A stretch of 64,000 bases of DNA, taken from contig SNWL01000005.1 in NCBI GenBank assembly GCA_004362315.1, positions 682,001 to 746,000 of the forward strand, read 5' to 3'. The DNA is from Mycobacterium sp. BK086. GTDB lineage: Bacteria; Actinomycetota; Actinomycetes; Mycobacteriales; Mycobacteriaceae. Below, in pieces: positions 1 through 64,000 of the stretch (its first letter is position 1; every line of letters begins with the position of its first letter). Below the pieces are notes generated by a model. It saw nothing but the letters and a program-made list of their open reading frames with translations. It ran no database searches and was not told the DNA's origin. Both the position numbers and the translations under genes were made by a program.

Positions 1-266
1 TCCGTGAACTGCTGACGCCGTTCCCAATAGCCCTGCGGATCAACGTGTTCAGGCAATCCCAGCAGCGGCGCGCAGTGAGCTCGCACCGCGAAGCCGAGCT
101 GGGTGTCGAAGCCCGAATCGAAATCGGCGAGGGGTTCGATATTGGCCTCGTTGAGGCCGTTCTCAAAGCGTCCGCGATCACCGGTCGTCAGCCAGAAGCC
201 GTGCACATGGTTGTCCACCAGGCGCATGCCGGCGATGTGGTCGGCCAGTGGAGTGATCACAGGCAC
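1..266 (-). CDS. Amidohydrolase family protein, N-terminal part (Rv1879-like), truncated by window edge
   Basis: The reading frame is open from a GTG at 266 to the left edge, so only the first 88 or so residues are present. It begins VPVITPLADH and then LVDNHVHG, the metal-binding HxH region that opens amidohydrolase domains. The GTG shares bases with the TAG stop of the glutamine-synthetase-like gene (TAGTG), so the two are almost certainly translationally coupled. M. tuberculosis has the same pair, glnA3 (Rv1878) followed by an amidohydrolase (Rv1879), and fungal FluG proteins fuse the same two domains. The substrate is unknown; a gamma-glutamyl amide or amine-derived compound is an inference from the partner. 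Confidence 0.8.
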   Translation of the reverse strand, partial: MPVITPLADHIAGMRLVDNHVHGFWLTTGDRGRFENGLNEANIEPLADFDSGFDTQLGFAVRAHCAPLLGLPEHVDPQGYWERRQQFT

Positions 267-1597
267 TACAAGCTCCACGACATTCGGAACTTCTCGGTCA
301 GCGCTTCCGCGTCGAGATGTGAGAACGTCTCGTGCTCGTAGCGGCGGACGGCGACCAGCGCGTTGACGGCCGCGTCGCCGAGAATCGTTCGCAATCGCGT
401 TGAGGAGTCCAATGCCGCGATCTGTTCGCCTTGATCGGCGCTGAGGGCCACTGTGCCTGCGGCCGCGCGTTCTTCTTCCGACAACGTGCCCGGATCGACC
501 GGTGTCTCCGGTGGCAGCGCGGCGCTGTGCTCGATGCCGTCGAGCGCCAGCCCGAGGATCGCGGCGGTGGCGAAGTAGGGGTTGGCCGACGGGTCGACGA
601 CCTTGACCTCCACGTTGGCGCCGTACGGATTTCCGTGCGTACCTCGCACGAAACGCACTGCCGCCTCCCGGTTCTCGGTGCCCCAGCAGGCGTAGGCGCC
701 GGCCCAGTTGCCGGGCTTCATCCGCAGGCCGGACACGATCGATCCGCAGAAGATGAGCTCGGCTTGCGGCAGTCCGCTGATGATCCCTCCGATCGCGTTC
801 TCCCCCGCCGCGGTCATGCCTTGGGTTCCGGTGCCGCCGGCGAACAGCGGCGAGTCTCCGCTCGACAGTGAAAAGTGTTGGTGCGCACCAGAACCCACAC
901 TGCCGGCGAATGGCACCGGTGACAGACTCACTCGGACCCCGTACTTGCGGGCGACCCGGCTGATGATGATGCGGGCCAGGGTCAGCTGATCGGCGGCAGC
1001 CACCGGGGACTTCGGCGCCAGTGAGATCTCGAACTGGTTGATGCCGTACTCGGGATGGAACTGCTCGATTCCCACCCCGGCCGCACCAGCCGCGACGGTC
1101 ACGTCCCGCACGAAGCCCTCGTGCTCGAGCACACCGGCCAGCCCGTATTGCGCCCACAGGTCACCGGGCAGCCGGTTGCCCGCGGGATCGACGAGCAGGA
1201 ACTCGATCTCGTGGCCCACCATGGCGCGCAATCCGGCTTGGGCCAACCGGGATTCGATGCGCGCGAGCGTTCCGCGGGCGCAGGCCGGGACCGGGTTGCC
1301 GTCCTGGTCGAAGAACGAGGCCGGCGCCCACGCGAGGCCGTCGCCGATCATCCGCAGCGCGTCCAGATCGATTCTGATTCGTTCGTCGCCGACGACGGTG
1401 ATGCCTTCGGTGAGCGCGATCCCCGCGCGGTCGATGGCGAAGACATGGGTGACGGGGCTGAACCCCAGTCCGGGATCGGCGAAGGCATCGAGCCGGCGGG
1501 CTGGCACGGTCTTGGCGTGGGTCAGGCCGGCGGCTGTGACGACCGTGCCGATGACGGTGTCGACGCCGTCGGATTCCAGTTCAGCCGGTGTGGTCAT
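266..1597 (-). CDS. glnA3: Glutamine synthetase family protein GlnA3 (gamma-glutamyl ligase type)
   Basis: 443 residues, typical of short GS-fold ligases. The core motif GAHQHFSL, the following Arg/Asn-rich stretch RGTHGNPYGANVEVKVVDPS and the Glu-rich strands of the GS barrel are visible. The family makes gamma-glutamyl amides with ATP; actinobacterial GlnA3-type enzymes have been linked to polyamine glutamylation rather than ammonia assimilation, so a role in glutamine supply is unlikely. It overlaps the next gene (amidohydrolase), and bfrA lies about 1.5 kb upstream. The M. tuberculosis order is bfrA, Rv1877, glnA3, Rv1879; here the Rv1877 transporter is replaced by two other genes. Start ATG at 1597. 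Confidence 0.85.
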   Translation of the reverse strand: MTTPAELESDGVDTVIGTVVTAAGLTHAKTVPARRLDAFADPGLGFSPVTHVFAIDRAGIALTEGITVVGDERIRIDLDALRMIGDGLAWAPASFFDQDGNPVPACARGTLARIESRLAQAGLRAMVGHEIEFLLVDPAGNRLPGDLWAQYGLAGVLEHEGFVRDVTVAAGAAGVGIEQFHPEYGINQFEISLAPKSPVAAADQLTLARIIISRVARKYGVRVSLSPVPFAGSVGSGAHQHFSLSSGDSPLFAGGTGTQGMTAAGENAIGGIISGLPQAELIFCGSIVSGLRMKPGNWAGAYACWGTENREAAVRFVRGTHGNPYGANVEVKVVDPSANPYFATAAILGLALDGIEHSAALPPETPVDPGTLSEEERAAAGTVALSADQGEQIAALDSSTRLRTILGDAAVNALVAVRRYEHETFSHLDAEALTEKFRMSWSL

Positions 1598-1643
1598 GGC
1601 AGCTATTCTGCCGACCGCACCCCCAGGTTGCGCTGGATAACCG

Positions 1644-2141
1644 CTAGGCGCGGCTGGGCAATGTCAACTTGCAGCTCTGCCCGATGTCCAGCGTGGACAG
1701 CATGCGGCCCATCCCGATCCACATCGCGCACGACAACGTCAGGTCGGCGAGCAGCTCATCGGAGAAGTGCTCGTGGGCGCGGTCCCAGAAGGCCTCGTCG
1801 TACTTGAGGTTCACGTGGTCCATGCCGAAGCGGTGGGCGAACTCCGCGGCGATGCGCTCCTGCTCGCTATAGCCGGGCCAGGTCTGCCATTCCGCGGCGT
1901 GGTCGTAGAGCTCCTCGTCGACTCCGGCGGCGGGACCGTCGGCGTCGCGGGTGTTCTGACACAAGACGCATTCGTTGTCCAGCGCGATCACCGCGCGGGC
2001 CAGTTCGCGCACCCGCATCGGCAGCCGGTTCTTGTCGCTGTAGACCGCGCCGCTGAAGCCGGCCATGGCCGTTCCGATATCCGGGGACTTGACGATCCAG
2101 CCGGCGACGTCGTCTTCAGCGAAATTTCCGATTCGGCTCAT
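1644..2141 (-). CDS. Carboxymuconolactone decarboxylase / AhpD-like protein
   Basis: 165 residues with the AhpD-type redox motif ECVLCQNTR (CxxC) near residue 60, inside the typical helix preceded by RELARAVIAL. CMD-family proteins are either decarboxylases of aromatic catabolism or, when they carry CxxC as here, AhpD-like peroxidase partners. No catabolic genes flank it, so a redox or detoxification role is more likely. The gene lies upstream of glnA3 on the same strand with a 46-bp gap. The opposite-strand FkbM-type gene begins about 77 bp from its start. Confidence 0.8.
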   Translation of the reverse strand: MSRIGNFAEDDVAGWIVKSPDIGTAMAGFSGAVYSDKNRLPMRVRELARAVIALDNECVLCQNTRDADGPAAGVDEELYDHAAEWQTWPGYSEQERIAAEFAHRFGMDHVNLKYDEAFWDRAHEHFSDELLADLTLSCAMWIGMGRMLSTLDIGQSCKLTLPSRA

Positions 2142-2217
2142 GGCGCGATGCTACGCCCCGAGGGGACAATCTGGAACGTGTTCTAGTTTTTCGGCCGGGG
2201 TCTTTTCGGTCTGGCTC

Positions 2218-3132
2218 GTGGACAATACGCGGGTGGGTTTTCTCCCGGTCCGACTCAGGACGCCGCCGCACGGCGGCACCCCGACGACGCTGCCCAACGG
2301 CATGCGCATCCATCACTGGCAGCAGATCGAGACCGGGTTCCTGTACAAGGAGATCTTCGGCGCTGACTCGGTCTATGCGAAGGGTGACTTCCTCGACTTT
2401 CAGCCGGGCGCGGTGATCGTGGACGCCGGCGCGAACATCGGGCTGTTCTCGTTGTTCGCGGCGCTGAGATGCCATGGCGAGGCTGAGATCTTCGCCTTCG
2501 AACCCATTCCCACGACCTTCTCGGTGCTGGCGGCGAACGCCGCCGCGGCCAATCGTGGCGACTACGCCGCCGCGATGGGTGCCCGGCCCGGTGCGTCGTT
2601 GACGATCCATCCGATCAACTGCGGCCTGTCCGACGCTCGGGACGAGGTGATCTTCCAGCACCACCCGAACTTTTCGATGTGGAGCACACAGGACGCCGAG
2701 TTCGCGCGCCAGCGCTTGGACCGCTTCCTGGCGGACTTGGCCGGTGTGATCCGGGTCGTGCCCTCGGCCATCAGCCGGGCGGCGGTGCGACCGGTCGTCG
2801 CGTGGATGGGGCGGACCACGGACGTCACAGCCACCTTGATACCGCTGTCGTCGGTCATCGAAAAGCGCGGCCTCGATCGCATCGACGTCCTGAAGATCGA
2901 TGTCGAAGGCGCCGAAGTGGCGGCGTTGCAAGGCATCAGACCTGCCCAATGGGAGATCGTTCGTCAGGTGGTGCTGGAGGTCGAGTACTTCGCCGCCAAG
3001 GACCGGGTGATCGAGATCCTCGAATCTCACGGTTTCACGACGTACTGGTACGCCAGCGAGCGGGAGCGTTACGACACCGCGCAGAGCGAGGTGTGCATGG
3101 TCTACGCGTGGCGAGCCGCAGACCGCGGATAG
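2218..3132 (+). CDS. FkbM family SAM-dependent methyltransferase
   Basis: About 304 residues. The SAM-binding motif VIVDAGANIGLFSLF sits near residue 65, followed by the acidic strand end IFAFEPIP. The FkbM hallmark DVLKIDVEGAEVAALQG appears near residue 225. FkbM enzymes O-methylate sugars or polyketides. The substrate is unknown, and no glycosyltransferases are nearby. The frame is open further upstream (to an ATG at 2065) but that part is antisense to the preceding gene. GTG 2218 or GTG 2233 are the plausible starts; neither has a clear ribosome binding site. It ends one base before the bfrA stop. It is not at this locus in M. tuberculosis, so it is an insertion relative to that genome. 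Confidence 0.8.
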   Translation: MDNTRVGFLPVRLRTPPHGGTPTTLPNGMRIHHWQQIETGFLYKEIFGADSVYAKGDFLDFQPGAVIVDAGANIGLFSLFAALRCHGEAEIFAFEPIPTTFSVLAANAAAANRGDYAAAMGARPGASLTIHPINCGLSDARDEVIFQHHPNFSMWSTQDAEFARQRLDRFLADLAGVIRVVPSAISRAAVRPVVAWMGRTTDVTATLIPLSSVIEKRGLDRIDVLKIDVEGAEVAALQGIRPAQWEIVRQVVLEVEYFAAKDRVIEILESHGFTTYWYASERERYDTAQSEVCMVYAWRAADRG

Positions 3133-3133
3133 A

Positions 3134-3613
3134 TCACTTCGGCGGGCGTGACACGCACTGCGCGGAGTAGAGCTCCACGCCCAGCTTGTCCATCAGCTCG
3201 AGCTGCGTCTCGAGGTAGTCGATGTGGTGCTCTTCGTCGGCGACGATCTCTTCGAACAGATTGGCCGTGGTGGAGTCCAGCTTCTCGCGGCACAGGATGA
3301 TGGCCGGCTTGAGGCGACCGACCACCTCGTACTCGATCGCGAGATCGCTCTCGAACTGTTCGCGCAGCGTCTGCCCGACGCGCAGCGATCCCAGCCGCTG
3401 GTAGTTCGGCAGACCGTCGAGGAGCAGGATGCGGTCGGTGATCGCCTCGGCGTGCCGCATCTCGTCGAAGGACTCGTCCCGGGTGTGCTTGGCGAGCTCG
3501 GTGAACCCCCAGTTGTCCTGCATCTTCGAGTGCAGGAAGTACTGATTGATAGCGGTCAACTCGCTGGTGAGTTGCTCGTTGAGCAGGCGAAGAACTTCCG
3601 GATCACCCTGCAT
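3134..3613 (-). CDS. bfrA: Bacterioferritin BfrA (heme-containing ferritin, iron storage)
   Basis: 159 residues, the same length as M. tuberculosis BfrA. Ferroxidase ligands E18, E51, H54 and the DEEHH segment around residues 126-130 are present, as is the heme ligand M52 (FDEMRHAE). 24-mers oxidise Fe(II) and store it as ferric mineral. The start is fixed at 3613 by a strong ribosome binding site (GGGGGGAGA, a few bases upstream), so the longer frame to 3670 is not used. A TAGGGT -10 element lies about 33 bp upstream (3646-3651). The IdeR box at 3714-3732 would then sit upstream of the promoter, the arrangement in which IdeR with iron activates storage genes. Divergent from bfd. Confidence 0.95.
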   Translation of the reverse strand: MQGDPEVLRLLNEQLTSELTAINQYFLHSKMQDNWGFTELAKHTRDESFDEMRHAEAITDRILLLDGLPNYQRLGSLRVGQTLREQFESDLAIEYEVVGRLKPAIILCREKLDSTTANLFEEIVADEEHHIDYLETQLELMDKLGVELYSAQCVSRPPK

Positions 3614-3713
3614 GACATCTCCCCCCGCGTTGGCTGTGAAAACCAACCCTAGTGCAGGGGCGGCGTGCATTTTGTTCAGCGCCGCGGAACGGCATGTTGT
3701 AGGCAGGCCTAAC

Positions 3714-3732
3714 TAAGGTTAGTCTGCACTAA
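3714..3732. promoter_or_regulatory. IdeR iron box between bfrA and bfd
   Basis: TAAGGTTAGTCTGCACTAA matches the 19-bp IdeR consensus TTAGGTTAGGCTAACCTAA at 14 of 19 positions. Partial half-sites continue to the left (TAGGCAGGCCTAAC). It is 45 bp upstream of bfd and about 100 bp upstream of the bfrA start. Inference: activation of bfrA and repression of bfd by IdeR-Fe. Confidence 0.7.
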
Positions 3733-3776
3733 TAAGTCCGAAGCAACGCCGCCTGCGACGAGAGGGAAAGCACCAG

Positions 3777-4034
3777 ATGTACGTGTGCCTCTGCGCAGGA
3801 GCCACCAGTGCAACCGTCAAAGAGGCGGTGGCCGGCGGGGCGTGCACGTCCAAGCAAGTCGCGGCGGCCTGCGGCGCGGGCGGCGATTGCGGCCGTTGCC
3901 GTCGTACCGTGCGGGCGATCATCGAGCAGCATTTCGCCACCGTTGCCGGCGATCCGCCGTGCCGGCAGTGCACGGCGAGCGTCTTCTGCCAGCTGCACAA
4001 CGGCGCCCGTCGCAGCGCCGCGCGAGCCAGCTGA
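3777..4034 (+). CDS. bfd: Bacterioferritin-associated ferredoxin-like (2Fe-2S) protein
   Basis: 85 residues of the BFD-like [2Fe-2S] family: MYVCLC at the N-terminus and CGAGGDCGRC near residue 38 supply the four cluster cysteines. Bfd proteins dock on bacterioferritin heme and deliver electrons that reduce and release stored iron. Additional cysteines near the C-terminus (CRQC, FCQLH) are unusual. An AGAGGGAAAG ribosome binding site precedes the ATG. It is divergent from bfrA across an IdeR box, and its stop is one base from the converging enoyl-CoA hydratase stop. Confidence 0.85.
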   Translation: MYVCLCAGATSATVKEAVAGGACTSKQVAAACGAGGDCGRCRRTVRAIIEQHFATVAGDPPCRQCTASVFCQLHNGARRSAARAS

Positions 4035-4035
4035 T

Positions 4036-4791
4036 CTAGGACTTACCGCGGTGAAAATCGGCCAGCGCCTCGGCGTTGGCGGCCGCACCCATCAACTTCT
4101 CGAAGAATGCATTCTCCCGCGCGGTTGCGTCCGCGATCCCGGGCCGTAGCGGCTCGACCATGGTCTGCTTGACCGCGATGAGGCTCGAAATAGGCCGGGA
4201 GGCAAGCACTTCGGCATGCCTTCGGGCATCGGCGATCAGCTCGTCGGGCTCACTCACCCGCCAGACCAGGCCCATCCGCAGCGCCTCGGCGGCGTCCACC
4301 CACTCCGAGGACATCAGCAGCCACGCGGCGTTCTGCCGACCGATCAACTGCGGCAACAGATATGACGAGGCCGCCTCGGGGGCAACACCCAGGCTGGTGA
4401 AGGGGCACTTCAGCCGTGCCGTCGACGACATGAACGCCAGATCGGCGTAGCCGAGGATCGTCGCCCCGATGCCGAGTCCGACCCCGTTGACCGCACAGAT
4501 CAGCGGCTTGGGGAATTGGCTCAAAGCGGTGATCAGTCCCGGGAACCCGTGCGCGCCCGCAGCGAAGTCGGGATCGGTGATGCGGGCCTGCATGTCGCCG
4601 AGATCCTGGCCGGCGCTGAACGCGCGGCCCGCGCCGGTGATGAGGACGACGGCGACCTCGGGATCGTCGGCGGCGGCCAGCAGCGCTTCTGCGGTGGCGT
4701 CGTAGAGCGCCTCATTGAAGGCGTTGAGGGCCTCGGGGCGATTGAGGGTGATCGTGCGGACCCGGTTTTCGTCTTCGATGAGCAGCGTCAC
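4036..4791 (-). CDS. Enoyl-CoA hydratase/isomerase family protein
   Basis: 251 residues, GTG start. Crotonase fold signatures: LNRPEALNAFN at the start, the oxyanion-hole segment GRAFSAGQDLGDM near residue 60, and AVNGVGLGIGATIL near residue 105. LGVAPEAASSYLLPQLIG carries the catalytic Glu region seen in true hydratases. Likely acts on acyl-CoA in beta-oxidation or degradation; no pathway partners adjoin it. It converges with bfd and has no room for a terminator between them. Confidence 0.85.
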   Translation of the reverse strand: MTLLIEDENRVRTITLNRPEALNAFNEALYDATAEALLAAADDPEVAVVLITGAGRAFSAGQDLGDMQARITDPDFAAGAHGFPGLITALSQFPKPLICAVNGVGLGIGATILGYADLAFMSSTARLKCPFTSLGVAPEAASSYLLPQLIGRQNAAWLLMSSEWVDAAEALRMGLVWRVSEPDELIADARRHAEVLASRPISSLIAVKQTMVEPLRPGIADATARENAFFEKLMGAAANAEALADFHRGKS

Positions 4792-4858
4792 GCGCCAGAG
4801 CCTAGAGGGCGAGGACGCGTGCCAGGGCGTCGCGGCCCGGCAGATGAGACCTCAGGTG

Positions 4859-5302
4859 CTACCCGTTGGAGTAGACGCGGGTCGGCGCGACCAGGACGAC
4901 GACGCGCCCCTGCTCGGCCATCGTCGCGTCGTATTCGTCCCAGTTGTCATGGGTGCCACCGCAAGCCGTGAACACCTCGCGCAGCAGCAGCCGCAGCTGA
5001 TCCGGCCCGCTCAGCCAGTCCGGCTCGTCGTCGGGACCCGCGAGCTCGGCGCGGCCTTCGACCGTCGCCCACTGCCAGCCGTCGCGGAACGTCAGCGTCA
5101 CCGCCGGCCGCGCGCGCAGGTTCGCCAGTTTGACCCGTCCGTAGGTGACGAACGCCAGCACCGGCTCGCCGCCGGCCGGGTGCGCCAGGATGCCGGCGTT
5201 GATCAGCGAGGCCTGGATGGTGTTGTCGGCGCGCAACGTCGAGACCACCGCCAGGCCGCGGTCGGCGGTGGCCAGCGCGACGGCCTCGTCCAGGGTGGTC
5301 AT
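4859..5302 (-). CDS. PPOX-class F420/FMN-dependent oxidoreductase (Rv1875-like)
   Basis: 147 residues, the same size as Rv1875. Split-barrel features include RADNTIQASLINAGIL near residue 25 and VKLANLRARPAVTLTFRDG near residue 60. Members bind F420 or FMN and reduce small electrophiles, or serve as flavin-binding proteins of unknown substrate. The ATG overlaps the upstream gene's TGA (ATGA), so the start at 5302 is firm and the two genes are coupled. Confidence 0.85.
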   Translation of the reverse strand: MTTLDEAVALATADRGLAVVSTLRADNTIQASLINAGILAHPAGGEPVLAFVTYGRVKLANLRARPAVTLTFRDGWQWATVEGRAELAGPDDEPDWLSGPDQLRLLLREVFTACGGTHDNWDEYDATMAEQGRVVVLVAPTRVYSNG

Positions 5303-6009
5303 GACTGTTCTGACGTGAATGGGCTGCGGAACAGGTAGCGGCTGGTGGGCACCGCGTCGATGTTGACGTTGGCGCCGAATGCCGCTGTGCTGGCGACCAT
5401 CTGCTCCATCCGGCTCTGCAGATCGGCGTCGTCGGCTGCGCCGAAGAACGCGTGCAGGCTGCTCACCGACTCGATGGGGAAATGCTCCTCGACGATCGCG
5501 TTGATCACCGGGGCGTCCTCGGTGAGCGCACGCACCACGTAGTTCTGCACGTAGGTGAACGTCGACTGGGTGGCGATCGCGACCGGGGTGTGATTGCCGT
5601 GCCAGCGGGCCAGCCACGTCGGCTCGTCCATGTCGGCCGGGCGTCGCAGCAACGCCATGTTCGCCAGCCCCGGCGAGCGCTCCCCAGGCGGTGTGGCCGG
5701 TGGTGGCAGCGGGGCCGATTCGGTCACCAGGTAGGCGGCGACGAACTCGGCGTGGTGGCCGAGCAGCTCCAGCGCCATCAGCATCTGATCGCCGTAGTAC
5801 TGCTGCGTCCAGACGCTGACCAGCGCCTGCACCGGTGGATCCAACACGGTCAACGTCATCATCGAATCGCGGACGTCGGCATCACGGACGTTGATCGTCA
5901 GCCCGGGCAGCCCGAGTGCGAGCAGCTCCTTGGCGACCGGACCGCGCAGATTCTCCGCCCACTCGTCGTCGGCCGCGTCGGTGCGCAGCGTGACAATCAC
6001 CTTCTCCAT
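5299..6009 (-). CDS. EthD-domain protein (Rv1874-like), function unknown
   Basis: 236 residues with two ferredoxin-like EthD-type repeats: KVIVTLRTDAADDEW at the N-terminus, and MALLRRPADMDEPTWLARWHGNHTP near residue 135, the classic EthD W-x-x-x-H pattern. EthD domains occur in small dimeric proteins beside oxidoreductases; no enzymatic residue can be assigned. It is coupled by a 4-bp overlap to the PPOX protein, the same pairing as Rv1874-Rv1875, which suggests a joint function. Confidence 0.75.
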   Translation of the reverse strand: MEKVIVTLRTDAADDEWAENLRGPVAKELLALGLPGLTINVRDADVRDSMMTLTVLDPPVQALVSVWTQQYYGDQMLMALELLGHHAEFVAAYLVTESAPLPPPATPPGERSPGLANMALLRRPADMDEPTWLARWHGNHTPVAIATQSTFTYVQNYVVRALTEDAPVINAIVEEHFPIESVSSLHAFFGAADDADLQSRMEQMVASTAAFGANVNIDAVPTSRYLFRSPFTSEQS

Positions 6010-6027
6010 GGCGCGAACCTACCCCAG

Positions 6028-6651
6028 TCAGTCGCGCAGCCAGCGCGGAGTGATGAAGACGCCGTCGGCCTCGACGGTGATGCCCTCGGCGTCGGAGATG
6101 TAGCCGGAGGCAAAGGTTTTCACGCCGTCGACCCGGGTGATCTGAGCCTCGGCATGCAGCGCCCCCAGCGGACAGGCCCGCGGGTAGCGCACGGTGATAC
6201 TGCCGGTGAAGCGCGGCTTGCCGTCGGGGCTGGCCGCCTCGCCGAGCACGTGATCGAGGATCAGCGCCGACACGCCGCCGTGCACGTGTCCCGGCGGGCC
6301 CTCGTAGGACGCGCCGAGATGAAAGTCCGTCCAGAACCGGCCGTCGTCGTCGCGGTGGATCACCAACGGGGGCGCGCTCGGGTTGCGCAGTCCGATGACG
6401 GCGTTGCCCCAACTGATGCTGCGCCCCGACGGGGCGCGCCGGACACCGAAGGCACCGTCGATCTGATCGCTGCGCAGCCGTGCCGTCACCGCGTCGATAT
6501 CGGCCTTCACCGAAGCGACGGTCTCGGCGTCGACCCGGGTGCGGATCGTCGCGTCGATGAGTTCCCGCACCGAGATCGCCAGCGGCTCATAGATGGCCTG
6601 CAGCCGGTCGATGTCTTCGGCGGAGATGTCTTCGACGGTGAATTCCAGCAC
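6028..6651 (-). CDS. PaaI-type hotdog-fold acyl-CoA thioesterase
   Basis: About 207 residues from the GTG at 6651; an ATG at 6702 would add 17 Ser-rich residues with no ribosome binding site. The hotdog core GHVHGGVSALILDHVLGEAA (near residue 115) and FTGSITVRYPRACPLG follow the 4HBT/PaaI pattern. It hydrolyses an acyl-CoA of unknown chain. It reads in the same direction as the EthD and PPOX genes 18 bp downstream and may share their transcript. Confidence 0.75.
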   Translation of the reverse strand: MLEFTVEDISAEDIDRLQAIYEPLAISVRELIDATIRTRVDAETVASVKADIDAVTARLRSDQIDGAFGVRRAPSGRSISWGNAVIGLRNPSAPPLVIHRDDDGRFWTDFHLGASYEGPPGHVHGGVSALILDHVLGEAASPDGKPRFTGSITVRYPRACPLGALHAEAQITRVDGVKTFASGYISDAEGITVEADGVFITPRWLRD

Positions 6652-6801
6652 TCCAGCACTAGAACACGGGGCTGACGAAGTGTCGAACGGGGGTCTCGAC
6701 ATGCGGCTAACACGATTGACACACAACTGACCCCCGGTTGGAACGCGAGCATTGAGAATCCTCTTAGCGACGGACGTTCCGACGCGCCAGAAAGGCTGCC
6801 G

Positions 6802-8388
6802 ATGAGCACTGACGTGACCGACCCCGCCCCGCCGTCGCCGAGCGAGTTGAAGATTCCCTGGTGGACCCGCGGTGATCTGAACGCGTTCTTCGGGCTCGGG
6901 TTCAACATCCTGGTCAACGTCTTGACCCTGACCACGCTGATGATCGGTGTGGTCAAGCTGCCCGCCGACGACGTGCTGGGCACCGTGCTGCCCGCGCTGG
7001 GCGTGGCCCTGGTGCTGGGCAACCTCTACTACACGTTCCTGGCCCGGCGACTGGCGCGCAAGGAGAACCGCACCGATGTCACCGCGCTGCCGTACGGCCC
7101 GAGCGTGCCGCACATGTTCATCGTGGTGTTCGTGGTCATGCTGCCCGTCTACCTGGCCACCAAGGACCCCATCGAAGCGTGGAAGTCCGGTCTGGCGTGG
7201 GCGTTCATGATCGGCATCATCGTGATCATCGGCGGGTTCGTCGGTCCGTACATCCGCAAGCTCACGCCGAGGGCGGCCATGCTCGGCACGCTGGCCGGTA
7301 TCTCGATCACGTTCATCTCGATGCGGCCCGCCGCGCAGATGTGGGAGGCCGCCTGGATCGGCCTGCCGGTGCTGGCGATCATCCTGATCGGTTTCTTCAC
7401 CGACGTGAAGCTGCCGGGCAACATCCCCGTCGGCCTGGTCGCGCTGTTGGTCGGTACCGCCATCGGCTGGGCCGGTGGATTCATGTCGGCACCCGATGTC
7501 GGGCAGGCCGTGTCCGACATCGCGATCGGTATCCCCGACCTTCGGATCGACCTGCTGGCATCGGGTCTGGCGCACCTGGCTCCCCTGCTGGGTACTGCGA
7601 TCCCGTTGGGCGTCTACAACTTCACCGAGGCGATGAGCAACGTGGAGAGCGCGGCGGCCGCCGGGGACAACTACAACCTGCGCAGCGTGCTGCTGGCCGA
7701 CGGCGCCGGCGCGGTGATCGGTTCGGCGTTCGGCTCGCCGTTCCCGCCCGCGGTCTACATCGGCCATCCGGGCTGGAAGGACGCCGGGGGCCGGGCCGGC
7801 TACTCGCTGGCCAGCGGTGTGGTCATCGGACTGCTGTGCTTCCTCGGATTGTTCGGAGTGCTGGCGGCCGTCTTGCCGGTACCGGCGATCGTGCCGATCC
7901 TGCTCTATATCGGCCTGTTGATCGGCGCCCAGGCGTTCCAGGCGGTACCGCGACTGCACGCGGTGGCCGTTGTCGCGGCGCTGTTGCCCAACCTGGCGCA
8001 GTGGGCCAGCGGCCTGATCGACAACGCGCTGAACGCGGCGGGGACCTCGGCCACCAAGGTCGGCATGGACGCACTCGGCGGTGCCGGTGTGGTCTACGAC
8101 GGGCTGCAGACCCTCGGTGAGGGCGCCATTCTGGTCGGCCTGCTGCTCGGCACGATGGTGACGTTCATCCTGGAGAAGAAGTTCCGCTACGCCGCGCTGG
8201 CGTCGGTGGTCGCCGCGGCACTGTCATTCATCGGGTTGATCCATGCTCCCGAGATCGCATGGGCGGCCAATCCTCAAGTGGCACTTGGCTATCTGTTCTT
8301 CGCCGTGGTGTGCCTCGGGTATTCGTTCCTGCCCGGTGCCAAGGAACCGGTCACCGTCGACGAGTCCGATATCGTCGCCGGCCACTGA
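6802..8388 (+). CDS. NCS2-like (xanthine/uracil permease family) membrane protein
   Basis: 528 residues, mostly hydrophobic with about 12 predicted membrane segments from residue 27 onward. LPYGPSVPHMFIVV and NFTEAMSNVESAAAAGDNYN resemble the substrate and core motifs of nucleobase permeases of the NCS2/AzgA group, though they are divergent. The C-terminal tail is acidic. The substrate cannot be named. The gene stands alone, divergent from the thioesterase across 150 bp that hold a TTGACA hexamer (6716-6721) without a convincing -10. A cupin gene converges on it 3 bp away. Confidence 0.65.
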   Translation: MSTDVTDPAPPSPSELKIPWWTRGDLNAFFGLGFNILVNVLTLTTLMIGVVKLPADDVLGTVLPALGVALVLGNLYYTFLARRLARKENRTDVTALPYGPSVPHMFIVVFVVMLPVYLATKDPIEAWKSGLAWAFMIGIIVIIGGFVGPYIRKLTPRAAMLGTLAGISITFISMRPAAQMWEAAWIGLPVLAIILIGFFTDVKLPGNIPVGLVALLVGTAIGWAGGFMSAPDVGQAVSDIAIGIPDLRIDLLASGLAHLAPLLGTAIPLGVYNFTEAMSNVESAAAAGDNYNLRSVLLADGAGAVIGSAFGSPFPPAVYIGHPGWKDAGGRAGYSLASGVVIGLLCFLGLFGVLAAVLPVPAIVPILLYIGLLIGAQAFQAVPRLHAVAVVAALLPNLAQWASGLIDNALNAAGTSATKVGMDALGGAGVVYDGLQTLGEGAILVGLLLGTMVTFILEKKFRYAALASVVAAALSFIGLIHAPEIAWAANPQVALGYLFFAVVCLGYSFLPGAKEPVTVDESDIVAGH

Positions 8389-8391
8389 GGC

Positions 8392-8775
8392 TCAGTCCGC
8401 GACGAACGGGACCTCGACGCCGTCGGCCAGCACGATGTAGATCCGGCGCCACGGGTCGTCGCCCACCAGATGCCACTGGTGGCCGGATCCGACGGTGTCC
8501 TCGGCCAGCAGGACATCGCCGGGGTTCAGCGTGAACTCCTCGTCGTCGCGGGTGGTGAACACCAGGGTGCCGGCCAGCGTCACGACGAGCTGGCGCACCG
8601 GCGCGGTATGCCACGCCAGCGTGCCGCCGGTCGCGGTCTCCTCCGCCGTGACGTGACTCGACGCCATCGCCGTCGACACCAGGTCGTCGTTGCGGCCCGG
8701 TGCCAGGTCCAGACGACCGATCTGGACATGCGATCCCCCGTCGGCTCCGGTGAACAAACGCACGCAGCGAATCAC
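8392..8775 (-). CDS. Cupin-domain small protein
   Basis: 127 residues from a GTG at 8775 that has an AAAGGG ribosome binding site; the frame extends to 8832 but the added part lacks one. The single cupin barrel shows TLAWHTAPVRQLVVTLAGTL and NPGDVLLAEDTVGSGHQWHLVG, supplying His and Glu/Asp residues that could bind a metal. No catalytic assignment is possible. It converges with the NCS2-like permease and is divergent from the TPR gene. Confidence 0.7.
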   Translation of the reverse strand: MIRCVRLFTGADGGSHVQIGRLDLAPGRNDDLVSTAMASSHVTAEETATGGTLAWHTAPVRQLVVTLAGTLVFTTRDDEEFTLNPGDVLLAEDTVGSGHQWHLVGDDPWRRIYIVLADGVEVPFVAD

Positions 8776-8846
8776 GGTGTGCACCCTTTCGTTCGGTTCG
8801 GTTGCAACGCTATCCGGACCGGGCGCGCTCACCTAGGGTGAGCAGC

Positions 8847-10544
8847 ATGGCAGTTCCGCTCGGCGACACCGAGCCGTATTACGACCTCGGGGACTACCAC
8901 CGGCCGGTCGACACCCCCTCACCGCAAGCGCAGGTCTGGTTCGACCGCGGACTGGTGTGGGCCTACGCCTTCAACCACGAAGAGGCGATCACCTGCTTCG
9001 AGCGTGCCCTGGCCCTGGACGCCGATCTCGCGATCGCCCGCTGGGGCATTGCGTATTCGATTGGCCCCAACTACAACAAGGCCTGGGAAGCATTCGACCC
9101 CGTCGACCTGGCGGCGTCGCTGGCCCGGGCCCGGATGGAATTGGAGCTGGCCGCCGGCAGCCGCGGCAGTGCCGTCGAGCACGCGCTGATCGCCGCGCTG
9201 GCCACCCGGTTCCCCACCGACGACCCTTCTGACGCAGACGCATTGGCGGCGGGCCATGCGGCGTACGCCGAGGCGATGGCCGACCTGGCGCAAACCTATC
9301 CCGACGATGTCGACGTGCTGGCGCTGGCCGCCGATGCGTTGGTGAACCTCACCGCATGGGCGTTGTGGGACACCGCAACCGGAGAACCAGCACCCGGCTC
9401 ACGGGTGGTGGAGGCCAAACGGTTGATGGATCAGGCATTGAGCACCGAGGCCGGCCGCGCCCATCCGATGGTGTTGCACCTGTACATCCACGCCATGGAG
9501 ATGTCGGCGCATCCCGAAGAGGCGCTGCCCGCCGCGGATCTGCTGCGCGGGCTGGTGCCCGACGCGGGTCACCTGCAGCACATGCCGTCCCACATCGACG
9601 TGCTGTGCGGCAACTACCGAGATTCGGTGCTGGCCAATGAGTCCGCGGTACTCGCCGACCGGCGCTTCGTCGAGCATGCCGGCCCGCTGAACTTCTATTC
9701 GCTGTACCGGGCGCACGATCTGCACTTCATCGTCTACTCCGCGATGTTCGCCGGCCAGTCGCAGATCGCGCTGGCGGCTGCCGACGAACTGTCCGGGCAG
9801 CTGACGCCGGAGCTGCTGTCGATCGAATCCCCACCGATGGCGGACTGGCTGGAGGCCTTCGTTCCGCTGCGGGTGCATGTGCTGATCCGTTTCGGGCGCT
9901 GGGACGATCTGATCGCCGAACCACTACCTTCCGATACTGACTTGTATTGCAGCACAACGGCAACCATCCACTACGGGCGGGGCGTCGCGTATGCGGCCAA
10001 GGGGCAACTAGCACAGGCGGACGCCGAACGCGAGGCATTCGTCGCGGCGTATGCCCGGGTTCCCGATTCGCGCTATCTGTTCAACAACACCAGCCGCGAC
10101 ATCCTGGCGGTTGCGGCGGCGATGCTGGATGGTGAGATCGCTTACCGCAAAGGTTCTTTCGACGAGGCGTTCGACCATCTGCGGCGCGCGATCGCACTCG
10201 ACGACGCGTTGCCGTATGACGAACCGTGGGGCTGGATGCAGCCCACCCGGCACGCCTACGGGGCGCTGCTACTGGAGCAAGGGCGGGTCGAGGAGGCGGC
10301 CGCGGTGTATGCGGCCGACCTCGGTCTGGATCCGGCGCTGAGCCGGCCGTGTCAGCATCCGGGCAACGTGTGGAGCCTGCACGGCTATCACGAATGCCTG
10401 CAGCGGTTGGGGCGTGAAGCCGAAGCGGGGATCATCGGTCGCCAGCTCGACCTGGCCAAGGCACGAGCCGACGTCCCGGTCCTGGCGTCGTGCGCCTGCC
10501 GGCTGGAGGTATTCGAGGTTTCCGGCGGGGATTGCTGTCACTGA
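8847..10544 (+). CDS. Large TPR-repeat protein with Cys-rich tail
   Basis: 565 residues from ATG 8847 (GGGTGAGC just upstream). Helical tetratricopeptide-type repeats cover most of the length: AYAFNHEEAITCFERALALDAD near residue 40, and again toward the end (GSFDEAFDHLRRAIALDDAL; QGRVEEAAAVYAADLG). It has no signal peptide or membrane segment, so it is probably a cytoplasmic scaffold. The last residues, SCACRLEVFEVSGGDCCH, hold four Cys and a His and could bind a metal. It is similar in layout to TTC38-like proteins; function unknown. It opens a same-strand run of four genes. Confidence 0.7.
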   Translation: MAVPLGDTEPYYDLGDYHRPVDTPSPQAQVWFDRGLVWAYAFNHEEAITCFERALALDADLAIARWGIAYSIGPNYNKAWEAFDPVDLAASLARARMELELAAGSRGSAVEHALIAALATRFPTDDPSDADALAAGHAAYAEAMADLAQTYPDDVDVLALAADALVNLTAWALWDTATGEPAPGSRVVEAKRLMDQALSTEAGRAHPMVLHLYIHAMEMSAHPEEALPAADLLRGLVPDAGHLQHMPSHIDVLCGNYRDSVLANESAVLADRRFVEHAGPLNFYSLYRAHDLHFIVYSAMFAGQSQIALAAADELSGQLTPELLSIESPPMADWLEAFVPLRVHVLIRFGRWDDLIAEPLPSDTDLYCSTTATIHYGRGVAYAAKGQLAQADAEREAFVAAYARVPDSRYLFNNTSRDILAVAAAMLDGEIAYRKGSFDEAFDHLRRAIALDDALPYDEPWGWMQPTRHAYGALLLEQGRVEEAAAVYAADLGLDPALSRPCQHPGNVWSLHGYHECLQRLGREAEAGIIGRQLDLAKARADVPVLASCACRLEVFEVSGGDCCH

Positions 10545-10561
10545 CGCCGTAACCTCAACAC

Positions 10562-11266
10562 GTGCACGACAGCCCGGACCAAGCCGCGCCCGGCACTGTG
10601 CAGCGTCGCTCGCCGCGGCCGGTCGCGCACTTCATCCGTTCCGCGCCGGTGACGTTCACCTGGCTGGCGGTGCTGTTCCTGACGACCGTCGCCCAGCATC
10701 TGCTGCCGCGGTGGCACCTGGTGGTGCTGTTGCGCAAGGACTCGACCAACCTGCATCACCTGGCATCCGACCCGATCCGGGTGCTCATCACCAGCCTGTT
10801 GTGGCTCGACGGTGCCGCCTGGTGGCCGTATCTGGTGATGTTCTGCCTCTTCCTGGCCCCGGCCGAACGCTGGCTCGGCCATCTGCGCTTCGTCATCGCC
10901 GGCCTGATCGCCCATATCGTCGCCACGTATCTCAGCGAGGGATTCCTGTACTGGCAGATCCAGGAGGCGGCCGTCTCCCCCCGCTACCTCAACGCCCGCG
11001 ATATCGGGGTCAGCTACTTCGTCGTCGGCATCATCGGCCTGCTGACCTATCACGTGGTGCGTCCGTGGCGGTGGCTGTACCTGGCCGCGGCCTTCGCGTG
11101 GTTCGTCGGCGCGCTGCTGATCAACCCGACGTTCACCCCGGTAGGACATCTGTGTGCGCTGATCGTCGGACTCGCGTGTTACCCGCTGGCCCGGGGGCGC
11201 CCCGGCCCGCCGGTGGATCCCTCCTGGCTGGTGCGCAAACGGCGCCGACCGCCGACCGCTGCGTAA
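10562..11266 (+). CDS. Rhomboid-like integral membrane protein
   Basis: 234 residues, GTG start, five to six membrane segments. GVSYFVVGIIG around residue 143 and GHLCALIVGL near residue 198 resemble the Ser-containing GxSx segment and the His-containing last helix of rhomboid proteases. The residue after Ser is Tyr rather than Gly or Ala, so protease activity is doubtful. The C-terminus is basic (RKRRRP). It lies 17 bp after the TPR gene and 11 bp before the deaminase gene, so the four genes probably form one transcript. Confidence 0.6.
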   Translation: MHDSPDQAAPGTVQRRSPRPVAHFIRSAPVTFTWLAVLFLTTVAQHLLPRWHLVVLLRKDSTNLHHLASDPIRVLITSLLWLDGAAWWPYLVMFCLFLAPAERWLGHLRFVIAGLIAHIVATYLSEGFLYWQIQEAAVSPRYLNARDIGVSYFVVGIIGLLTYHVVRPWRWLYLAAAFAWFVGALLINPTFTPVGHLCALIVGLACYPLARGRPGPPVDPSWLVRKRRRPPTAA

Positions 11267-11277
11267 AGTGTGACAGC

Positions 11278-11757
11278 GTGGCGCTCGACGACGAGGACAT
11301 CCGGCGGCTGGGCCGCTGTGTCGAACTCGCCCGCACCGCGTTGGAAGCCGGTGACGAGCCGTTCGGCTCGATCCTCGTGGACGCCGACGGCACAGTCCTG
11401 TTCGAGGACCACAATCACGTCGCCGGCGGTGATGCCACCGCACACCCCGAACTGGCGATCGCGCAGTGGTCAGTGAGCAATCTCTCCCCCGACCGGCGGG
11501 CTACCGCCACGGTCTACACCTCCGGTGAGCACTGCCCGATGTGCGCGGCCGCACACGCGTGGGTTGGCTTGGGCCGCATCGTTTTTGCCGTCGCAAGCAG
11601 CCAATTGGCCCAGTGGCTGACCGACTGGCAGGCGCCCGCGCCGCCCGTGGCGACGCTGCCGATCACCACGATTGCCCCACAGTTGACGGTGGATGGTCCC
11701 GCGCCTGGGTATCAGGACGAGATGAAGGCCCTCTACAAAGCGAAGTTCGCGCCATGA
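11278..11757 (+). CDS. Cytidine/guanine deaminase-family nucleoside deaminase
   Basis: 159 residues. Zinc-site motifs of the CDA superfamily are complete: AHPELA (HxE, near residue 60) and GEHCPMCAAA (CxxC, near residue 85). DEPFGSILVDADG is typical of guanine/tRNA-adenosine-type deaminases. It acts on a free base or nucleoside in the cytosol. The GTG at 11278 follows the rhomboid-like gene by 11 bp; its TGA overlaps the next gene's ATG (ATGA). Confidence 0.8.
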   Translation: MALDDEDIRRLGRCVELARTALEAGDEPFGSILVDADGTVLFEDHNHVAGGDATAHPELAIAQWSVSNLSPDRRATATVYTSGEHCPMCAAAHAWVGLGRIVFAVASSQLAQWLTDWQAPAPPVATLPITTIAPQLTVDGPAPGYQDEMKALYKAKFAP

Positions 11758-13058
11758 ACGACTGGGTGCGGCACGCGATCTGGTGGCACGTCTACCCGCT
11801 GGGATTCGTCGGCGCATTCCCCGCCGATGCACCGCCCGGCCCGGACGAACACCGGTTGAGCCGGATCATCCCCTGGCTCGACCACGTCGTCGCACTCGGC
11901 ACCTCGGGGATCGCGCTAGGACCGGTATTCGCCTCGCGCACACACGGTTACGACACCACTGACCATTTTCGCATCGATCCCCGGCTGGGCGACGACACCG
12001 ACTTCGACCAGCTCGTCGACGAAGCTCACCGGCGCGGGCTGCGCGTGCTGCTCGACGGTGTGTTCAACCACGTCGGAACCGATTTCGAGCGGTACCGCCA
12101 GGCTCTCGACGGCGACACCGAGTCGATCGGCTGGTTTCGTGGCCGCCCCGGCCGGTTTCACACCTTCGAGGGGCACAGCGAGCTCGTCACCCTCAACCAT
12201 GGCAGCCCTGTCGTCGTCGACTACACCGTCGACGTGATGAAGCACTGGCTGGCACGAGGCGCCGACGGCTGGCGGCTGGACGCCGCCTATGCGGTACCGG
12301 AATCGTTCTGGGCACAGGTGCTCCCCCGGGTCCGGGAAGCCCACCCCGACGCCTGGTTTGTCGCCGAGGTCATCCACGGGGACTACACCGCATTCGTCGA
12401 GGGATCCGGTGTCGATTCGGTGACTCAGTACGAGCTGTGGAAGGCGATCTGGAGCAGTCTCAACGACGGCAACTTCCACGAGCTCGACTGGGCGCTGCAG
12501 CGCCACAACGACTTTCTTGCCCGGTTCGCCCCACTGACGTTCGTCGGCAATCACGACGTCACCCGGATCGCGAGCCAGCTCCAGCGGTCCGAGCATGTGG
12601 CCCACGCACTGGTGCTGTTGTTCACCACCGGTGGAGTGCCGACCATCTACGCCGGAGACGAGCTGGGGTCCCACGGCGTCAAGGAAGAGCGGGCCGGCGG
12701 CGACGACGCCGTGCGCCCCGAGTTCGGCTCGCCACCGCCGCAGCCGGATGCGGCCGGACGGGAGACGCTGAACCTGCATCAGTACCTGATCGGGTTGCGC
12801 AGGCGTAACCCATGGCTGCACGAGGCGAAAACCACTGCGCTGCAATTGGACAACCGCGCGTATGCGTACGAGACCCGCAACGGTGACGAGGCGCTGATCG
12901 TCGCGCTCAACATCGATGACGCGCCGATGCGGCTACCGGTCGCCAAGCTGACCGGCAGGCAGGCCCAGTTGGTGGGCGGAACGGACGCACCGCCCGACGA
13001 CGTCGTCAGCGAGGTCGTGGTCCCGCCGCAAGGCTGGCTGGTGCTGCGGCCGGCCTAG
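11754..13058 (+). CDS. GH13 family alpha-glycosidase (alpha-amylase superfamily)
   Basis: 434 residues. All four GH13 regions are visible: LLDGVFNHVG (region I, near 100), GWRLDAAY with the Asp nucleophile near 175, WFVAEVIH with the acid/base Glu near 205, and TFVGNHDVTR with the third Asp near 266. A short all-beta C-terminal domain ends with LVLRPA. There is no signal peptide, so it is cytosolic and acts on alpha-glucans, trehalose-type or maltosyl substrates; specificity cannot be read. It is coupled to the deaminase by an ATGA overlap and shares a CTAG stop overlap with the converging DUF1810 gene. Confidence 0.85.
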   Translation: MNDWVRHAIWWHVYPLGFVGAFPADAPPGPDEHRLSRIIPWLDHVVALGTSGIALGPVFASRTHGYDTTDHFRIDPRLGDDTDFDQLVDEAHRRGLRVLLDGVFNHVGTDFERYRQALDGDTESIGWFRGRPGRFHTFEGHSELVTLNHGSPVVVDYTVDVMKHWLARGADGWRLDAAYAVPESFWAQVLPRVREAHPDAWFVAEVIHGDYTAFVEGSGVDSVTQYELWKAIWSSLNDGNFHELDWALQRHNDFLARFAPLTFVGNHDVTRIASQLQRSEHVAHALVLLFTTGGVPTIYAGDELGSHGVKEERAGGDDAVRPEFGSPPPQPDAAGRETLNLHQYLIGLRRRNPWLHEAKTTALQLDNRAYAYETRNGDEALIVALNIDDAPMRLPVAKLTGRQAQLVGGTDAPPDDVVSEVVVPPQGWLVLRPA

Positions 13059-13474
13059 AGCAGGTCCAGGGTGCGCGGATCCTCCTCGCCCCCGTAGAAG
13101 GTATCCAGCACCGTGAGGAAGTCGGCGTTGTCGTCGGTGGCCCGGGCGAACAGCGTCATCGACGAGCGCACCTTGAGGTTGTCGGGCCAGCCGAAGATAG
13201 CGTCGACCGAGGCGTTCTCGATGGCGGTCACCAGCCGGGTGCACTCGTGCAGCCGCGGCCCGAGGACGGGATGGGCCAGGTAGGCCCGCGCCTCGGCCAG
13301 CGACCCGATACCGAAACGCCTTGCCGTCGAACTATTTCCGAGCCCGGTGAGCTGCGGGAAGATGAACCAGATCCAATGACTGCGTTTCGCGCCGGCTCTT
13401 AGCTCGGCAAGCACCTGCTCGTAGACGCGATCCTGGGCGTCGACGAAGCGCTGGAGATCGAACGGGTCGTCCAT
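13055..13474 (-). CDS. DUF1810 family protein (Rv1873-like)
   Basis: 139 residues, helical. DLQRFVDAQDRVYEQVLAELRAGAKRSHWIWFIFPQL is the family's opening block, and GWPDNLKVRSSMTLFA lies near residue 90. Rv1873 has a solved helical fold but no known activity. It converges with the GH13 gene, the two stops sharing CTAG. Confidence 0.85.
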   Translation of the reverse strand: MDDPFDLQRFVDAQDRVYEQVLAELRAGAKRSHWIWFIFPQLTGLGNSSTARRFGIGSLAEARAYLAHPVLGPRLHECTRLVTAIENASVDAIFGWPDNLKVRSSMTLFARATDDNADFLTVLDTFYGGEEDPRTLDLL

Positions 13475-13636
13475 GCCTCAACGGTATCGTTGCCGGGCTG
13501 TGACCGTCCTGTTATTGACGACTGATTCAAAGTTGTTGGGATAGGCCATATCCCGAGTCCAGCGCGTCTCCTGATCGTTAGCGAACCGCGATATGGCTCG
13601 CCGCCGCGCGTGCCGAATCGGAGCTACGCACCGTGA

Positions 13637-14698
<1,062 letters not shown>

Positions 14699-14714
14699 TC
14701 CGGCCACAAACAAC

Positions 14715-14752
14715 AGCGAGCCTGTCGCCATCCCCCCGGCGGCAGGCTCGCT
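14715..14752 (+). terminator. Hairpin terminator after the Ag85C-like gene
   Basis: A 15-bp stem (AGCGAGCCTGTCGCC at 14715-14729 with GGCGGCAGGCTCGCT at 14738-14752, one G-U pair) encloses an 8-base loop, 16 bp past the stop. Only a short T-poor tract (GCTTTGTG) follows, as is common in mycobacteria. Confidence 0.7.
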
Positions 14753-14772
14753 GCTTTGTGTCCGCGCCGAGC

Positions 14773-14818
14773 GTCACTCCAGAGTCACGCTGGGCGCCGA
14801 ACGTGACTCTTGGGTGAC
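14773..14818. repeat. Long inverted repeat upstream of lon
   Basis: Arms of 17 bp, GTCACTCCAGAGTCACG (14773-14789) and CGTGACTCTTGGGTGAC (14802-14818), pair with two mismatches around a 12-base loop. It lies between the Ag85C terminator and the lon promoter. It resembles in size and GTCAC/GTGAC content the palindrome at 25194-25241, so it may be a dispersed intergenic element rather than a lon operator. Confidence 0.6.
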
Positions 14819-14839
14819 GTTCGCGCACGGAGAAGCAAG

Positions 14840-14865
14840 GGAACAATCTGGATTCGGTCAAGGTT
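14840..14865 (+). promoter_or_regulatory. ECF-sigma (SigH/SigE-type) promoter of lon
   Basis: GGAACA (14840-14845), 17 bp, then GTT (14863-14865) fits the GGAAC-N16-18-GTT pattern of SigH/SigE promoters. The inferred start is about 14872, 25 bases before the lon ATG. This would make lon heat- and oxidative-stress inducible. Confidence 0.55.
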
Positions 14866-14896
14866 GAGTCGGTCAGACTGAACTTTGGAGGATTTG

Positions 14897-17227
14897 ATGG
14901 CTGAAGCCAAATCTGTGCCGGTGTTGTTTGTCAGCGACCCGATCGTGCTGCCCGGAATGGTGGTGCCGATCACGCTCGACGACGCCGCCCGGGCTGCGGT
15001 CGACGCGGCTCAAGCGACCGACTCCGGCCAGCTGCTGATCGCCCCACGCCTGGACGATCGCTACCCCACCTACGGCGTTCTCGCGTCGATCGTGCAGGTC
15101 GGCCGCATTCCCGGCGGCGGCGCCGCTGCCGTCGTCAGGGGCGAGAGTCGCGCCCACATCGGGTCGGGAACCACCGGCCCCGGTGCGGCGCTCTGGGTCG
15201 AGGTGGACGAAGTGACCGAGGCCGAACTGACCGAGGACACCAAGACACTCGCCTCGGAGTACAAGAAGCTGCTGCTGGCGATGCTGCAGCGCCGTGAGGC
15301 ATGGCAGATCGTCGACGTGGTCAACAAGATCACCGATCCGTCGGCCCTTGCCGACACCGCCGGCTACGCGTCCTATCTGTCGGATGTCCAGAAGCGCCAG
15401 CTGCTGGAGACCGCTGATGTCGCCGAACGGCTGCGCGTGCTCATCGGGTGGACCGGTGATCTGCTGGCCGAGGTCGAGGTCAACGACAAGATCGCCGAGG
15501 ACGTCCGCGAGGGCATGGAGAAGACGCAGAAGGAATTCCTGCTGCGTCAGCAGCTCAATGCCATCCGCAAGGAGCTCGGGGAATTGGGTCCCGACGGTGC
15601 TGACAACTCGGATGACTACCGGGCCCGTGTCGAGGCGGCTGACCTGCCCGACAAGGTCCGCGAGGCCGCGCTGCGCGAGGTCGGCAAGCTGGAACGCTCC
15701 AGCGAGCAGAGCCCCGAGGGCGGCTGGATTCGCACCTGGCTGGACACCGTCCTGGACCTGCCGTGGAACACCCGCACCGAGGATTCGACCGATCTGACGG
15801 CGGCCAGGGAGATCCTGGACGCGGATCACCACGGGCTGGATGACGTCAAGGACCGCATCGTCGAGTATTTGGCCGTGCGATCCCGTCGTGCACAGCGCGG
15901 CCTGCAGGTCGTCGGCGGACGCGGCTCGGGCGCGGTGATGGTGCTGGCCGGCCCGCCCGGTGTCGGCAAGACCTCGCTGGGCGAATCGGTGGCCCGAGCG
16001 TTGGGCCGCAAGTTCGTTCGCGTCGCCCTCGGTGGTGTGCGCGACGAGGCTGAGATCCGTGGTCACCGCCGCACGTATGTGGGCGCGCTGCCCGGCCGGA
16101 TCGTCCGCGCGATCGGCGAGGCCGATTCGATGAACCCGGTTGTGTTGCTCGACGAGATCGACAAGGTCGGCTCGGACTACCGCGGCGACCCGTCGGCAGC
16201 CCTGCTGGAGGTCCTGGACCCGGCGCAGAACCACACGTTCCGCGACCACTACCTGGATCTGGATCTCGACTTGTCCGATGTGGTGTTCCTGGCCACGGCC
16301 AACGTGATCGAGAACATCCCCTCCGCGCTGCTGGACCGCATGGAGCTGGTCCAGATCGACGGCTACACCGAGGACGACAAGGTGGCCATCGCCCGCGACT
16401 ACCTGCTGCCCCGGCAGCGGGACCGCGCCGCGCTGACCCCCGAGGAGGTCACGGTCACCGACGCCGCGCTGCGCAAGATCGCCGCCGACTACACCCGGGA
16501 ACCCGGTGTGCGCCAGTTCGAGCGACTGCTGGCCAAGGCCATGCGCAAGGCGACGACCAAGCTGGCTGCTTCTGACGAGCCGTTGACGATCGATGAGCCG
16601 GATCTGGTTGGCTACCTTGGCCGTCCGCGGTTCACGCCGGAGTCGGCCGAGCGCACGGCGGTGCCGGGCGTGGCGACCGGTCTGGCCGTGACGGGCCTGG
16701 GCGGCGATGTGCTCTACATAGAAGCCGGTTCAACGGATGGCGAGCCGAGCTTGCAGCTCACCGGTCAGCTGGGCGACGTGATGAAGGAGTCGGCGCAGAT
16801 CGCGCTGTCCTACGTCCGCAGCCACGCTGCCGAATTGGGTGTCGACCCCAAGGCGCTGGACCGCAAGATCCACGTCCACGTGCCCGCCGGCGCAGTGCCC
16901 AAGGACGGTCCGTCAGCCGGCGTGACCATGGTGACCGCACTGGTGTCCATGGCGACCGGACGGCAGGTCCGCTCCGATGTCGGCATGACCGGTGAGGTCA
17001 CGCTGAACGGCAGGGTGCTGCCCATCGGCGGCGTCAAGCAGAAATTGCTGGCCGCTCAACGTGCCGGGCTGTCAACGGTTTTCATCCCACAACGCAACGA
17101 GGCCGATCTGGACGATGTGCCGGCTGAGGTTCTGGAGGCGTTGACGGTGAAGCCGATGACCGACGTCGCCGAAATCGTCACCCTGGCGCTGGAGCCGGTG
17201 GCGGAAGCGGCCACCACGGCGGCCTGA
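14897..17227 (+). CDS. lon: ATP-dependent Lon protease (LonA)
   Basis: 776 residues, the usual LonA length. Domain order: N-terminal substrate domain (1-200), AAA+ with Walker [10 protein letters not shown] near residue 352 and Walker [11 protein letters not shown] near 415, then the protease domain with catalytic Ser in DGPSAGV near 673 and Lys in GGVKQK near 713. It degrades misfolded and regulatory proteins in the cytosol. A GGAGG at 14887-14891, 5 bases before ATG 14897, fixes the start. Lon is present in M. smegmatis but missing from M. tuberculosis, so the gene marks a difference from the pathogen. It is preceded by an ECF-type promoter and followed by a strong hairpin. Confidence 0.95.
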
Positions 17228-17231
17228 CACA

Positions 17232-17276
17232 CGGTAATGCCGGCCCCGACACGATTGTCGGCGGCCGGCATTACCG
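17232..17276 (+). terminator. Hairpin terminator after lon
   Basis: A perfect 14-bp stem (CGGTAATGCCGGCC with GGCCGGCATTACCG, arms 17232-17245 and 17263-17276) carries a second CCGAC/GTCGG stem inside. It starts 5 bp after the lon stop and ends 8 bp before the next ATG, so it separates the two genes. Confidence 0.75.
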
Positions 17277-17283
17277 TCTGTGC

Positions 17284-17616
17284 ATGGCCTACGACGAAGA
17301 TCTGGCGAACCGCCTGCGTGAGCTGCTCGCCACCGAGAAGGGCGTCGACGAGAAACGGATGTTCGGCGGGGTGGCGTTCCTGCTCAACGGCAACATGGCC
17401 GTGTGTGCCAGCGGTCAGGGCGGCCTGATGGTGCGGGTGCCACCCGACGAGACCGCGACACTCGTGAGCCGTGACCACGTCGAACCGATGATCATGGCCG
17501 GGCGGGAAACCCGGGGCTGGGTGCGGGTCGGTGACGACGGCGTGCGCACCACCCGACAACTGCAAAGCTGGGTCACCCGCGGCGTCGCGTTCGCGAAATC
17601 CCTACCGCCGAAATAG
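17284..17616 (+). CDS. TfoX/Sxy N-terminal domain protein
   Basis: 110 residues. The TfoX_N pattern is clear: an N-terminal helix, KRMFGGVAFLLNGNMAVCAS near residue 25, then LMVRVPPDE and the end of the domain at WVTRGVAFAKSLPPK. In gammaproteobacteria the two-domain TfoX promotes competence; single-domain versions like this are widespread and uncharacterised. It is isolated between the lon terminator and the LLM gene. Confidence 0.8.
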   Translation: MAYDEDLANRLRELLATEKGVDEKRMFGGVAFLLNGNMAVCASGQGGLMVRVPPDETATLVSRDHVEPMIMAGRETRGWVRVGDDGVRTTRQLQSWVTRGVAFAKSLPPK

Positions 17617-17656
17617 CGGCCGGAATAAATCATCGTGCGCCGTGCTTGTGGCGGGC

Positions 17657-18472
17657 ATGACCTATCCCGTGCGCGTTGCCGTCCAGATCCAACCCGCCGA
17701 TACCCCTGACTACGCCACCTGGCGACAAGCTGTCCTGGATGCCGAGGAGATCGGCGCGGACGTCATTTTCGGCTACGACCACTTCCACGCACCGTTCATC
17801 GAGTCGATCATCGACGCGAAACCGGTGCTGGCCGAGGTGCAGCCCGACGTGAACAACTTCGAAGGCTGGACCGCTCTGGCATCCTGGGGCGAGATCACCA
17901 CCCGCGCCGAGCTCGGGCTGCTGGTGGCGGGGATCGGCTACCGCAACCCGGATCTGCTCGCGGATATGGCCCGAACCGTCGACCACATCAGCGGCGGCCG
18001 GGCGATCCTCGGCGTCGGTGCGGGGTGGTACGAGAAGGATTACACCACTTACGGTTTCGACTACGGAACGGTCAAGTCCCGGGCCGACCTCTTCGACGAG
18101 GGGCTGCTGCGCATCGAGCGCCGCTTCGAACTGTTGCAGCCCCCGCCACTGCGCAAGATCCCGGTCCTGATCGGCGGGTCGGGCCCCAAGCGCACCCTGC
18201 CGGCCGTCGCGCGCCACGCCGATATCTGGCACACCTTCCTGCCCATCGATTCCTACCGCGAAGCCAGTGCCCGCGTGGCCGAGTTGGCCGCCGGATTCGG
18301 CCGCGCCGACAGCGATATCGAACGCTCGACATTCTGGACTGATCCACAGTCGGCGGACAGCTATCTGACAGCGGGCGCGACGCTGTTTCACACCGAGGTC
18401 CGCGCGTCGGAGGGCAAATACAACCTCGGAACCCTGGAAAAAATGGTCGACTGGCGCAACGCCAAGCGCTGA
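17657..18472 (+). CDS. LLM-class F420-dependent oxidoreductase
   Basis: 271 residues from ATG 17657. The luciferase-like TIM barrel opens VRVAVQIQPADTPDY. GADVIFGYDHFHAPF and AELGLLVAGIGYRNPDLLADMARTVDHISGGRAILGVGAGW are the standard cofactor-binding blocks of F420-dependent members, and VLIGGSGPKRTL follows near residue 175. The substrate is unknown. It is one of two LLM proteins in the window (the other is at 39814). Confidence 0.85.
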   Translation: MTYPVRVAVQIQPADTPDYATWRQAVLDAEEIGADVIFGYDHFHAPFIESIIDAKPVLAEVQPDVNNFEGWTALASWGEITTRAELGLLVAGIGYRNPDLLADMARTVDHISGGRAILGVGAGWYEKDYTTYGFDYGTVKSRADLFDEGLLRIERRFELLQPPPLRKIPVLIGGSGPKRTLPAVARHADIWHTFLPIDSYREASARVAELAAGFGRADSDIERSTFWTDPQSADSYLTAGATLFHTEVRASEGKYNLGTLEKMVDWRNAKR

Positions 18473-18532
18473 TCAGGGCGAGATCAGCCGCGGCGTCAAT
18501 TTCACGAAATCGCTTACGCTGTAGTAAATCTC

Positions 18533-18558
18533 GTTTCACTTTTCAACTCGACGGGTAT
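18533..18558 (+). promoter_or_regulatory. SigF-type promoter of the HhH-GPD-like gene
   Basis: GTTT (18533-18536), 16 bp, GGGTAT (18553-18558) matches the mycobacterial SigF consensus GGTTT-N15-17-GGGTA exactly in the core. The start would be near 18565, only a few bases before ATG 18569. Confidence 0.65.
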
Positions 18559-18568
18559 CGAAAACCTG

Positions 18569-19216
18569 ATGGACGATTGGGAGGCCCGGGACCTCATCCG
18601 ACGGGTCCGCAAGCATGCGGGCACGACCTATGCTGCCCAGGCCGGCATCACCCTGCGCGACGCCCCTATGCCGCTGTTCCAGCTCCTGGTGCTCTGCATG
18701 CTGGCCAGTAAGCCGATCGACGCCGCGGTCGCGGTGCGAGGTGCGGAGGAACTGTACAAGGCGGGACTGCGCACGCCGAATTCGGTGCTCACCGCCGAGC
18801 GGTCCACGATCATCAAGGCCTTCAGCCGGGCGCACTATGTGCGCTACGACGAGAGTTCCGCGACCCGACTGACCGATCTGGCCAACCGGGTGAACGACGA
18901 CTACCGCGGTGATCTCCGGCTGCTGGCCCGGATCAGTAAGCCCGACGTAGGCGACGCCAAGGTGTTGCTCAAACAGTTCTCCGGCATCGGTGAAACCGGC
19001 GCGGACATCTTTCTGCGCGAGGTACAGGATGTATGGCCTTGGGTGCGGCCATATTTCGATAAGCGCGCGCTGGAAACCGCCGGGGAACTCGGACTCCCCC
19101 GCGATGCCGACAAGCTTGCCGCGCTCACCGGACGGGCGGTGGCACCGCTGGCCGCCGCGCTGGTGCGCGTGTCACCGGACGATCTCCGCGACGTGTTCGG
19201 TTCGACGCGCGCCTAG
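18569..19216 (+). CDS. HhH-GPD superfamily (endonuclease III-like) protein
   Basis: 215 residues, all helical. FQLLVLCMLASKPIDAAVAV and LLKQFSGIGETGADIFLREVQ (near residue 130) match the EndoIII fold and its helix-hairpin-helix, with the G-I-G turn present. The Lys of glycosylase/lyases and the C-terminal iron-sulfur Cys cluster are not seen, so it may be a monofunctional glycosylase or a non-catalytic relative. A SigF-type promoter directly upstream suggests stress or stationary-phase DNA repair. The stop overlaps the converging gene by CTAG. Confidence 0.7.
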   Translation: MDDWEARDLIRRVRKHAGTTYAAQAGITLRDAPMPLFQLLVLCMLASKPIDAAVAVRGAEELYKAGLRTPNSVLTAERSTIIKAFSRAHYVRYDESSATRLTDLANRVNDDYRGDLRLLARISKPDVGDAKVLLKQFSGIGETGADIFLREVQDVWPWVRPYFDKRALETAGELGLPRDADKLAALTGRAVAPLAAALVRVSPDDLRDVFGSTRA

Positions 19217-19953
19217 TCGTTCTCTTCGACGAGTCGCTTACGGGCGGTGGCGAATTCGGCATCGGTCAAATCGCCGCGGTCGCGCATCATCTTCAGGGTG
19301 TGCAGCCGTTCGGCGACCTCGGGCTCGAGGTCGGTGGGCTGCGGCGCGGCCCGCAGGATCGGTTCGTCTTCGATGATCTCGATGTGATGGGGCTGGTCCG
19401 GATCGATGCGAACCGCCACGCGATCCTCGGACTCGGGAACCTCGCCAAGGAGGAACGTCCCCGTCAGCCGAGTCTCGTAAGAGGCTGTGCCGTCGGATCG
19501 TTCGATGCTCATCCGCAGGATGCGACGCCCGGCATCCTTGTTGACCACCCCACTGAACACCGGTCTGATCACCTCGAGCACCACACCGGTGCCGCGCACG
19601 CCGTCGCGGCGCAGCCGATCCACCTCGGCCACACCCCGCAGCAGCCATGCCGCGTAGCCGATGACGACCGCGGTCCACAGCACCAGCCACCACAGCGACA
19701 ACGGCGCCGTCCAGTCGGCCGCCCACGGAATCATCGACGAGATGAACCATCCCAGCATCACCGGGCGCGGCGATCTGCGCGAAATCATCAGGAACACAAC
19801 GAACTGCGCGACGTATCCGACCAGCCACACCCCCAGCACCCGGCCGGTGGCGGCCGCGGAGCCGACGTGATCGAGCATCCGGGTGCCGACCACGGCAGGC
19901 GCGATGATCAGCCCGTACCACAGTGCAGAGAGGGTCGCGATCGTCCGCCACAT
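19213..19953 (-). CDS. Membrane protein with C-terminal SHOCT domain
   Basis: 246 residues from ATG 19953. Four membrane segments occupy residues 1-110, a cytoplasmic beta-rich region follows, and the final 35 residues form a SHOCT motif (LHTLKMMRDRGDLTDAEFATARKRLVEEND). SHOCT segments are short oligomerisation helices. Function unknown. It is 23 bp downstream of the large epimerase/PEP-domain gene on the same strand and probably cotranscribed. Confidence 0.7.
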   Translation of the reverse strand: MWRTIATLSALWYGLIIAPAVVGTRMLDHVGSAAATGRVLGVWLVGYVAQFVVFLMISRRSPRPVMLGWFISSMIPWAADWTAPLSLWWLVLWTAVVIGYAAWLLRGVAEVDRLRRDGVRGTGVVLEVIRPVFSGVVNKDAGRRILRMSIERSDGTASYETRLTGTFLLGEVPESEDRVAVRIDPDQPHHIEIIEDEPILRAAPQPTDLEPEVAERLHTLKMMRDRGDLTDAEFATARKRLVEEND

Positions 19954-19976
19954 CACCGGGCCACGGTATACCCCCG

Positions 19977-22289
19977 TCACGCCCCCACGACTTCGCAGTC
20001 CAGGGCGAGTACCGTGATCAGCCCGGCCGACCCGTCGACACGAACCCGCATGCCCTCGCACAGCCGCGTCGCGCCGTCGCCGACCCCGGCCACGAACGGC
20101 ACGCCGAACTCCGCCGCCGCCGTGGCCACATCGACCAGGGTGGCTCCGCCGCAGGTCAGGACCGCGGCGGGCGTCCCGAGCAGCGCGATCGATTCGATAT
20201 CGGCGGTGTCGACGACGGCGACGTCCCCGGATTGCAAGCCGGCGTCGGCGGCGGAATCGACCACCCGGATCGTGCCCTCCACGACGCCAGGGAACACACC
20301 GGTCCCGCGGAGCTCGTCGGCGACCTGCGCGGGATCGGGAACGGCGACCGGGGCCCACACGGTATCGATCACCGCGGGTAACCGGATGGCCTGCAACCGC
20401 TCCCTCTCGGCGATGCGACGCTTGATGCGCAACCGGCTGTCGGCCGGCGGGTACAGGGCTTCGGAGACGGTCAGGTAGAACACATCGCCGGGCGCCGCGA
20501 GCTTCTCCTCGGCGGCCAGTCGCCGGCCCAGCTCCCGCACCGCCAGCCGCAGCTGATGGGTGAATCGCATGGTGGTGTCGTAGGCCAAGGTCCGGCATGC
20601 CTGTGCGCCCGGCGCTGTCGGCTCGTCGTCATACAGCGATGTGTTTCGCGCCGCTGCCGCTGTCAGCGCGTCGGGCCGGTCGGCCAGTACCGACGCCGCC
20701 AGCTCGGCGGCGCCGGGCCCGCGGTGGCCCACGTGAGCCACCGCGGAATCGAACGCGGTCGCGAGCATCGGTGCGGCGGTGCGTGCGGCCGCCACGTCGC
20801 CGGCCTCCAGGGCGGCGCGCGCATAGGGGTGTGCACGCAGCACCCGGGCCAGTGAGTTGATCTGGGACCGGACGCTCACCATCTCCCCCACGCCCTCCAG
20901 CTGTGTTGGAGCCACCTCGGCGAGCAGCACAGCAAGGGCGGTCAGTACCCAGCCTTCGTGAACTCTGCTGCGCAGCAGAGGAATTCGTGCGCCGAGCTGG
21001 GCGTCGCGCAGCACCGCGAGCTTGCCGGCGTCGCGCCGCTCGGCGTCGGCGGCGTCGCGGTAGGCGCGAAGGTGCCTGCCGTACATCCGCGCCGACGAGA
21101 TCAGGCGGGTCGTCGAAATCGAGCCGCTGATCGAGGCCAGCAGACTCTGAGCGGTCGTCTCGTCGGCAGCCCCGCGCAGCCGTCGCGTCAAAGCCGCTGC
21201 GCGGGCGGGCATTCGGGGTTCTGCCGCAGCCAGCGCCGACGCGCCGAGGTAGATTCGGTGGCCGAACACCGCGACCAGCCTGCTCTCCCATTCGTCGGCG
21301 ACCGGGCCGCGCAGGTCCAGCAGTTGGGACAGGGTCCGTCCCGCGGTCCGCAGTCCGGCCAGATGCAGATCCAGCGACATCGGGGTGAGCGGTCCGGCGG
21401 TGTCGTGCAGTGGGTTGGCGATGAACACCGGAAAACGGGGGTCGATGCGGTCGTCGAACTCGTCGTCGGTGTCACCGGGCCGCGGAATACCGCTCACCGG
21501 CATGGGGGTTCGGCCTGGCACGGCGACCGCTCCGTTCGGACCCATCTTGCGACCCTGCAGTCCACGCACCGTATCGGCGATGGCTTCGCTTGCGCCCCAG
21601 CCACATTCGAATTTCCACTCAGTTCGCAAGGGGTCGAGGTCGAACGTCGGGAACAGCTCGCGCCAGCCCGGCACGCCGCGCACCTTGGGCCGCGGGTCGG
21701 CGGCGCCGAGGAGCCGGTGGGCGGACGACGCGGTGGTGGTGTCGGCGGTGGCCAGGTCGACGACGCCGGTGCGGTCGGTGCCCGCGGCGATGACCAGAAA
21801 CCGGATCAGGTCGTCGATGTGCAGCACACGCAGTGGCGCGCTGCCTTCGGTGTCCAGCAGCGCGGCCACCGATCGGCACACCATCGCATCGGCCTGGCGG
21901 CCCACCGGCGCGGCGATCCGCACGATCAGGTTTGGGGCCCAGCCGGTGCTGACCAGGTCCTCGGCCTGCTGCCAGGCGGGAGCGATCGGGGACAGCGACG
22001 GGAAGACGATCCGGGCGCCGCCGCGGGCAGCGGCGTCACAGACCCGGGCGATGTCAGCCGAGCGGGCCATGTCGGGACTGTCTGCCGGCAGGTGCACGAC
22101 GACGTCGGCCCGGTCGGCCAGCTGGTACAACACCGGGTGGGACAGGGTCGCGCAGACGAAGCTGACGCCGGGATCGAGGTCGCGGTGGGGTCGCGCGGAG
22201 ATGCCGTAGACCTCGTGGCCGGCCGCCAGCAGGCTCTGGGCCAGCGCACGCCCTAGCTCACCGGTGACCTCCGTGAGCAGAATCTGCAT
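19977..22289 (-). CDS. Fusion of NAD-dependent epimerase-like and PEP-utilizer mobile-like domains (Rv1868-like)
   Basis: 770 residues. Residues 1-250 are an extended SDR/epimerase-type Rossmann domain (MQILLTEVTGELGRALAQSLLAAGHEVYG). A helical linker follows, and about 660-770 resemble the swivelling phosphohistidine domain of PEP-utilising enzymes (GVVEGTIRVV, AAAEFGVPFVAG). In the usual GGxxSHAA motif the Ser-His is replaced (CGGATLVDVA), so the phosphorylatable His is missing. Rv1868 occupies the same place next to Rv1867. Function unknown; an ancestral phosphotransfer role seems lost. Confidence 0.65.
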   Translation of the reverse strand: MQILLTEVTGELGRALAQSLLAAGHEVYGISARPHRDLDPGVSFVCATLSHPVLYQLADRADVVVHLPADSPDMARSADIARVCDAAARGGARIVFPSLSPIAPAWQQAEDLVSTGWAPNLIVRIAAPVGRQADAMVCRSVAALLDTEGSAPLRVLHIDDLIRFLVIAAGTDRTGVVDLATADTTTASSAHRLLGAADPRPKVRGVPGWRELFPTFDLDPLRTEWKFECGWGASEAIADTVRGLQGRKMGPNGAVAVPGRTPMPVSGIPRPGDTDDEFDDRIDPRFPVFIANPLHDTAGPLTPMSLDLHLAGLRTAGRTLSQLLDLRGPVADEWESRLVAVFGHRIYLGASALAAAEPRMPARAAALTRRLRGAADETTAQSLLASISGSISTTRLISSARMYGRHLRAYRDAADAERRDAGKLAVLRDAQLGARIPLLRSRVHEGWVLTALAVLLAEVAPTQLEGVGEMVSVRSQINSLARVLRAHPYARAALEAGDVAAARTAAPMLATAFDSAVAHVGHRGPGAAELAASVLADRPDALTAAAARNTSLYDDEPTAPGAQACRTLAYDTTMRFTHQLRLAVRELGRRLAAEEKLAAPGDVFYLTVSEALYPPADSRLRIKRRIAERERLQAIRLPAVIDTVWAPVAVPDPAQVADELRGTGVFPGVVEGTIRVVDSAADAGLQSGDVAVVDTADIESIALLGTPAAVLTCGGATLVDVATAAAEFGVPFVAGVGDGATRLCEGMRVRVDGSAGLITVLALDCEVVGA

Positions 22290-22361
22290 GCCAGGCCCTA
22301 CTTCCCCCGTCGTTCTCCGACTCTAGGCAGGTCCGGGGAAAATTTTGCCCTTTTGATGGCC

Positions 22362-23825
22362 TCAGGACAGGCTGGCCCGGCCGTCGGCGTGCACCCGCAC
22401 CTTGGCGCCGGCGATGTCCTCGGCCACGGTCACGGCGGCCGCCGCTGGATCGTCGATGACGGCCATCGCCCGGGCGTCGTCGCTGGTCCGCACCGTAAGG
22501 TAGGCCTTCTCGGGCTGCCCGTCGCGGTCGAACGGCGTGGTCCACGACTCCACGGTGCCCTCACCCTCCCACTCGACGACGGCCGGTCGGGTGGGCTCAC
22601 GGTCGACCGCCGCCTGGACGTCCTCCCAGCGGAACGCGGCCGGCGGCGGGGTGGCGCTGTAGACGCCGAAGCTGTGCTTGGTGAGGTATCCACCGTTGGC
22701 GGTGATCAGGCCGCGGGCGGCGGGATTGGCGCGCAACAGGTCGGCCATCGTGGCGATCGAGTGCATGACGTAGTTGTTCCACGGCCCACCTGCGAAGGTG
22801 AGCCCGCCGGTGACCGTCAACGGCCGCTGCGGGTCGTCGGTGGCCAGTCCGAGCTCGTTGGCGGCCACCTGCACCGCCGACGGGAAGCAGGAATAGACGT
22901 CGATGTGGTCGAGTTCGTCGACACCCACGCCGGCCAGTTCGAGCGCGCGGCGGCCGCCGATCCGGATGGCCGGCGAGCGGTGCAGCTCGTGGCGTTCGGA
23001 CACCGCGTAGGTGTCGTGGGAGTCGGTGCCCGCGTATGGGAAGACCCACTGATCGCGCGGGATCTGAAGGTAGGTCGCCTTCTCCGCCGAACACAGGATG
23101 ACGACGGCGGCCTGGTTGACCATGTTGTTGGAGTTCATCAGCTTCGGATAGGGCCAGCTGATCATCCGGTTGTCCGGGCTGGCCTGCCCGATCTGCTCGG
23201 CGCTGCGGGCCTCGCGGCTCCACGCGTGCGGGTTGTTCGCCGCCACCTCGCTGAACCGCGCCCACAACGCGGCGATCCGGCTCTGGTGCTCGGCGACAGA
23301 CTCTCCGTTGGCGATCCGCAGCGCCTGCTCGAACAGCGGATAGACGAACGAGGGCCGGTCCAGGTTGATCCGGTCTTCGGCAGGACCCGACATCGGCACG
23401 TCCTCGCCGCCCGGCGGCACCGCGACCGAGTCGTCCTGACGGGTCCAATCGGGTTTGATTCCCTTGGCGCGCAACTTCATTCGGGTGCGCCAGGTTTCCC
23501 CGCCGGCGAGCAGCACGACGTCGGCGCGACCGTTCTGAATGTCCAGGCAGGCCTGGTTCACCAGCGACTGCGGCGTATTGCCGCCGACTCCGGTGTAGCG
23601 CGTCGCGGCTTCGGGTGCCCCGATCCGCTGACCGAGCAGCAGTCCGGGATCGCGGTAGCGCCACGACAGCAGGTTGACCACGCGGATCGCGTCGACAGCG
23701 TGCAGCACCCGCGGGTCGGCCGCTTCCCGGGCGGCCGCGGCCATCAGGTCCACGGGCTCGATGTCGGCGTCGTCGCGCTGATTCACCTGCCCGGCCCCGA
23801 CGAGTACCGGCGTCCGCGGATCCAT
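22362..23825 (-). CDS. Thiolase-like acetyl-CoA acetyltransferase family protein (Rv1867-like)
   Basis: 487 residues from ATG 23825, fixed by AAAGGGG 6 bases upstream; the frame to 23849 is not needed. VLVGAGQVNQRDD opens the thiolase fold, NRMISWPYPKLMNSNNMVNQAA lies mid-protein, and DVYSCFPSAVQVAANELGL precedes GGLTFAGGPWNNYVMHSI. A C-terminal OB-like domain follows, as in SCP2-type thiolases. Catalytic Cys placement is atypical, so condensing or cleaving activity is not assured. It sits upstream of the epimerase/PEP fusion with a 72-bp gap, the same pair as Rv1867-Rv1868. Confidence 0.75.
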   Translation of the reverse strand: MDPRTPVLVGAGQVNQRDDADIEPVDLMAAAAREAADPRVLHAVDAIRVVNLLSWRYRDPGLLLGQRIGAPEAATRYTGVGGNTPQSLVNQACLDIQNGRADVVLLAGGETWRTRMKLRAKGIKPDWTRQDDSVAVPPGGEDVPMSGPAEDRINLDRPSFVYPLFEQALRIANGESVAEHQSRIAALWARFSEVAANNPHAWSREARSAEQIGQASPDNRMISWPYPKLMNSNNMVNQAAVVILCSAEKATYLQIPRDQWVFPYAGTDSHDTYAVSERHELHRSPAIRIGGRRALELAGVGVDELDHIDVYSCFPSAVQVAANELGLATDDPQRPLTVTGGLTFAGGPWNNYVMHSIATMADLLRANPAARGLITANGGYLTKHSFGVYSATPPPAAFRWEDVQAAVDREPTRPAVVEWEGEGTVESWTTPFDRDGQPEKAYLTVRTSDDARAMAVIDDPAAAAVTVAEDIAGAKVRVHADGRASLS

Positions 23826-23900
23826 ACACGGCCCCTTTCGGAAAGTCACGCCGCTATTTGACGGCTGTCAAAACCTAGCAGGCCGTGTGAGGATGTCGCC

Positions 23901-24647
23901 ATGACGGTGGTTCTGGTGCACGGTAATCCGGAGACCGAGGCGATCTGGGGCCCATTGGTCACCGCGCTCGGCCGCGACGATGTGGTGCGGTTGTCCCCGC
24001 CGGGTTTCGGCGCCCCGCTTCCCGCGGACTTCCCCATGACGCACCTGGCCTACCGGGACTGGCTGGAAGGCGAGGTGGAGCGCATCGACGGCCCCATCGA
24101 CCTGGTCGGTCACGACTGGGGCGGCGGGCACGTGATCAACCTCGTGATGCACCGCCCGGAACTGGTCCGCAGCTGGGCCAGCGACGTGCTGGGAATCCTG
24201 CACCCCGACTATGTCTGGCACGACATGGCCCAGGTGTGGCAGACCCCGGGCGCCGGCGAGGATGTCGTCGAGGCGATGACAGGCGGTTCGCTCGAGGACC
24301 GCGCGGCCGGACTGGTGGCTCTCGGAATTCCGGAGGGGGTCGCCGGCGAGCTTGCCGCCGCACAGACCCCGGAGATGGGTCGCGCGATCCTGGCGCTGTA
24401 CCGCTCGGCGGCACAGCCCGCGATGGCCGAGGCGGGACGCTCGCTGGGCAATGCCGCGGCCCGGCCCGGTTTGGCGCTGCTGGCCACCGAAGATCACTAC
24501 GTCGGCAGTGACGAGATCCGGCGGGACGCCGCCGCGCGAGCGGGTGCCCGCACCGAGGTGCTCGCCGGACTCGGGCATTGGTGGATGCTTCAGGACCCCG
24601 AGCGCGGCGCGCAGGTACTCACCGATTTCTGGCTCTCGCTGAGTTGA
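23901..24647 (+). CDS. Alpha/beta hydrolase (Asp-nucleophile type)
   Basis: 248 residues. TVVLVHGNPE gives the oxyanion-hole HG motif, GHDWGGGHV near residue 75 gives an Asp nucleophile as in haloalkane dehalogenases and epoxide hydrolases, and LAGLGHWWMLQDP supplies the catalytic His near 230. It has no signal peptide. The exact substrate cannot be inferred. It interrupts the minus-strand acyl-CoA gene set and ends in a perfect palindromic terminator that begins at its own stop codon. Confidence 0.8.
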   Translation: MTVVLVHGNPETEAIWGPLVTALGRDDVVRLSPPGFGAPLPADFPMTHLAYRDWLEGEVERIDGPIDLVGHDWGGGHVINLVMHRPELVRSWASDVLGILHPDYVWHDMAQVWQTPGAGEDVVEAMTGGSLEDRAAGLVALGIPEGVAGELAAAQTPEMGRAILALYRSAAQPAMAEAGRSLGNAAARPGLALLATEDHYVGSDEIRRDAAARAGARTEVLAGLGHWWMLQDPERGAQVLTDFWLSLS

Positions 24648-24666
24648 ACCCTGGCGCGCCAGGGTT
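24647..24666 (+). terminator. Perfect palindromic terminator after the hydrolase
   Basis: AACCCTGGCGCGCCAGGGTT is a perfect 20-bp palindrome whose first base is the last base of the TGA stop; TGTTTGG follows. Its right arm supplies the -35 of the next promoter. Confidence 0.75.
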
Positions 24667-24688
24667 TGTTTGGGGACGCGGCGGGTAC
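24663..24688 (+). promoter_or_regulatory. SigF-type promoter of the Gly-rich lipoprotein gene
   Basis: GGTTT (24663-24667), 15 bp, GGGTAC (24683-24688) fits the SigF consensus. The inferred start is near 24695, 29 bases before the CDS. The -35 overlaps the preceding terminator palindrome. Confidence 0.6.
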
Positions 24689-24723
24689 GCGGAGGTGTCC
24701 CCTAACAAGGAAGTGAGGGCCGC

Positions 24724-25170
24724 ATGCCTCTCGGATCGAGTATGTATTCCAGGGCCGCAATGACATTGGTCGGTGGCGCTGCGGTGTTGACGTTGGCCGT
24801 CGGCTGCGGCGGCAGCGGCGACTCCGGCAAGTCGTCGACATCGACGACGACAACGACACCGACGACGACGTCATCCGAAATGACCACGACCACCAGCCCG
24901 ACCGACACGATGGCCCCCGGTGGCACCGGAACCGCACCCGGTGGCGTCACCGGCGGCGGCGATGCCAATGGCGGTGGCGGCAGCATCCCGGGTGGTCCGA
25001 CCGGTAGCGGCGGACCCGGCGGTGGCGGCGGCAGCATCCCCGGTGGTCCCACGGGTAGCGGTGGCCCCGGCGGCGGCAGCGGATCGATTCCCGGCGTGGG
25101 TAGCGGCGGTGGCGGTCCCGGCGGTGGCGGCGGCTGCATCAACGGCGTGGGCTGCCTCGGAACGGGGTAA
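24724..25170 (+). CDS. Gly-rich putative lipoprotein with Thr-rich linker
   Basis: 148 residues. A signal peptide ends in LAVGC (Cys near residue 28), an imperfect lipobox. A Thr/Ser stretch (TSTTTTTPTTTSS) suited to O-mannosylation follows, then a Gly-rich region with a SIPGGPTGSGGPGGG unit repeated about three times. No enzymatic domain; likely a cell-envelope structural protein. An AAGGAAG precedes the ATG; ATG 24742 is an alternative. A SigF-type promoter upstream suggests expression in stationary phase or stress. The repeats make annotation by similarity unreliable. Confidence 0.7.
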   Translation: MPLGSSMYSRAAMTLVGGAAVLTLAVGCGGSGDSGKSSTSTTTTTPTTTSSEMTTTTSPTDTMAPGGTGTAPGGVTGGGDANGGGGSIPGGPTGSGGPGGGGGSIPGGPTGSGGPGGGSGSIPGVGSGGGGPGGGGGCINGVGCLGTG

Positions 25171-25193
25171 GTAACGGCGTCATTCCCAGGCCG

Positions 25194-25241
25194 GTGGCCA
25201 CTTGTGACACGCGTCCGACCCAACGTGTCACAAGTGGCCAC
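25194..25241. terminator. Perfect 18-bp inverted repeat between convergent genes
   Basis: GTGGCCACTTGTGACACG (25194-25211) and CGTGTCACAAGTGGCCAC (25224-25241) are perfectly complementary around a 12-base loop. It lies exactly between the lipoprotein and aldehyde dehydrogenase stops, so a bidirectional terminator is likely. The loop length equals that of the repeat before lon. Confidence 0.7.
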
Positions 25242-26675
25242 TCAGCTTTGTGCGGGCCCCACCCGGTAGATCGACTTCAGCGAGAAGAACGCGTCCAGGC
25301 CCTCCGGCCCGAGCTCACGGCCGATCCCGCTGGCCTTCACTCCCCCGAACGGCGCGCGGAAATCCAGTTGGTAGTCGTTGATTCCGACGGTTCCGGTGCG
25401 CACGGCCCTGGCCACCTCGGTGGCCCGTTCGTCATCGGTGGACCACACCGTGCCGGCCAGTCCGAACTCGCTGTCGTTGGCCAGTGCGATGGCGTCGTCG
25501 TCACCGTCGTAGGGAATCACCGCGAGCACCGGGCCGAAGATCTCCTCCTGGGCGATGCGATCGGCGTTGTCGACGTCGGCGAACACCGTCGGCGAGACAA
25601 ACCAGCCGCGCTGCTGATCGGCCGGAATCGAGCCGCCCGCAACGAGTTTCGCCGTACTGTTTCTCCCCGACTCGATGTAGCCCAGCACCCGGTCGCGCTG
25701 GCGAGAACTCACCAGCGGGCCGATATCGGTCGACGTGTCCAGCGGGTCACCGACTTTGAGTCCGCCGACCATCGACACCAAGGCGTCCAGCACTTCGCCG
25801 TACCGCGATCGCGGCGCCAGAATCCGCGAACTCAGGTGGCAGGTCTGGCCGTTGTTGACGAACGAGGCCGTGCGCAGACCCTTCATGGTGGCGTCCAGAT
25901 CCGCGTCGTCGAGGATGATCGCCGCCGACTTGCCGCCCAGTTCGAGGGTGACCGGTCGCAGCAGGCGCCCGCACACCTCGCCGATGGTGCGGCCCGCGGC
26001 CGTCGAGCCGGTGAACGTGACCTTGTCGACGCCGGGATGGGTCACCAGGTAGGCGCCCGCGGCTGCACCGCCGGGCACGACGTTGAGCACGCCCGGCGGG
26101 AGCCCGGCCTCTGCGGCCGCCTCCGCGAACACCAATGCGTCCAAAGCTGTTTCGGGAGCGGCCTTGAGCACCACGGTGCAGCCGGCGGCCAGAGCGGGCG
26201 CCAGCTTGAACGCGGCCAGCGCCTGGGGATAGTTCCACGGCACGATCGCGGCCACCACGCCGATGGCCTCCCGGCGAACGACGGTGTGCCCGATCATGCT
26301 CGGGCGGATCTCCTCGATCGGGGTCTCGGTGATGAGCTGCGCGTAATAGCGCACCAGCGCCGCGGGGAACCGGCCATTGGCCCCGCGCGACAACGACATC
26401 GGCATCCCGTTCTCGCGGGTCACCAATTCGTCGGTCCCCTTCGCGCGCTGATCCAGTGCGGCGGCGAATCGGGCCAGCACGTCCGCGCGGTGATCCGGTG
26501 AGGCGGACTGCCATTCGGGCAGCGCCGCCGCGGCCGCGGCCACCGCTGCGTCGATATCGGCTTCGGTGGCGCTGGCGCCGTAGCCGAGTGGCTCGCCGGT
26601 GGCCGCCTCGATCACCGGCTGAGAGTCGGTGGTCTGGAACCGTCCATCGATGAAAATCTTTGCCGCCGTGCTCAT
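25242..26675 (-). CDS. Aldehyde dehydrogenase (NAD(P)-dependent)
   Basis: 477 residues. Hallmarks: VPWNYPQALAAFKLAPALAAG, the glycine motif FTGSTAAGRTIG, the general base Glu in VTLELGGKS, the nucleophile Cys in NNGQTCHLSSR, and EEIFGPVLAVIPY. It oxidises an aldehyde to its acid; the substrate is not readable. The ATG overlaps the TGA of the double CoA-transferase (ATGA), so the two act in one transcript, perhaps in breakdown of a CoA-linked intermediate. Confidence 0.9.
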   Translation of the reverse strand: MSTAAKIFIDGRFQTTDSQPVIEAATGEPLGYGASATEADIDAAVAAAAAALPEWQSASPDHRADVLARFAAALDQRAKGTDELVTRENGMPMSLSRGANGRFPAALVRYYAQLITETPIEEIRPSMIGHTVVRREAIGVVAAIVPWNYPQALAAFKLAPALAAGCTVVLKAAPETALDALVFAEAAAEAGLPPGVLNVVPGGAAAGAYLVTHPGVDKVTFTGSTAAGRTIGEVCGRLLRPVTLELGGKSAAIILDDADLDATMKGLRTASFVNNGQTCHLSSRILAPRSRYGEVLDALVSMVGGLKVGDPLDTSTDIGPLVSSRQRDRVLGYIESGRNSTAKLVAGGSIPADQQRGWFVSPTVFADVDNADRIAQEEIFGPVLAVIPYDGDDDAIALANDSEFGLAGTVWSTDDERATEVARAVRTGTVGINDYQLDFRAPFGGVKASGIGRELGPEGLDAFFSLKSIYRVGPAQS

Positions 26676-29020
26676 CTCGTCACTCCTGTCGTCTCGGTGT
26701 CGCCGGCGGGTGCGAACAGCACGCCGTCGGCGATGAGCTTGTCGATGTCATCGCCGGTCATACCCAGGACATCTGCGCAGACCCGGCGGGTGTCGGCGCC
26801 GGGAAGCGGCGCCGGGCGTTGCGGGGCCGGCGGGATGTGGCGATAGGGCGCCGGGCCCGACTCGGTGGGCAACGGCGCGTCGAACAGCGGATGAGCCATG
26901 TCGGCGAACACATTTCGTGACCGCAGCTGCGGGTCATCGTGCAGGTCGGTGGCTCGGTACATCGGGCCGGCGGCAACGCCTGCGGCCTGCAGCGCCTCGG
27001 CGGCCGCCAGCGGCGAGCGTTCGGCCAGCCACGCCGCGAGCTCACTGTGCCCGATCACCGACGCGATCGCCTCCTGATCGGCCGCCGACCGGATCGACAC
27101 CACGCACCACTCGTCGTCACCGGCGCACGGCAACACCAGGCTCTCGGTGGGATCGGGCTCGACGCGCTCCGCGCCGGTGGCCGCCGCGGCCAGCGTGACG
27201 TAGAGCGTGTCCAGCTGGTTGATCACCGCCTCGGCCTGGGACACATGCAGACGTGCGCCGACACCGTCGCGCTCACGCCGGATCAATCCGGCCAGTGCGC
27301 CGATCGCGCTGATCCGCCCGACGACATGGTCGGGGAAGATCGTCGTCGCGTCGTAGAACGCGTGTCGCGCGCCGGGCGGCGGTGGCTCCTGGGACGTCCA
27401 CAACCGGGTGACCCCGATGGTGGCGCGCACCAAGGGGCCATAGCCCATCCGCTTGCTCCACGGCCCGGTATCGCCGAAGGCGCTGCTTTCGGCGAGCACC
27501 AGACCCGGGTTGAGTTCCTGCAGCCGCTCGTAGGAAAAGCCCAGTGCGGGAAGGGTTCCCGGCTTGAAGTTGGCGAAAACGGCGTCGGACGCGGATACCA
27601 GGCGGCTGAACACCTCGGCCCCGGCCGGGCTGCGCAGCTCCAGGCCGAGGCCCAGATTGTTGCGATGTGCCCGGGCGAACGACTCGCTGATCTGCTGATC
27701 GGGGCCCTTCTGGCGCAGCCCGTCGGGGTAGCTCGAGCTCTCGACCTTGATCACCTCGGCGCCCAGATCGGCGAACAGCCGGCTCAGTTCGCCACCGGCG
27801 ACGATGACGCCCAGATCCAGGACCCGAATGCCCTCGAGCGGTCGCGCTCCCACTGATCCCGTCGCGGCTGGGGTGAATTGTGCTGATTGCCAACGCTTGT
27901 CGGTGGAGTCCAGGGCGGGCGCCGGGGTGCGGTAGCCGGCGTGGGCCCCGTCGACCACCCAGTAGCCCACCGGTACGCGGGCCGCGACGCCGGGCGCCAG
28001 ATCAGTATCGGCCAGGGCGCCGACCTCGGCGAGGTGCTCGGACCCCAGTGCCTGCGACGGGGTGAGGACGGCGGCGATCGGCACGCCGTGTGCCTGGCCT
28101 TCGGCCACCAGCTGCTTCATCGTCCGGTCGGCGAACAACGCCGCCATCAATTGGCTGAGTTCGCCGAATGCCCTGGTGCGTGCCGCGATCGAGTCGAAGC
28201 GGGGATCCTGGAACTGCTCGGGCTCCCCCAGCCACGCCCGCATCCCGTGCCACTGCCGCGGGGCCAGGACGCACAGCCGGACGTAGCCGTCCCGGCAGGC
28301 GAAGATCGGGTAGGAATCCTGGTTGCGCGGCCGGCCCCGCCACCGTTCGGCGGCGTTGCGCGCGGTCGCGGCCTGGCCCTGGGTGCCGAACGGCGGGTCC
28401 AGCGTCAGAACCACCGCATCGAACCGGGAGAAGTCGATGTAATCACCTGTACCACAACGCAATCGGTTGAAGTAGGCCACCAGGATCGCCCAGGCCGCCT
28501 GCACTGCCGCGGTGGCCGAGGCGATGCCGTCCGGCGGCAGCACCGGGGCGCCCGATGTGGGGCCCGACCGGGACAGCGCCGAGGACATCGCATACAGCAC
28601 CGCGTCGGTGGCCCGCCAGGATGCGTGCGGTCCCTGCGTCCCGAAGTCGGTGACCGACATGGTCACCAGGCCGCCGAACCGGTCGGCCAGCTCGGCACAC
28701 GAGGTGCCGAACGAGGCCGCCAATCCGGGCGTCCCGCTGTCCACGAGGATGTCGGCACCGGCGGCCAGCTCGAAGAACAGGTCGCGGTCAGCGTCGTCGG
28801 CCGGATCGAGCACCGTGCCGCGTTTGTTGGCGTTGTGCAGCGCGAACGGGACACTCACCCCGTCCAGCGTGGGCCGCGCATGGCGGGCCGGGCTCCCGCC
28901 GGGCGGCTCGATTTTGATGACGTCGGCGCCTAGATCGGCCAGCAGCCGGGTGACCCCGTCGCCGGTCTCGTCGCACAGATCGAGCACTCGCACCGCCGCG
29001 AGCAACGGTTCAGCCGCCAC
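26672..29020 (-). CDS. Tandem-domain CaiB/BaiF CoA-transferase (Rv1866-like)
   Basis: About 782 residues from GTG 29020; the frame runs to ATG 29062 but the shorter form is closer to the 778 residues of Rv1866. Two family III CoA-transferase domains occur in tandem: AVRVLDLCDETGDGVTRLLADLGADVIKIE at the N-terminus and GIRVLDLGVIVAGGELSRLFADLGAEVIKVE near residue 395. The second carries FANFKPGTL, an expected conserved block. It moves CoA between carboxylic acids in the cytosol. It lies upstream of and overlaps the aldehyde dehydrogenase, and is divergent from phosphoketolase. Confidence 0.85.
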   Translation of the reverse strand: MAAEPLLAAVRVLDLCDETGDGVTRLLADLGADVIKIEPPGGSPARHARPTLDGVSVPFALHNANKRGTVLDPADDADRDLFFELAAGADILVDSGTPGLAASFGTSCAELADRFGGLVTMSVTDFGTQGPHASWRATDAVLYAMSSALSRSGPTSGAPVLPPDGIASATAAVQAAWAILVAYFNRLRCGTGDYIDFSRFDAVVLTLDPPFGTQGQAATARNAAERWRGRPRNQDSYPIFACRDGYVRLCVLAPRQWHGMRAWLGEPEQFQDPRFDSIAARTRAFGELSQLMAALFADRTMKQLVAEGQAHGVPIAAVLTPSQALGSEHLAEVGALADTDLAPGVAARVPVGYWVVDGAHAGYRTPAPALDSTDKRWQSAQFTPAATGSVGARPLEGIRVLDLGVIVAGGELSRLFADLGAEVIKVESSSYPDGLRQKGPDQQISESFARAHRNNLGLGLELRSPAGAEVFSRLVSASDAVFANFKPGTLPALGFSYERLQELNPGLVLAESSAFGDTGPWSKRMGYGPLVRATIGVTRLWTSQEPPPPGARHAFYDATTIFPDHVVGRISAIGALAGLIRRERDGVGARLHVSQAEAVINQLDTLYVTLAAAATGAERVEPDPTESLVLPCAGDDEWCVVSIRSAADQEAIASVIGHSELAAWLAERSPLAAAEALQAAGVAAGPMYRATDLHDDPQLRSRNVFADMAHPLFDAPLPTESGPAPYRHIPPAPQRPAPLPGADTRRVCADVLGMTGDDIDKLIADGVLFAPAGDTETTGVTR

Positions 29021-29091
29021 GTCGGTCAGCGTAGTGGTGAACAAATGGTGCACCGGAGGCACGGTCGCGCCGATCGGAGTTTGATGGGGAC

Positions 29092-31518
29092 ATGGAGTCG
29101 ATAAGCGAAGAAACCATCGCCCAACTCGACGGCTGGTGGCGCGCCGCCAACTACCTCTCCGTCGGCCAGATCTACCTGCTGGACAATCCGCTGCTGCGGC
29201 GGCCGCTGACCCGCGAGGACGTCAAACCCCGGCTGCTCGGCCACTGGGGCACCACCCCTGGGTTGAACTTCCTGTACGCGCACCTCAATCGCGCAATCAA
29301 GCAGCGCGAGCAGTCGACCATCTACGTGACGGGTCCCGGCCATGGCGGTCCCGGGCTGGTCGCCAACGCCTATCTGGACGGCACCTACAGCGAGACCTAC
29401 CCCGACATCACCCAGGACGCCGAAGGCCTGCGCAGGCTGTTCCGTCAGTTCTCCTTCCCCGGCGGCATCCCGTCGCACGTTGCCCCCGAGACCCCGGGTT
29501 CGATCCACGAGGGCGGCGAGCTCGGCTACGCGCTCTCGCACGCCTACGGCGCGGCATTCGACAATCCCGACCTGTTGGTGGTGGCGGTGGTGGGCGACGG
29601 TGAGGCCGAGACCGGTGCACTGGCCACCAGCTGGCATTCCAACAAATTCCTCAACACCGCCAATGACGGTGTGGTGCTGCCGATCCTGCACCTCAATGGC
29701 TACAAGATCGCCAATCCGACGGTGCTGGCCCGCATCCCGGAAGACGAATTGCGCTCGCTGATGGTCGGATTGGGGCATCAGCCGTACTTCTTCGAGGTCC
29801 CCGACGACGGCGAGACCGATCACACCGACGCCCATCGCCGGTTCGCCGCGCTGCTGGACGAGGTGATGGACCGGATCGCCGAGATCAAGGCCTCGCCGTC
29901 CGAAGACCGGCCGGCCTGGCCGATGATCGTCTTCCGTACCCCCAAGGGGTGGACCGGTCCGGCCACCATCGACGGCAAGAAGACCACCGGATCGTGGCGT
30001 GCTCACCAGGTCCCGCTGGCCAGCGCCCGCGACACCCCCGAACACCTCGAGGTGCTGGCGCACTGGCTGGCCTCCTACCGGGCCGAGGAACTGTTCGACG
30101 CCGACGGCAGGCTCGACCCGCAGATCGCCGCGCTGGCACCGGCCGGGCAGCTGCGGATGAGCGAAAACCCACATACCAACGGCGGATTGCTGCTCAAGGA
30201 TCTACGACTGCCGGACTACCGGACCTTCGGCGTCGACGTACCCGCACCCGGCGCCACCGTCGCCGAGGCCACCCGGGTGCTCGGCAATTGGCTGACCGAG
30301 GTGATCCGGCTCAACCCGGACAACTTCCGGATCTTCGGACCCGACGAAACCGCCTCCAACCGTCTGCAATCCGTCTTCGAGGTGACCGACAAGCAATGGA
30401 ACGCCGAGTTCGCGGGCCCGGAGGTGGACGAGCACCTGGCCCGGGCCGGCCGGGTGGTCGAGATGCTGTCCGAACACCAGTGCCAGGGCTGGCTGGAGGG
30501 CTATCTGCTGACCGGCAGGCACGGGCTCTTCAACTGCTACGAGGCGTTCATCCACATCATCGACTCGATGTTCAACCAGCACGCCAAATGGCTGAAGGTC
30601 ACCAATCACATCCCGTGGCGCCGCCCGATCGCCAGCCTCAATTACCTTCTGTCCAGCCATGTTTGGCGCCAAGATCACAACGGCTTCAGCCATCAGGATC
30701 CGGGTTTCATCGACCACGTGGTCAACAAGCGCGCCGAGGTCGTGCGCGTGTACCTGCCGCCGGACGCCAACACCTTGCTGTCGACCTATGACCATTGCCT
30801 GCGCTCACGCCAGTACGTCAACGTCGTCGTCGCCGGTAAGCAGCCGCACCCGAACTTCCTCACCATGGACCAGGCGATCGCGCATTGCACTCGGGGCCTT
30901 GGCATCTGGGAGTGGGCAGGCAACGAGACGGTCGGGAAGGATCCCGACGTGGTGATCGCCGCCGCCGGTGACGTGCCGACGCTGGAGGCCTTGGCGGCCG
31001 TCGATCTGCTGCGCCAGCACTTGCCCGAGCTGACGGTCCGCTTCGTCAACGTGGTGGATCTGATGCGTCTGCAGGACGACACCGAACATCCGCACGGTCT
31101 GTCCAGCCGGGCGTTCGACGGGATCTTCACGCCGGACAAGCCGGTCATCTTCGCCTATCACGGCTATCCCTGGCTGATCCACCGGCTGACCTATCGCCGC
31201 AGCAATGACAGCCGCATCCACGTTCGTGGGTACAAGGAGGAGGGCACCACCACCACCCCGTTCGACATGGTGATGCTCAACGACCTGGATCGCTACCACT
31301 TGGTCATCGACGTGATCGACCGGGTGCCAGGCCTTCAGTCACGGTGCGCCACCCTGCGCCAGCAGATGGTCGACAAGCGGCTGGCGGCCCGCGAGTACAC
31401 CCGCGCGTACGGCGACGACATCCCCGAGGTGCGCGACTGGGTGTGGCCGGATGCGCGGGGGACGCAGGTGGCGGGCGCTGTGGATGCCACCGCCGCGACC
31501 GGCGGCGACAACGAGTAG
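29092..31518 (+). CDS. xfp: Xylulose-5-phosphate/fructose-6-phosphate phosphoketolase
   Basis: 808 residues, usual for the family. [21 protein letters not shown] opens it, [11 protein letters not shown] and GPGHGGPG follow, and the thiamine-diphosphate motif [10 protein letters not shown] lies near residue 168. [12 protein letters not shown] near 525 is the family's C-terminal signature. It cleaves xylulose-5-P or fructose-6-P to acetyl phosphate. No acetate kinase or phosphotransacetylase adjoins it, so acetyl phosphate use depends on genes elsewhere. It is not at this locus in M. tuberculosis. Confidence 0.95.
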
Positions 31519-31579
31519 CAACCGGGCTGATAGCAACTGATCAGGCCATAGTTCGGCCGCAGGTACACTTGGGCCCGTT

Positions 31580-32344
31580 ATGTCCGAGCAGACCGCGGTG
31601 GCCCCGCATCCCCATCCCGCGCTGTCGCAGCTGGCTGCTCTCCACCATTTTCGGATCTACGTCGACATCGGCATCGTCGTCGTCGTGCTGGCGATGACCA
31701 ACCTGATCGCTCACTTCACCACCCCGTGGGCCAACGTCGCCGTGGTACCGGCCGCCGCCGTCGGCCTGCTCTTCCTGGTCCGCTCGCGTGGGTTGGGCTG
31801 GGCGGAGCTGGGGCTGGGGCGTGAGCACTGGCGCTCGGGTGCCCTCTACGCGCTCGGCGCGGTGCTGCTGGTGCTCACCGTCATCGCAGTCGGGGCGCTG
31901 CTGCCCTGGACCCGGCCGATGTTCCTGAACAACCACTACGCCACGCTGTCGGGTGCGCTGCTGGCGTCGATGATCATCATTCCGCTGCAGACCGTGATTC
32001 CCGAGGAGCTCGCCTTCCGCGGTGTCCTGCACGGCGCGCTGGACCGGGCCTGGGGCTTTCGTGGCGTCGCGGCCGCCGGCTCGCTGCTGTTCGGCATGTG
32101 GCATATCGCCAGTTCGCTGGGTTTGACCAGCGGCAACGTCGGTTTCACTCGAATCCTCGGCGGTGGCATGTTCGGCATCGTCGCCGGGGTGGCGATGGCC
32201 GTCGTGGCCACCGGGGCCGCCGGATTCGTCTTCACCTGGCTGCGGCGCCGTAGCGGCAGCCTGATCGCCCCGATCGCCTTGCACTGGTCGCTGAACGGTT
32301 TGGGTGCACTGGCGGCCGCGCTGGTGTGGCACCTGTCGACCTAG
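31580..32344 (+). CDS. CPBP-family intramembrane metalloprotease (Rv1863c-like)
   Basis: 254 residues with about eight membrane segments. The CAAX/Abi motifs are complete: PEELAFRG (EExxxR, near residue 140), LFGMWHIASS (FxxxH, near 172) and LHWSLNG (HxxxN, near 235), which bind the catalytic zinc within the membrane. The substrate in mycobacteria is unknown. Rv1863c has the same length and position. Confidence 0.85.
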   Translation: MSEQTAVAPHPHPALSQLAALHHFRIYVDIGIVVVVLAMTNLIAHFTTPWANVAVVPAAAVGLLFLVRSRGLGWAELGLGREHWRSGALYALGAVLLVLTVIAVGALLPWTRPMFLNNHYATLSGALLASMIIIPLQTVIPEELAFRGVLHGALDRAWGFRGVAAAGSLLFGMWHIASSLGLTSGNVGFTRILGGGMFGIVAGVAMAVVATGAAGFVFTWLRRRSGSLIAPIALHWSLNGLGALAAALVWHLST

Positions 32345-32354
32345 GCCTGGCCCG

Positions 32355-32936
32355 CTAGCCCCTGCGTCGCGCCCGGAACTCCCGGTTCTTCATCTTGTTG
32401 CCGCAGGTGGCCATGTCGCACCAGGTGCCGCCGTGATTGCGGGACCGGTCGTAGAACGCCCACCGGCAGTCGTCGTTTCCGCACGCCTTCAACTGCGACC
32501 AGGTTCCGTCGCGCTGGGCGTTGGCGACGATCAGCAGCACTGAGAGCAGACGGCCCTCGAGGGAATCAGCCTCCGCGCTCAGGCGCATCGTGGCGTCCTC
32601 GGTCAGACGGATTCGGGCACTGGCTGCCTCGGCAATCCGGTTCAACGGAGCCAGTTGGTCGCCACTCGGTGCCGGCCCGCCGGCGTTGTGGACCAGCATC
32701 GCGCGCAGCGCTTCTCGCAGTTCACGGATGGTGTGCAGGTCATCGGCGGTGGCGGCGGTACCGGGGGCCAACAGGTCCTGGCTCTGCAGCCACGGCTCGG
32801 CATCTGCGGCGAGCGCCAGCCGGTCGGCACCGGATTCCAGATCGAGGGTGTTGACCAGCGCTTGAATCCGGGACAGCGGCACCGGTGCCGGCTTGCCCTC
32901 GGTGTCCCCGAGCCACTCCGCAGGAGCCTGCGTCAT
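32355..32936 (-). CDS. CGNR zinc-finger transcriptional regulator
   Basis: 193 residues from ATG 32936. An ABATE-type ligand domain occupies 1-140, and the C-terminal CGNR finger (CGNDDCRWAFYDRS, then WCDMATCGNK) supplies four Cys. The family binds DNA, often repressing its own divergent neighbour. The divergent 72-bp gap carries overlapping leaderless promoters and repeated GGTCAC/GTGACC sites, consistent with autoregulation. The ligand is unknown. Confidence 0.8.
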   Translation of the reverse strand: MTQAPAEWLGDTEGKPAPVPLSRIQALVNTLDLESGADRLALAADAEPWLQSQDLLAPGTAATADDLHTIRELREALRAMLVHNAGGPAPSGDQLAPLNRIAEAASARIRLTEDATMRLSAEADSLEGRLLSVLLIVANAQRDGTWSQLKACGNDDCRWAFYDRSRNHGGTWCDMATCGNKMKNREFRARRRG

Positions 32937-32943
32937 GGTCACC

Positions 32944-32972
32944 AGGGTAGGAGTCGGTGACCGGTAAATCAA
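32944..32972 (-). promoter_or_regulatory. Leaderless promoter of the CGNR regulator gene
   Basis: On the minus strand TTGATT (32972-32967), 17 bp, TACCCT (32949-32944). The start would fall at about the A of ATG 32936, giving a leaderless mRNA. The spacer contains GGTCACC (32962-32956). Confidence 0.6.
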
Positions 32973-32973
32973 C

Positions 32974-33003
32974 TTGACTGGTCACGCGTGACCGGTGTAG
33001 CGT
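32974..33003 (+). promoter_or_regulatory. Leaderless promoter of the unknown gene at 33009
   Basis: TTGACT (32974-32979), 18 bp, TAGCGT (32998-33003). The predicted start coincides with ATG 33009, which supports that codon over later ATGs. Confidence 0.6.
32980..32993. promoter_or_regulatory. Palindromic operator in the promoter spacer
   Basis: GGTCACGCGTGACC is a perfect 14-bp palindrome placed between the -35 and -10 of the plus-strand promoter. Half-sites recur at 32956-32962 (GGTGACC) and 32937-32943 (GGTCACC), the latter touching the regulator's start. Binding by the CGNR protein is an inference. Confidence 0.6.
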
Positions 33004-33008
33004 TTTGG

Positions 33009-33560
33009 ATGGTCATGAGAGAGGGCAACGACGCCGTCTCGGAACAGGAAAAGCCCATGGGGCCCAACAATTTTCAGAATAGCTGGGGCGACATTAACAT
33101 CCCAGTTCAGGGTGTATTCGACACCCCCGTGTCGGCCGATTCCGGCACTGGCGCCACCATCGGCGCCCGACTCCGGGCCCGATTCTTCGCCGGCCGCCTC
33201 GATCGGGACGTGGAGGCGGGCATCGTTCCTTTGCCGGGCAGCTCGCTGGGTCTTCACCTGGTGCGATTGACCTCGGTCGACGAACGCGAAGCCCTCGCCC
33301 GCACACTGCGGCATGCCCTCGATGAGATGCGCTTCGGCCGGCAGGGCATCTCGTCGCGTATCCCGATCCATCCCCAGCGGCTGGCCAGCTGTCGTGACGT
33401 GATCGACGACATCACCCTGCTCCTGCACTCACCGCGCCCGGTGCGCGCCAGGGGCATGGCCCGGCTTCGGCTTTTGATCTCGGACGGCCGCGGGCCGCTG
33501 TATCGCAACGGCCGGGGCAGCCTGGCCGCCGAACTGCGCGGCGTACTGGCAGCTCTCTAG
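33009..33560 (+). CDS. Unknown protein divergent from the CGNR regulator
   Basis: 183 residues from the leaderless ATG 33009. The N-terminal 40 residues are Asn/Asp-rich ([19 protein letters not shown]), then an Arg-rich helical region ([20 protein letters not shown]) and further helices follow ([45 protein letters not shown]). There is no signal peptide, membrane segment or motif I recognise. Control by a dedicated regulator suggests a conditional role. The stop overlaps adhA's stop by CTAG. Confidence 0.65.
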
Positions 33561-34576
33561 GGCAGCAGCACCGCCGCGCCCGCGATGCGGCCGTCGGCGA
33601 GGTCGGTCAACGCTCGATCGGCCTGGGCGAGCGGATATTCCGGGGTGGTCACCTCGATGCGATGACGGCCCGCGAACGCGAGGAACTCGCGGGCGTCGGC
33701 GCGGGTATTCGACGTCACCGACCGAACCTGGCGTTCCTGGAACAGATGTCGCTGATAGTTCAGCGTCGGGATATCGCTGAGGTGAATGCCCGCGATCGCC
33801 AGTGTGCCGCCGCGATCGAGTGCCTCCAGGGCGGGCAACACCAAGTCGCCGACCGGCGCAAACAGAATCGCGGCGTCCAGCTTGACCGGTGGCGGGTCGG
33901 CCGCGCCCTGGGCCGACGCGGCCCCGAGTCCCAGCGCGAGCTCGCGTGCGTCGGCGCCCCGGGTCATCACATGAACCTCGGCGCCCTGTGCCAGCGCCAC
34001 CTGGGCGGTGAGGTGCGCGCTGCCGCCGAATCCGTACAACCCCAGCCGTCCTCCTGGCGGCAGCTCGGCGCGCAGCAGCGACCGATAGCCGATGATGCCT
34101 GCACACAACAGCGGGGCCAGCTCGCTGTCGGTGTAGCCATCGGGCAGCCGGTGCGCGAAAGCGGCCGGGACAGTAGCGAAGTCGGCGTATCCGCCATCGG
34201 CGTCCCAGCCGGTGTACAGCGAATTCGGGCACAGGTTCTCCGCGCCGCGACGGCAGTAGTCGCAGATCCCGCAGGTGTGCCGCAGCCATGCCACGCCGAC
34301 CCGGTCCCCCACCGCGAACTCGTCGCCTGCGGCCGACCCCTTCTCGACGACCTCGCCGACCACCTCGTGGCCCGGCGTCACGTGCGGGCGGTGGACGTCG
34401 AGATCACCTTCGGTGACATGAAGATCGGTGCGGCAGACACCACATGCCCGGATTGCCACCAGCAGCTCGTCGGGCGCCGGTCGCGGAATCGGTGCGCCGG
34501 TGTCCAGCTCCAGCGGCGCGCTGTACATCGGTCCGGGCTTGCGGACCCGCCAGGCGCGCATCGTGGTCGTGGCCAT
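33557..34576 (-). CDS. adhA: Zinc-dependent alcohol dehydrogenase AdhA (Rv1862)
   Basis: 339 residues. Catalytic zinc ligands lie in [11 protein letters not shown] (Cys near 43) and GHEVVGEV (His-Glu near 67); the structural zinc loop [15 protein letters not shown] is complete. [16 protein letters not shown] is the NAD(P)-binding Rossmann turn near residue 175. It oxidises primary alcohols or reduces aldehydes. The start codon abuts a DosR-type box shared with the divergent nitroreductase. Confidence 0.9.
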
Positions 34577-34590
34577 GGGACCAATGTCCC
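34577..34590. promoter_or_regulatory. DosR-type box between adhA and the Acg-like gene
   Basis: GGGACCAATGTCCC has both GGGAC/GTCCC arms of the DosR core with the correct 4-base spacer; the outer flanks do not match. It is 57 bp upstream of the nitroreductase ATG and directly abuts the adhA start codon. DosR controls Acg-type nitroreductases in M. tuberculosis. Confidence 0.6.
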
Positions 34591-34597
34591 ACGATCG

Positions 34598-34613
34598 AGG
34601 CCCTTCGGGGCCT
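34598..34613 (+). other. UUCG-loop hairpin in the leader of the Acg-like gene
   Basis: AGGCCCTTCGGGGCCT forms a perfect 6-bp stem closed by a TTCG tetraloop, 34 bp before the ATG. It could stabilise the 5' end of the mRNA. Confidence 0.45.
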
Positions 34614-34647
34614 GTGCCGACGCTGATTTCGGTGTGACGGTTGGGAC

Positions 34648-35628
34648 ATGGATCGTGAGCTGCCTGACCGGGCCACCATCGAGGCCGCGCTGGCGCTGGC
34701 CGTCCGCGCGCCCTCGGTACACAATTCGCAGCCCTGGCGCTGGCGGATCGGTGACGAGAGCGTGCACCTCTATGCCGACCCCGCGCGCCACCTGCCCCAC
34801 GTCGATCCCGAACGGCGCGATCTGATGCTGAGTTGCGGTGTGGCACTGCACCATTTCACCGTCGCGCTGTCAGCGCTGGGCTGGGCCACGGACGTACACC
34901 GCTTTCCCAATCCGGCCGATCCGGACCATCTGGCCAGTGTGGCGATCCTGGGTCCGGCGCGTGCCGAGCAGGACATCGCGCTGGCCGCGGCGATACCGCG
35001 GCGACGGACCGACCGCCGGTGGTTCTCCTCGTGGCCGGTGCCGACCGGCGACGTCGCGCTGATGGCCGCCCGCGCGGCCCGTTCGGGGGTCACGCTGCGA
35101 CGGGTGGAGGACACCGGGGAACTCGCGCAGGTGGTCGCTCACGCAGTGCGCGAACACATCAGCGATCCGGCCTATCTCGCCGAGCTGTCGATGTGGAGTG
35201 GCAGGCATGGAACGCCCGCGGGTGTGCCGGCTCGCAGCACCCCGCCCGCAGACCGGCGCGGCATGTTCGCGCCGCGGGTATTCGCAAACCCGGTCCTCGA
35301 GCAGCCGAGCGATATCGAACCGCGCGACGATGCCGGCGTGGTGCTGGTGCTGGCCACCGCGACCGACGACCCGTCGGCCCTGCTGCGGGCCGGCGAGGCC
35401 ACCAGCATCGTGCTGCTGACCGCCACCGCACTGGGGCTGGCCAGTTGCCCACTCACCGAGCCGTTGGAAGTGGAGGCCACCCGCACCGAATTGCGGACGA
35501 AACTGCTTGGCGGCGATGGCTTTCCGCAGATGCTGCTGCGGGTCGGTTGGGCCGCGCTCAACGCCGACCCGCTTCCCGCGACGCCGCGACGTCCGCTATC
35601 GGACGTCGCGGCGTCCCTGGCGGGTTAG
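34648..35628 (+). CDS. Acg-family nitroreductase-like protein
   Basis: 326 residues. [16 protein letters not shown] near residue 17 is the flavin-contacting opening of the Acg/nitroreductase fold. [14 protein letters not shown] sits mid-protein and [22 protein letters not shown] near residue 255. M. tuberculosis paralogues (Acg, Rv3127, Rv3131) are dormancy-regulated FMN-binding proteins, some thought to bind rather than turn over flavin. A DosR-type box lies upstream. The gene is not at this place in M. tuberculosis. Confidence 0.8.
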
Positions 35629-35924
35629 GTCTTGCGGACCATACCGACGAGCCAGAGCAGGATCACCGATCCGAGGACCGCGGTGAACAGGGTGAACCAC
35701 CACCCGCCCGCCGCGGTGTCGAGGAAGAAGCTCAGCAGGAACCCGCCGACCAGTGCGCCGACGATCCCGATGACGATGTTCATCAGGATGCCCGAGCCGC
35801 CGCCCTTGACGATCTTTCCGGCGATCCAGCCCGCGAGCGCGCCGATGATGATGTACCCGATCCAGCCGACGCTGGTCAGCGTCGTCGAACGGGCGAGGAA
35901 TTCAGTAGCAGCCACCATGTCCAT
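35625..35924 (-). CDS. GlsB/YeaQ/YmgE family small membrane protein (Rv1861)
   Basis: 99 residues with three membrane segments. IIIGALAGWIAGKIVKGGGSGILMNIVIGIVGALVGG is the transglycosylase-associated family core with its repeated small-residue helices. Family members are stress-linked, of unknown biochemistry. GAGGAG precedes the ATG. The 102 bp upstream contain the palindrome GGTATACC but no clear promoter. Same neighbour order as Rv1860-Rv1861. Confidence 0.85.
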   Translation of the reverse strand: MDMVAATEFLARSTTLTSVGWIGYIIIGALAGWIAGKIVKGGGSGILMNIVIGIVGALVGGFLLSFFLDTAAGGWWFTLFTAVLGSVILLWLVGMVRKT

Positions 35925-36026
35925 GACGGTCTCCTCGGGGTCGCTGGCCAGCGCCGATGCTGGCCGCTATCCCTTTGGTATACCGCCGTCAGGTAACGAT
36001 TGGCCGGTCGATACGGCCACGATCAC

Positions 36027-37013
36027 CTACTGACCGGGCGTCATCCCCGGAACCGGTGTCTCCACCGGGACGGGGACGCCGACGGGCACGCGCCCGCCAG
36101 GAGCCGGCGGCGGCGCATCGGCGACCGGAGCGTTGGGATCGGGCGCCGGCGGAGGCGGCGGGGCGTATGGCCGGATCGACTCGGCCAGCGCCTTGGCGGC
36201 GGCCGGATCGATCGGATCCTTGGCGGTGCCCAGCCAGACCACGAACCAGCGCTGGTTGCGCAGTTCCTTGGGCGCGTTGGGGACCGCGGTCCCCACGACG
36301 CCTGCCCAGATCTGACCGTTGGGCTTGGTGGTGTCGGTGAACTTCACCTCGTAGGAGGAGAAGTAGCCCGGCATGTCACCGGCCTGCAGAACGCCGCTCT
36401 GCTGATTGATCCGGACGCCGGGGAACGGCATGAAGAACTCACCCATGTCCGAGCCCAGCCGGACCGCGGCCTTGCTGTTGTCCTGCTCGGCGCCGGCGAA
36501 CAGCTTCAGGTCCAGCCGGCCGAGGATGACGCTGGTGTCGTTGGCGGTCGGTGCGGGCTGACCGTTCTCGGGTGCCGCGGTCTGCTTGCTCAACAGCGCC
36601 TGGCCGTAGTTCAGGCGCGACGCGTCGGACACGATCCAGCCCGCGGGAAGCAGGTAGCTGAATCCGCCCGGGACGTTGGGGATGCGGCCCGGCTCCAGAG
36701 GCGGCGGGGGCACCGGCGCATTCGGGTCGACCGGCGGCAGCGGGGCGTTCGGATCGACCGGCGGTGGCGGCGGCGCATTGGGATCCACCGGCGGGGGCGG
36801 CGGGGCGTTCGGGTCCACCGGGGGCGGCGGGACTTCGGTGGCTGGCGGGGCGGCGGGGACCGCCGTCGTGGGTGCCGGTGTCGGTGTCGCGGGATCCGCG
36901 AGCGCCGAGGGTGCTGGCAACGCGATCGTGACGGCGCTGGCGGCGGTCACCGCGGTGACCGCAAACGCCGTCCACCGGCCCGGGCGTCGCGAAATCGGGT
37001 CCGATTGCGTCAT
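36027..37013 (-). CDS. apa: Apa, secreted Ala/Pro-rich mannosylated glycoprotein (Rv1860)
   Basis: 328 residues. The signal peptide ends near residue 40 (SALADPA). A Pro-rich region with [11 protein letters not shown] repeats spans about 60-110, followed by a globular Apa domain ([23 protein letters not shown]) and a Pro-rich tail. In M. tuberculosis the exported protein is O-mannosylated and binds fibronectin and lectins. The repeats here are more regular than in M. tuberculosis. Confidence 0.9.
36706..36831 (-). repeat. Tandem 30-bp repeats coding [10 protein letters not shown] in apa
   Basis: About four consecutive units encode P-P-V-D-P-N-A-P, three of them identical at the protein level and one shortened. 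Such repeats can change copy number by slippage. Confidence 0.7.
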
Positions 37014-37059
37014 GCGCTTGAACCTACCGTGTTACAGCCGTGACGCAAGTGTGGCCTGC

Positions 37060-38148
37060 TCACGATGTGGCGCGGGCTGCCGCATGGAGCGCCACCTCCT
37101 GCGCCTTGACCGTGAACCACACCGCGTCGCCGGCGGCCAGCCGGAGGCGGGCCGCCGACTCCGCGGTGATGTCGGCGGCGAGCCCGGGCGCGCCGTCGGA
37201 TTGCTCCTCGGCGCGCACCCGCACCCGCGCGCCGTCGGCGTCCAGCTCCGCGACGCGGACCTGGACGCTGTTGCGCGGGCTGCCGTGTGGCAGGTCGCGG
37301 TACACCGCGACCGCCGCGGGCGAGAACACCGCGACCAGATCGCCGTCGGGCGGGTCTGCGGTCGCCAGGCCGTGCCACAGCGTGCCGTCCGCGGCCCGCA
37401 GGCTCTCCGGCCCGCCGCGAACCCCGCGCACCACGTTCACGCCCGCGATGCGGGCGCCGAACCTGCTGCGCGGTGCGGCCAGCACGTCACTGACCCGGCC
37501 TATCTCGGCGACACCTCCGTCTTCGAGCACCATCACCCGGTCGGCCAGCGTCAGCACGTCGAGCAGATCGTGGGTGATCAGCACCGTCGAGCGGTCCTGC
37601 GCCCTACACACCCGCCGCAGCAGCGCCCGCACGGAGGCCGCGACCGCGACGTCGAGACCGGTCAGCGGTTCGTCGAGCAGCAGCACCTCGGGCTCGGCGG
37701 CCAGCGCCCGCGCGATCGCCACCCGCTGGGCCTGCCCGCCGGACAACTGGCCGGGCTTGCGCCCGGCCAGTTCGGCCAGGCCGACCTCGCCGAGCCAGCT
37801 CGTGGCGCTGGTCCGCGCCCCGGCGCGGCCTGCGCCCCGGCTGCGCGGCGCGAACTCGACGTTGGCCTGCACGCTCAGGTGCGGGAACAGCAGCGGATCC
37901 TGCATCAAGAGGCCGACCCGTCGGTCATGGGTGGCCACCTGCAGGCCCGCCGAGGTGTCGGTCAGCGCTCGCCCGCCCAGGCGCACCAGGCCGGTGTCGG
38001 GTGCCAGCAGCCCGGCGATAACGTGCAGCGTGGTGGACTTCCCGGCGCCATTGGGGCCGAGGATCGCCAGCACCTCTCCGGCGGAGACGTCGAACGCCAC
38101 CTCGAATCCGCGTTCGGCCAGCGCGGCGGAGAACTGGAGCTCAGCCAT
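37060..38148 (-). CDS. modC: Molybdate ABC transporter ATP-binding protein ModC
   Basis: 362 residues from ATG 38148. Walker [10 protein letters not shown] (near 33), signature [15 protein letters not shown] (near 130), Walker [13 protein letters not shown] and the H-loop VLITHDLL are complete. The C-terminal 120 residues form a TOBE/mop domain that senses molybdate. It energises ModB. It overlaps modB by 8 bp. No modA lies with it. Confidence 0.9.
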
Positions 38149-38956
38149 CGCCGGCCCATCCCGACCGCCGCCGCACACCGAGCCCGAGCACGACGACAGC
38201 GGCCACCACGATCAGCAGGATCGACAGCGCCACCGCGGCGTCGGGGTCGCTCTCGCGCTGCAGATAGATCTCCAGCGGCAGCGTCCTGGTGACGCCCTGC
38301 CGCGACCCGGCGAAGGTCAGGGTGGCGCCGAACTCCCCCAGCGCCCGGGCGAAGGCCAGCACCGAGCCGGACACCAGGCCGGGCGCCAGCAGCGGCAGCG
38401 TCACCCGCCACCACACGGTTGCCGGTTTGGCCCCCAACGTCGCCGCCACCACGTCGTAGTCGGCGCCCGCGGTGCGGGCCGCGCCTTCCAGAGCGATCAC
38501 CAGGAACGGCAGCGAGACGAACGTCTGCGCCAGCACCACCGCGGTCGTCGTGAACGCGATCCGGATCCCGGCCGCCTCCAGATAGCTCCCGAGCAGCCCC
38601 AGCCGGCCGAACGCATAGAGCAGCGCGATACCGCCGACCACGGGCGGCAGCACCAGCGGCAACAGGATCAGCGGGCGCAGCGCCCGCACGGTCCGGCCGT
38701 CGTTGCGGGCCAGCACCAGCGCCATCGGGACACCGAGGATCAGGCACAGGGCGGTGCTGGCGGCGGCGGTGCGCAGGCTCAGCAGCAGCGCCGCCTGTGA
38801 GGCATCACTGCTGATCAGCGACCAGAAGTTCGTCCAGTCGACCTTGATCGCCATCGCCACCAGCGGCAGCACCACGAATGCGGCCCCGAGCGCGGCCGGG
38901 AGGTACACCCAGCGCGGCAGCGGCGGCTGCGTACGGTGTGCCCCGCTGCGCCTCAC
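38141..38956 (-). CDS. modB: Molybdate ABC transporter permease ModB
   Basis: 271 residues, six membrane segments. The EAA-type loop [32 protein letters not shown] near residue 170 contacts ModC, and [16 protein letters not shown]-like sequence follows, characteristic of molybdate permeases. It should pass molybdate from a ModA binding protein, which is missing: the next gene upstream is the divergent SDR gene 140 bp away, where M. tuberculosis has modA (Rv1857). Confidence 0.9.
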
Positions 38957-39096
38957 CCGTCACACCCTAGGGCGAAGCGACACGCCGTGTCCTGATCGTG
39001 GCGCGGCGACATTGGCCGAATTAGCTACCGTCCAGTAACATTTCTGACCAATCGACACCACCGCGCCGGGAGGCGTGCACGAGGAGGTCAAAGACG

Positions 39097-39768
39097 ATGG
39101 ACGTGCTGGTCACTGGTGCTGACACCGAACTGGGTCGCACGATCGCAGAGGGTTTCCGCGATGCCGGGCACAAGGTCGTCATCAGCGGCGCACGCCGGGA
39201 TGATCTCGAGGTAGCCGCCAAGGAGCTCGACGTCGACGCCATCGTGTGCGACACCACCGACCCGGTGGCGCTGGCCGAGGCCCGCACCCTGTTCCCGCAT
39301 CACCTGGACACCATCGTCCACGTCCCGGCCCCGGCCTGGATCGGCGGCGACCCCCGCGCCTACACGCTGGCCGACACCGCCAAGGCGTGGCGCACCGCGC
39401 TGGATGCGACTGTGCTCTCGGCGGTGCTGCTGGTGCAGAACATCGGCGACCACCTGCGCTCGGGCGGATCCATCGTGACCGTGGTGCCCGACAACCCGCG
39501 CGACGGTGGCGCTGACGCCGCTGTCAAGGCTGCCGTTGCGAATTGGACTGCGGGACAAGCGGATTACTTCGGAACACGCGGCATCACGGTCAACACCGTG
39601 GCCTGCGGCCGCAGCGCGGAACCGTCCTACGACGGGCTGTCCACCACTCCGCCGTCAGTGGCCGCGGAGATCGCCCGGCTGTCGTTGTTCCTGACCACGC
39701 CGGCAGCCCGGCACATCACCGGCCAGACCGTGCACGTCGGCCGTGGCGCGCTGGCCAACTTCGGCTGA
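39097..39768 (+). CDS. SDR-fold protein lacking the catalytic Tyr (Rv1856c-like)
   Basis: 223 residues. The Rossmann opening is divergent (VLVTGADTELGRTIAEGF). Where SDRs have Ser and YxxxK, this has TVVPDNPRDGGADAAVKAAV: the Lys remains but Asp replaces Tyr and no Ser precedes it. The C-terminus ITGQTVHVGRGALANFG is typical of SDRs. It may bind NAD(P) without the usual chemistry. A GAGGAGG-type site precedes the ATG. It is followed by the LLM gene, as in Rv1856c-Rv1855c. Confidence 0.8.
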   Translation: MDVLVTGADTELGRTIAEGFRDAGHKVVISGARRDDLEVAAKELDVDAIVCDTTDPVALAEARTLFPHHLDTIVHVPAPAWIGGDPRAYTLADTAKAWRTALDATVLSAVLLVQNIGDHLRSGGSIVTVVPDNPRDGGADAAVKAAVANWTAGQADYFGTRGITVNTVACGRSAEPSYDGLSTTPPSVAAEIARLSLFLTTPAARHITGQTVHVGRGALANFG

Positions 39769-39813
39769 CGGCCATTCACCTGACGTTCGCCGGCGAGGAC
39801 TAACGTCGGACGG

Positions 39814-40740
39814 GTGACGATTCGCCTCGCGCTTCAGATTCCGAACTTCTCCTACGGCACCGGTGTGCCCGAGCTGTTCCCGACGGTCATCGCACAGGCC
39901 CAGGAGGCCGAGGCGGCCGGCTTCGACTCCGTCTTCGTGATGGACCACTTCTACCAACTGCCCAACCTCGGCGCTCCCGAGGAACCGATGCTGGAGGCGT
40001 ACACCGCGCTCGGTGCGCTGGCCACCGCGACGCAGCGGGTGCAGCTCGGCACGCTGGTCACCGGTAACAGCTATCGCAACCCGACGCTGCTGGCCAAGGC
40101 CATCACCACGCTCGACGTGATCAGTCAGGGCCGGGCCATCCTGGGCATCGGCACCGGCTGGTTCGAGCTCGAGCACGACTCGCTGGGTTACGAGTTCGGT
40201 ACCTTCACCGACCGGTTCAACAAGCTCGACGAGGCACTGCAGATCATCCTGCCGATGCTCGAGGGCGAGCGGGTGACCGTGGACGGCACGTACTACCGAA
40301 CCAAGGAGGCGTTCGCGATTCCGCGCTTCCGCGACCACATTCCGCTGATGATCGGCGGCACCGGCGAGAAGAAGACGATCCCGCTGGCCGCCCGGCACTT
40401 CGACCACCTCAACCTCGTCTGCGGATTCGACGAACTCCCCCGCAAGATCCAGGTGTGCCGGGAGCGCTGCGAGGAAATCGGCCGTGACCCAAGCACTCTC
40501 GAGACCAGCATGCTCGTCTTCGGCATCATCGACGAGAACGTCACAGAAGATTTCATCCCCGCCGACGTCAAGCAGCGCGCGGTGTACGGCAGCGCCGAAC
40601 AGATCGCCGAGCAGATCAAGACCAAGGTGCTCGACGCCGGCGTCGACGGTGTCGTGCTCAGTCCCGTCACCCATCTCGACGGCTACCACCCGGGCCGGAT
40701 CACCGCCGTCGGCGAGACTCTGCGACCACTTCTGGGTTGA
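39814..40740 (+). CDS. LLM-class F420-dependent oxidoreductase (Rv1855c-like)
   Basis: 308 residues, GTG start. IRLALQIPNFSYGTGVPELF, GFDSVFVMDHFYQLPNLG, and VQLGTLVTGNSYRNPTLLAKAITTLDVISQGRAILGIGTGW are the full set of F420-binding LLM blocks. IPLMIGGTGEKKTIPLAARH follows near residue 175. Substrate unknown. It is 45 bp downstream of the SDR gene and 110 bp upstream of ndh on the same strand. Confidence 0.9.
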   Translation: MTIRLALQIPNFSYGTGVPELFPTVIAQAQEAEAAGFDSVFVMDHFYQLPNLGAPEEPMLEAYTALGALATATQRVQLGTLVTGNSYRNPTLLAKAITTLDVISQGRAILGIGTGWFELEHDSLGYEFGTFTDRFNKLDEALQIILPMLEGERVTVDGTYYRTKEAFAIPRFRDHIPLMIGGTGEKKTIPLAARHFDHLNLVCGFDELPRKIQVCRERCEEIGRDPSTLETSMLVFGIIDENVTEDFIPADVKQRAVYGSAEQIAEQIKTKVLDAGVDGVVLSPVTHLDGYHPGRITAVGETLRPLLG

Positions 40741-40742
40741 TC

Positions 40743-40757
40743 GCCACCTCAGGTGGC
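40743..40757 (+). terminator. Small hairpin after the LLM gene
   Basis: GCCACCTCAGGTGGC has 7-bp perfect arms around one base, 2 bp after the stop. Too short to be a strong terminator alone. Confidence 0.4.
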
Positions 40758-40850
40758 ATACATCACCCCATCCGCCCGGATACCGGCGCGAGTTCTCATC
40801 GCCGGGCGACTACCGTAGTAAGTGTCCTGTGCATGTTTTGAGGAGCAGAA

Positions 40851-42221
40851 ATGACCCATCCCGGTGCAACTCCGTCGGATAAGCACAAGGTCGTCATCAT
40901 CGGTTCGGGGTTCGGCGGCCTGAATGCCGCCCAGAAGCTCAAGCGGGCCGACGTCGACATCAAGCTGATCGCCAAGACCACCCACCACCTGTTCCAGCCG
41001 CTGCTGTACCAGGTGGCGACCGGCATCATCTCCGAGGGCGAGATCGCCCCGCCCACCCGCGTGATCCTGCGCAAGCAGGAGAACTGCCAGGTGCTGCTCG
41101 GCGAGGTCACCAACATCGACCTCGAGCACAAGACGGTCGACTCGATCCTGCTGGGCCACACCTACCGGACCCCCTACGACACCCTGATCGTCGCGGCCGG
41201 CGCCGGGCAGTCGTACTTCGGCAACGACCAGTTCGCCGAGTGGGCCCCCGGTATGAAGACCATCGACGACGCCCTCGAGCTGCGCGGCCGGATCCTCGGC
41301 GCGTTCGAGCAGGCCGAGCGCTCCAGTGACCCGGTGCGCCGGGAGAAGCTGCTGACCTTCGTCGTGGTGGGTGCAGGCCCGACCGGTGTCGAGATGGCCG
41401 GGCAGATCGCCGAACTCGCCGATCACACCCTGCGCGGCGCGTTCCGCCACATCGACTCCACCCGCGCGCGGGTGATCCTGCTGGACGCGGCACCCGCCGT
41501 GCTGCCGCCGATGGGCGAGAAGCTGGGCAAGAAGGCGCAGGATCGGCTCGAGAAGCTCGGCGTCGAAATCCAGTTGAACGCGATGGTCACCGACGTCGAC
41601 CGCAACGGGATCACCGTCAAGCGGCCCGACGGCACGATCGACCGCATCGAATGCCAGACCAAGGTGTGGTCGGCCGGTGTGTCGGCCAGCCCGCTGGGCA
41701 AGATCATCGCCGACCAGTCCGAGGCCGAAGTCGACCGCGCCGGGCGGGTGAAGGTCGGCCCCGACCTCTCGGTGCCGGGCTACCCGAACGTGTTCGTGGT
41801 CGGCGACATGGCGTTGGTCGACGGCGTTCCCGGTATGGCGCAGGGTGCCATCCAGGGCGCCAAATACGTTGCGAACCTGGTCAAGTCGGAGCTCAAGGGC
41901 GCCGATCCTGCTGCCCGCGCGCCCTTCTCGTATTTCGACAAGGGCTCGATGGCGACCGTGTCGCGGTTCAGCGCCGTGGCCAAGATCGGCAAGATCGAGT
42001 TCGCCGGCTTCTTCGCGTGGCTGGCATGGCTGTTCCTGCACCTGGTCTACCTCGTCGGGTTCAAGACGAAGATCGCGACCATGCTGTCGTGGACCACGAC
42101 ATTCCTGGGCCGTGGTCGCAGCCAGCTGACGATCACCGAGCAGCAGGCCTACGCGCGCACCCGAATAGAGCAGCTCGAGGAGATTGCCGCGACGGTCGAG
42201 GACGAGAAAGCCGCCAGCTGA
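40851..42221 (+). CDS. ndh: Type II NADH:menaquinone oxidoreductase Ndh (Rv1854c)
   Basis: 456 residues. FAD-binding GSGFGGLNAAQKL near residue 16, the second Rossmann motif VVVGAGPTGVEMAGQI near 170, and YPNVFVVGDMALVDG near 315 define NDH-2. The C-terminal AWLAWLFLHLVYLVGFKTK anchors it in the membrane. It oxidises NADH and reduces menaquinone without pumping protons. GAGGAG precedes the ATG. Confidence 0.95.
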   Translation: MTHPGATPSDKHKVVIIGSGFGGLNAAQKLKRADVDIKLIAKTTHHLFQPLLYQVATGIISEGEIAPPTRVILRKQENCQVLLGEVTNIDLEHKTVDSILLGHTYRTPYDTLIVAAGAGQSYFGNDQFAEWAPGMKTIDDALELRGRILGAFEQAERSSDPVRREKLLTFVVVGAGPTGVEMAGQIAELADHTLRGAFRHIDSTRARVILLDAAPAVLPPMGEKLGKKAQDRLEKLGVEIQLNAMVTDVDRNGITVKRPDGTIDRIECQTKVWSAGVSASPLGKIIADQSEAEVDRAGRVKVGPDLSVPGYPNVFVVGDMALVDGVPGMAQGAIQGAKYVANLVKSELKGADPAARAPFSYFDKGSMATVSRFSAVAKIGKIEFAGFFAWLAWLFLHLVYLVGFKTKIATMLSWTTTFLGRGRSQLTITEQQAYARTRIEQLEEIAATVEDEKAAS

Positions 42222-42335
42222 TTTCACAAGGCGGCACAGCTGGGAATTGACCGTGAGCGGGCGTGAAATCACCGTGGTTGCGCACCTCCTGCCCTAGCAT
42301 GATCAGCGACGACAGTCTCAATACGAGGGGGCCCG

Positions 42336-42698
42336 ATGACATTCAATCGTTCCGTGCGACGCGCAGCCGCGGCAGCGTTGGGCGCAGGTGCGGTGTTGCT
42401 CAGCGTGGCCGGCCCGGCCGCTGCCGACCCGCCGCCCAACTGCACCACCGCGGATATGACCGGGATCATGTCCGGTGTGTCGGCGGCGATGTCGAGCTAC
42501 CTGTGGACGCATCCGGACGTCAACGCGTTCTTCACCGGTCTGCAGGGGCTGCCCAAGGCCCAGGTCGCCAGCCAGACCCAGCAGTACCTGGACGCCAACC
42601 CGTGGGTCCGCTCCGACCTGGACGGGATCCGGCAGCCGTCGACCGACTTCCGCGCCCGCTGCGGCCTGATCCAGCGTCCGCTGGTCCCCGGCCTCTAA
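42336..42698 (+). CDS. Secreted hemophore-like heme-binding protein
   Basis: 120 residues. Signal peptide (RSVRRAAAAALGAGAVLLSVAGPAAA) with cleavage near residue 30. The mature part, with Cys at its start (PPNCTTADM) and end (RARCGLIQ), fits the mycobacterial hemophore-like family (Rv0203 type), including SSYLWTHPDVNAFFTGL. It would bind heme outside the membrane. GAGGGGG precedes the ATG. It is absent from this locus in M. tuberculosis. Confidence 0.75.
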   Translation: MTFNRSVRRAAAAALGAGAVLLSVAGPAAADPPPNCTTADMTGIMSGVSAAMSSYLWTHPDVNAFFTGLQGLPKAQVASQTQQYLDANPWVRSDLDGIRQPSTDFRARCGLIQRPLVPGL

Positions 42699-42753
42699 GG
42701 CTCCCCCGGCGCGGCCCGGCGTTCCGTCGGGTCTCGCGACCTAAGGTGGTCGG

Positions 42754-44124
42754 GTGGTCGTGAAGCCCGACGAGATCGTCTACCGCGTGCTGCAACGGCT
42801 GCCTACCCGCATGCTGTCGCTGCGCACAATCGTCATCGTCGCGGCACTGTCCGTGGTGATCCTCGTGCTGACACTGGGCACCTGGGTGTGGGTGGGCGTC
42901 ACCCATGACCAGTACAGCCAGCTGGACCGGCGCCTGGACTCGGTCAGCAGCCTCGGTGACGTCAGCTCGCTGCTCACCACCGCCGGACCCGGCGGAGTCG
43001 GCACGCCCACTCCCGACGGAAACCTGGTGCGCACCATTCGGGTCGGTGCGATGGCGATGTCGGTGCCCTCCGAGGTGGTGCTGCCGGCGCTGGGCGACGG
43101 CTATGCCAACACCACCATCGACGGCGTCGAGTACCGGGTCCGGACCTTCTCGGTCGGCGGCGCCACGATCGCGCTGGGCGCGCCGCTGGCCGAGACTCAG
43201 CGCCGGATCGCCGAACTGCACCTGCGGGTGCTGCTGATCTGCGCCGGGGTGATCGCGGGCACCGTGCTGGTGGGCTGGCTGATCTCGCTGATCATGATCA
43301 ACCCGTTCCGGGTGCTGGCCCAGCAGGCCCGCGCGATCAACGCCCAGTCCAACCCCGACGAGGTGCAGGTGCGCGGGGTCAAGGAGGCGGTGGAGATCGC
43401 CGAGGCCGTCGAAGGCATGCTGGCCCGCATCGGCGACGAACAGGCCCGCACCAAGGCCGCGCTGGAATCGGCCCGGGACTTCGCCGCCGTCGCCTCCCAC
43501 GAGCTGCGCACCCCGCTGACCGCCATGCGCACCAACCTCGAAGTGCTCTCCACGCTGGATCTCGCGCCCGAACAGCGCACCGAGGTGATCGGCGACGTCA
43601 TCCGCACGCAGAGCCGCATCGAGGCCACCCTGACCGCGCTGGAGCGACTGGCCCAGGGCGAGCTGACCACCGCCGACGACTTCGTCCCGTTCGACGTCAC
43701 CGAGCTGCTGGACCGGGCCGCGCACGACGCCGAACGCATCTACCGCGACCTGCAGGTGTCGCTGGTGCCCTCTCCCGCCGTGCTCATGGTCGGCCTGCCG
43801 GTCGGGCTGCGGCTGGTGATCGACAACGCGATCGCCAACGCCGTCAAGCACGGCGCGGCCACCGAGATCCAGCTGTCGGTGTCCAGTTCGGCCGACGGAG
43901 TGCAGATCACCGTCGACGACAACGGCAGCGGCGTGCCCGAAGAGGAGCGTGCCGCGGTGTTCGAACGCTTCTCCCGTGGCTCCACCGCGTCGCGGTCCGG
44001 GTCGGGCCTGGGCCTGGCACTGGTGGCCCAGCAGGCCGAATTGCACGGCGGCACAGCGTCGTTGTGTGCCAGCCCGCTCGGCGGTGCCCGGCTGGTCCTC
44101 AACCTCGCCGGCCCGCGCGACTAG
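42754..44124 (+). CDS. Orphan PrrB-like sensor histidine kinase
   Basis: 456 residues. Two membrane segments (near 25-50 and 160-185) flank an extracellular domain with YANTTIDGVEYRVRT. HAMP follows, then the phospho-acceptor His in ASHELRTPLTAMRTNLEVLSTLDL near 250, and the ATPase boxes NAIANAVKHGAA, DDNGSGVPEEE and SGSGLGLALVAQQAELHGG. The catalytic half closely resembles PrrB of M. tuberculosis. No response regulator is adjacent. Its stop overlaps ureD's by CTAG. GTG start with AAGGTGG upstream. Confidence 0.85.
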   Translation: MVVKPDEIVYRVLQRLPTRMLSLRTIVIVAALSVVILVLTLGTWVWVGVTHDQYSQLDRRLDSVSSLGDVSSLLTTAGPGGVGTPTPDGNLVRTIRVGAMAMSVPSEVVLPALGDGYANTTIDGVEYRVRTFSVGGATIALGAPLAETQRRIAELHLRVLLICAGVIAGTVLVGWLISLIMINPFRVLAQQARAINAQSNPDEVQVRGVKEAVEIAEAVEGMLARIGDEQARTKAALESARDFAAVASHELRTPLTAMRTNLEVLSTLDLAPEQRTEVIGDVIRTQSRIEATLTALERLAQGELTTADDFVPFDVTELLDRAAHDAERIYRDLQVSLVPSPAVLMVGLPVGLRLVIDNAIANAVKHGAATEIQLSVSSSADGVQITVDDNGSGVPEEERAAVFERFSRGSTASRSGSGLGLALVAQQAELHGGTASLCASPLGGARLVLNLAGPRD

Positions 44125-44747
44125 AGCCTGGCGCCCTGCCAGGTGGAGATGCTGCCCCCGGCGGCCAGCGCCAGGGTGACCCCTGCGGCATCGTCGGCAG
44201 GGTCGGGATAACGAAGCTCGCTCACGCAGGCCAGCGGGGTGCCCAGCGCATCGTCGGCCACCGATCCCGGTCCCAGCTCCACCCGATGCCGCAGCAGCGG
44301 CGTGCCGCCGACGTCGGCGTGCATGGCGCCGCTCCAAAACCCATCGCGCTCACCGGTTCTGCCGATCTGCACCCGCTCCCGGATACGCAGCCGCGCTGCC
44401 TCGGCCAGGCAGACGGTCAGCTCGGTGAGGTGGCGGGCGTCGGCGGCCACGACCGTCGGCTCGGGATCGATGTCGAGCTCGCCGGCGGCCTCGACATGCC
44501 AGCAGGCCCGCGACTGCGTGGTCGCCGCGCTGGGTAACGCCACCGTGGCCGCCGCACTCCGAAGCCGCAGGCGCGCACCGGGTTCCACGATGAGCCGGAT
44601 GGCGATGGTGTCCCCGCCCAGCGGTGTGGCCGCCGCCGACACCAGGTGCACGGTGTCGGGTTCGGTGTGCCGCGCGGCGAGGCCGCCCCGGCACTCGATG
44701 CGCGGCAGCCGCCCGGGCTGGGCCACCACCAGGACGTCGGAATGCAT
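44121..44747 (-). CDS. ureD: Urease accessory protein UreD
   Basis: 208 residues, the same as Rv1853. The UreD fold shows VSAAATPLGGDTIAIRLIVEPGARLRLRSAAATVALP, shared with UreH proteins. It scaffolds the UreDFG complex on apo-urease for nickel insertion. Last gene of the operon, 6 bp after ureG. Confidence 0.9.
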   Translation of the reverse strand: MHSDVLVVAQPGRLPRIECRGGLAARHTEPDTVHLVSAAATPLGGDTIAIRLIVEPGARLRLRSAAATVALPSAATTQSRACWHVEAAGELDIDPEPTVVAADARHLTELTVCLAEAARLRIRERVQIGRTGERDGFWSGAMHADVGGTPLLRHRVELGPGSVADDALGTPLACVSELRYPDPADDAAGVTLALAAGGSISTWQGARL

Positions 44748-44753
44748 TGCGGC

Positions 44754-45434
44754 TCAGGCCGGCTGGTTGACGCGCAGCTGTTCGCGCACCCACTCGAGGA
44801 CCCGGGACCCCGCTGGATCTTCGGTCAGCGAGATCAGGACGAACGGTCGTCCTTCCCGCACCTTGGCGGCGTCGCGGCGCATCACGTCCAGGTCGGCGTT
44901 GACCAGGGGGGCCAGGTCGGTCTTGTTGATCACCAACAGATCTGAGAACGTCACTCCCGGACCGCCCTTGCGCGGCACCTTGTCGCCGCCGGCCACGTCG
45001 ACGACGAAGATCTGCACATCGACCAGGCCCGACGAGAACGTCGCGGTCAGGTTGTCCCCACCGGACTCCACCAGGATCAGGTCCAGATCGTCGTGCCCGG
45101 CGATCAGGTCGTCGATCGCGTCGAGGTTGGCGGTGATGTCGTCGCGGATCGCGGTGTGCGGGCAGCCGCCGGTCTGCACGGCGGCGATCCGGTCGTCGGG
45201 CAGCACCGCGTGGCGGCGCAGGAAGTCGGCGTCCTCGGTGGTGTAGATGTCGTTGGTCAGCACCGCGAGCGACAGCTCGTCGCGCAGCTGACGGCACAGC
45301 GCGGCCACCAGCGCGGTCTTGCCGGAACCGACCGGGCCGCCGATCCCGATGCGCAGCGGCTCCCCCGGCTGGCGGACGCGCCTGGGCCGGTCGGGGTGGC
45401 TGTGCGGTTGACCGTCGATGAAATGTGGGGGCAT
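44754..45434 (-). CDS. ureG: Urease accessory GTPase UreG
   Basis: 226 residues from ATG 45434. P-loop GGPVGSGKT near residue 32, [14 protein letters not shown], the metal-binding CPH ([11 protein letters not shown]) near 90, and VINKTDLAP (NKxD) near 170. A His-bearing N-terminus ([15 protein letters not shown]) may bind nickel. Hydrolyses GTP during nickel delivery to UreC. Confidence 0.95.
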
Positions 45435-45444
45435 ACAGAATCTT

Positions 45445-46079
45445 TCAGGAGACGAACAGGGGGCGTTCTCGTTGGGCATGCCGCTCGGCGAGCTCGTCGA
45501 GCAGCGGATCGGACAGGTCGGCCAGGCGGGCGGCCGCCCGCTGTGCGGTGTGTTCGCACAGGTCGGCAAGCGCGAAGGTCAGCGCCGCGACGTCGGCGGG
45601 ATCCAGCGCCAGCAGACGCTGGGCGGCGGTCGCGGTGCCGGTCATCGTGGTGTAGACCAGCGATAGCGCGGTCTGCTCGGGATCCAGGCCGCTGGCCGCC
45701 CCGACTCGCCCGGCGGTCACGGCCAGGTGCGGGCGCGGGCCCAATGAATCCCAGTCCGAGCCTGGCCAGACCCGTCGGGCCAGCCGCAGCAGACCGCGGC
45801 CCTGAGCGCGCGACGCCAGCCGGGCCGCCGGTGCCGGTGTGCGCGCATCGGTTTCGGCATCGGCGTGGGCGGGAGTCAGATCGCCGCGGTGCACGGCGGC
45901 CGCGACCGATGCCGTCACCAGGCCACTGGTGCGGATCCGGCGGCGCAGGTACGCCTCCAGCGTCGTGAGATCGATGACCAGCCGGCTGGTCACCGCCTCT
46001 TCCACCCCGCCGGAGTGCACGTGTCCCCCGGTCGGCAACCGCGAATCGGCCAGTGTCAGAAGGGTGGTCAGCGACGACA

Positions 46080-46080
<1 letters not shown>
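45445..46080 (-). CDS. ureF: Urease accessory protein UreF
   Basis: 211 residues, as in Rv1851. [23 protein letters not shown] is the conserved N-terminal block; the rest is helical. Acts as GTPase-activating partner of UreG. Its ATG shares bases with the ureC stop (TGATG), so start 46080 is firm and the longer frame is not used. Confidence 0.95.
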
Positions 46081-47800
<1,720 letters not shown>

Positions 47801-47801
<1 letters not shown>

Positions 47802-48112
47802 CAGGCATCCAACTTTCCAGGTGGGTTCAGGCTCAGGCCGTGCACTTCACGAAGACCACCGAGCGGGACCAGCGCAACCCGCTGTGCCACACCGGGTTCG
47901 AAGCGAACGGCGGTACCCGCGGGAATGTCGAAGCGGTGGCCGTAGGCGGCCGACCGGTCGAACGACAGCGCGGCGTTGGCCTGCGGCAGATGTACGTGGC
48001 TGCCGACCTGCACCGGCCGGTCGCCGGTGTTGAGAATCTCGAGCTCGACGCGCGGCGCGCCGGCGTTGATCTCGATATCGCCGTCGCCGAGGAAGACTTC
48101 TCCGGGAATCAT
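47801..48112 (-). CDS. ureB: Urease beta subunit UreB
   Basis: 103 residues. [38 protein letters not shown], and [16 protein letters not shown] are the full UreB signature. Structural subunit. Its stop overlaps the ureC start, so stoichiometric translation is likely. Confidence 0.95.
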
Positions 48113-48128
48113 GGTGTCCTCCAGCGAC

Positions 48129-48431
48129 TCACGGGATGGGGTGGTGGACGGTGACCAGTTTGGTGCCGTCCGGGAAGGTGGCCTCGACCTGCACGTCGTG
48201 CAGCATCTCGGGCACGCCTTCCATGACCTCGTCGCGGGACAGGACCTCGCGTCCGCTGACCATCAGCTCGGCCACGGTGCGGCCGTCGCGCGCGCCCTCC
48301 AGGACATGATCGGTGATGATCGCGACCGTTTCCGGATGGTTGAGCAGCAGCCCGCGGGCCTGTCGACGGCGCGCGAGGTCGGCGGCGTACGAGATCAGCA
48401 GCCGGTCGGTTTCATGCGGTGTCAGTCGCAT
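48129..48431 (-). CDS. ureA: Urease gamma subunit UreA
   Basis: 100 residues from ATG 48431, the same as Rv1848. [23 protein letters not shown] opens it and [32 protein letters not shown] ends it. The frame runs six codons further, to an ATG inside a palindrome; the internal start is preferred by family length. First gene of ureABCFGD. Confidence 0.95.
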
Positions 48432-48441
48432 AGAGCGCGAT

Positions 48442-48455
48442 CCTGCCATGGCAGG
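48442..48455. promoter_or_regulatory. Perfect palindrome upstream of the urease operon
   Basis: CCTGCCATGGCAGG is a 14-bp perfect palindrome 11 bp before ureA, in a 40-bp gap after the thioesterase gene. It may be an operator or an mRNA hairpin near the ureA start. Confidence 0.4.
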
Positions 48456-48471
48456 ACGCGATCAGCAGGGC

Positions 48472-48900
48472 CTAGCTCGGCGGCGGCTCCGGCTCGAGGT
48501 TCTGCAGGCGCACCTGGCCGCGAGCGAGGAGGCGGTCCTTGTCGTCGCGAATCGTGACCAGCCACAGCTGCTGGCGCCGGCCGCGGTGGATGGGCTCGGT
48601 GACCCCGTAGACGGTGCCTTCGCCGATCGCCCGCAGGAAGTCGGTGTTGTTGTTGACGCCGACGACGTTGCCTCCGCCGTTGGCCGCCAGCCAGACAAAG
48701 GCCGAGGTGCTGGCCATCGATTCGATCATCGAGCAGTACACGCCGCCGTGGACGATGCCCATCGGCTGCAGCAGCTTGGGCTGGACCTCCAGCTGTGCCT
48801 TGGCGCCCTCCGGCGTCAGCTCGGTGAACACCAGGCCGAGCTCGTTGTCGAACGGGGCGGAGAAAGCGATCTGCTCGATCGGCGACTGCTCTGATTGCAC
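48472..48900 (-). CDS. Hotdog-fold thioesterase (Rv1847-like)
   Basis: 142 residues. MGIVHGGVYCSMIESMASTSAFVWL near residue 50 is the PaaI/4HBT helix with its conserved HGG, and the GNVVGVNNNTDFLRAIGEGTV strand block follows. Hydrolyses an acyl-CoA, substrate unknown. It lies just upstream of ureA, as Rv1847 does, and downstream of the MrsI sRNA. Confidence 0.85.
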   Translation of the reverse strand: MQSEQSPIEQIAFSAPFDNELGLVFTELTPEGAKAQLEVQPKLLQPMGIVHGGVYCSMIESMASTSAFVWLAANGGGNVVGVNNNTDFLRAIGEGTVYGVTEPIHRGRRQQLWLVTIRDDKDRLLARGQVRLQNLEPEPPPS

Positions 48901-48928
48901 GCAGTTGTGTCTACACCACCGCAGATGA

Positions 48929-49034
48929 GGGACGGGCCCCGCGTATGAACGCGGGGCCCGTCCTCAGCACGGACCGGGGTGTCACTGCAGCCCTCAGGAC
49001 ATCCGGCGCGGTCCGTTCGTCTTTTGTTGTGTGC
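48929..49034 (-). ncRNA. mrsI: Iron-responsive small RNA MrsI (probable orthologue)
   Basis: About 106 nt on the minus strand from a start near 49034 to the end of a terminator hairpin. The promoter has an IdeR box within its spacer, so transcription should occur only under iron limitation. M. tuberculosis MrsI (ncRv11846) is a roughly 100-nt IdeR-controlled sRNA encoded next to blaI/Rv1846c and reported to lower bfrA mRNA; blaI and the Rv1847-like gene flank this one in the same order. A segment GTGACACCCC (48985-48976) can pair with the bfrA ribosome binding site and start region. Ends are predicted from motifs, not mapped. Confidence 0.75.
48930..48963 (-). terminator. Terminator hairpin of MrsI
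   Basis: GGACGGGCCCCGCGT (48930-48944) and ACGCGGGGCCCGTCC (48949-48963) form a perfect 15-bp stem with a 4-base loop, the strongest hairpin in the window. It ends 30 bp before the thioesterase start. Confidence 0.8.
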
Positions 49035-49039
49035 CTATC

Positions 49040-49068
49040 ACCATAGGCAAGGCTTGCCTAACTCACAA
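49040..49068 (-). promoter_or_regulatory. MrsI promoter with IdeR box in the spacer
   Basis: On the minus strand TTGTGA (49068-49063), 17 bp, TATGGT (49045-49040). The spacer and first bases of the -10 are an IdeR box (49043-49061) with 14 of 19 consensus matches and 8-bp perfect arms (TAGGCAAG/CTTGCCTA). IdeR-Fe would block polymerase binding. Confidence 0.8.
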
Positions 49069-49071
49069 GAC

Positions 49072-49791
49072 CTACCCTGTCCGCCGCAGCGCACGGACCG
49101 GGAGCCCGAAATTGGTCAGAGCGTCGAGCACGGCCTGGCCGCGACGCATGCAGGTCACTTCGCCGTTGCCGGTGAGCATCGGTACCTGGGTGGCGGTGAT
49201 GACCACGGCGGAGCCGACCATCTGCCACATCGCGGGCCGCGAGAGTGAGCCACGGCTGAGGTCGTGCAGGGCGTCGAAGATCGGTTCGAGCGAGCGGTGG
49301 CAGCGGTGCGCGGTCCATGTCGCCAGTGCGAGCTCGTTGGGCAGGCGAACCACGTCGGTCATCGCCGGATCGTCGGGCAGCACGCGCAACGTCGGGTCCA
49401 CCACCGCGGTCCAGTCGATCGTGCCCTCCGAGTCGACGTGCATCCAGAGATTGCCCGGCCCGGTGTCCCACACCCGGCCCTCGAGTACGAACAGCGTCAC
49501 CGCCCGGCCCAGCACCGCGTGGGTGAAGGTGGCCGCCAGTTGTTGGGCCACCGCGCGCCGGTCGCCCAGCTCGTCGACCGCGGCTTCGAACATGGCCGCC
49601 AGCCGGCCTGTCGTCGTCACCGAGTCCAGCGCCCACCAGCGCCGTCGCGACACATCGGCCATCACCGCCACCCCGTGCACCCGCGGTGAATCCGGGCTCA
49701 GCCTGCGCAGGCGGCTGCTGGACTCATGCAACGGCAGGATGCGGCGAATGGTCATTCCGTCGATCAACGGGTCAACCACGGCTGTGGTCAC
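49072..49791 (-). CDS. IdeR-controlled FhuF / IucA-IucC C-terminal-like protein
   Basis: 239 residues, GTG start with GGAGG just upstream. The pattern RRAVAQQLAATFTHAVLGRAVTLFVLEGRVWD, then NLWMHVDSEGTIDW and later SRGSLSRPAMWQMVGSAV resembles the FhuF-type ferric siderophore reductase fold. The C-terminal CC-x10-C-x2-C cluster of classic FhuF is absent; only two Cys occur. Two IdeR boxes lie upstream, so it should be induced by iron starvation. It could bind or reduce ferric siderophores with another cofactor. Not in M. tuberculosis at this locus. Confidence 0.6.
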   Translation of the reverse strand: MTTAVVDPLIDGMTIRRILPLHESSSRLRRLSPDSPRVHGVAVMADVSRRRWWALDSVTTTGRLAAMFEAAVDELGDRRAVAQQLAATFTHAVLGRAVTLFVLEGRVWDTGPGNLWMHVDSEGTIDWTAVVDPTLRVLPDDPAMTDVVRLPNELALATWTAHRCHRSLEPIFDALHDLSRGSLSRPAMWQMVGSAVVITATQVPMLTGNGEVTCMRRGQAVLDALTNFGLPVRALRRTG

Positions 49792-49811
49792 GGCACCTCC
49801 TCGATGTTCAG

Positions 49812-49830
49812 TTAGGTGAGCCTAACCATA
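49812..49830. promoter_or_regulatory. IdeR box 1 upstream of the FhuF-like gene
   Basis: TTAGGTGAGCCTAACCATA has 15 of 19 matches to the IdeR consensus, 20 bp before the GTG. It overlaps a TATGGT -10 element on the minus strand (49830-49825). Confidence 0.8.
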
Positions 49831-49840
49831 AGAGGCCGAG

Positions 49841-49859
49841 GAAGGTTAGCATTGCCTAA
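49841..49859. promoter_or_regulatory. IdeR box 2 upstream of the FhuF-like gene
   Basis: GAAGGTTAGCATTGCCTAA has 13 of 19 matches and lies 29 bp from box 1 (start to start), close to three helical turns, allowing cooperative IdeR binding. Nothing else is seen in 49860-50034 apart from the blaI leader. Confidence 0.6.
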
Positions 49860-50034
49860 TGTGAATGCTGTCACAGTGGGTTCACAGGTGCGGCCCGCTG
49901 TCCTGCGATTACCCCGCATCGGGTCACCGGGCGGGAACTTCGCCGGTGCCGAGCGGAGTTGATCCCGAAAGTTGGATACGACGCCCGGTAGTAACCGGGA
50001 GTACTCTTGCCTCACTGCTACGGAATGAACGGAT

Positions 50035-50451
50035 ATGGCCAAGTTGACTCGTCTCGGCGAACTTGAACGCGCGGTGATGGACCACTTGTGGGCCGCTGGT
50101 GAGCCATTGACGGTTCGTCAGGTCCACGAGGCCCTCTGTACCGAGCGCGATCTGGCCTACACCACGGTCATGACCGTCCTGCAGCGCCTCGCCCGCAAGA
50201 ACCTGGTCTCCCAGATCCGCGATGACCGGGCTCACCAGTACGCCCCGGTCCACGGCCGCGACGAACTCGTCGCCGGCCTCATGGTCGACGCACTCGATCA
50301 GGCGTCGGACTCCGGCGGCCGGCAGGCCGCGCTGGTGCATTTCGTCGAGCGGGTCGGCGTCGACGAGGCGGACGCCTTGCGCCGCGCGCTGGCGGAATTA
50401 GAATCCAGAAACCGTTCAACCTGGCCCGCTGGCGGCGCGCCTAGCGTCTGA
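50035..50451 (+). CDS. blaI: BlaI/MecI-family repressor (Rv1846c)
   Basis: 138 residues, as in M. tuberculosis. Winged-helix domain (LGELERAVMDHLWAAGEPLTVRQVHEAL, LAYTTVMTVLQRLARKNLV), then a dimerisation helix. It represses beta-lactam-responsive genes until cleaved by a BlaR-type peptidase. The M56 peptidase gene follows by 14 bp. The leader holds GGTAGTAACCGGGAGTACT (49988-50006), a possible but weak self-operator. Confidence 0.9.
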   Translation: MAKLTRLGELERAVMDHLWAAGEPLTVRQVHEALCTERDLAYTTVMTVLQRLARKNLVSQIRDDRAHQYAPVHGRDELVAGLMVDALDQASDSGGRQAALVHFVERVGVDEADALRRALAELESRNRSTWPAGGAPSV

Positions 50452-50465
50452 GGGACACTGTCAGC

Positions 50466-51395
50466 GTGTCCGCGCTGGCCTTCACCTTCCTCGCTTTGAT
50501 GCTGGTTGGTCCTGTGCCCGCACTGCTGGCCCGGGCGGCCTGGCCGATGCGTGCGCCGCGGGCCGCAATCGTGCTCTGGCAGTCGATCGCGGTGGCCGCC
50601 GTCCTGTCCGCGTTCAGCGCCGGCCTGGCGATCGCCAGCCGGCTGTTCGTCCCCGGTCCCGATGGGCGCCCGACCGCCACGATCACCAGCGAGATCGCCG
50701 CACTGGGCTGGCCGTTGTGGCTGGCCTACGTCCTGGTTTTCGCCATCACCCTGGTCATCGGTGCCCGCCTGCTGCTCGCCGGTGTGCAGGTCGCCGTGGC
50801 CACCCGCCGGCGCCGGGCACACCACCGGATGGTCGTCGATCTGCTCGGCGACTGCCGGCATGGCATGAGCGGGCTGCGAGTGCTGGACGTGGCCGAACCG
50901 CTGGCCTATTGCCTGCCCGGGGTGCGGAGCCGGGTCGTGCTGAGCAAGGGCACTCTGGCCGCGTTGAGCGACGCCGAGCTGGTGGCGATCCTCAGCCACG
51001 AACGTGCGCATCTGCGCGCCCGCCACGATCTGGTCCTCGAGGCGTTCATCGCCGTGCACACCGCCTTCCCCCGCTTCGTCCGTAGCGGCAGCGCGCTGAA
51101 CGCGGTGCGGCTGCTCGTCGAGCTGTTGGCCGACGACGCGGCCGTGCGGACCGCCGGTCCGACTCCCCTGGCCCGCGCCCTGGTCGCCTGCGCCTCGGGT
51201 CGCACACCAAAGGGTGCGCTGGCCGCCGGCGGGCCGACGACGGTGATCCGGGTGCGCCGGCTGTGCGGCGAGGGCAACAGCCTGCTGTTGTCGCTGGCCG
51301 CCTACACGACCGCCGCGGCTGTGCTGGTGGTGCCGACCGTCGCGGTCGCGATGCCGTGGCTGACGGAGCTGCACCGGCTGTTCTTGTCGTCCTGA
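50466..51395 (+). CDS. M56-family membrane metallopeptidase (BlaR-like, Rv1845c)
   Basis: 309 residues with four membrane segments. The zinc motif LSHERAHLRARHD (HExxH) lies near residue 180 and LVELLADDAAV supplies the third-ligand region. It lacks the C-terminal penicillin-binding sensor of BlaR1, so the signal input must come from elsewhere. It probably inactivates BlaI, with which it is cotranscribed. GTG start. Confidence 0.85.
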   Translation: MSALAFTFLALMLVGPVPALLARAAWPMRAPRAAIVLWQSIAVAAVLSAFSAGLAIASRLFVPGPDGRPTATITSEIAALGWPLWLAYVLVFAITLVIGARLLLAGVQVAVATRRRRAHHRMVVDLLGDCRHGMSGLRVLDVAEPLAYCLPGVRSRVVLSKGTLAALSDAELVAILSHERAHLRARHDLVLEAFIAVHTAFPRFVRSGSALNAVRLLVELLADDAAVRTAGPTPLARALVACASGRTPKGALAAGGPTTVIRVRRLCGEGNSLLLSLAAYTTAAAVLVVPTVAVAMPWLTELHRLFLSS

Positions 51396-51399
51396 CCAT

Positions 51400-51413
51400 C
51401 GTTTTTGAAAACG
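51400..51413. promoter_or_regulatory. AT-rich palindrome upstream of gnd1
   Basis: CGTTTTTGAAAACG has 6-bp perfect arms and is strikingly AT-rich for this DNA. It lies 5 bp after the peptidase stop and 40 bp before gnd1; it could be an operator or a weak terminator. Confidence 0.35.
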
Positions 51414-51453
51414 TTCTTGCCACAACAAAATTCACACAACTGAAAGGCGCGAT

Positions 51454-52908
51454 ATGAGCTCACCCCAGACGGACGGCACTGCACAGATCGGTGTTACCGG
51501 AATGGCGGTGATGGGCTCCAACATCGCGCGGAACTTCGCCCACCACGGGTACACCGTCGCACTGCACAACCGGTCGGTCGCCAAGACCGACGCCGTTCTC
51601 GCCGAGCACGGTTCCGAGGGCAAGTTCGTCCGCACCGAGACGATGGCCGAGTTCGCCGCCGCGCTGGAGAAGCCGCGCCGCGCGCTCATCATGGTCAAGG
51701 CCGGTGACCCCACCGACGCCGTCATCAACGAGCTCTGCGAGGTCTTCGAGCCGGGCGACATCATCATCGACGGCGGCAACGCGCTCTACACCGACACCAT
51801 CCGGCGCGAGAAGGCGGTGCGCGAGCGCGGTCTGCACTTCGTCGGCGCGGGCATCTCCGGCGGTGAGGAAGGCGCGCTGAAGGGCCCGTCGATCATGCCG
51901 GGCGGGCCCGCCGAGTCCTACAAGTCGCTGGGCCCGCTGCTCGAGGAGATCTCCGCCCACGTCGACGGCGTCCCGTGCTGCACCCACATCGGCCCCGACG
52001 GCGCAGGCCACTTCGTCAAGATGGTGCACAACGGCATCGAGTACTCCGACATGCAGCTCATCGGCGAGGCCTACCAGCTGCTGCGCGACGGGTTGGGCAA
52101 GACCGCACCCGAGATCGCGGAGATCTTCGCCGAATGGAACAAAGGCGACCTGGACAGCTACCTGATCGAGATCACCGCCGAGGTGCTGCGCCAGACCGAT
52201 GCCAAGACCGGCAAGCCGCTGGTCGACGTCATCGTCGACGAGGCCGAGCAGAAGGGCACCGGCCGCTGGACGGTCAAGTCCGCCCTGGACCTCGGGGTGC
52301 CGGTCACCGGTATCGCCGAGGCGGTCTTCGCCCGCGCGCTGTCGGGCTCTGTGCCGCAGCGCAAGGCGACGACCGGCCTAGCCTCCGGGGAACTCGGTGA
52401 ACGCCCCACGGACGCAACGCAATTCATCGACGATGTCAGCAAGGCGCTCTACGCGTCGAAGATCATCGCCTACGCCCAGGGCTTCAACCAGATCCAGGCA
52501 GGCAGTGCCGAATACAACTGGGGCATCACCCTGGGTGACATGGCCACCATCTGGCGTGGCGGCTGCATCATCCGGGCCAAGTTCCTCAACCGGATCAAAG
52601 AGGCGTACGACGAGAACGCCGAGCTGGCCACGTTGATCGCCGCGCCGTACTTCCGCGACGCGGTCGAGGCGGGCATCGACAGCTGGCGCCGAGTCGTGGT
52701 GAAGGCCACCGAGCTGGGCATTCCGGTCCCCGGGTTCGCCTCGGCGCTGTCCTATTACGACGCCCTGCGCACCGAGCGGCTGCCCGCGGCCCTGACCCAG
52801 GGGCTGCGCGACTTCTTCGGCGCGCACACCTATGGCCGCACCGACGCCGACCCGGCGGCCCGCTTCCACACCCTGTGGAGCGGTGACCGCACCGAGGTCG
52901 AGGCCTAA
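51454..52908 (+). CDS. gnd1: 6-phosphogluconate dehydrogenase, decarboxylating (Gnd1, Rv1844c)
   Basis: 484 residues. Rossmann motif GVTGMAVMGSNIARNFAHHG, the catalytic region GAGHFVKMVHNGIEYSDMQL with Lys and His near residue 187, and GGNALYTDTIRRE near 108. Long NADP-type Gnd of the oxidative pentose phosphate pathway, making ribulose-5-P, CO2 and NADPH. AAAGGCG lies upstream of the ATG. Confidence 0.95.
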   Translation: MSSPQTDGTAQIGVTGMAVMGSNIARNFAHHGYTVALHNRSVAKTDAVLAEHGSEGKFVRTETMAEFAAALEKPRRALIMVKAGDPTDAVINELCEVFEPGDIIIDGGNALYTDTIRREKAVRERGLHFVGAGISGGEEGALKGPSIMPGGPAESYKSLGPLLEEISAHVDGVPCCTHIGPDGAGHFVKMVHNGIEYSDMQLIGEAYQLLRDGLGKTAPEIAEIFAEWNKGDLDSYLIEITAEVLRQTDAKTGKPLVDVIVDEAEQKGTGRWTVKSALDLGVPVTGIAEAVFARALSGSVPQRKATTGLASGELGERPTDATQFIDDVSKALYASKIIAYAQGFNQIQAGSAEYNWGITLGDMATIWRGGCIIRAKFLNRIKEAYDENAELATLIAAPYFRDAVEAGIDSWRRVVVKATELGIPVPGFASALSYYDALRTERLPAALTQGLRDFFGAHTYGRTDADPAARFHTLWSGDRTEVEA

Positions 52909-54363
<1,455 letters not shown>

Positions 54364-54429
54364 ACCCGACCGCGACCGGCGAGCCGCTACGATAGGGGTT
54401 TGTTCTGCCCCCATCGAGGAAGGGATCCC

Positions 54430-54579
54430 GTGCCGCAGGCACCCGTCGAGGCCCCCGCGGATCGGGCTGCTTCCGGTGTGCGGCCGGCAGACGATTCCCC
54501 TGCAGCCGATTCCGGGGCAGAACCCTCCACTAGTCGGCCGGGCATGCGGCCCGGCGACATGAAGGCCAGCGGCCGGTGA
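54430..54579 (+). CDS. Small 49-residue ORF translationally coupled to the CNNM gene
   Basis: GTG at 54430 with AGGAAGGG 6 bases upstream; its TGA overlaps the next gene's GTG (GTGA). The product is Pro/Ala/Asp/Ser-rich ([15 protein letters not shown]...[12 protein letters not shown]), without a signal or membrane segment. A TACGAT -10-like element lies at 54388-54393. It may be a leader peptide that sets translation of the membrane protein, or a genuine small protein. Coding status is inferred from the ribosome binding site and overlap only. Confidence 0.5.
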
Positions 54580-55937
54580 ACCTCGCTTTCACCCTGTTGA
54601 GCCTGTTGGCGATCGTCGTGCTGACATTCGGCACGGCGTTGTTCGTCGCCGCCGAGTTCTCGCTGACCGCCCTGGAGCGCAGCACCGTCGACGCCAACGC
54701 CCGTTCCGGCGACCGCCGGGACCATTTCGTGCAGCGGGCCCACCGCACGCTGTCGTTCCAGCTGTCCGGGGCGCAGCTCGGGATCTCGATCACCACCCTG
54801 GCCACCGGTTACCTCGCCGAGCCCGTGCTGGCGCGCCTGTTCGACCCGGTGCTGGAGTTCCTGCACGTGCCGGACCGCGCGGCCGAGGGCGTCGCGCTGG
54901 TGCTGGCCATTCTGATCGCCACATCGCTGTCGATGGTGTTCGGCGAGCTGGTGCCCAAGAACCTGGCGGTGGCGCGCCCGGTGCCGACAGCGCGGGCCAC
55001 GGCCGGATTCCAGCTGATGTTCTCCACCGTGATGACGCCGCTGATCAAGGCCACCAACGGCACTGCCAACTGGATCCTGCGCCGCCTGGGGATCGAGCCG
55101 GCCGAGGAGCTGCGGTCGGCACGCTCGCCCGAGGAACTCGGTGCGCTGGTGCGCAGCTCGGCCGAACACGGTTCGCTCGACGAGGCCACCGCCGCACTGG
55201 TCAACCGCTCGCTGCAGTTCGGGTCGCGGATCGCCGAGGAGTTCATGACCCCGCGCACCGAGATCGAGGCGCTGGATGTCGACGACACCGTCCTGGACCT
55301 GGTGGCAGCGTCGGCCGGCACCGGTTTCTCCCGCTTCCCCATCATCAACGGCGACCTCGACGAAACCATCGGCATTGTGCACGTCAAACAGGTGTTCGGG
55401 GTGCCCACCGCGAACCGTTCGACCACCAAGCTGGCCCTGCTGGCCATCTCGGTGCCGACCGTGCCGTCGTCGCTCGACGGCGATGCCCTGATGTCGCAGC
55501 TGCGTGCGCACGGTCTGCAGACCGCGATGGTGGTCGACGAATACGGCGGCACCGCGGGGATGGTCACCGTCGAGGATCTGATCGAGGAGATCGTCGGCGA
55601 CGTCCGCGATGAGCACGACGACTCCACCCCCGACTTCCAGAAGTCCGGCCTGGGCTGGCGGGTGTCGGGGCTGCTGCGCATCGACGAAGTGGCCGAGGCG
55701 ACGGGATTCCGGGCACCCGAAGGCGAATACGAAACGATCGGCGGTCTGGTCCTGGAGAAGCTCGGTCACATCCCCGAGACCGGTGAATCGGTGGAGCTGT
55801 CGGCCTTCGACCCCGACGGCCCGTACGACGATCCGGTCCACTGGCGCGCGACCGTCGTCGCGATGGACGGGCGCCGCATCGACCAACTGGTGCTGACGCA
55901 GATCGTGCACCCCGGCGACGGCGACGAGGCCGGCTGA
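54576..55937 (+). CDS. CNNM/HCC-family membrane protein with CBS and CorC domains (Rv1842c)
   Basis: 453 residues. DUF21 membrane domain (1-190; [34 protein letters not shown]), CBS pair (about 215-335; [49 protein letters not shown]) and C-terminal CorC/HlyC domain (350-430). CNNM-type proteins export or control Mg2+. Coupled to a small ORF upstream and to a shorter paralogue downstream. Confidence 0.9.
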
Positions 55938-56992
55938 TGGGTGCTGACTTCCTGGGTGTGCTGCTGACGATCGCGCTGCTGGGCGCCAACGCGTTCTTCG
56001 TCGGCTCGGAGTTCGCGCTGATCTCGGCCCGCCGCGACCGGCTGGAAACCCTTGCCGAACAAGGCAAGCGGAGCGCGGTCACGGTATTGCGGGCGGGCGA
56101 GCAGCTCTCGCTGATGCTGGCCGGTGCCCAGCTGGGCATCACGGTGTGCTCGATCCTGCTCGGCCGGGTCGGCGAACCCGCGGTGGCCGGCCTGCTGGAG
56201 AAGCCCTTCGATCTGGTCGGCGTGCCCGACGCGGTGCTGCACACGGTGTCGTTCATCGTGGCGCTGGGCATCGTCGTGACGTTGCACGTGCTGCTCGGCG
56301 AGATGGTGCCCAAGAACATCGCCATCGCGGGCCCGGAGAAGACGGCGATGCTGTTGATGCCGGTGTACCTGGCGTATGTCCGGTTCGCCCGGCCATTCAT
56401 CGCGTTCTACAACTGGGCGGCCAACGCCACGCTGCGCGGCTTCGGCATCGAAGCCAAGGACGAGCTGGACGTCACCGTGTCCACGGTGGAACTGGCCGAG
56501 ATGATCGCCGAATCCCGTTCCGAGGGTCTGCTGGATCCCGAAGAACACATGCGGCTGACCCGTGCGCTGCAGATCCGCAACCGCGTTGTCAACGATGTCG
56601 CGGTCCCGCTGAGCGAAATCCGCGCGATCCCGGTCGCCCGGCCCGGCTGCGGCCCGACGGTCAGCGCGGTCGAGGAGGCGCTGCGCGAGACGGGTTACTC
56701 CCGGTTCCCCGTCGACGGCGGCGACGGCACGCTGATCGGCTACCTGCACATCAAGGATGTGCTGAGCGAGATCGACGATCCGGATTCGGTGCTCGACGTG
56801 TCGGTGGTGCGCCATCTGCCGCGGGTGGCCGCCGACATGGCGCTGCCCGACGCGTTGTCGCAGCTGCGCCGCGACAACAGCCACTTGGCGCTGGTGACCG
56901 ATGCCACCGGGGCGGTGTGCGCGATGGTGGCGCTCGAAGACCTGGTCGAGGACCTGGTCGGCACCGTGCGCGACGGGATGCACCGTGCCTGA
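55937..56992 (+). CDS. CNNM/HCC-family membrane protein, short form (Rv1841c)
   Basis: 351 residues. DUF21 (NAFFVGSEFALISARRDRLE, LAGAQLGITVCSILLGRVGEP) and a CBS pair ending in MVALEDLVEDLVGTVRDG. The C-terminal CorC domain of its neighbour is absent. Its ATG overlaps the preceding TGA (TGATG), so the two paralogues are probably made together and may heterodimerise through DUF21. Confidence 0.9.
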   Translation: MGADFLGVLLTIALLGANAFFVGSEFALISARRDRLETLAEQGKRSAVTVLRAGEQLSLMLAGAQLGITVCSILLGRVGEPAVAGLLEKPFDLVGVPDAVLHTVSFIVALGIVVTLHVLLGEMVPKNIAIAGPEKTAMLLMPVYLAYVRFARPFIAFYNWAANATLRGFGIEAKDELDVTVSTVELAEMIAESRSEGLLDPEEHMRLTRALQIRNRVVNDVAVPLSEIRAIPVARPGCGPTVSAVEEALRETGYSRFPVDGGDGTLIGYLHIKDVLSEIDDPDSVLDVSVVRHLPRVAADMALPDALSQLRRDNSHLALVTDATGAVCAMVALEDLVEDLVGTVRDGMHRA

Positions 56993-57899
56993 CGTGCTGT
57001 CCGAGCACGAGTGGACAGCACGGGCGGCGGCGCATCGGACCAAGGTCGAGGCGTTCACCGGCCCGCATGCCCGTCGCGCCGGCCGCGGTGAGGCTCACCC
57101 GGTGTGGGATTTCCTGTTCACCTACTACAGCCTGCGGCCCCGCCAGCTGCGGGTTTGGCATCCCGGCTACGGCACCGCGCTGGCCGGACCGGCCGCCGCC
57201 GAGTACCTCGATCGGGCGGGCTATGTGGCGAGCCCCGACGGTCTCACCGTCAGTGCGGAGTTCGTGCGCTCGCGGCTGCCCACGGTCGCGTTCGTCGCCG
57301 ACCTGCTCCGCGCGACCGAGGGCCGGGCGCCGCAGTTCGGCTGCTTCGGCATGCACGAGTGGGCGATGGTCTATCGCGCCGAGGCTGTTCGCCACGGCCG
57401 GGTACCGCTGCGACTGGGCGTGGCCGGCACCGATGCGGTGGTCGAGTCGATGCCGTTGCGCTGCACCCACTTCGACGCTTTCCGGTTCTTCACCGACGCG
57501 GCCGCTCCGCGCAACCGCGGCGTGCCGACCCGCGCTGACCAGCGCGACTGGGAACAGCCCGGCTGCCTGCACGCCAACATGGACCTCTACAAGTGGTGCT
57601 ACAAGCTCGGACCGCTGGTGGACTCGGGGCTGCTGGTGGATTGCCTGGAACTGGCCGCGCAGGCCCGTGAGCTCGACATGCGGGCCAGCCCCTACGATCT
57701 GACACACCTCGGGTTTGAGCCGATCACCGTGGAGGAACCCGCCGGACGCGCGGAATACGTGCGGTGCCAGGGCGTTATCGCCGAGCGTGCCGTACCACTG
57801 CGTGCGGCGCTGTTGGCGTGGTGTGACCGGTTGCTCACCGCTGGAGTGGCCTACGACACTGTGTCGGAGGGGGCCCTACCTGCGGGTAATATGAATTGA
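56985..57899 (+). CDS. Unknown conserved actinobacterial protein after the CNNM pair
   Basis: 304 residues from GTG 56985, overlapping the CNNM stop by 8 bp. Conserved-looking blocks: [26 protein letters not shown] near residue 40, [11 protein letters not shown] near 125, and [21 protein letters not shown] near 195, rich in His, Trp, Tyr and Cys. Similar proteins are sometimes labelled 3-methyladenine DNA glycosylase, but I see no HhH or AAG motif. It has no membrane segment. The tight overlap suggests a link to the CNNM proteins, but function is unknown. Confidence 0.7.
57887..57892 (+). promoter_or_regulatory. -10 element of the glcB promoter
   Basis: TAATAT, a strong -10 hexamer, lies 28 bp before the glcB ATG inside the last codons of the preceding gene. 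No good -35 is seen 16-19 bp upstream (57863-57868 is GTCGGA). Confidence 0.55.
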
Positions 57900-57919
57900 T
57901 TTGTCGTGAGGGAGGACAG

Positions 57920-60106
57920 ATGACCGAACGCGTGTCCGTCGGCAACCTGCGTGTGGCGCAGACGTTGTACGACTTCATCACCAACGAGGCGCTGCCCGGC
58001 ACCGGCATCGACCCCGATAGCTTCTGGTCCGGGGTGGACAAGGTCGTCGCCGACCTCACCCCGCAGAACCAGGACCTGCTCGCCCGCCGCGACGAGCTGC
58101 AGGCCCAGATCGACAAGTGGCACCGGCAGCGGATCATCGGCGGTATCGACGCCGGCGAGTACCAGCAGTTCCTCCGGGACATCGGTTACCTGACGCCGGA
58201 GCCCGCGGACTTCACCATCACCACCTCCGGTGTGGACGACGAGATCACCACCACCGCGGGCCCGCAGCTGGTGGTGCCGATCCTCAACGCCCGCTTCGCG
58301 CTCAACGCCGCCAACGCCCGCTGGGGCTCGCTGTACGACGCGCTCTACGGCACCGACGTCATCAGCACCGAGGACGGCGCCGAGCCCGGCAGCAGCTACA
58401 ACAAGATCCGCGGTGACAAGGTCATCGCCTACGCCCGCGGCTTCCTGGATGCGGCGGTACCGCTGGCCGACGGCTCCTGGGCCGATGCAACCGGAGTCAG
58501 CGTCGCTGACGACACGCTCGAAATCGCGTTGGGCGACGGGAAATCCACGCACCTGGCCAGCCCGGAGAAGTTCCTGGGCTACACCGGTGAACTCGGCTCG
58601 CCGTCGTGGTCGGTGCTGCTGGTCAACAACGGCCTGCACATCGAGGTCCTGATCGACCCCGAGTCCCCCATCGGCAAGACCGACAAGGCCGGCATCAAGG
58701 ATGTCGTGCTGGAGTCTGCGATCACCACGATCATGGACTTCGAGGATTCGGTGGCCGCCGTCGACGCCGACGACAAGGTCCTCGGCTACCGCAACTGGCT
58801 TGGCCTCAACCGTGGCGATCTGGCCGAAGAGGTCAGCAAGGGCGGCAAGACGTTCACCCGGGTGCTCAACGACGACCGCACCTACAAGACGCCCGGCGAC
58901 GGTGAGCTGACGTTGCCCGGCCGCAGCCTGCTGTTCGTCCGCAACGTCGGTCACCTGATGACCAACGACGCGATCGTCGATGCGGACGGCAACGAGATCT
59001 ACGAAGGCATCCAGGACGCGCTGTTCACCAGCCTGATCGCGACGCACGGCCTGAAGGCGCAGGACGGCAGCCCGAAGCAGAACAGCCGAACCGGCTCGAT
59101 CTACATCGTGAAGCCGAAAATGCACGGCCCGGACGAAGTCGCCTTCACCTGCGAGCTGTTCAGCCGCGTCGAGGACGTGCTGGGCCTGCCGCAGAACACC
59201 ATCAAGGTCGGCATCATGGACGAGGAACGCCGCACCTCGGCCAACCTCAAGGCCTGTGTGAAGGCCGCCGCCGACCGGGTTGCGTTCATCAACACCGGCT
59301 TCCTGGACCGCACCGGCGACGAGATCCACACCTCGATGGAAGCGGGTCCGATGATCCGCAAGGGCGCCATGAAGACCCAGCCGTGGATCCTGGCCTACGA
59401 AGACCAGAACGTGGACGTCGGCCTGGCCACCGGGTTCTCCGGGCGGGCGCAGATCGGCAAGGGCATGTGGGCCATGACCGACCTCATGGCGCAGATGGTC
59501 GAGCAGAAGATCGGTCAGCCCAAGGCCGGTGCCACCACGGCGTGGGTGCCGTCGCCGACGGCGGCGACGCTGCACGCCATGCACTACCACTACGTGGACG
59601 TCTACGAGGTGCACAAGGAACTGGCCGGCCAGACCCGCACCAGCATCGACGACCTGCTGACCCTGCCGCTGGCGCAGGAACTGGCGTGGTCGCCGGAGGA
59701 GATCCACGAGGAGATCGACAACAACTGCCAGTCGATCCTCGGCTATGTGGTGCGCTGGATCGACGCCGGTGTCGGCTGCTCGAAGGTGCCCGACATTCAC
59801 GATGTCGCGCTGATGGAAGACCGTGCAACACTGCGCATTTCGAGTCAGCTGCTGGCGAACTGGCTGCGCCACGGTGTCATCACCGAAGACGACGTGCGGG
59901 AGAGCCTGCGCCGGATGGCCGCGGTGGTCGACGAGCAGAACGCGTCGGATCCCGATTTCAAGCCGATGGCGACAGACCCGGACAACAGCATCGCCTTCCA
60001 GGCGGCTCAGGAGCTGATCCTGGCGGGCGCCGCGCAGCCCAACGGCTACACCGAGCCGATCCTGCATCGCCGCCGCCGGGAGTACAAGGCCAGCACCGGC
60101 GCGTAA
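57920..60106 (+). CDS. glcB: Malate synthase G (GlcB, Rv1837c)
   Basis: 728 residues. The TIM-barrel core has [32 protein letters not shown] with catalytic-region residues, [13 protein letters not shown] near 440, [24 protein letters not shown] near 455 and [11 protein letters not shown] at the end. It condenses glyoxylate with acetyl-CoA in the glyoxylate shunt. GGGAGG 6 bases before ATG 57920 fixes the start. Confidence 0.97.
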
Positions 60107-60152
60107 GCCCGCACCGCACGACCGCTGACACGAAAGAGGATCAAACACCGCC

Positions 60153-62024
60153 ATGGGCAGGCACAGCAGACCCGGTCCCGGGGAGTCTTTCGGCGAACGG
60201 GACGAGCCTGCCGAGGGACCGGAAAATCCCACTGCCCGGATCCCCCAGGCCGACGACACCCCGGTGTACGAGCCGTCGCCGCTGACCGATACGGCTCGCC
60301 GGCGGGTGGCCGCCTTCGAAGGTGGCCACCGCAGCGAGACCGGCCGGCGCGGGGTGAGCCTCGGCGTGATCGCCGCCCTGGTCACGGTGGTTGTCGTCGT
60401 CGGTGCGGTGATCCTGTGGCGGTTCTTCGGTGACGCGCTCTCGCACCGGTCGACCGATGCCGCGCAGAAGTGCATGGCCGGGGCGGTCAACGTCGGGGTG
60501 GTCGCCGACCCCTCGATCGCCAGCGATGTCAGCAAGTTCGCCGAGAGCTTCAACGCCACCGTCACCCCGATCGGTGATCGCTGCGTGAAAATGGTTGTCA
60601 CCGCGGCTGATTCGGATCGAGTGGTCGAGGGATTCGTCTCCGACTGGCCCGGTGACCTCGGCGAGCGCCCGGCCTTGTGGATACCGGCCAGCTCCATCGC
60701 CGAGGCACGGCTCCAGTCGACGGCAGGCAAGGCCGTGGTCAGCGACGCGCGCTCGCTGGTCAGCTCGCCGGTGGTGCTCGCGGTTCGCCCGCAGCTCAAA
60801 GACGCCTTGGGCCAACAGAATTGGTCGGCACTGCCGGGTCTGCAGACCAATCCCACCGCCCTGGACTCGCTGAATCTGCCCGGCTGGGGTGCGCTGCGCC
60901 TCGCGCTGCCGACCGGCGGCAACGCCGACGCCACCTACCTGGCCGCTGAGGCCGTCGCCTCGACGTCGGCGCCGGCGAATGCGCCGGCCACGTCGGGTCT
61001 TGGTGCCGTCAATGCCCTGGTTGCCGGCCAGCCGAAGCTGCCCGACACCACCGCCGACGCCGCGTGGAAGGCGCTGTTGGCCGCCGGCGATGCGGCCGGC
61101 GCGCCGGTGCACGCCGTGGCCACCACCGAGCAGCAGTTGTTCAGCCGGGCCTCGGCACCCGAGGCCAAGAACAACGTCGCCGAATGGCTGCCGTCGGGTC
61201 CGGTCGCGACCGCCGACTACCCCACCGTGCTGCTGTCGGGCACCTGGCTGTCCAGCGAACAGGTCAGTGCCGCCAGCGAATTCGCCCGGTTCATGCGCAA
61301 GCCCGAGCAGCTGAGCACTCTGGCGAAGGCCGGTTTCCGAGCCGAGGGCACCGCCCCGGCAGGCAACGACGTCGTCAGCTTCCCGCAGTTGGGTACGCCG
61401 CTGTCGGTCGGTGACGAGTCGGTGCGTGCCACCCTGGCCGCGGCGGTGTCGTCGCCCGCCACCGGGTCGGCCACCACGATCATGCTGAACCAGGCGATGA
61501 GTGCGGACGAGGGCGGCAGGTCACGACTGGCCAATGTGGTCGCCGCGCTGAACAACCGCATCGGGGCGCTGCCGCCGAACGCGGCCGTCGGGCTCTGGAC
61601 GTTCAACGGAACCGAGGGCAAATCGGCAGTGCCGCTGGGGCCGGTGTCCGATCAGTCGGCCGCGCTCACCGGCACGTTGACCGGGTTGTCCCCGTCGGGT
61701 AGCGGCGCGGTGTCGTTCACCACGCTGCGGCTGGCGTACGGCGAAGCGCTGGCCAACTTCCGTGACGGACAGGCCAATTCGCTGCTGGTGATCACCCAGG
61801 GACCCCACACCGACCAGACGCTGGACGGTCCGGGACTGATCTCCTACGTCAAGTCGGCAGCCGACCCGGCGAAACCGGTGGCGATCAACGTCATCGACTT
61901 CGGCGACGACTCCGACCGCGCGACATGGGAGGCCGTCGCGCAGGCTTCGGGCGGCAGCTATCAGAATGTCGCGACGTCGGATTCACCCGATCTGGCGAGC
62001 GCCGTCACCGAGCTGCTGTCCTAG
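60153..62024 (+). CDS. Membrane-anchored substrate-binding/vWA-type protein (Rv1836c-like)
   Basis: 623 residues. A cytoplasmic Pro/Asp-rich N-terminus (1-68), one membrane segment (VIAALVTVVVVVGAVILW, about 70-88), an extracytoplasmic periplasmic-binding-like domain (about 105-400) and a C-terminal von Willebrand A-like domain (425-620). The MIDAS motif DxSxS is degraded (NQAMS), so metal binding is doubtful. Function unknown. It lies 46 bp after glcB, and its stop overlaps lipZ's by CTAG. Rv1835c, next in M. tuberculosis, is missing. Confidence 0.75.
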   Translation: MGRHSRPGPGESFGERDEPAEGPENPTARIPQADDTPVYEPSPLTDTARRRVAAFEGGHRSETGRRGVSLGVIAALVTVVVVVGAVILWRFFGDALSHRSTDAAQKCMAGAVNVGVVADPSIASDVSKFAESFNATVTPIGDRCVKMVVTAADSDRVVEGFVSDWPGDLGERPALWIPASSIAEARLQSTAGKAVVSDARSLVSSPVVLAVRPQLKDALGQQNWSALPGLQTNPTALDSLNLPGWGALRLALPTGGNADATYLAAEAVASTSAPANAPATSGLGAVNALVAGQPKLPDTTADAAWKALLAAGDAAGAPVHAVATTEQQLFSRASAPEAKNNVAEWLPSGPVATADYPTVLLSGTWLSSEQVSAASEFARFMRKPEQLSTLAKAGFRAEGTAPAGNDVVSFPQLGTPLSVGDESVRATLAAAVSSPATGSATTIMLNQAMSADEGGRSRLANVVAALNNRIGALPPNAAVGLWTFNGTEGKSAVPLGPVSDQSAALTGTLTGLSPSGSGAVSFTTLRLAYGEALANFRDGQANSLLVITQGPHTDQTLDGPGLISYVKSAADPAKPVAINVIDFGDDSDRATWEAVAQASGGSYQNVATSDSPDLASAVTELLS

Positions 62025-62914
62025 TCGAGCTGCAGCAACTTCTTTGCCCCGGCGGTGAATTCGTCGGGCACCTCGATCTGCGGGTAGTGCCCGATGCCGG
62101 GCAGTTCGATCACCTCGGCGGTGGGCCGCAGCTCCCGCAGACCGGCCAGCACGTTCGTGGTGGCGACGGGATCGCCGGTGGCCCACAGGAATCCCAGCGG
62201 TTTGTCCCAATCGCGAACGGCCCCATGCCAGCGCGGCGCGAACCGCACCCGCTCGTTGAGGTAGGCGCACAGCAGGTTGATGATGCGGTGGCCGTCGTTG
62301 TTGGCCATCAGCGCCCACTGCGCCTGCGCTTCCTCGTCGGACAGCGGGTGTGCGGCGCTGAACAGTTTGGCGAAGCCCCGCAGGAAGCCCTGTTTGTTGG
62401 TCAGCCGGGCCAGGATCGGGCCGAACGGACCACGCAGGATCTTCTGGCTCGGCCGCAGGCTGGCCCGCTCGATGATCACGCTGCCGTTGGTGAGCACCGC
62501 GCGCTGGATCTCGAACGGCAGAGTGCCCGAGACGTCACGGGCCAGCAGTTCGGTGGCCACCGAGGTGCCCATATCGTGGGCCAGCAGCACCACCGGGCCG
62601 GGTGCGACGTCGGCGACCACCTGCTGCACGATGTCGGCCTGTTCCAGCAGGCTGTAGCGATGCGGACGGGGTTTGTCCGACAGCCCGAAACCCAGGAAGT
62701 CCAGCGTCACCCAGGCACGGTCGCCCAGCCGGTCGACGACGTCGCGGAAGTCGTACGAGCTGGACGGGAAGCCGTGCAGCAGAAGGACAGCCGGGCCTCG
62801 CCCGGATTGGGAGCGGACGAACACGTTGCCCGCACTGGTGGACAGCATCCGTCCACCCTCTTGCCACTGACGGACGCTGGCAGGCAGCACAGGTGCGACG
62901 CTATCAGTCGTCAT
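62021..62914 (-). CDS. lipZ: LipZ-like alpha/beta hydrolase (Rv1834)
   Basis: 297 residues. VLLLHGFPSSSYDFRDV (oxyanion HG), LDFLGFGLSDKP, LLAHDMGTSVATELL with an Asp nucleophile near residue 115, and the His in PGIGHYPQIEVP near 275. The Asp nucleophile points to dehalogenase/epoxide-hydrolase-type chemistry rather than a Ser lipase despite the gene name. A short membrane-protein gene overlaps its start by 11 bp. Confidence 0.85.
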   Translation of the reverse strand: MTTDSVAPVLPASVRQWQEGGRMLSTSAGNVFVRSQSGRGPAVLLLHGFPSSSYDFRDVVDRLGDRAWVTLDFLGFGLSDKPRPHRYSLLEQADIVQQVVADVAPGPVVLLAHDMGTSVATELLARDVSGTLPFEIQRAVLTNGSVIIERASLRPSQKILRGPFGPILARLTNKQGFLRGFAKLFSAAHPLSDEEAQAQWALMANNDGHRIINLLCAYLNERVRFAPRWHGAVRDWDKPLGFLWATGDPVATTNVLAGLRELRPTAEVIELPGIGHYPQIEVPDEFTAGAKKLLQLD

Positions 62915-63089
62915 CGTGTCCGGCGTCGTCCCGCCGGCGTCTGCGCGACTGCACGAACGCGATCACGCCGCCCACGGCCAACCCGGCGATGCCGGCGTAC
63001 ACGATCTGCGTCGGGATGCCCGACCCAGCGGATTCCGCCGCCGTGACGGCCGCTGGGCTCGTCGATAGCCAGAAAGTCGTCAGGGTCAC
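62904..63089 (-). CDS. Small single-pass membrane protein overlapping lipZ
   Basis: 61 residues from GTG 63089, which has AAGGAG 6 bases upstream. An N-terminal part (TLTTFWLSTSPAAVTAAESAG) precedes one membrane segment (VYAGIAGLAVGGVIAFV) and a cytoplasmic basic tail (QSRRRRRDDAGHDDD). Its stop lies inside the lipZ coding start, so they are coupled. No family recognised. Confidence 0.55.
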   Translation of the reverse strand: MTLTTFWLSTSPAAVTAAESAGSGIPTQIVYAGIAGLAVGGVIAFVQSRRRRRDDAGHDDD

Positions 63090-63173
63090 CGGGCTCCTTC
63101 CAGATACGGCTGCAAGCACGTCCGAGTCTACGTTTGGCGTAACGCACGACTGTTTGCCTGCGACAATCACGAC

Positions 63174-63485
63174 ATGTCGAAGAAATCTGCAGCAATTCTG
63201 CTGAGTGTGGCCGCATTGTCGGCAATCCCCGCGGCGATCGCCCCGGTGGCCCAGGCCGATATTTGCGGCGATGTCGGTGGCCGGCACGTCAACGTCGGTG
63301 GCTGCACCCCGGGCATCGCCGGCGATGCCGTCGATGCGGCGGTGGCCGGCGACTGGGCGCGCTACGGCTTCCCGCAGGGGTACGCCTACTTGCTGGTGCC
63401 CTCGTTCCCCGGCGAGGCACCCTGTATCTCGCCGACCGGCATCCCGTACTACACCCCGGGCACCGAGCCCTGCTACGCCCCGTAA
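63174..63485 (+). CDS. Small secreted Cys-containing protein
   Basis: 103 residues. Signal peptide (KKSAAILLSVAALSAIPAAIAPVAQA), cleavage near residue 28. The mature 75 residues hold four Cys (DICGDVGGRH, VGGCTPG, EAPCISP, EPCYAP), consistent with two disulfides, and are Gly/Pro/Tyr-rich. Function unknown. It converges with gcvB 4 bp away. Confidence 0.65.
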   Translation: MSKKSAAILLSVAALSAIPAAIAPVAQADICGDVGGRHVNVGGCTPGIAGDAVDAAVAGDWARYGFPQGYAYLLVPSFPGEAPCISPTGIPYYTPGTEPCYAP

Positions 63486-63489
63486 GTAG

Positions 63490-64000
63490 CTAGGCGAACG
63501 CCTCCACCGGCGGGCACGAGCACACCAGGTTCCGGTCGCCGTAGGCACCGTCGATGCGGCGCACCGGCACCCACACCTTGGGGCGGAAGCCCTTGCCCAG
63601 CGGGTAGGCGGCCTGTTCACGGGTGTACGGGTGGGTCCACTCGTCGACCAGCAGGCATTCCGCGGTGTGCGGCGCGTTGTGTAGCGGGTTGTCGTCCGCC
63701 GGCCACTCACCCGAACCGACTTTGTCGATCTCGGCGCGGATCGCGATCATCGCCTCGCAGAACGCGTCCACCTCGGCCAGGCTCTCGCTCTCGGTGGGCT
63801 CCACCATCAGCGTGCCCGCCACCGGGAAGCTCATCGTCGGCGCGTGGAAACCGAAGTCCGCCAACCGCTTTGCCACATCGTCGACGGTGACGCCGGTGGC
63901 CTTGGTGATGCCCCGCAGATCGAGGATGCACTCGTGGGCCACCATGCCGTTCTCGCCGGTGTACAGCACCGGGTAGTACTCGTCGAGGCGCCGCGCGATG
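63490..64000 (-). CDS. gcvB: Glycine decarboxylase P protein, C-terminal part (truncated by window edge)
   Basis: About 170 C-terminal residues in a frame open to the right edge ([18 protein letters not shown]). Conserved blocks: [50 protein letters not shown], and the C-terminal [31 protein letters not shown], matching the glycine cleavage P protein (Rv1832). It decarboxylates glycine with PLP and passes the aminomethyl group to H protein. The PLP Lys and any upstream riboswitch lie outside the window. Confidence 0.95.

What the first reader, a model, noticed from the sequence alone, without database searches (positions are those of the whole stretch)
48929..49068. MrsI-type iron-sparing sRNA with the IdeR box built into its promoter spacer
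A minus-strand TTGTGA-N17-TATGGT promoter has a near-perfect IdeR palindrome filling its spacer, and 80 nt downstream there is a perfect 15-bp hairpin. No ORF fits. The place between the blaI side and the Rv1847-like gene is where M. tuberculosis encodes MrsI. The promoter, box and hairpin are seen directly; the identity is by synteny and architecture.
Basis: partly seen in the sequence, partly recalled or inferred. Interest (0 to 1): 0.85.

Follow-up and report, generated by a model that had tools for sequence, protein, structure and literature searches.

The report
Iron-sparing small RNA, MrsI family
The window holds a small regulatory RNA, probably switched on when iron is scarce, of a family known from mycobacteria; comparing genomes suggests that it recognises its target messages loop to loop and that the family reaches beyond mycobacteria.

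Summary
Observation confirmed: a minus-strand TTGTGA-N17-TATGGT promoter carries an IdeR-type box (one mismatch), followed by a ~105-nt non-coding RNA with two hairpins, the second a perfect 15-bp stem. Synteny, architecture and a 24-sequence covariance model (14 of 28 pairs with double changes) support MrsI; the M. tuberculosis sequence could not be fetched for direct comparison. The model matches 338 of 396 Mycobacterium genomes and 22 of 31 genera of the family. The 7-nt loop AGGGCUG is in 127 of 127 mycobacterial loci and 20 of 20 loci from 15 other genera. Its hexamer complement CAGCCC is in 39 of 53 bfrA leaders of MrsI-bearing mycobacteria and 0 of 16 of MrsI-lacking ones, and usually sits in a hairpin loop: evidence for a kissing-loop contact. 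Against: the window's own bfrA leader lacks the hexamer (as do all 7 genomes of its clade); its hypF leader keeps it. MrsI changes only about three times on the tree, so kinship weakens the contrast.

The parts
49063..49068 (-). -35 hexamer TTGTGA
   Evidence: a TTG at this place with a spacer of 17 or 18 nt in 119 of the 122 box-bearing mycobacterial loci
49043..49061 (-). IdeR-type box TTAGGCAAGCCTTGCCTAT filling the spacer and half of the -10
   Evidence: 1 mismatch; a box with up to 2 mismatches in 122 of 127 mycobacterial loci
49040..49045 (-). -10 hexamer TATGGT
   Evidence: TANNNT in 121 of 122
48930..49034 (-). MrsI-type small RNA (5' end inferred from the -10, 3' end from the terminator hairpin)
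   Evidence: fold z -5.67; covariance model match of 93.1 bits at 49032-48931 (the window is one of the model's 24 sequences)
48969..49016 (-). first hairpin, proposed targeting domain
48988..48994 (-). 7-nt apical loop AGGGCUG, proposed seed (GGGCUG)
   Evidence: in 127 of 127 mycobacterial loci, closing triplets CTG/CAG in 120, CAG/CTG in 6, CTG/CCG in 1; in 20 of 20 loci of other genera (read)
48930..48963 (-). perfect 15-bp terminator-like hairpin, loop UCAU, no U run
   Evidence: 11 of its 14 modelled pairs show double changes
49072..49791 (-). 239-aa IdeR-boxed gene, predicted FhuF/IucA-like fold, upstream of the RNA wherever it was found
49812..49830 (.). IdeR-type box before the 239-aa gene
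   Evidence: 2 mismatches
49841..49859 (.). second IdeR-type box before the 239-aa gene, toward blaI
   Evidence: 3 mismatches
48472..48900 (-). Rv1847-like thioesterase gene downstream
   Evidence: PF03061, 53.3 bits; the label Rv1847 is from synteny and recall
50035..50451 (+). blaI-like repressor gene
   Evidence: PF03965, 100.8 bits
3134..3613 (-). bfrA (bacterioferritin; named by recall of the protein), a reported MrsI target in other species; this leader has CAGCC but not CAGCCC
3714..3732 (.). IdeR-type box upstream of bfrA
   Evidence: 2 mismatches

Best explanation
This is the MrsI orthologue of the organism. With iron, IdeR sits on the box across the spacer and -10 and blocks the promoter; without iron the promoter opens and a ~105-nt RNA is made, ended at the U-less 15-bp hairpin. 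(Box, promoter and hairpins: shown in sequence; regulation and ends: inferred.) The first hairpin presents the loop AGGGCUG. It finds target leaders that themselves show CAGCCC in a hairpin loop and makes a 6-bp kissing contact (inferred from comparative evidence). The contact then lowers translation or stability of messages for dispensable iron proteins (inferred; repression of bfrA, hypF and fprA is reported for other species). In this genome the target of that kind that I could see is hypF; bfrA, in the same window, lacks the exact hexamer.
For: Promoter, box and hairpins. Conservation in place: 127 of 146 loci; model matches in 338 of 396 genomes. Covariation: 14 of 28 pairs with changes on both sides against 5.1 in shuffles, 0 of 500 as high, and far above slid partners. 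Loop in 127 of 127. CAGCCC in bfrA leaders: 39 of 53 with MrsI, 0 of 16 without (all 69 leader ends re-checked). In the first 30 leaders 21, against a shuffle mean of 3.0 and maximum of 9 in 300, and the commonest hexamer. Thinned at 0.70 similarity: 20 of 29 against 0 of 7. Display in hairpin loops: bfrA mean probability 0.53 over 57 sites against 0.10 with shuffled flanks; hypF 0.79 over 11 sites against 0.08; all 87 CAGCCC of the window 0.04. CAGCCC is the hexamer most often shown in a loop of bfrA leaders: 25 of 53, next 11. The window genome's hypF leader: CGCGT(ggaCAGCCCatcg)ACGCG, probability 0.92.
Against: The window's own bfrA leader lacks CAGCCC, as do all 7 genomes of its clade; 14 of 53 MrsI-bearing genomes lack it in all. 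MrsI changes only 3 times on the BfrA tree, with 1 independent pair on well supported branches, so the 39/53 against 0/16 contrast is not a strong test once kinship is counted; two of the 16 are incomplete assemblies (G005, G025). Target hairpins of related species are not independent. The 11 hypF leaders were picked by eye from 30 as having a leader of their own; 2 of the other 19 also hold CAGCCC, with weak stems. In other genera only 5 of 12 bfrA leaders hold it. No RNA data. The M. tuberculosis sequence was not compared.
Confidence: 0.72

Rival explanations
1. MrsI orthologue with an ordinary linear seed: the loop pairs with CAGCCC wherever that is single-stranded, and the hairpin around the site is a by-product of leader structure.
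For: The review passages I saw speak of a 6-nt seed and an apical loop without mention of target hairpins for MrsI. 9 of the 39 bfrA loci with the hexamer have no site with a loop probability of 0.5 or more.
Against: Loop display is about five times that with shuffled flanks and far above the window's other CAGCCC. Stems keep pairing with 3 to 6 pair types per position in 21 hairpins (these were chosen for good stems, so the pairing itself is by selection).
Confidence: 0.25
2. Not an independent small RNA but the 3' end of the message of the 239-aa gene, which has IdeR boxes of its own; the hairpin is that gene's terminator.
For: The gene ends 3 nt before the -35 and has an IdeR-like box within 200 nt upstream in 78 of 79 loci. 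In L012 the RNA follows the stop codon directly with no box or promoter.
Against: The RNA has its own box in 122 of 127 loci, with a -10 in 121 of those 122. It stands without the gene in 48 loci, while the gene was never found without the RNA: 79 with both, 0 with the gene alone, 19 with neither.
Confidence: 0.08
3. CAGCCC hairpins in bfrA and hypF leaders bind something else, such as a protein, and the match to the MrsI loop is chance.
For: MrsI's loop does not vary, so loop and site cannot be seen to covary; in other genera only 5 of 12 bfrA leaders hold the hexamer.
Against: 0 of 16 MrsI-lacking genomes hold it; bfrA and hypF are both reported MrsI targets.
Confidence: 0.1

Closest known systems
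MrsI / ncRv11846 of M. tuberculosis and M. smegmatis
   Same: Locus beside Rv1847, strand, about 100 nt, IdeR box at the promoter, 7-nt apical loop, terminator hairpin (as described in review passages)
   Different: Here a 239-aa IdeR-boxed gene lies between blaI and the RNA; this species' bfrA leader lacks the exact seed complement. Sequences not compared directly.
RyhB (enterobacteria) and IsrR (Staphylococcus)
   Same: Work alike: iron-repressed small RNAs that lower iron-using proteins (IsrR: PMC12101431 passage; RyhB from recall)
   Different: No sequence relation claimed; other repressors and partners (recalled)
OxyS-fhlA and RNAIII-rot kissing pairs (recalled, no call)
   Same: Loop-to-loop first contact between a small RNA and a message
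   Different: Unrelated RNAs, other organisms and signals
6C / B11 RNA (RF01066)
   Same: Two-hairpin actinobacterial small RNA; weak match of 28.3 bits at 48991-48927
   Different: Below the gathering score of 47

Membership tests
MrsI | Encoded upstream of and on the strand of Rv1847, on the blaI side | tested here: met
   an extra gene intervenes on the blaI side
MrsI | IdeR box in the promoter | tested here: met
   (sequence match only)
MrsI | About 100-nt structured non-coding RNA with a terminator hairpin | tested here: met
   structure predicted, ends inferred
MrsI | 7-nt apical loop holding a 6-nt seed | tested here: met
   Loop AGGGCUG at 48994-48988; that it holds the published seed is inferred
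MrsI | Seed complement in bfrA and hypF leaders | tested here: inconclusive
   hypF yes, bfrA no in this genome; 39 of 53 bfrA leaders of MrsI-bearing genomes of the genus
MrsI | Sequence similarity to ncRv11846 | not testable with these tools
MrsI | Induced by iron starvation, repressed by IdeR | not testable with these tools
   No expression data
6C RNA (RF01066) | Score at or above the Rfam gathering score | tested here: not met
   28.3 bits against 47

The most novel reading that the evidence does not exclude
MrsI is not a mycobacterial peculiarity but the iron-sparing RNA of most genera of its family, and it works by a kissing complex: its invariant loop AGGGCUG docks on CAGCCC shown in the loop of a leader hairpin of bfrA and hypF. 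When a lineage loses MrsI, its bfrA leader loses the docking loop.
Probability: 0.55. Interest if true: 0.75.

Novelty: new member of a known kind. Interest (0 to 1): 0.58.

Why it matters
The RNA itself is an orthologue of a known regulator. What the comparison adds is a testable target code for it (loop against displayed loop), a covariance model where Rfam reported no family at gathering score, a range that includes 15 inspected genera outside Mycobacterium, natural losses to test it with, and an old IdeR-boxed neighbour gene with a FhuF-like predicted fold.

Tried and rejected
Rfam: no family at gathering score over the RNA; the 6C match is below threshold. The 5_ureB_sRNA hit at 47348-47639 lies antisense to the urease alpha-subunit coding sequence and was not followed. 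Named M. tuberculosis or M. smegmatis loci: none among the 80 returned by the one genome-contig scan, which was capped. Window-wide CAGCCCT: 6 against 8.3 expected, no enrichment. Duplex energies of MrsI with bfrA or hypF were not used: they ignore the RNAs' own folding. bfrA leaders in other genera: 20 genomes searched, 14 with a match, 12 strong ones read, 5 with CAGCCC and 7 without. Sign test on independent MrsI losses: too few pairs. Order-wide search: 35 of 249 genomes, all in the window's own family; stricter filters, so weak outliers may be missed. Weak opposite-strand model matches of 24 to 37 bits overlap the palindromic hairpins and were not counted. Foldseek search of the 239-aa model in 'pdb' did not run. 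Literature on MrsI outside mycobacteria or on its target hairpins: nothing seen in the listings of searches or in the passages read; the primary paper (PNAS 2018) could not be read and may describe them.

Full report
WHAT IS THERE. On the minus strand, TTGTGA (49068-49063), a 17-nt spacer and TATGGT (49045-49040) form a promoter; the IdeR-type 19-mer at 49061-49043 fills the spacer and overlaps the -10. Downstream lie a first hairpin (49016-48969) with apical loop AGGGCUG and a perfect 15-bp hairpin with a 4-nt loop and no U run (48963-48930). The strand folds at z -5.67, 0 of 200 shuffles as good. No credible ORF fits. Four matches to the IdeR pattern at up to 3 mismatches occur in the window (0.23 expected): this box, two before a 239-aa gene, and one before bfrA. 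Rfam gives nothing at gathering score over the RNA; the 6C match is below it.

NEIGHBOURS. Downstream is the Rv1847-like thioesterase gene, then ureA; on the other side blaI and blaR. Between blaI and the RNA lies a 239-aa gene without a Pfam or NCBIfam match, whose stop codon is 3 nt before the -35.

CONSERVATION IN MYCOBACTERIUM. Of 148 genomes of the genus, all 148 have an Rv1847-like match, a few only weakly, and 122 match the RNA region by plain DNA comparison. I held 147 loci; 146 had an Rv1847 match in my own search and 127 of these carry the RNA upstream by profile search. Of the 19 without, L105 has almost no room on its contig and in G030 a match lies about 5 kb away. A box with at most 2 mismatches is found in 122 of 127; the other five are L173 (box cut by the scanned stretch; seen), L129 (box with an insertion), L180 (decayed), L012 (none) and L070 (contig end). 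Of the 122, 121 have a -10 TANNNT and 119 a -35 TTG, with spacers of 18 (106) or 17 (13) nt. The loop AGGGCTG is in 127 of 127, closed by CTG/CAG in 120, CAG/CTG in 6 and CTG/CCG in 1. In a 24-sequence alignment 14 of 28 pairs have changes on both sides (shuffles 5.1; 0 of 500 as high), and sliding the partners destroys the signal. The model R1 matches 338 of 396 genomes of the genus and 64 of 80 loci with record titles, among them M. gastri, M. persicum, M. szulgai, M. simiae and M. lepraemurium; 16 lack it within the fetched flanks, among them three titled Mycolicibacter. Of the 64 I looked at 36: the loop is in 36, the box in 34.

BEYOND MYCOBACTERIUM. R1 matches 227 of 301 genomes of the family and 22 of 31 genera. 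I read 20 loci from 15 genera other than Mycobacterium: all 20 match the model end to end and keep the loop, and the best IdeR-type box near the start has 1 (12 loci), 2 (4) or 3 (4) mismatches. The Rv1847-like gene follows in 19 of 20; the 239-aa-type gene precedes in 14, and a blaI-like gene lies upstream in the other 6. Six matching genera were not inspected, among them the weakest (g4, E 8e-5 to 7e-4). In the order, 35 of 249 genomes match, in five genera, all of the window's own family (stricter filters). So the locus looks old in this family. I saw no report of that in the papers searched.

TARGET SIDE. bfrA lies in the same window (3613-3134) with an IdeR-type box upstream. In 30 bfrA leaders of the genus, CAGCCC, the exact complement of GGGCUG in the loop, is the commonest hexamer (21 of 30; shuffle mean 3.0, maximum 9 in 300). 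Over all 69 leaders read it is in 39 of 53 from MrsI-bearing and 0 of 16 from MrsI-lacking genomes (start codons re-checked). Fisher's p of 7.6e-8 ignores kinship: on a BfrA tree of 44 of these genomes MrsI changes 3 times, only 1 independent pair stands on well supported branches, and the sign test cannot reach significance. After thinning at 0.70 similarity the counts are 20 of 29 and 0 of 7. The MrsI-lacking label comes (strict filters); for 14 of the 16 the stretch near Rv1847 was searched again, with no match but a decayed one in G075; G115 and G181 were not. G005 and G025 are incomplete assemblies (84% and 80%).

KISSING LOOPS. The hexamer is shown in hairpin loops, for example GGTGCGC(gCAGCCCa)GCGCACC in a Mycobacterium and ACCGTCG(CAGCCC)CGACGGT in another genus. 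Mean best-stem score: bfrA 13.8 (n 39) against 9.0 with shuffled flanks, other genera 16.6 (n 5) against 8.2; hypF 18.0 (n 13) against 9.6; all 87 CAGCCC of the window 8.9. The sampled probability that all six bases lie in one hairpin loop is 0.53 over 57 bfrA sites (shuffled flanks 0.10, maximum 0.18 in 20), 0.62 over 7 sites of other genera (0.08, maximum 0.28), 0.79 over 11 hypF leader sites (0.08, maximum 0.19), and 0.04 over the window's 87. By locus, 30 of 39, 4 of 5 and 9 of 11 have a site at 0.5 or more. Without choosing the motif beforehand, CAGCCC is the hexamer most often shown in a loop of bfrA leaders: 25 of 53, the next, a one-base shift of it, 11. The hypF set is 11 of 30 fetched loci that I classed by eye as having their own leader; all 11 hold the hexamer, and 2 of the other 19 do. 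The window genome's own hypF leader is one of the 11. Stems of 21 hairpins, chosen for good stems, use 3 to 6 pair types per position.

AGAINST. The window's own bfrA leader has only CAGCC, and 0 of 7 genomes of its clade have the hexamer; bfrA may be weakly or not controlled by MrsI here. In other genera 5 of 12 bfrA leaders hold it. I have no transcript, binding or expression data.

LITERATURE. I saw passages, not whole texts. PMC8628891, PMC11188477 and PMC12101431 give length, place, IdeR box, 6-nt seed, 7-nt loop and the targets bfrA, hypF and fprA; PMC7029489 reports higher expression in low iron. The primary paper is not held, so whether it describes target hairpins is unknown to me.

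VERDICT. The reading as MrsI is supported. The window feature is a new member of a known kind; the loop-loop targeting and the family-wide range are the parts that would be news.

Noticed in passing
[not shown]
   Followed up: partly
L012 (unnamed Mycobacterium G098): The RNA has no box or promoter of its own and follows the stop codon of the 239-aa-type gene by a few bases; it may have become a 3'-end RNA of that IdeR-boxed gene.
   Followed up: partly
Possibly a leprosy bacillus (guess from size).
   Followed up: partly
window 47348-47639 (+): Rfam 5_ureB_sRNA match of 85.5 bits, antisense to the urease alpha-subunit gene; may only reflect conserved coding sequence.
   Followed up: no
own genome G000:C2:685169-685462: A second urease gamma match besides the one in the window.
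   Followed up: no
own genome, L305 hypF leader: Besides CAGCCC, the sequence CTCAGGA overlapping the likely ribosome site is complementary to UCCUGAG just 5' of and into the MrsI loop: a possible second contact.
   Followed up: no
own genome G000:C2:609241-609714 (L297): A second BfrA-like gene, 89% identical, with no CAGCCC in the leader stretch shown.
   Followed up: no
several unnamed Mycobacterium genomes (for example G370, G192): Listed with two model matches each; whether these are second copies or opposite-strand echoes of the palindromic hairpins was not looked at.
   Followed up: no
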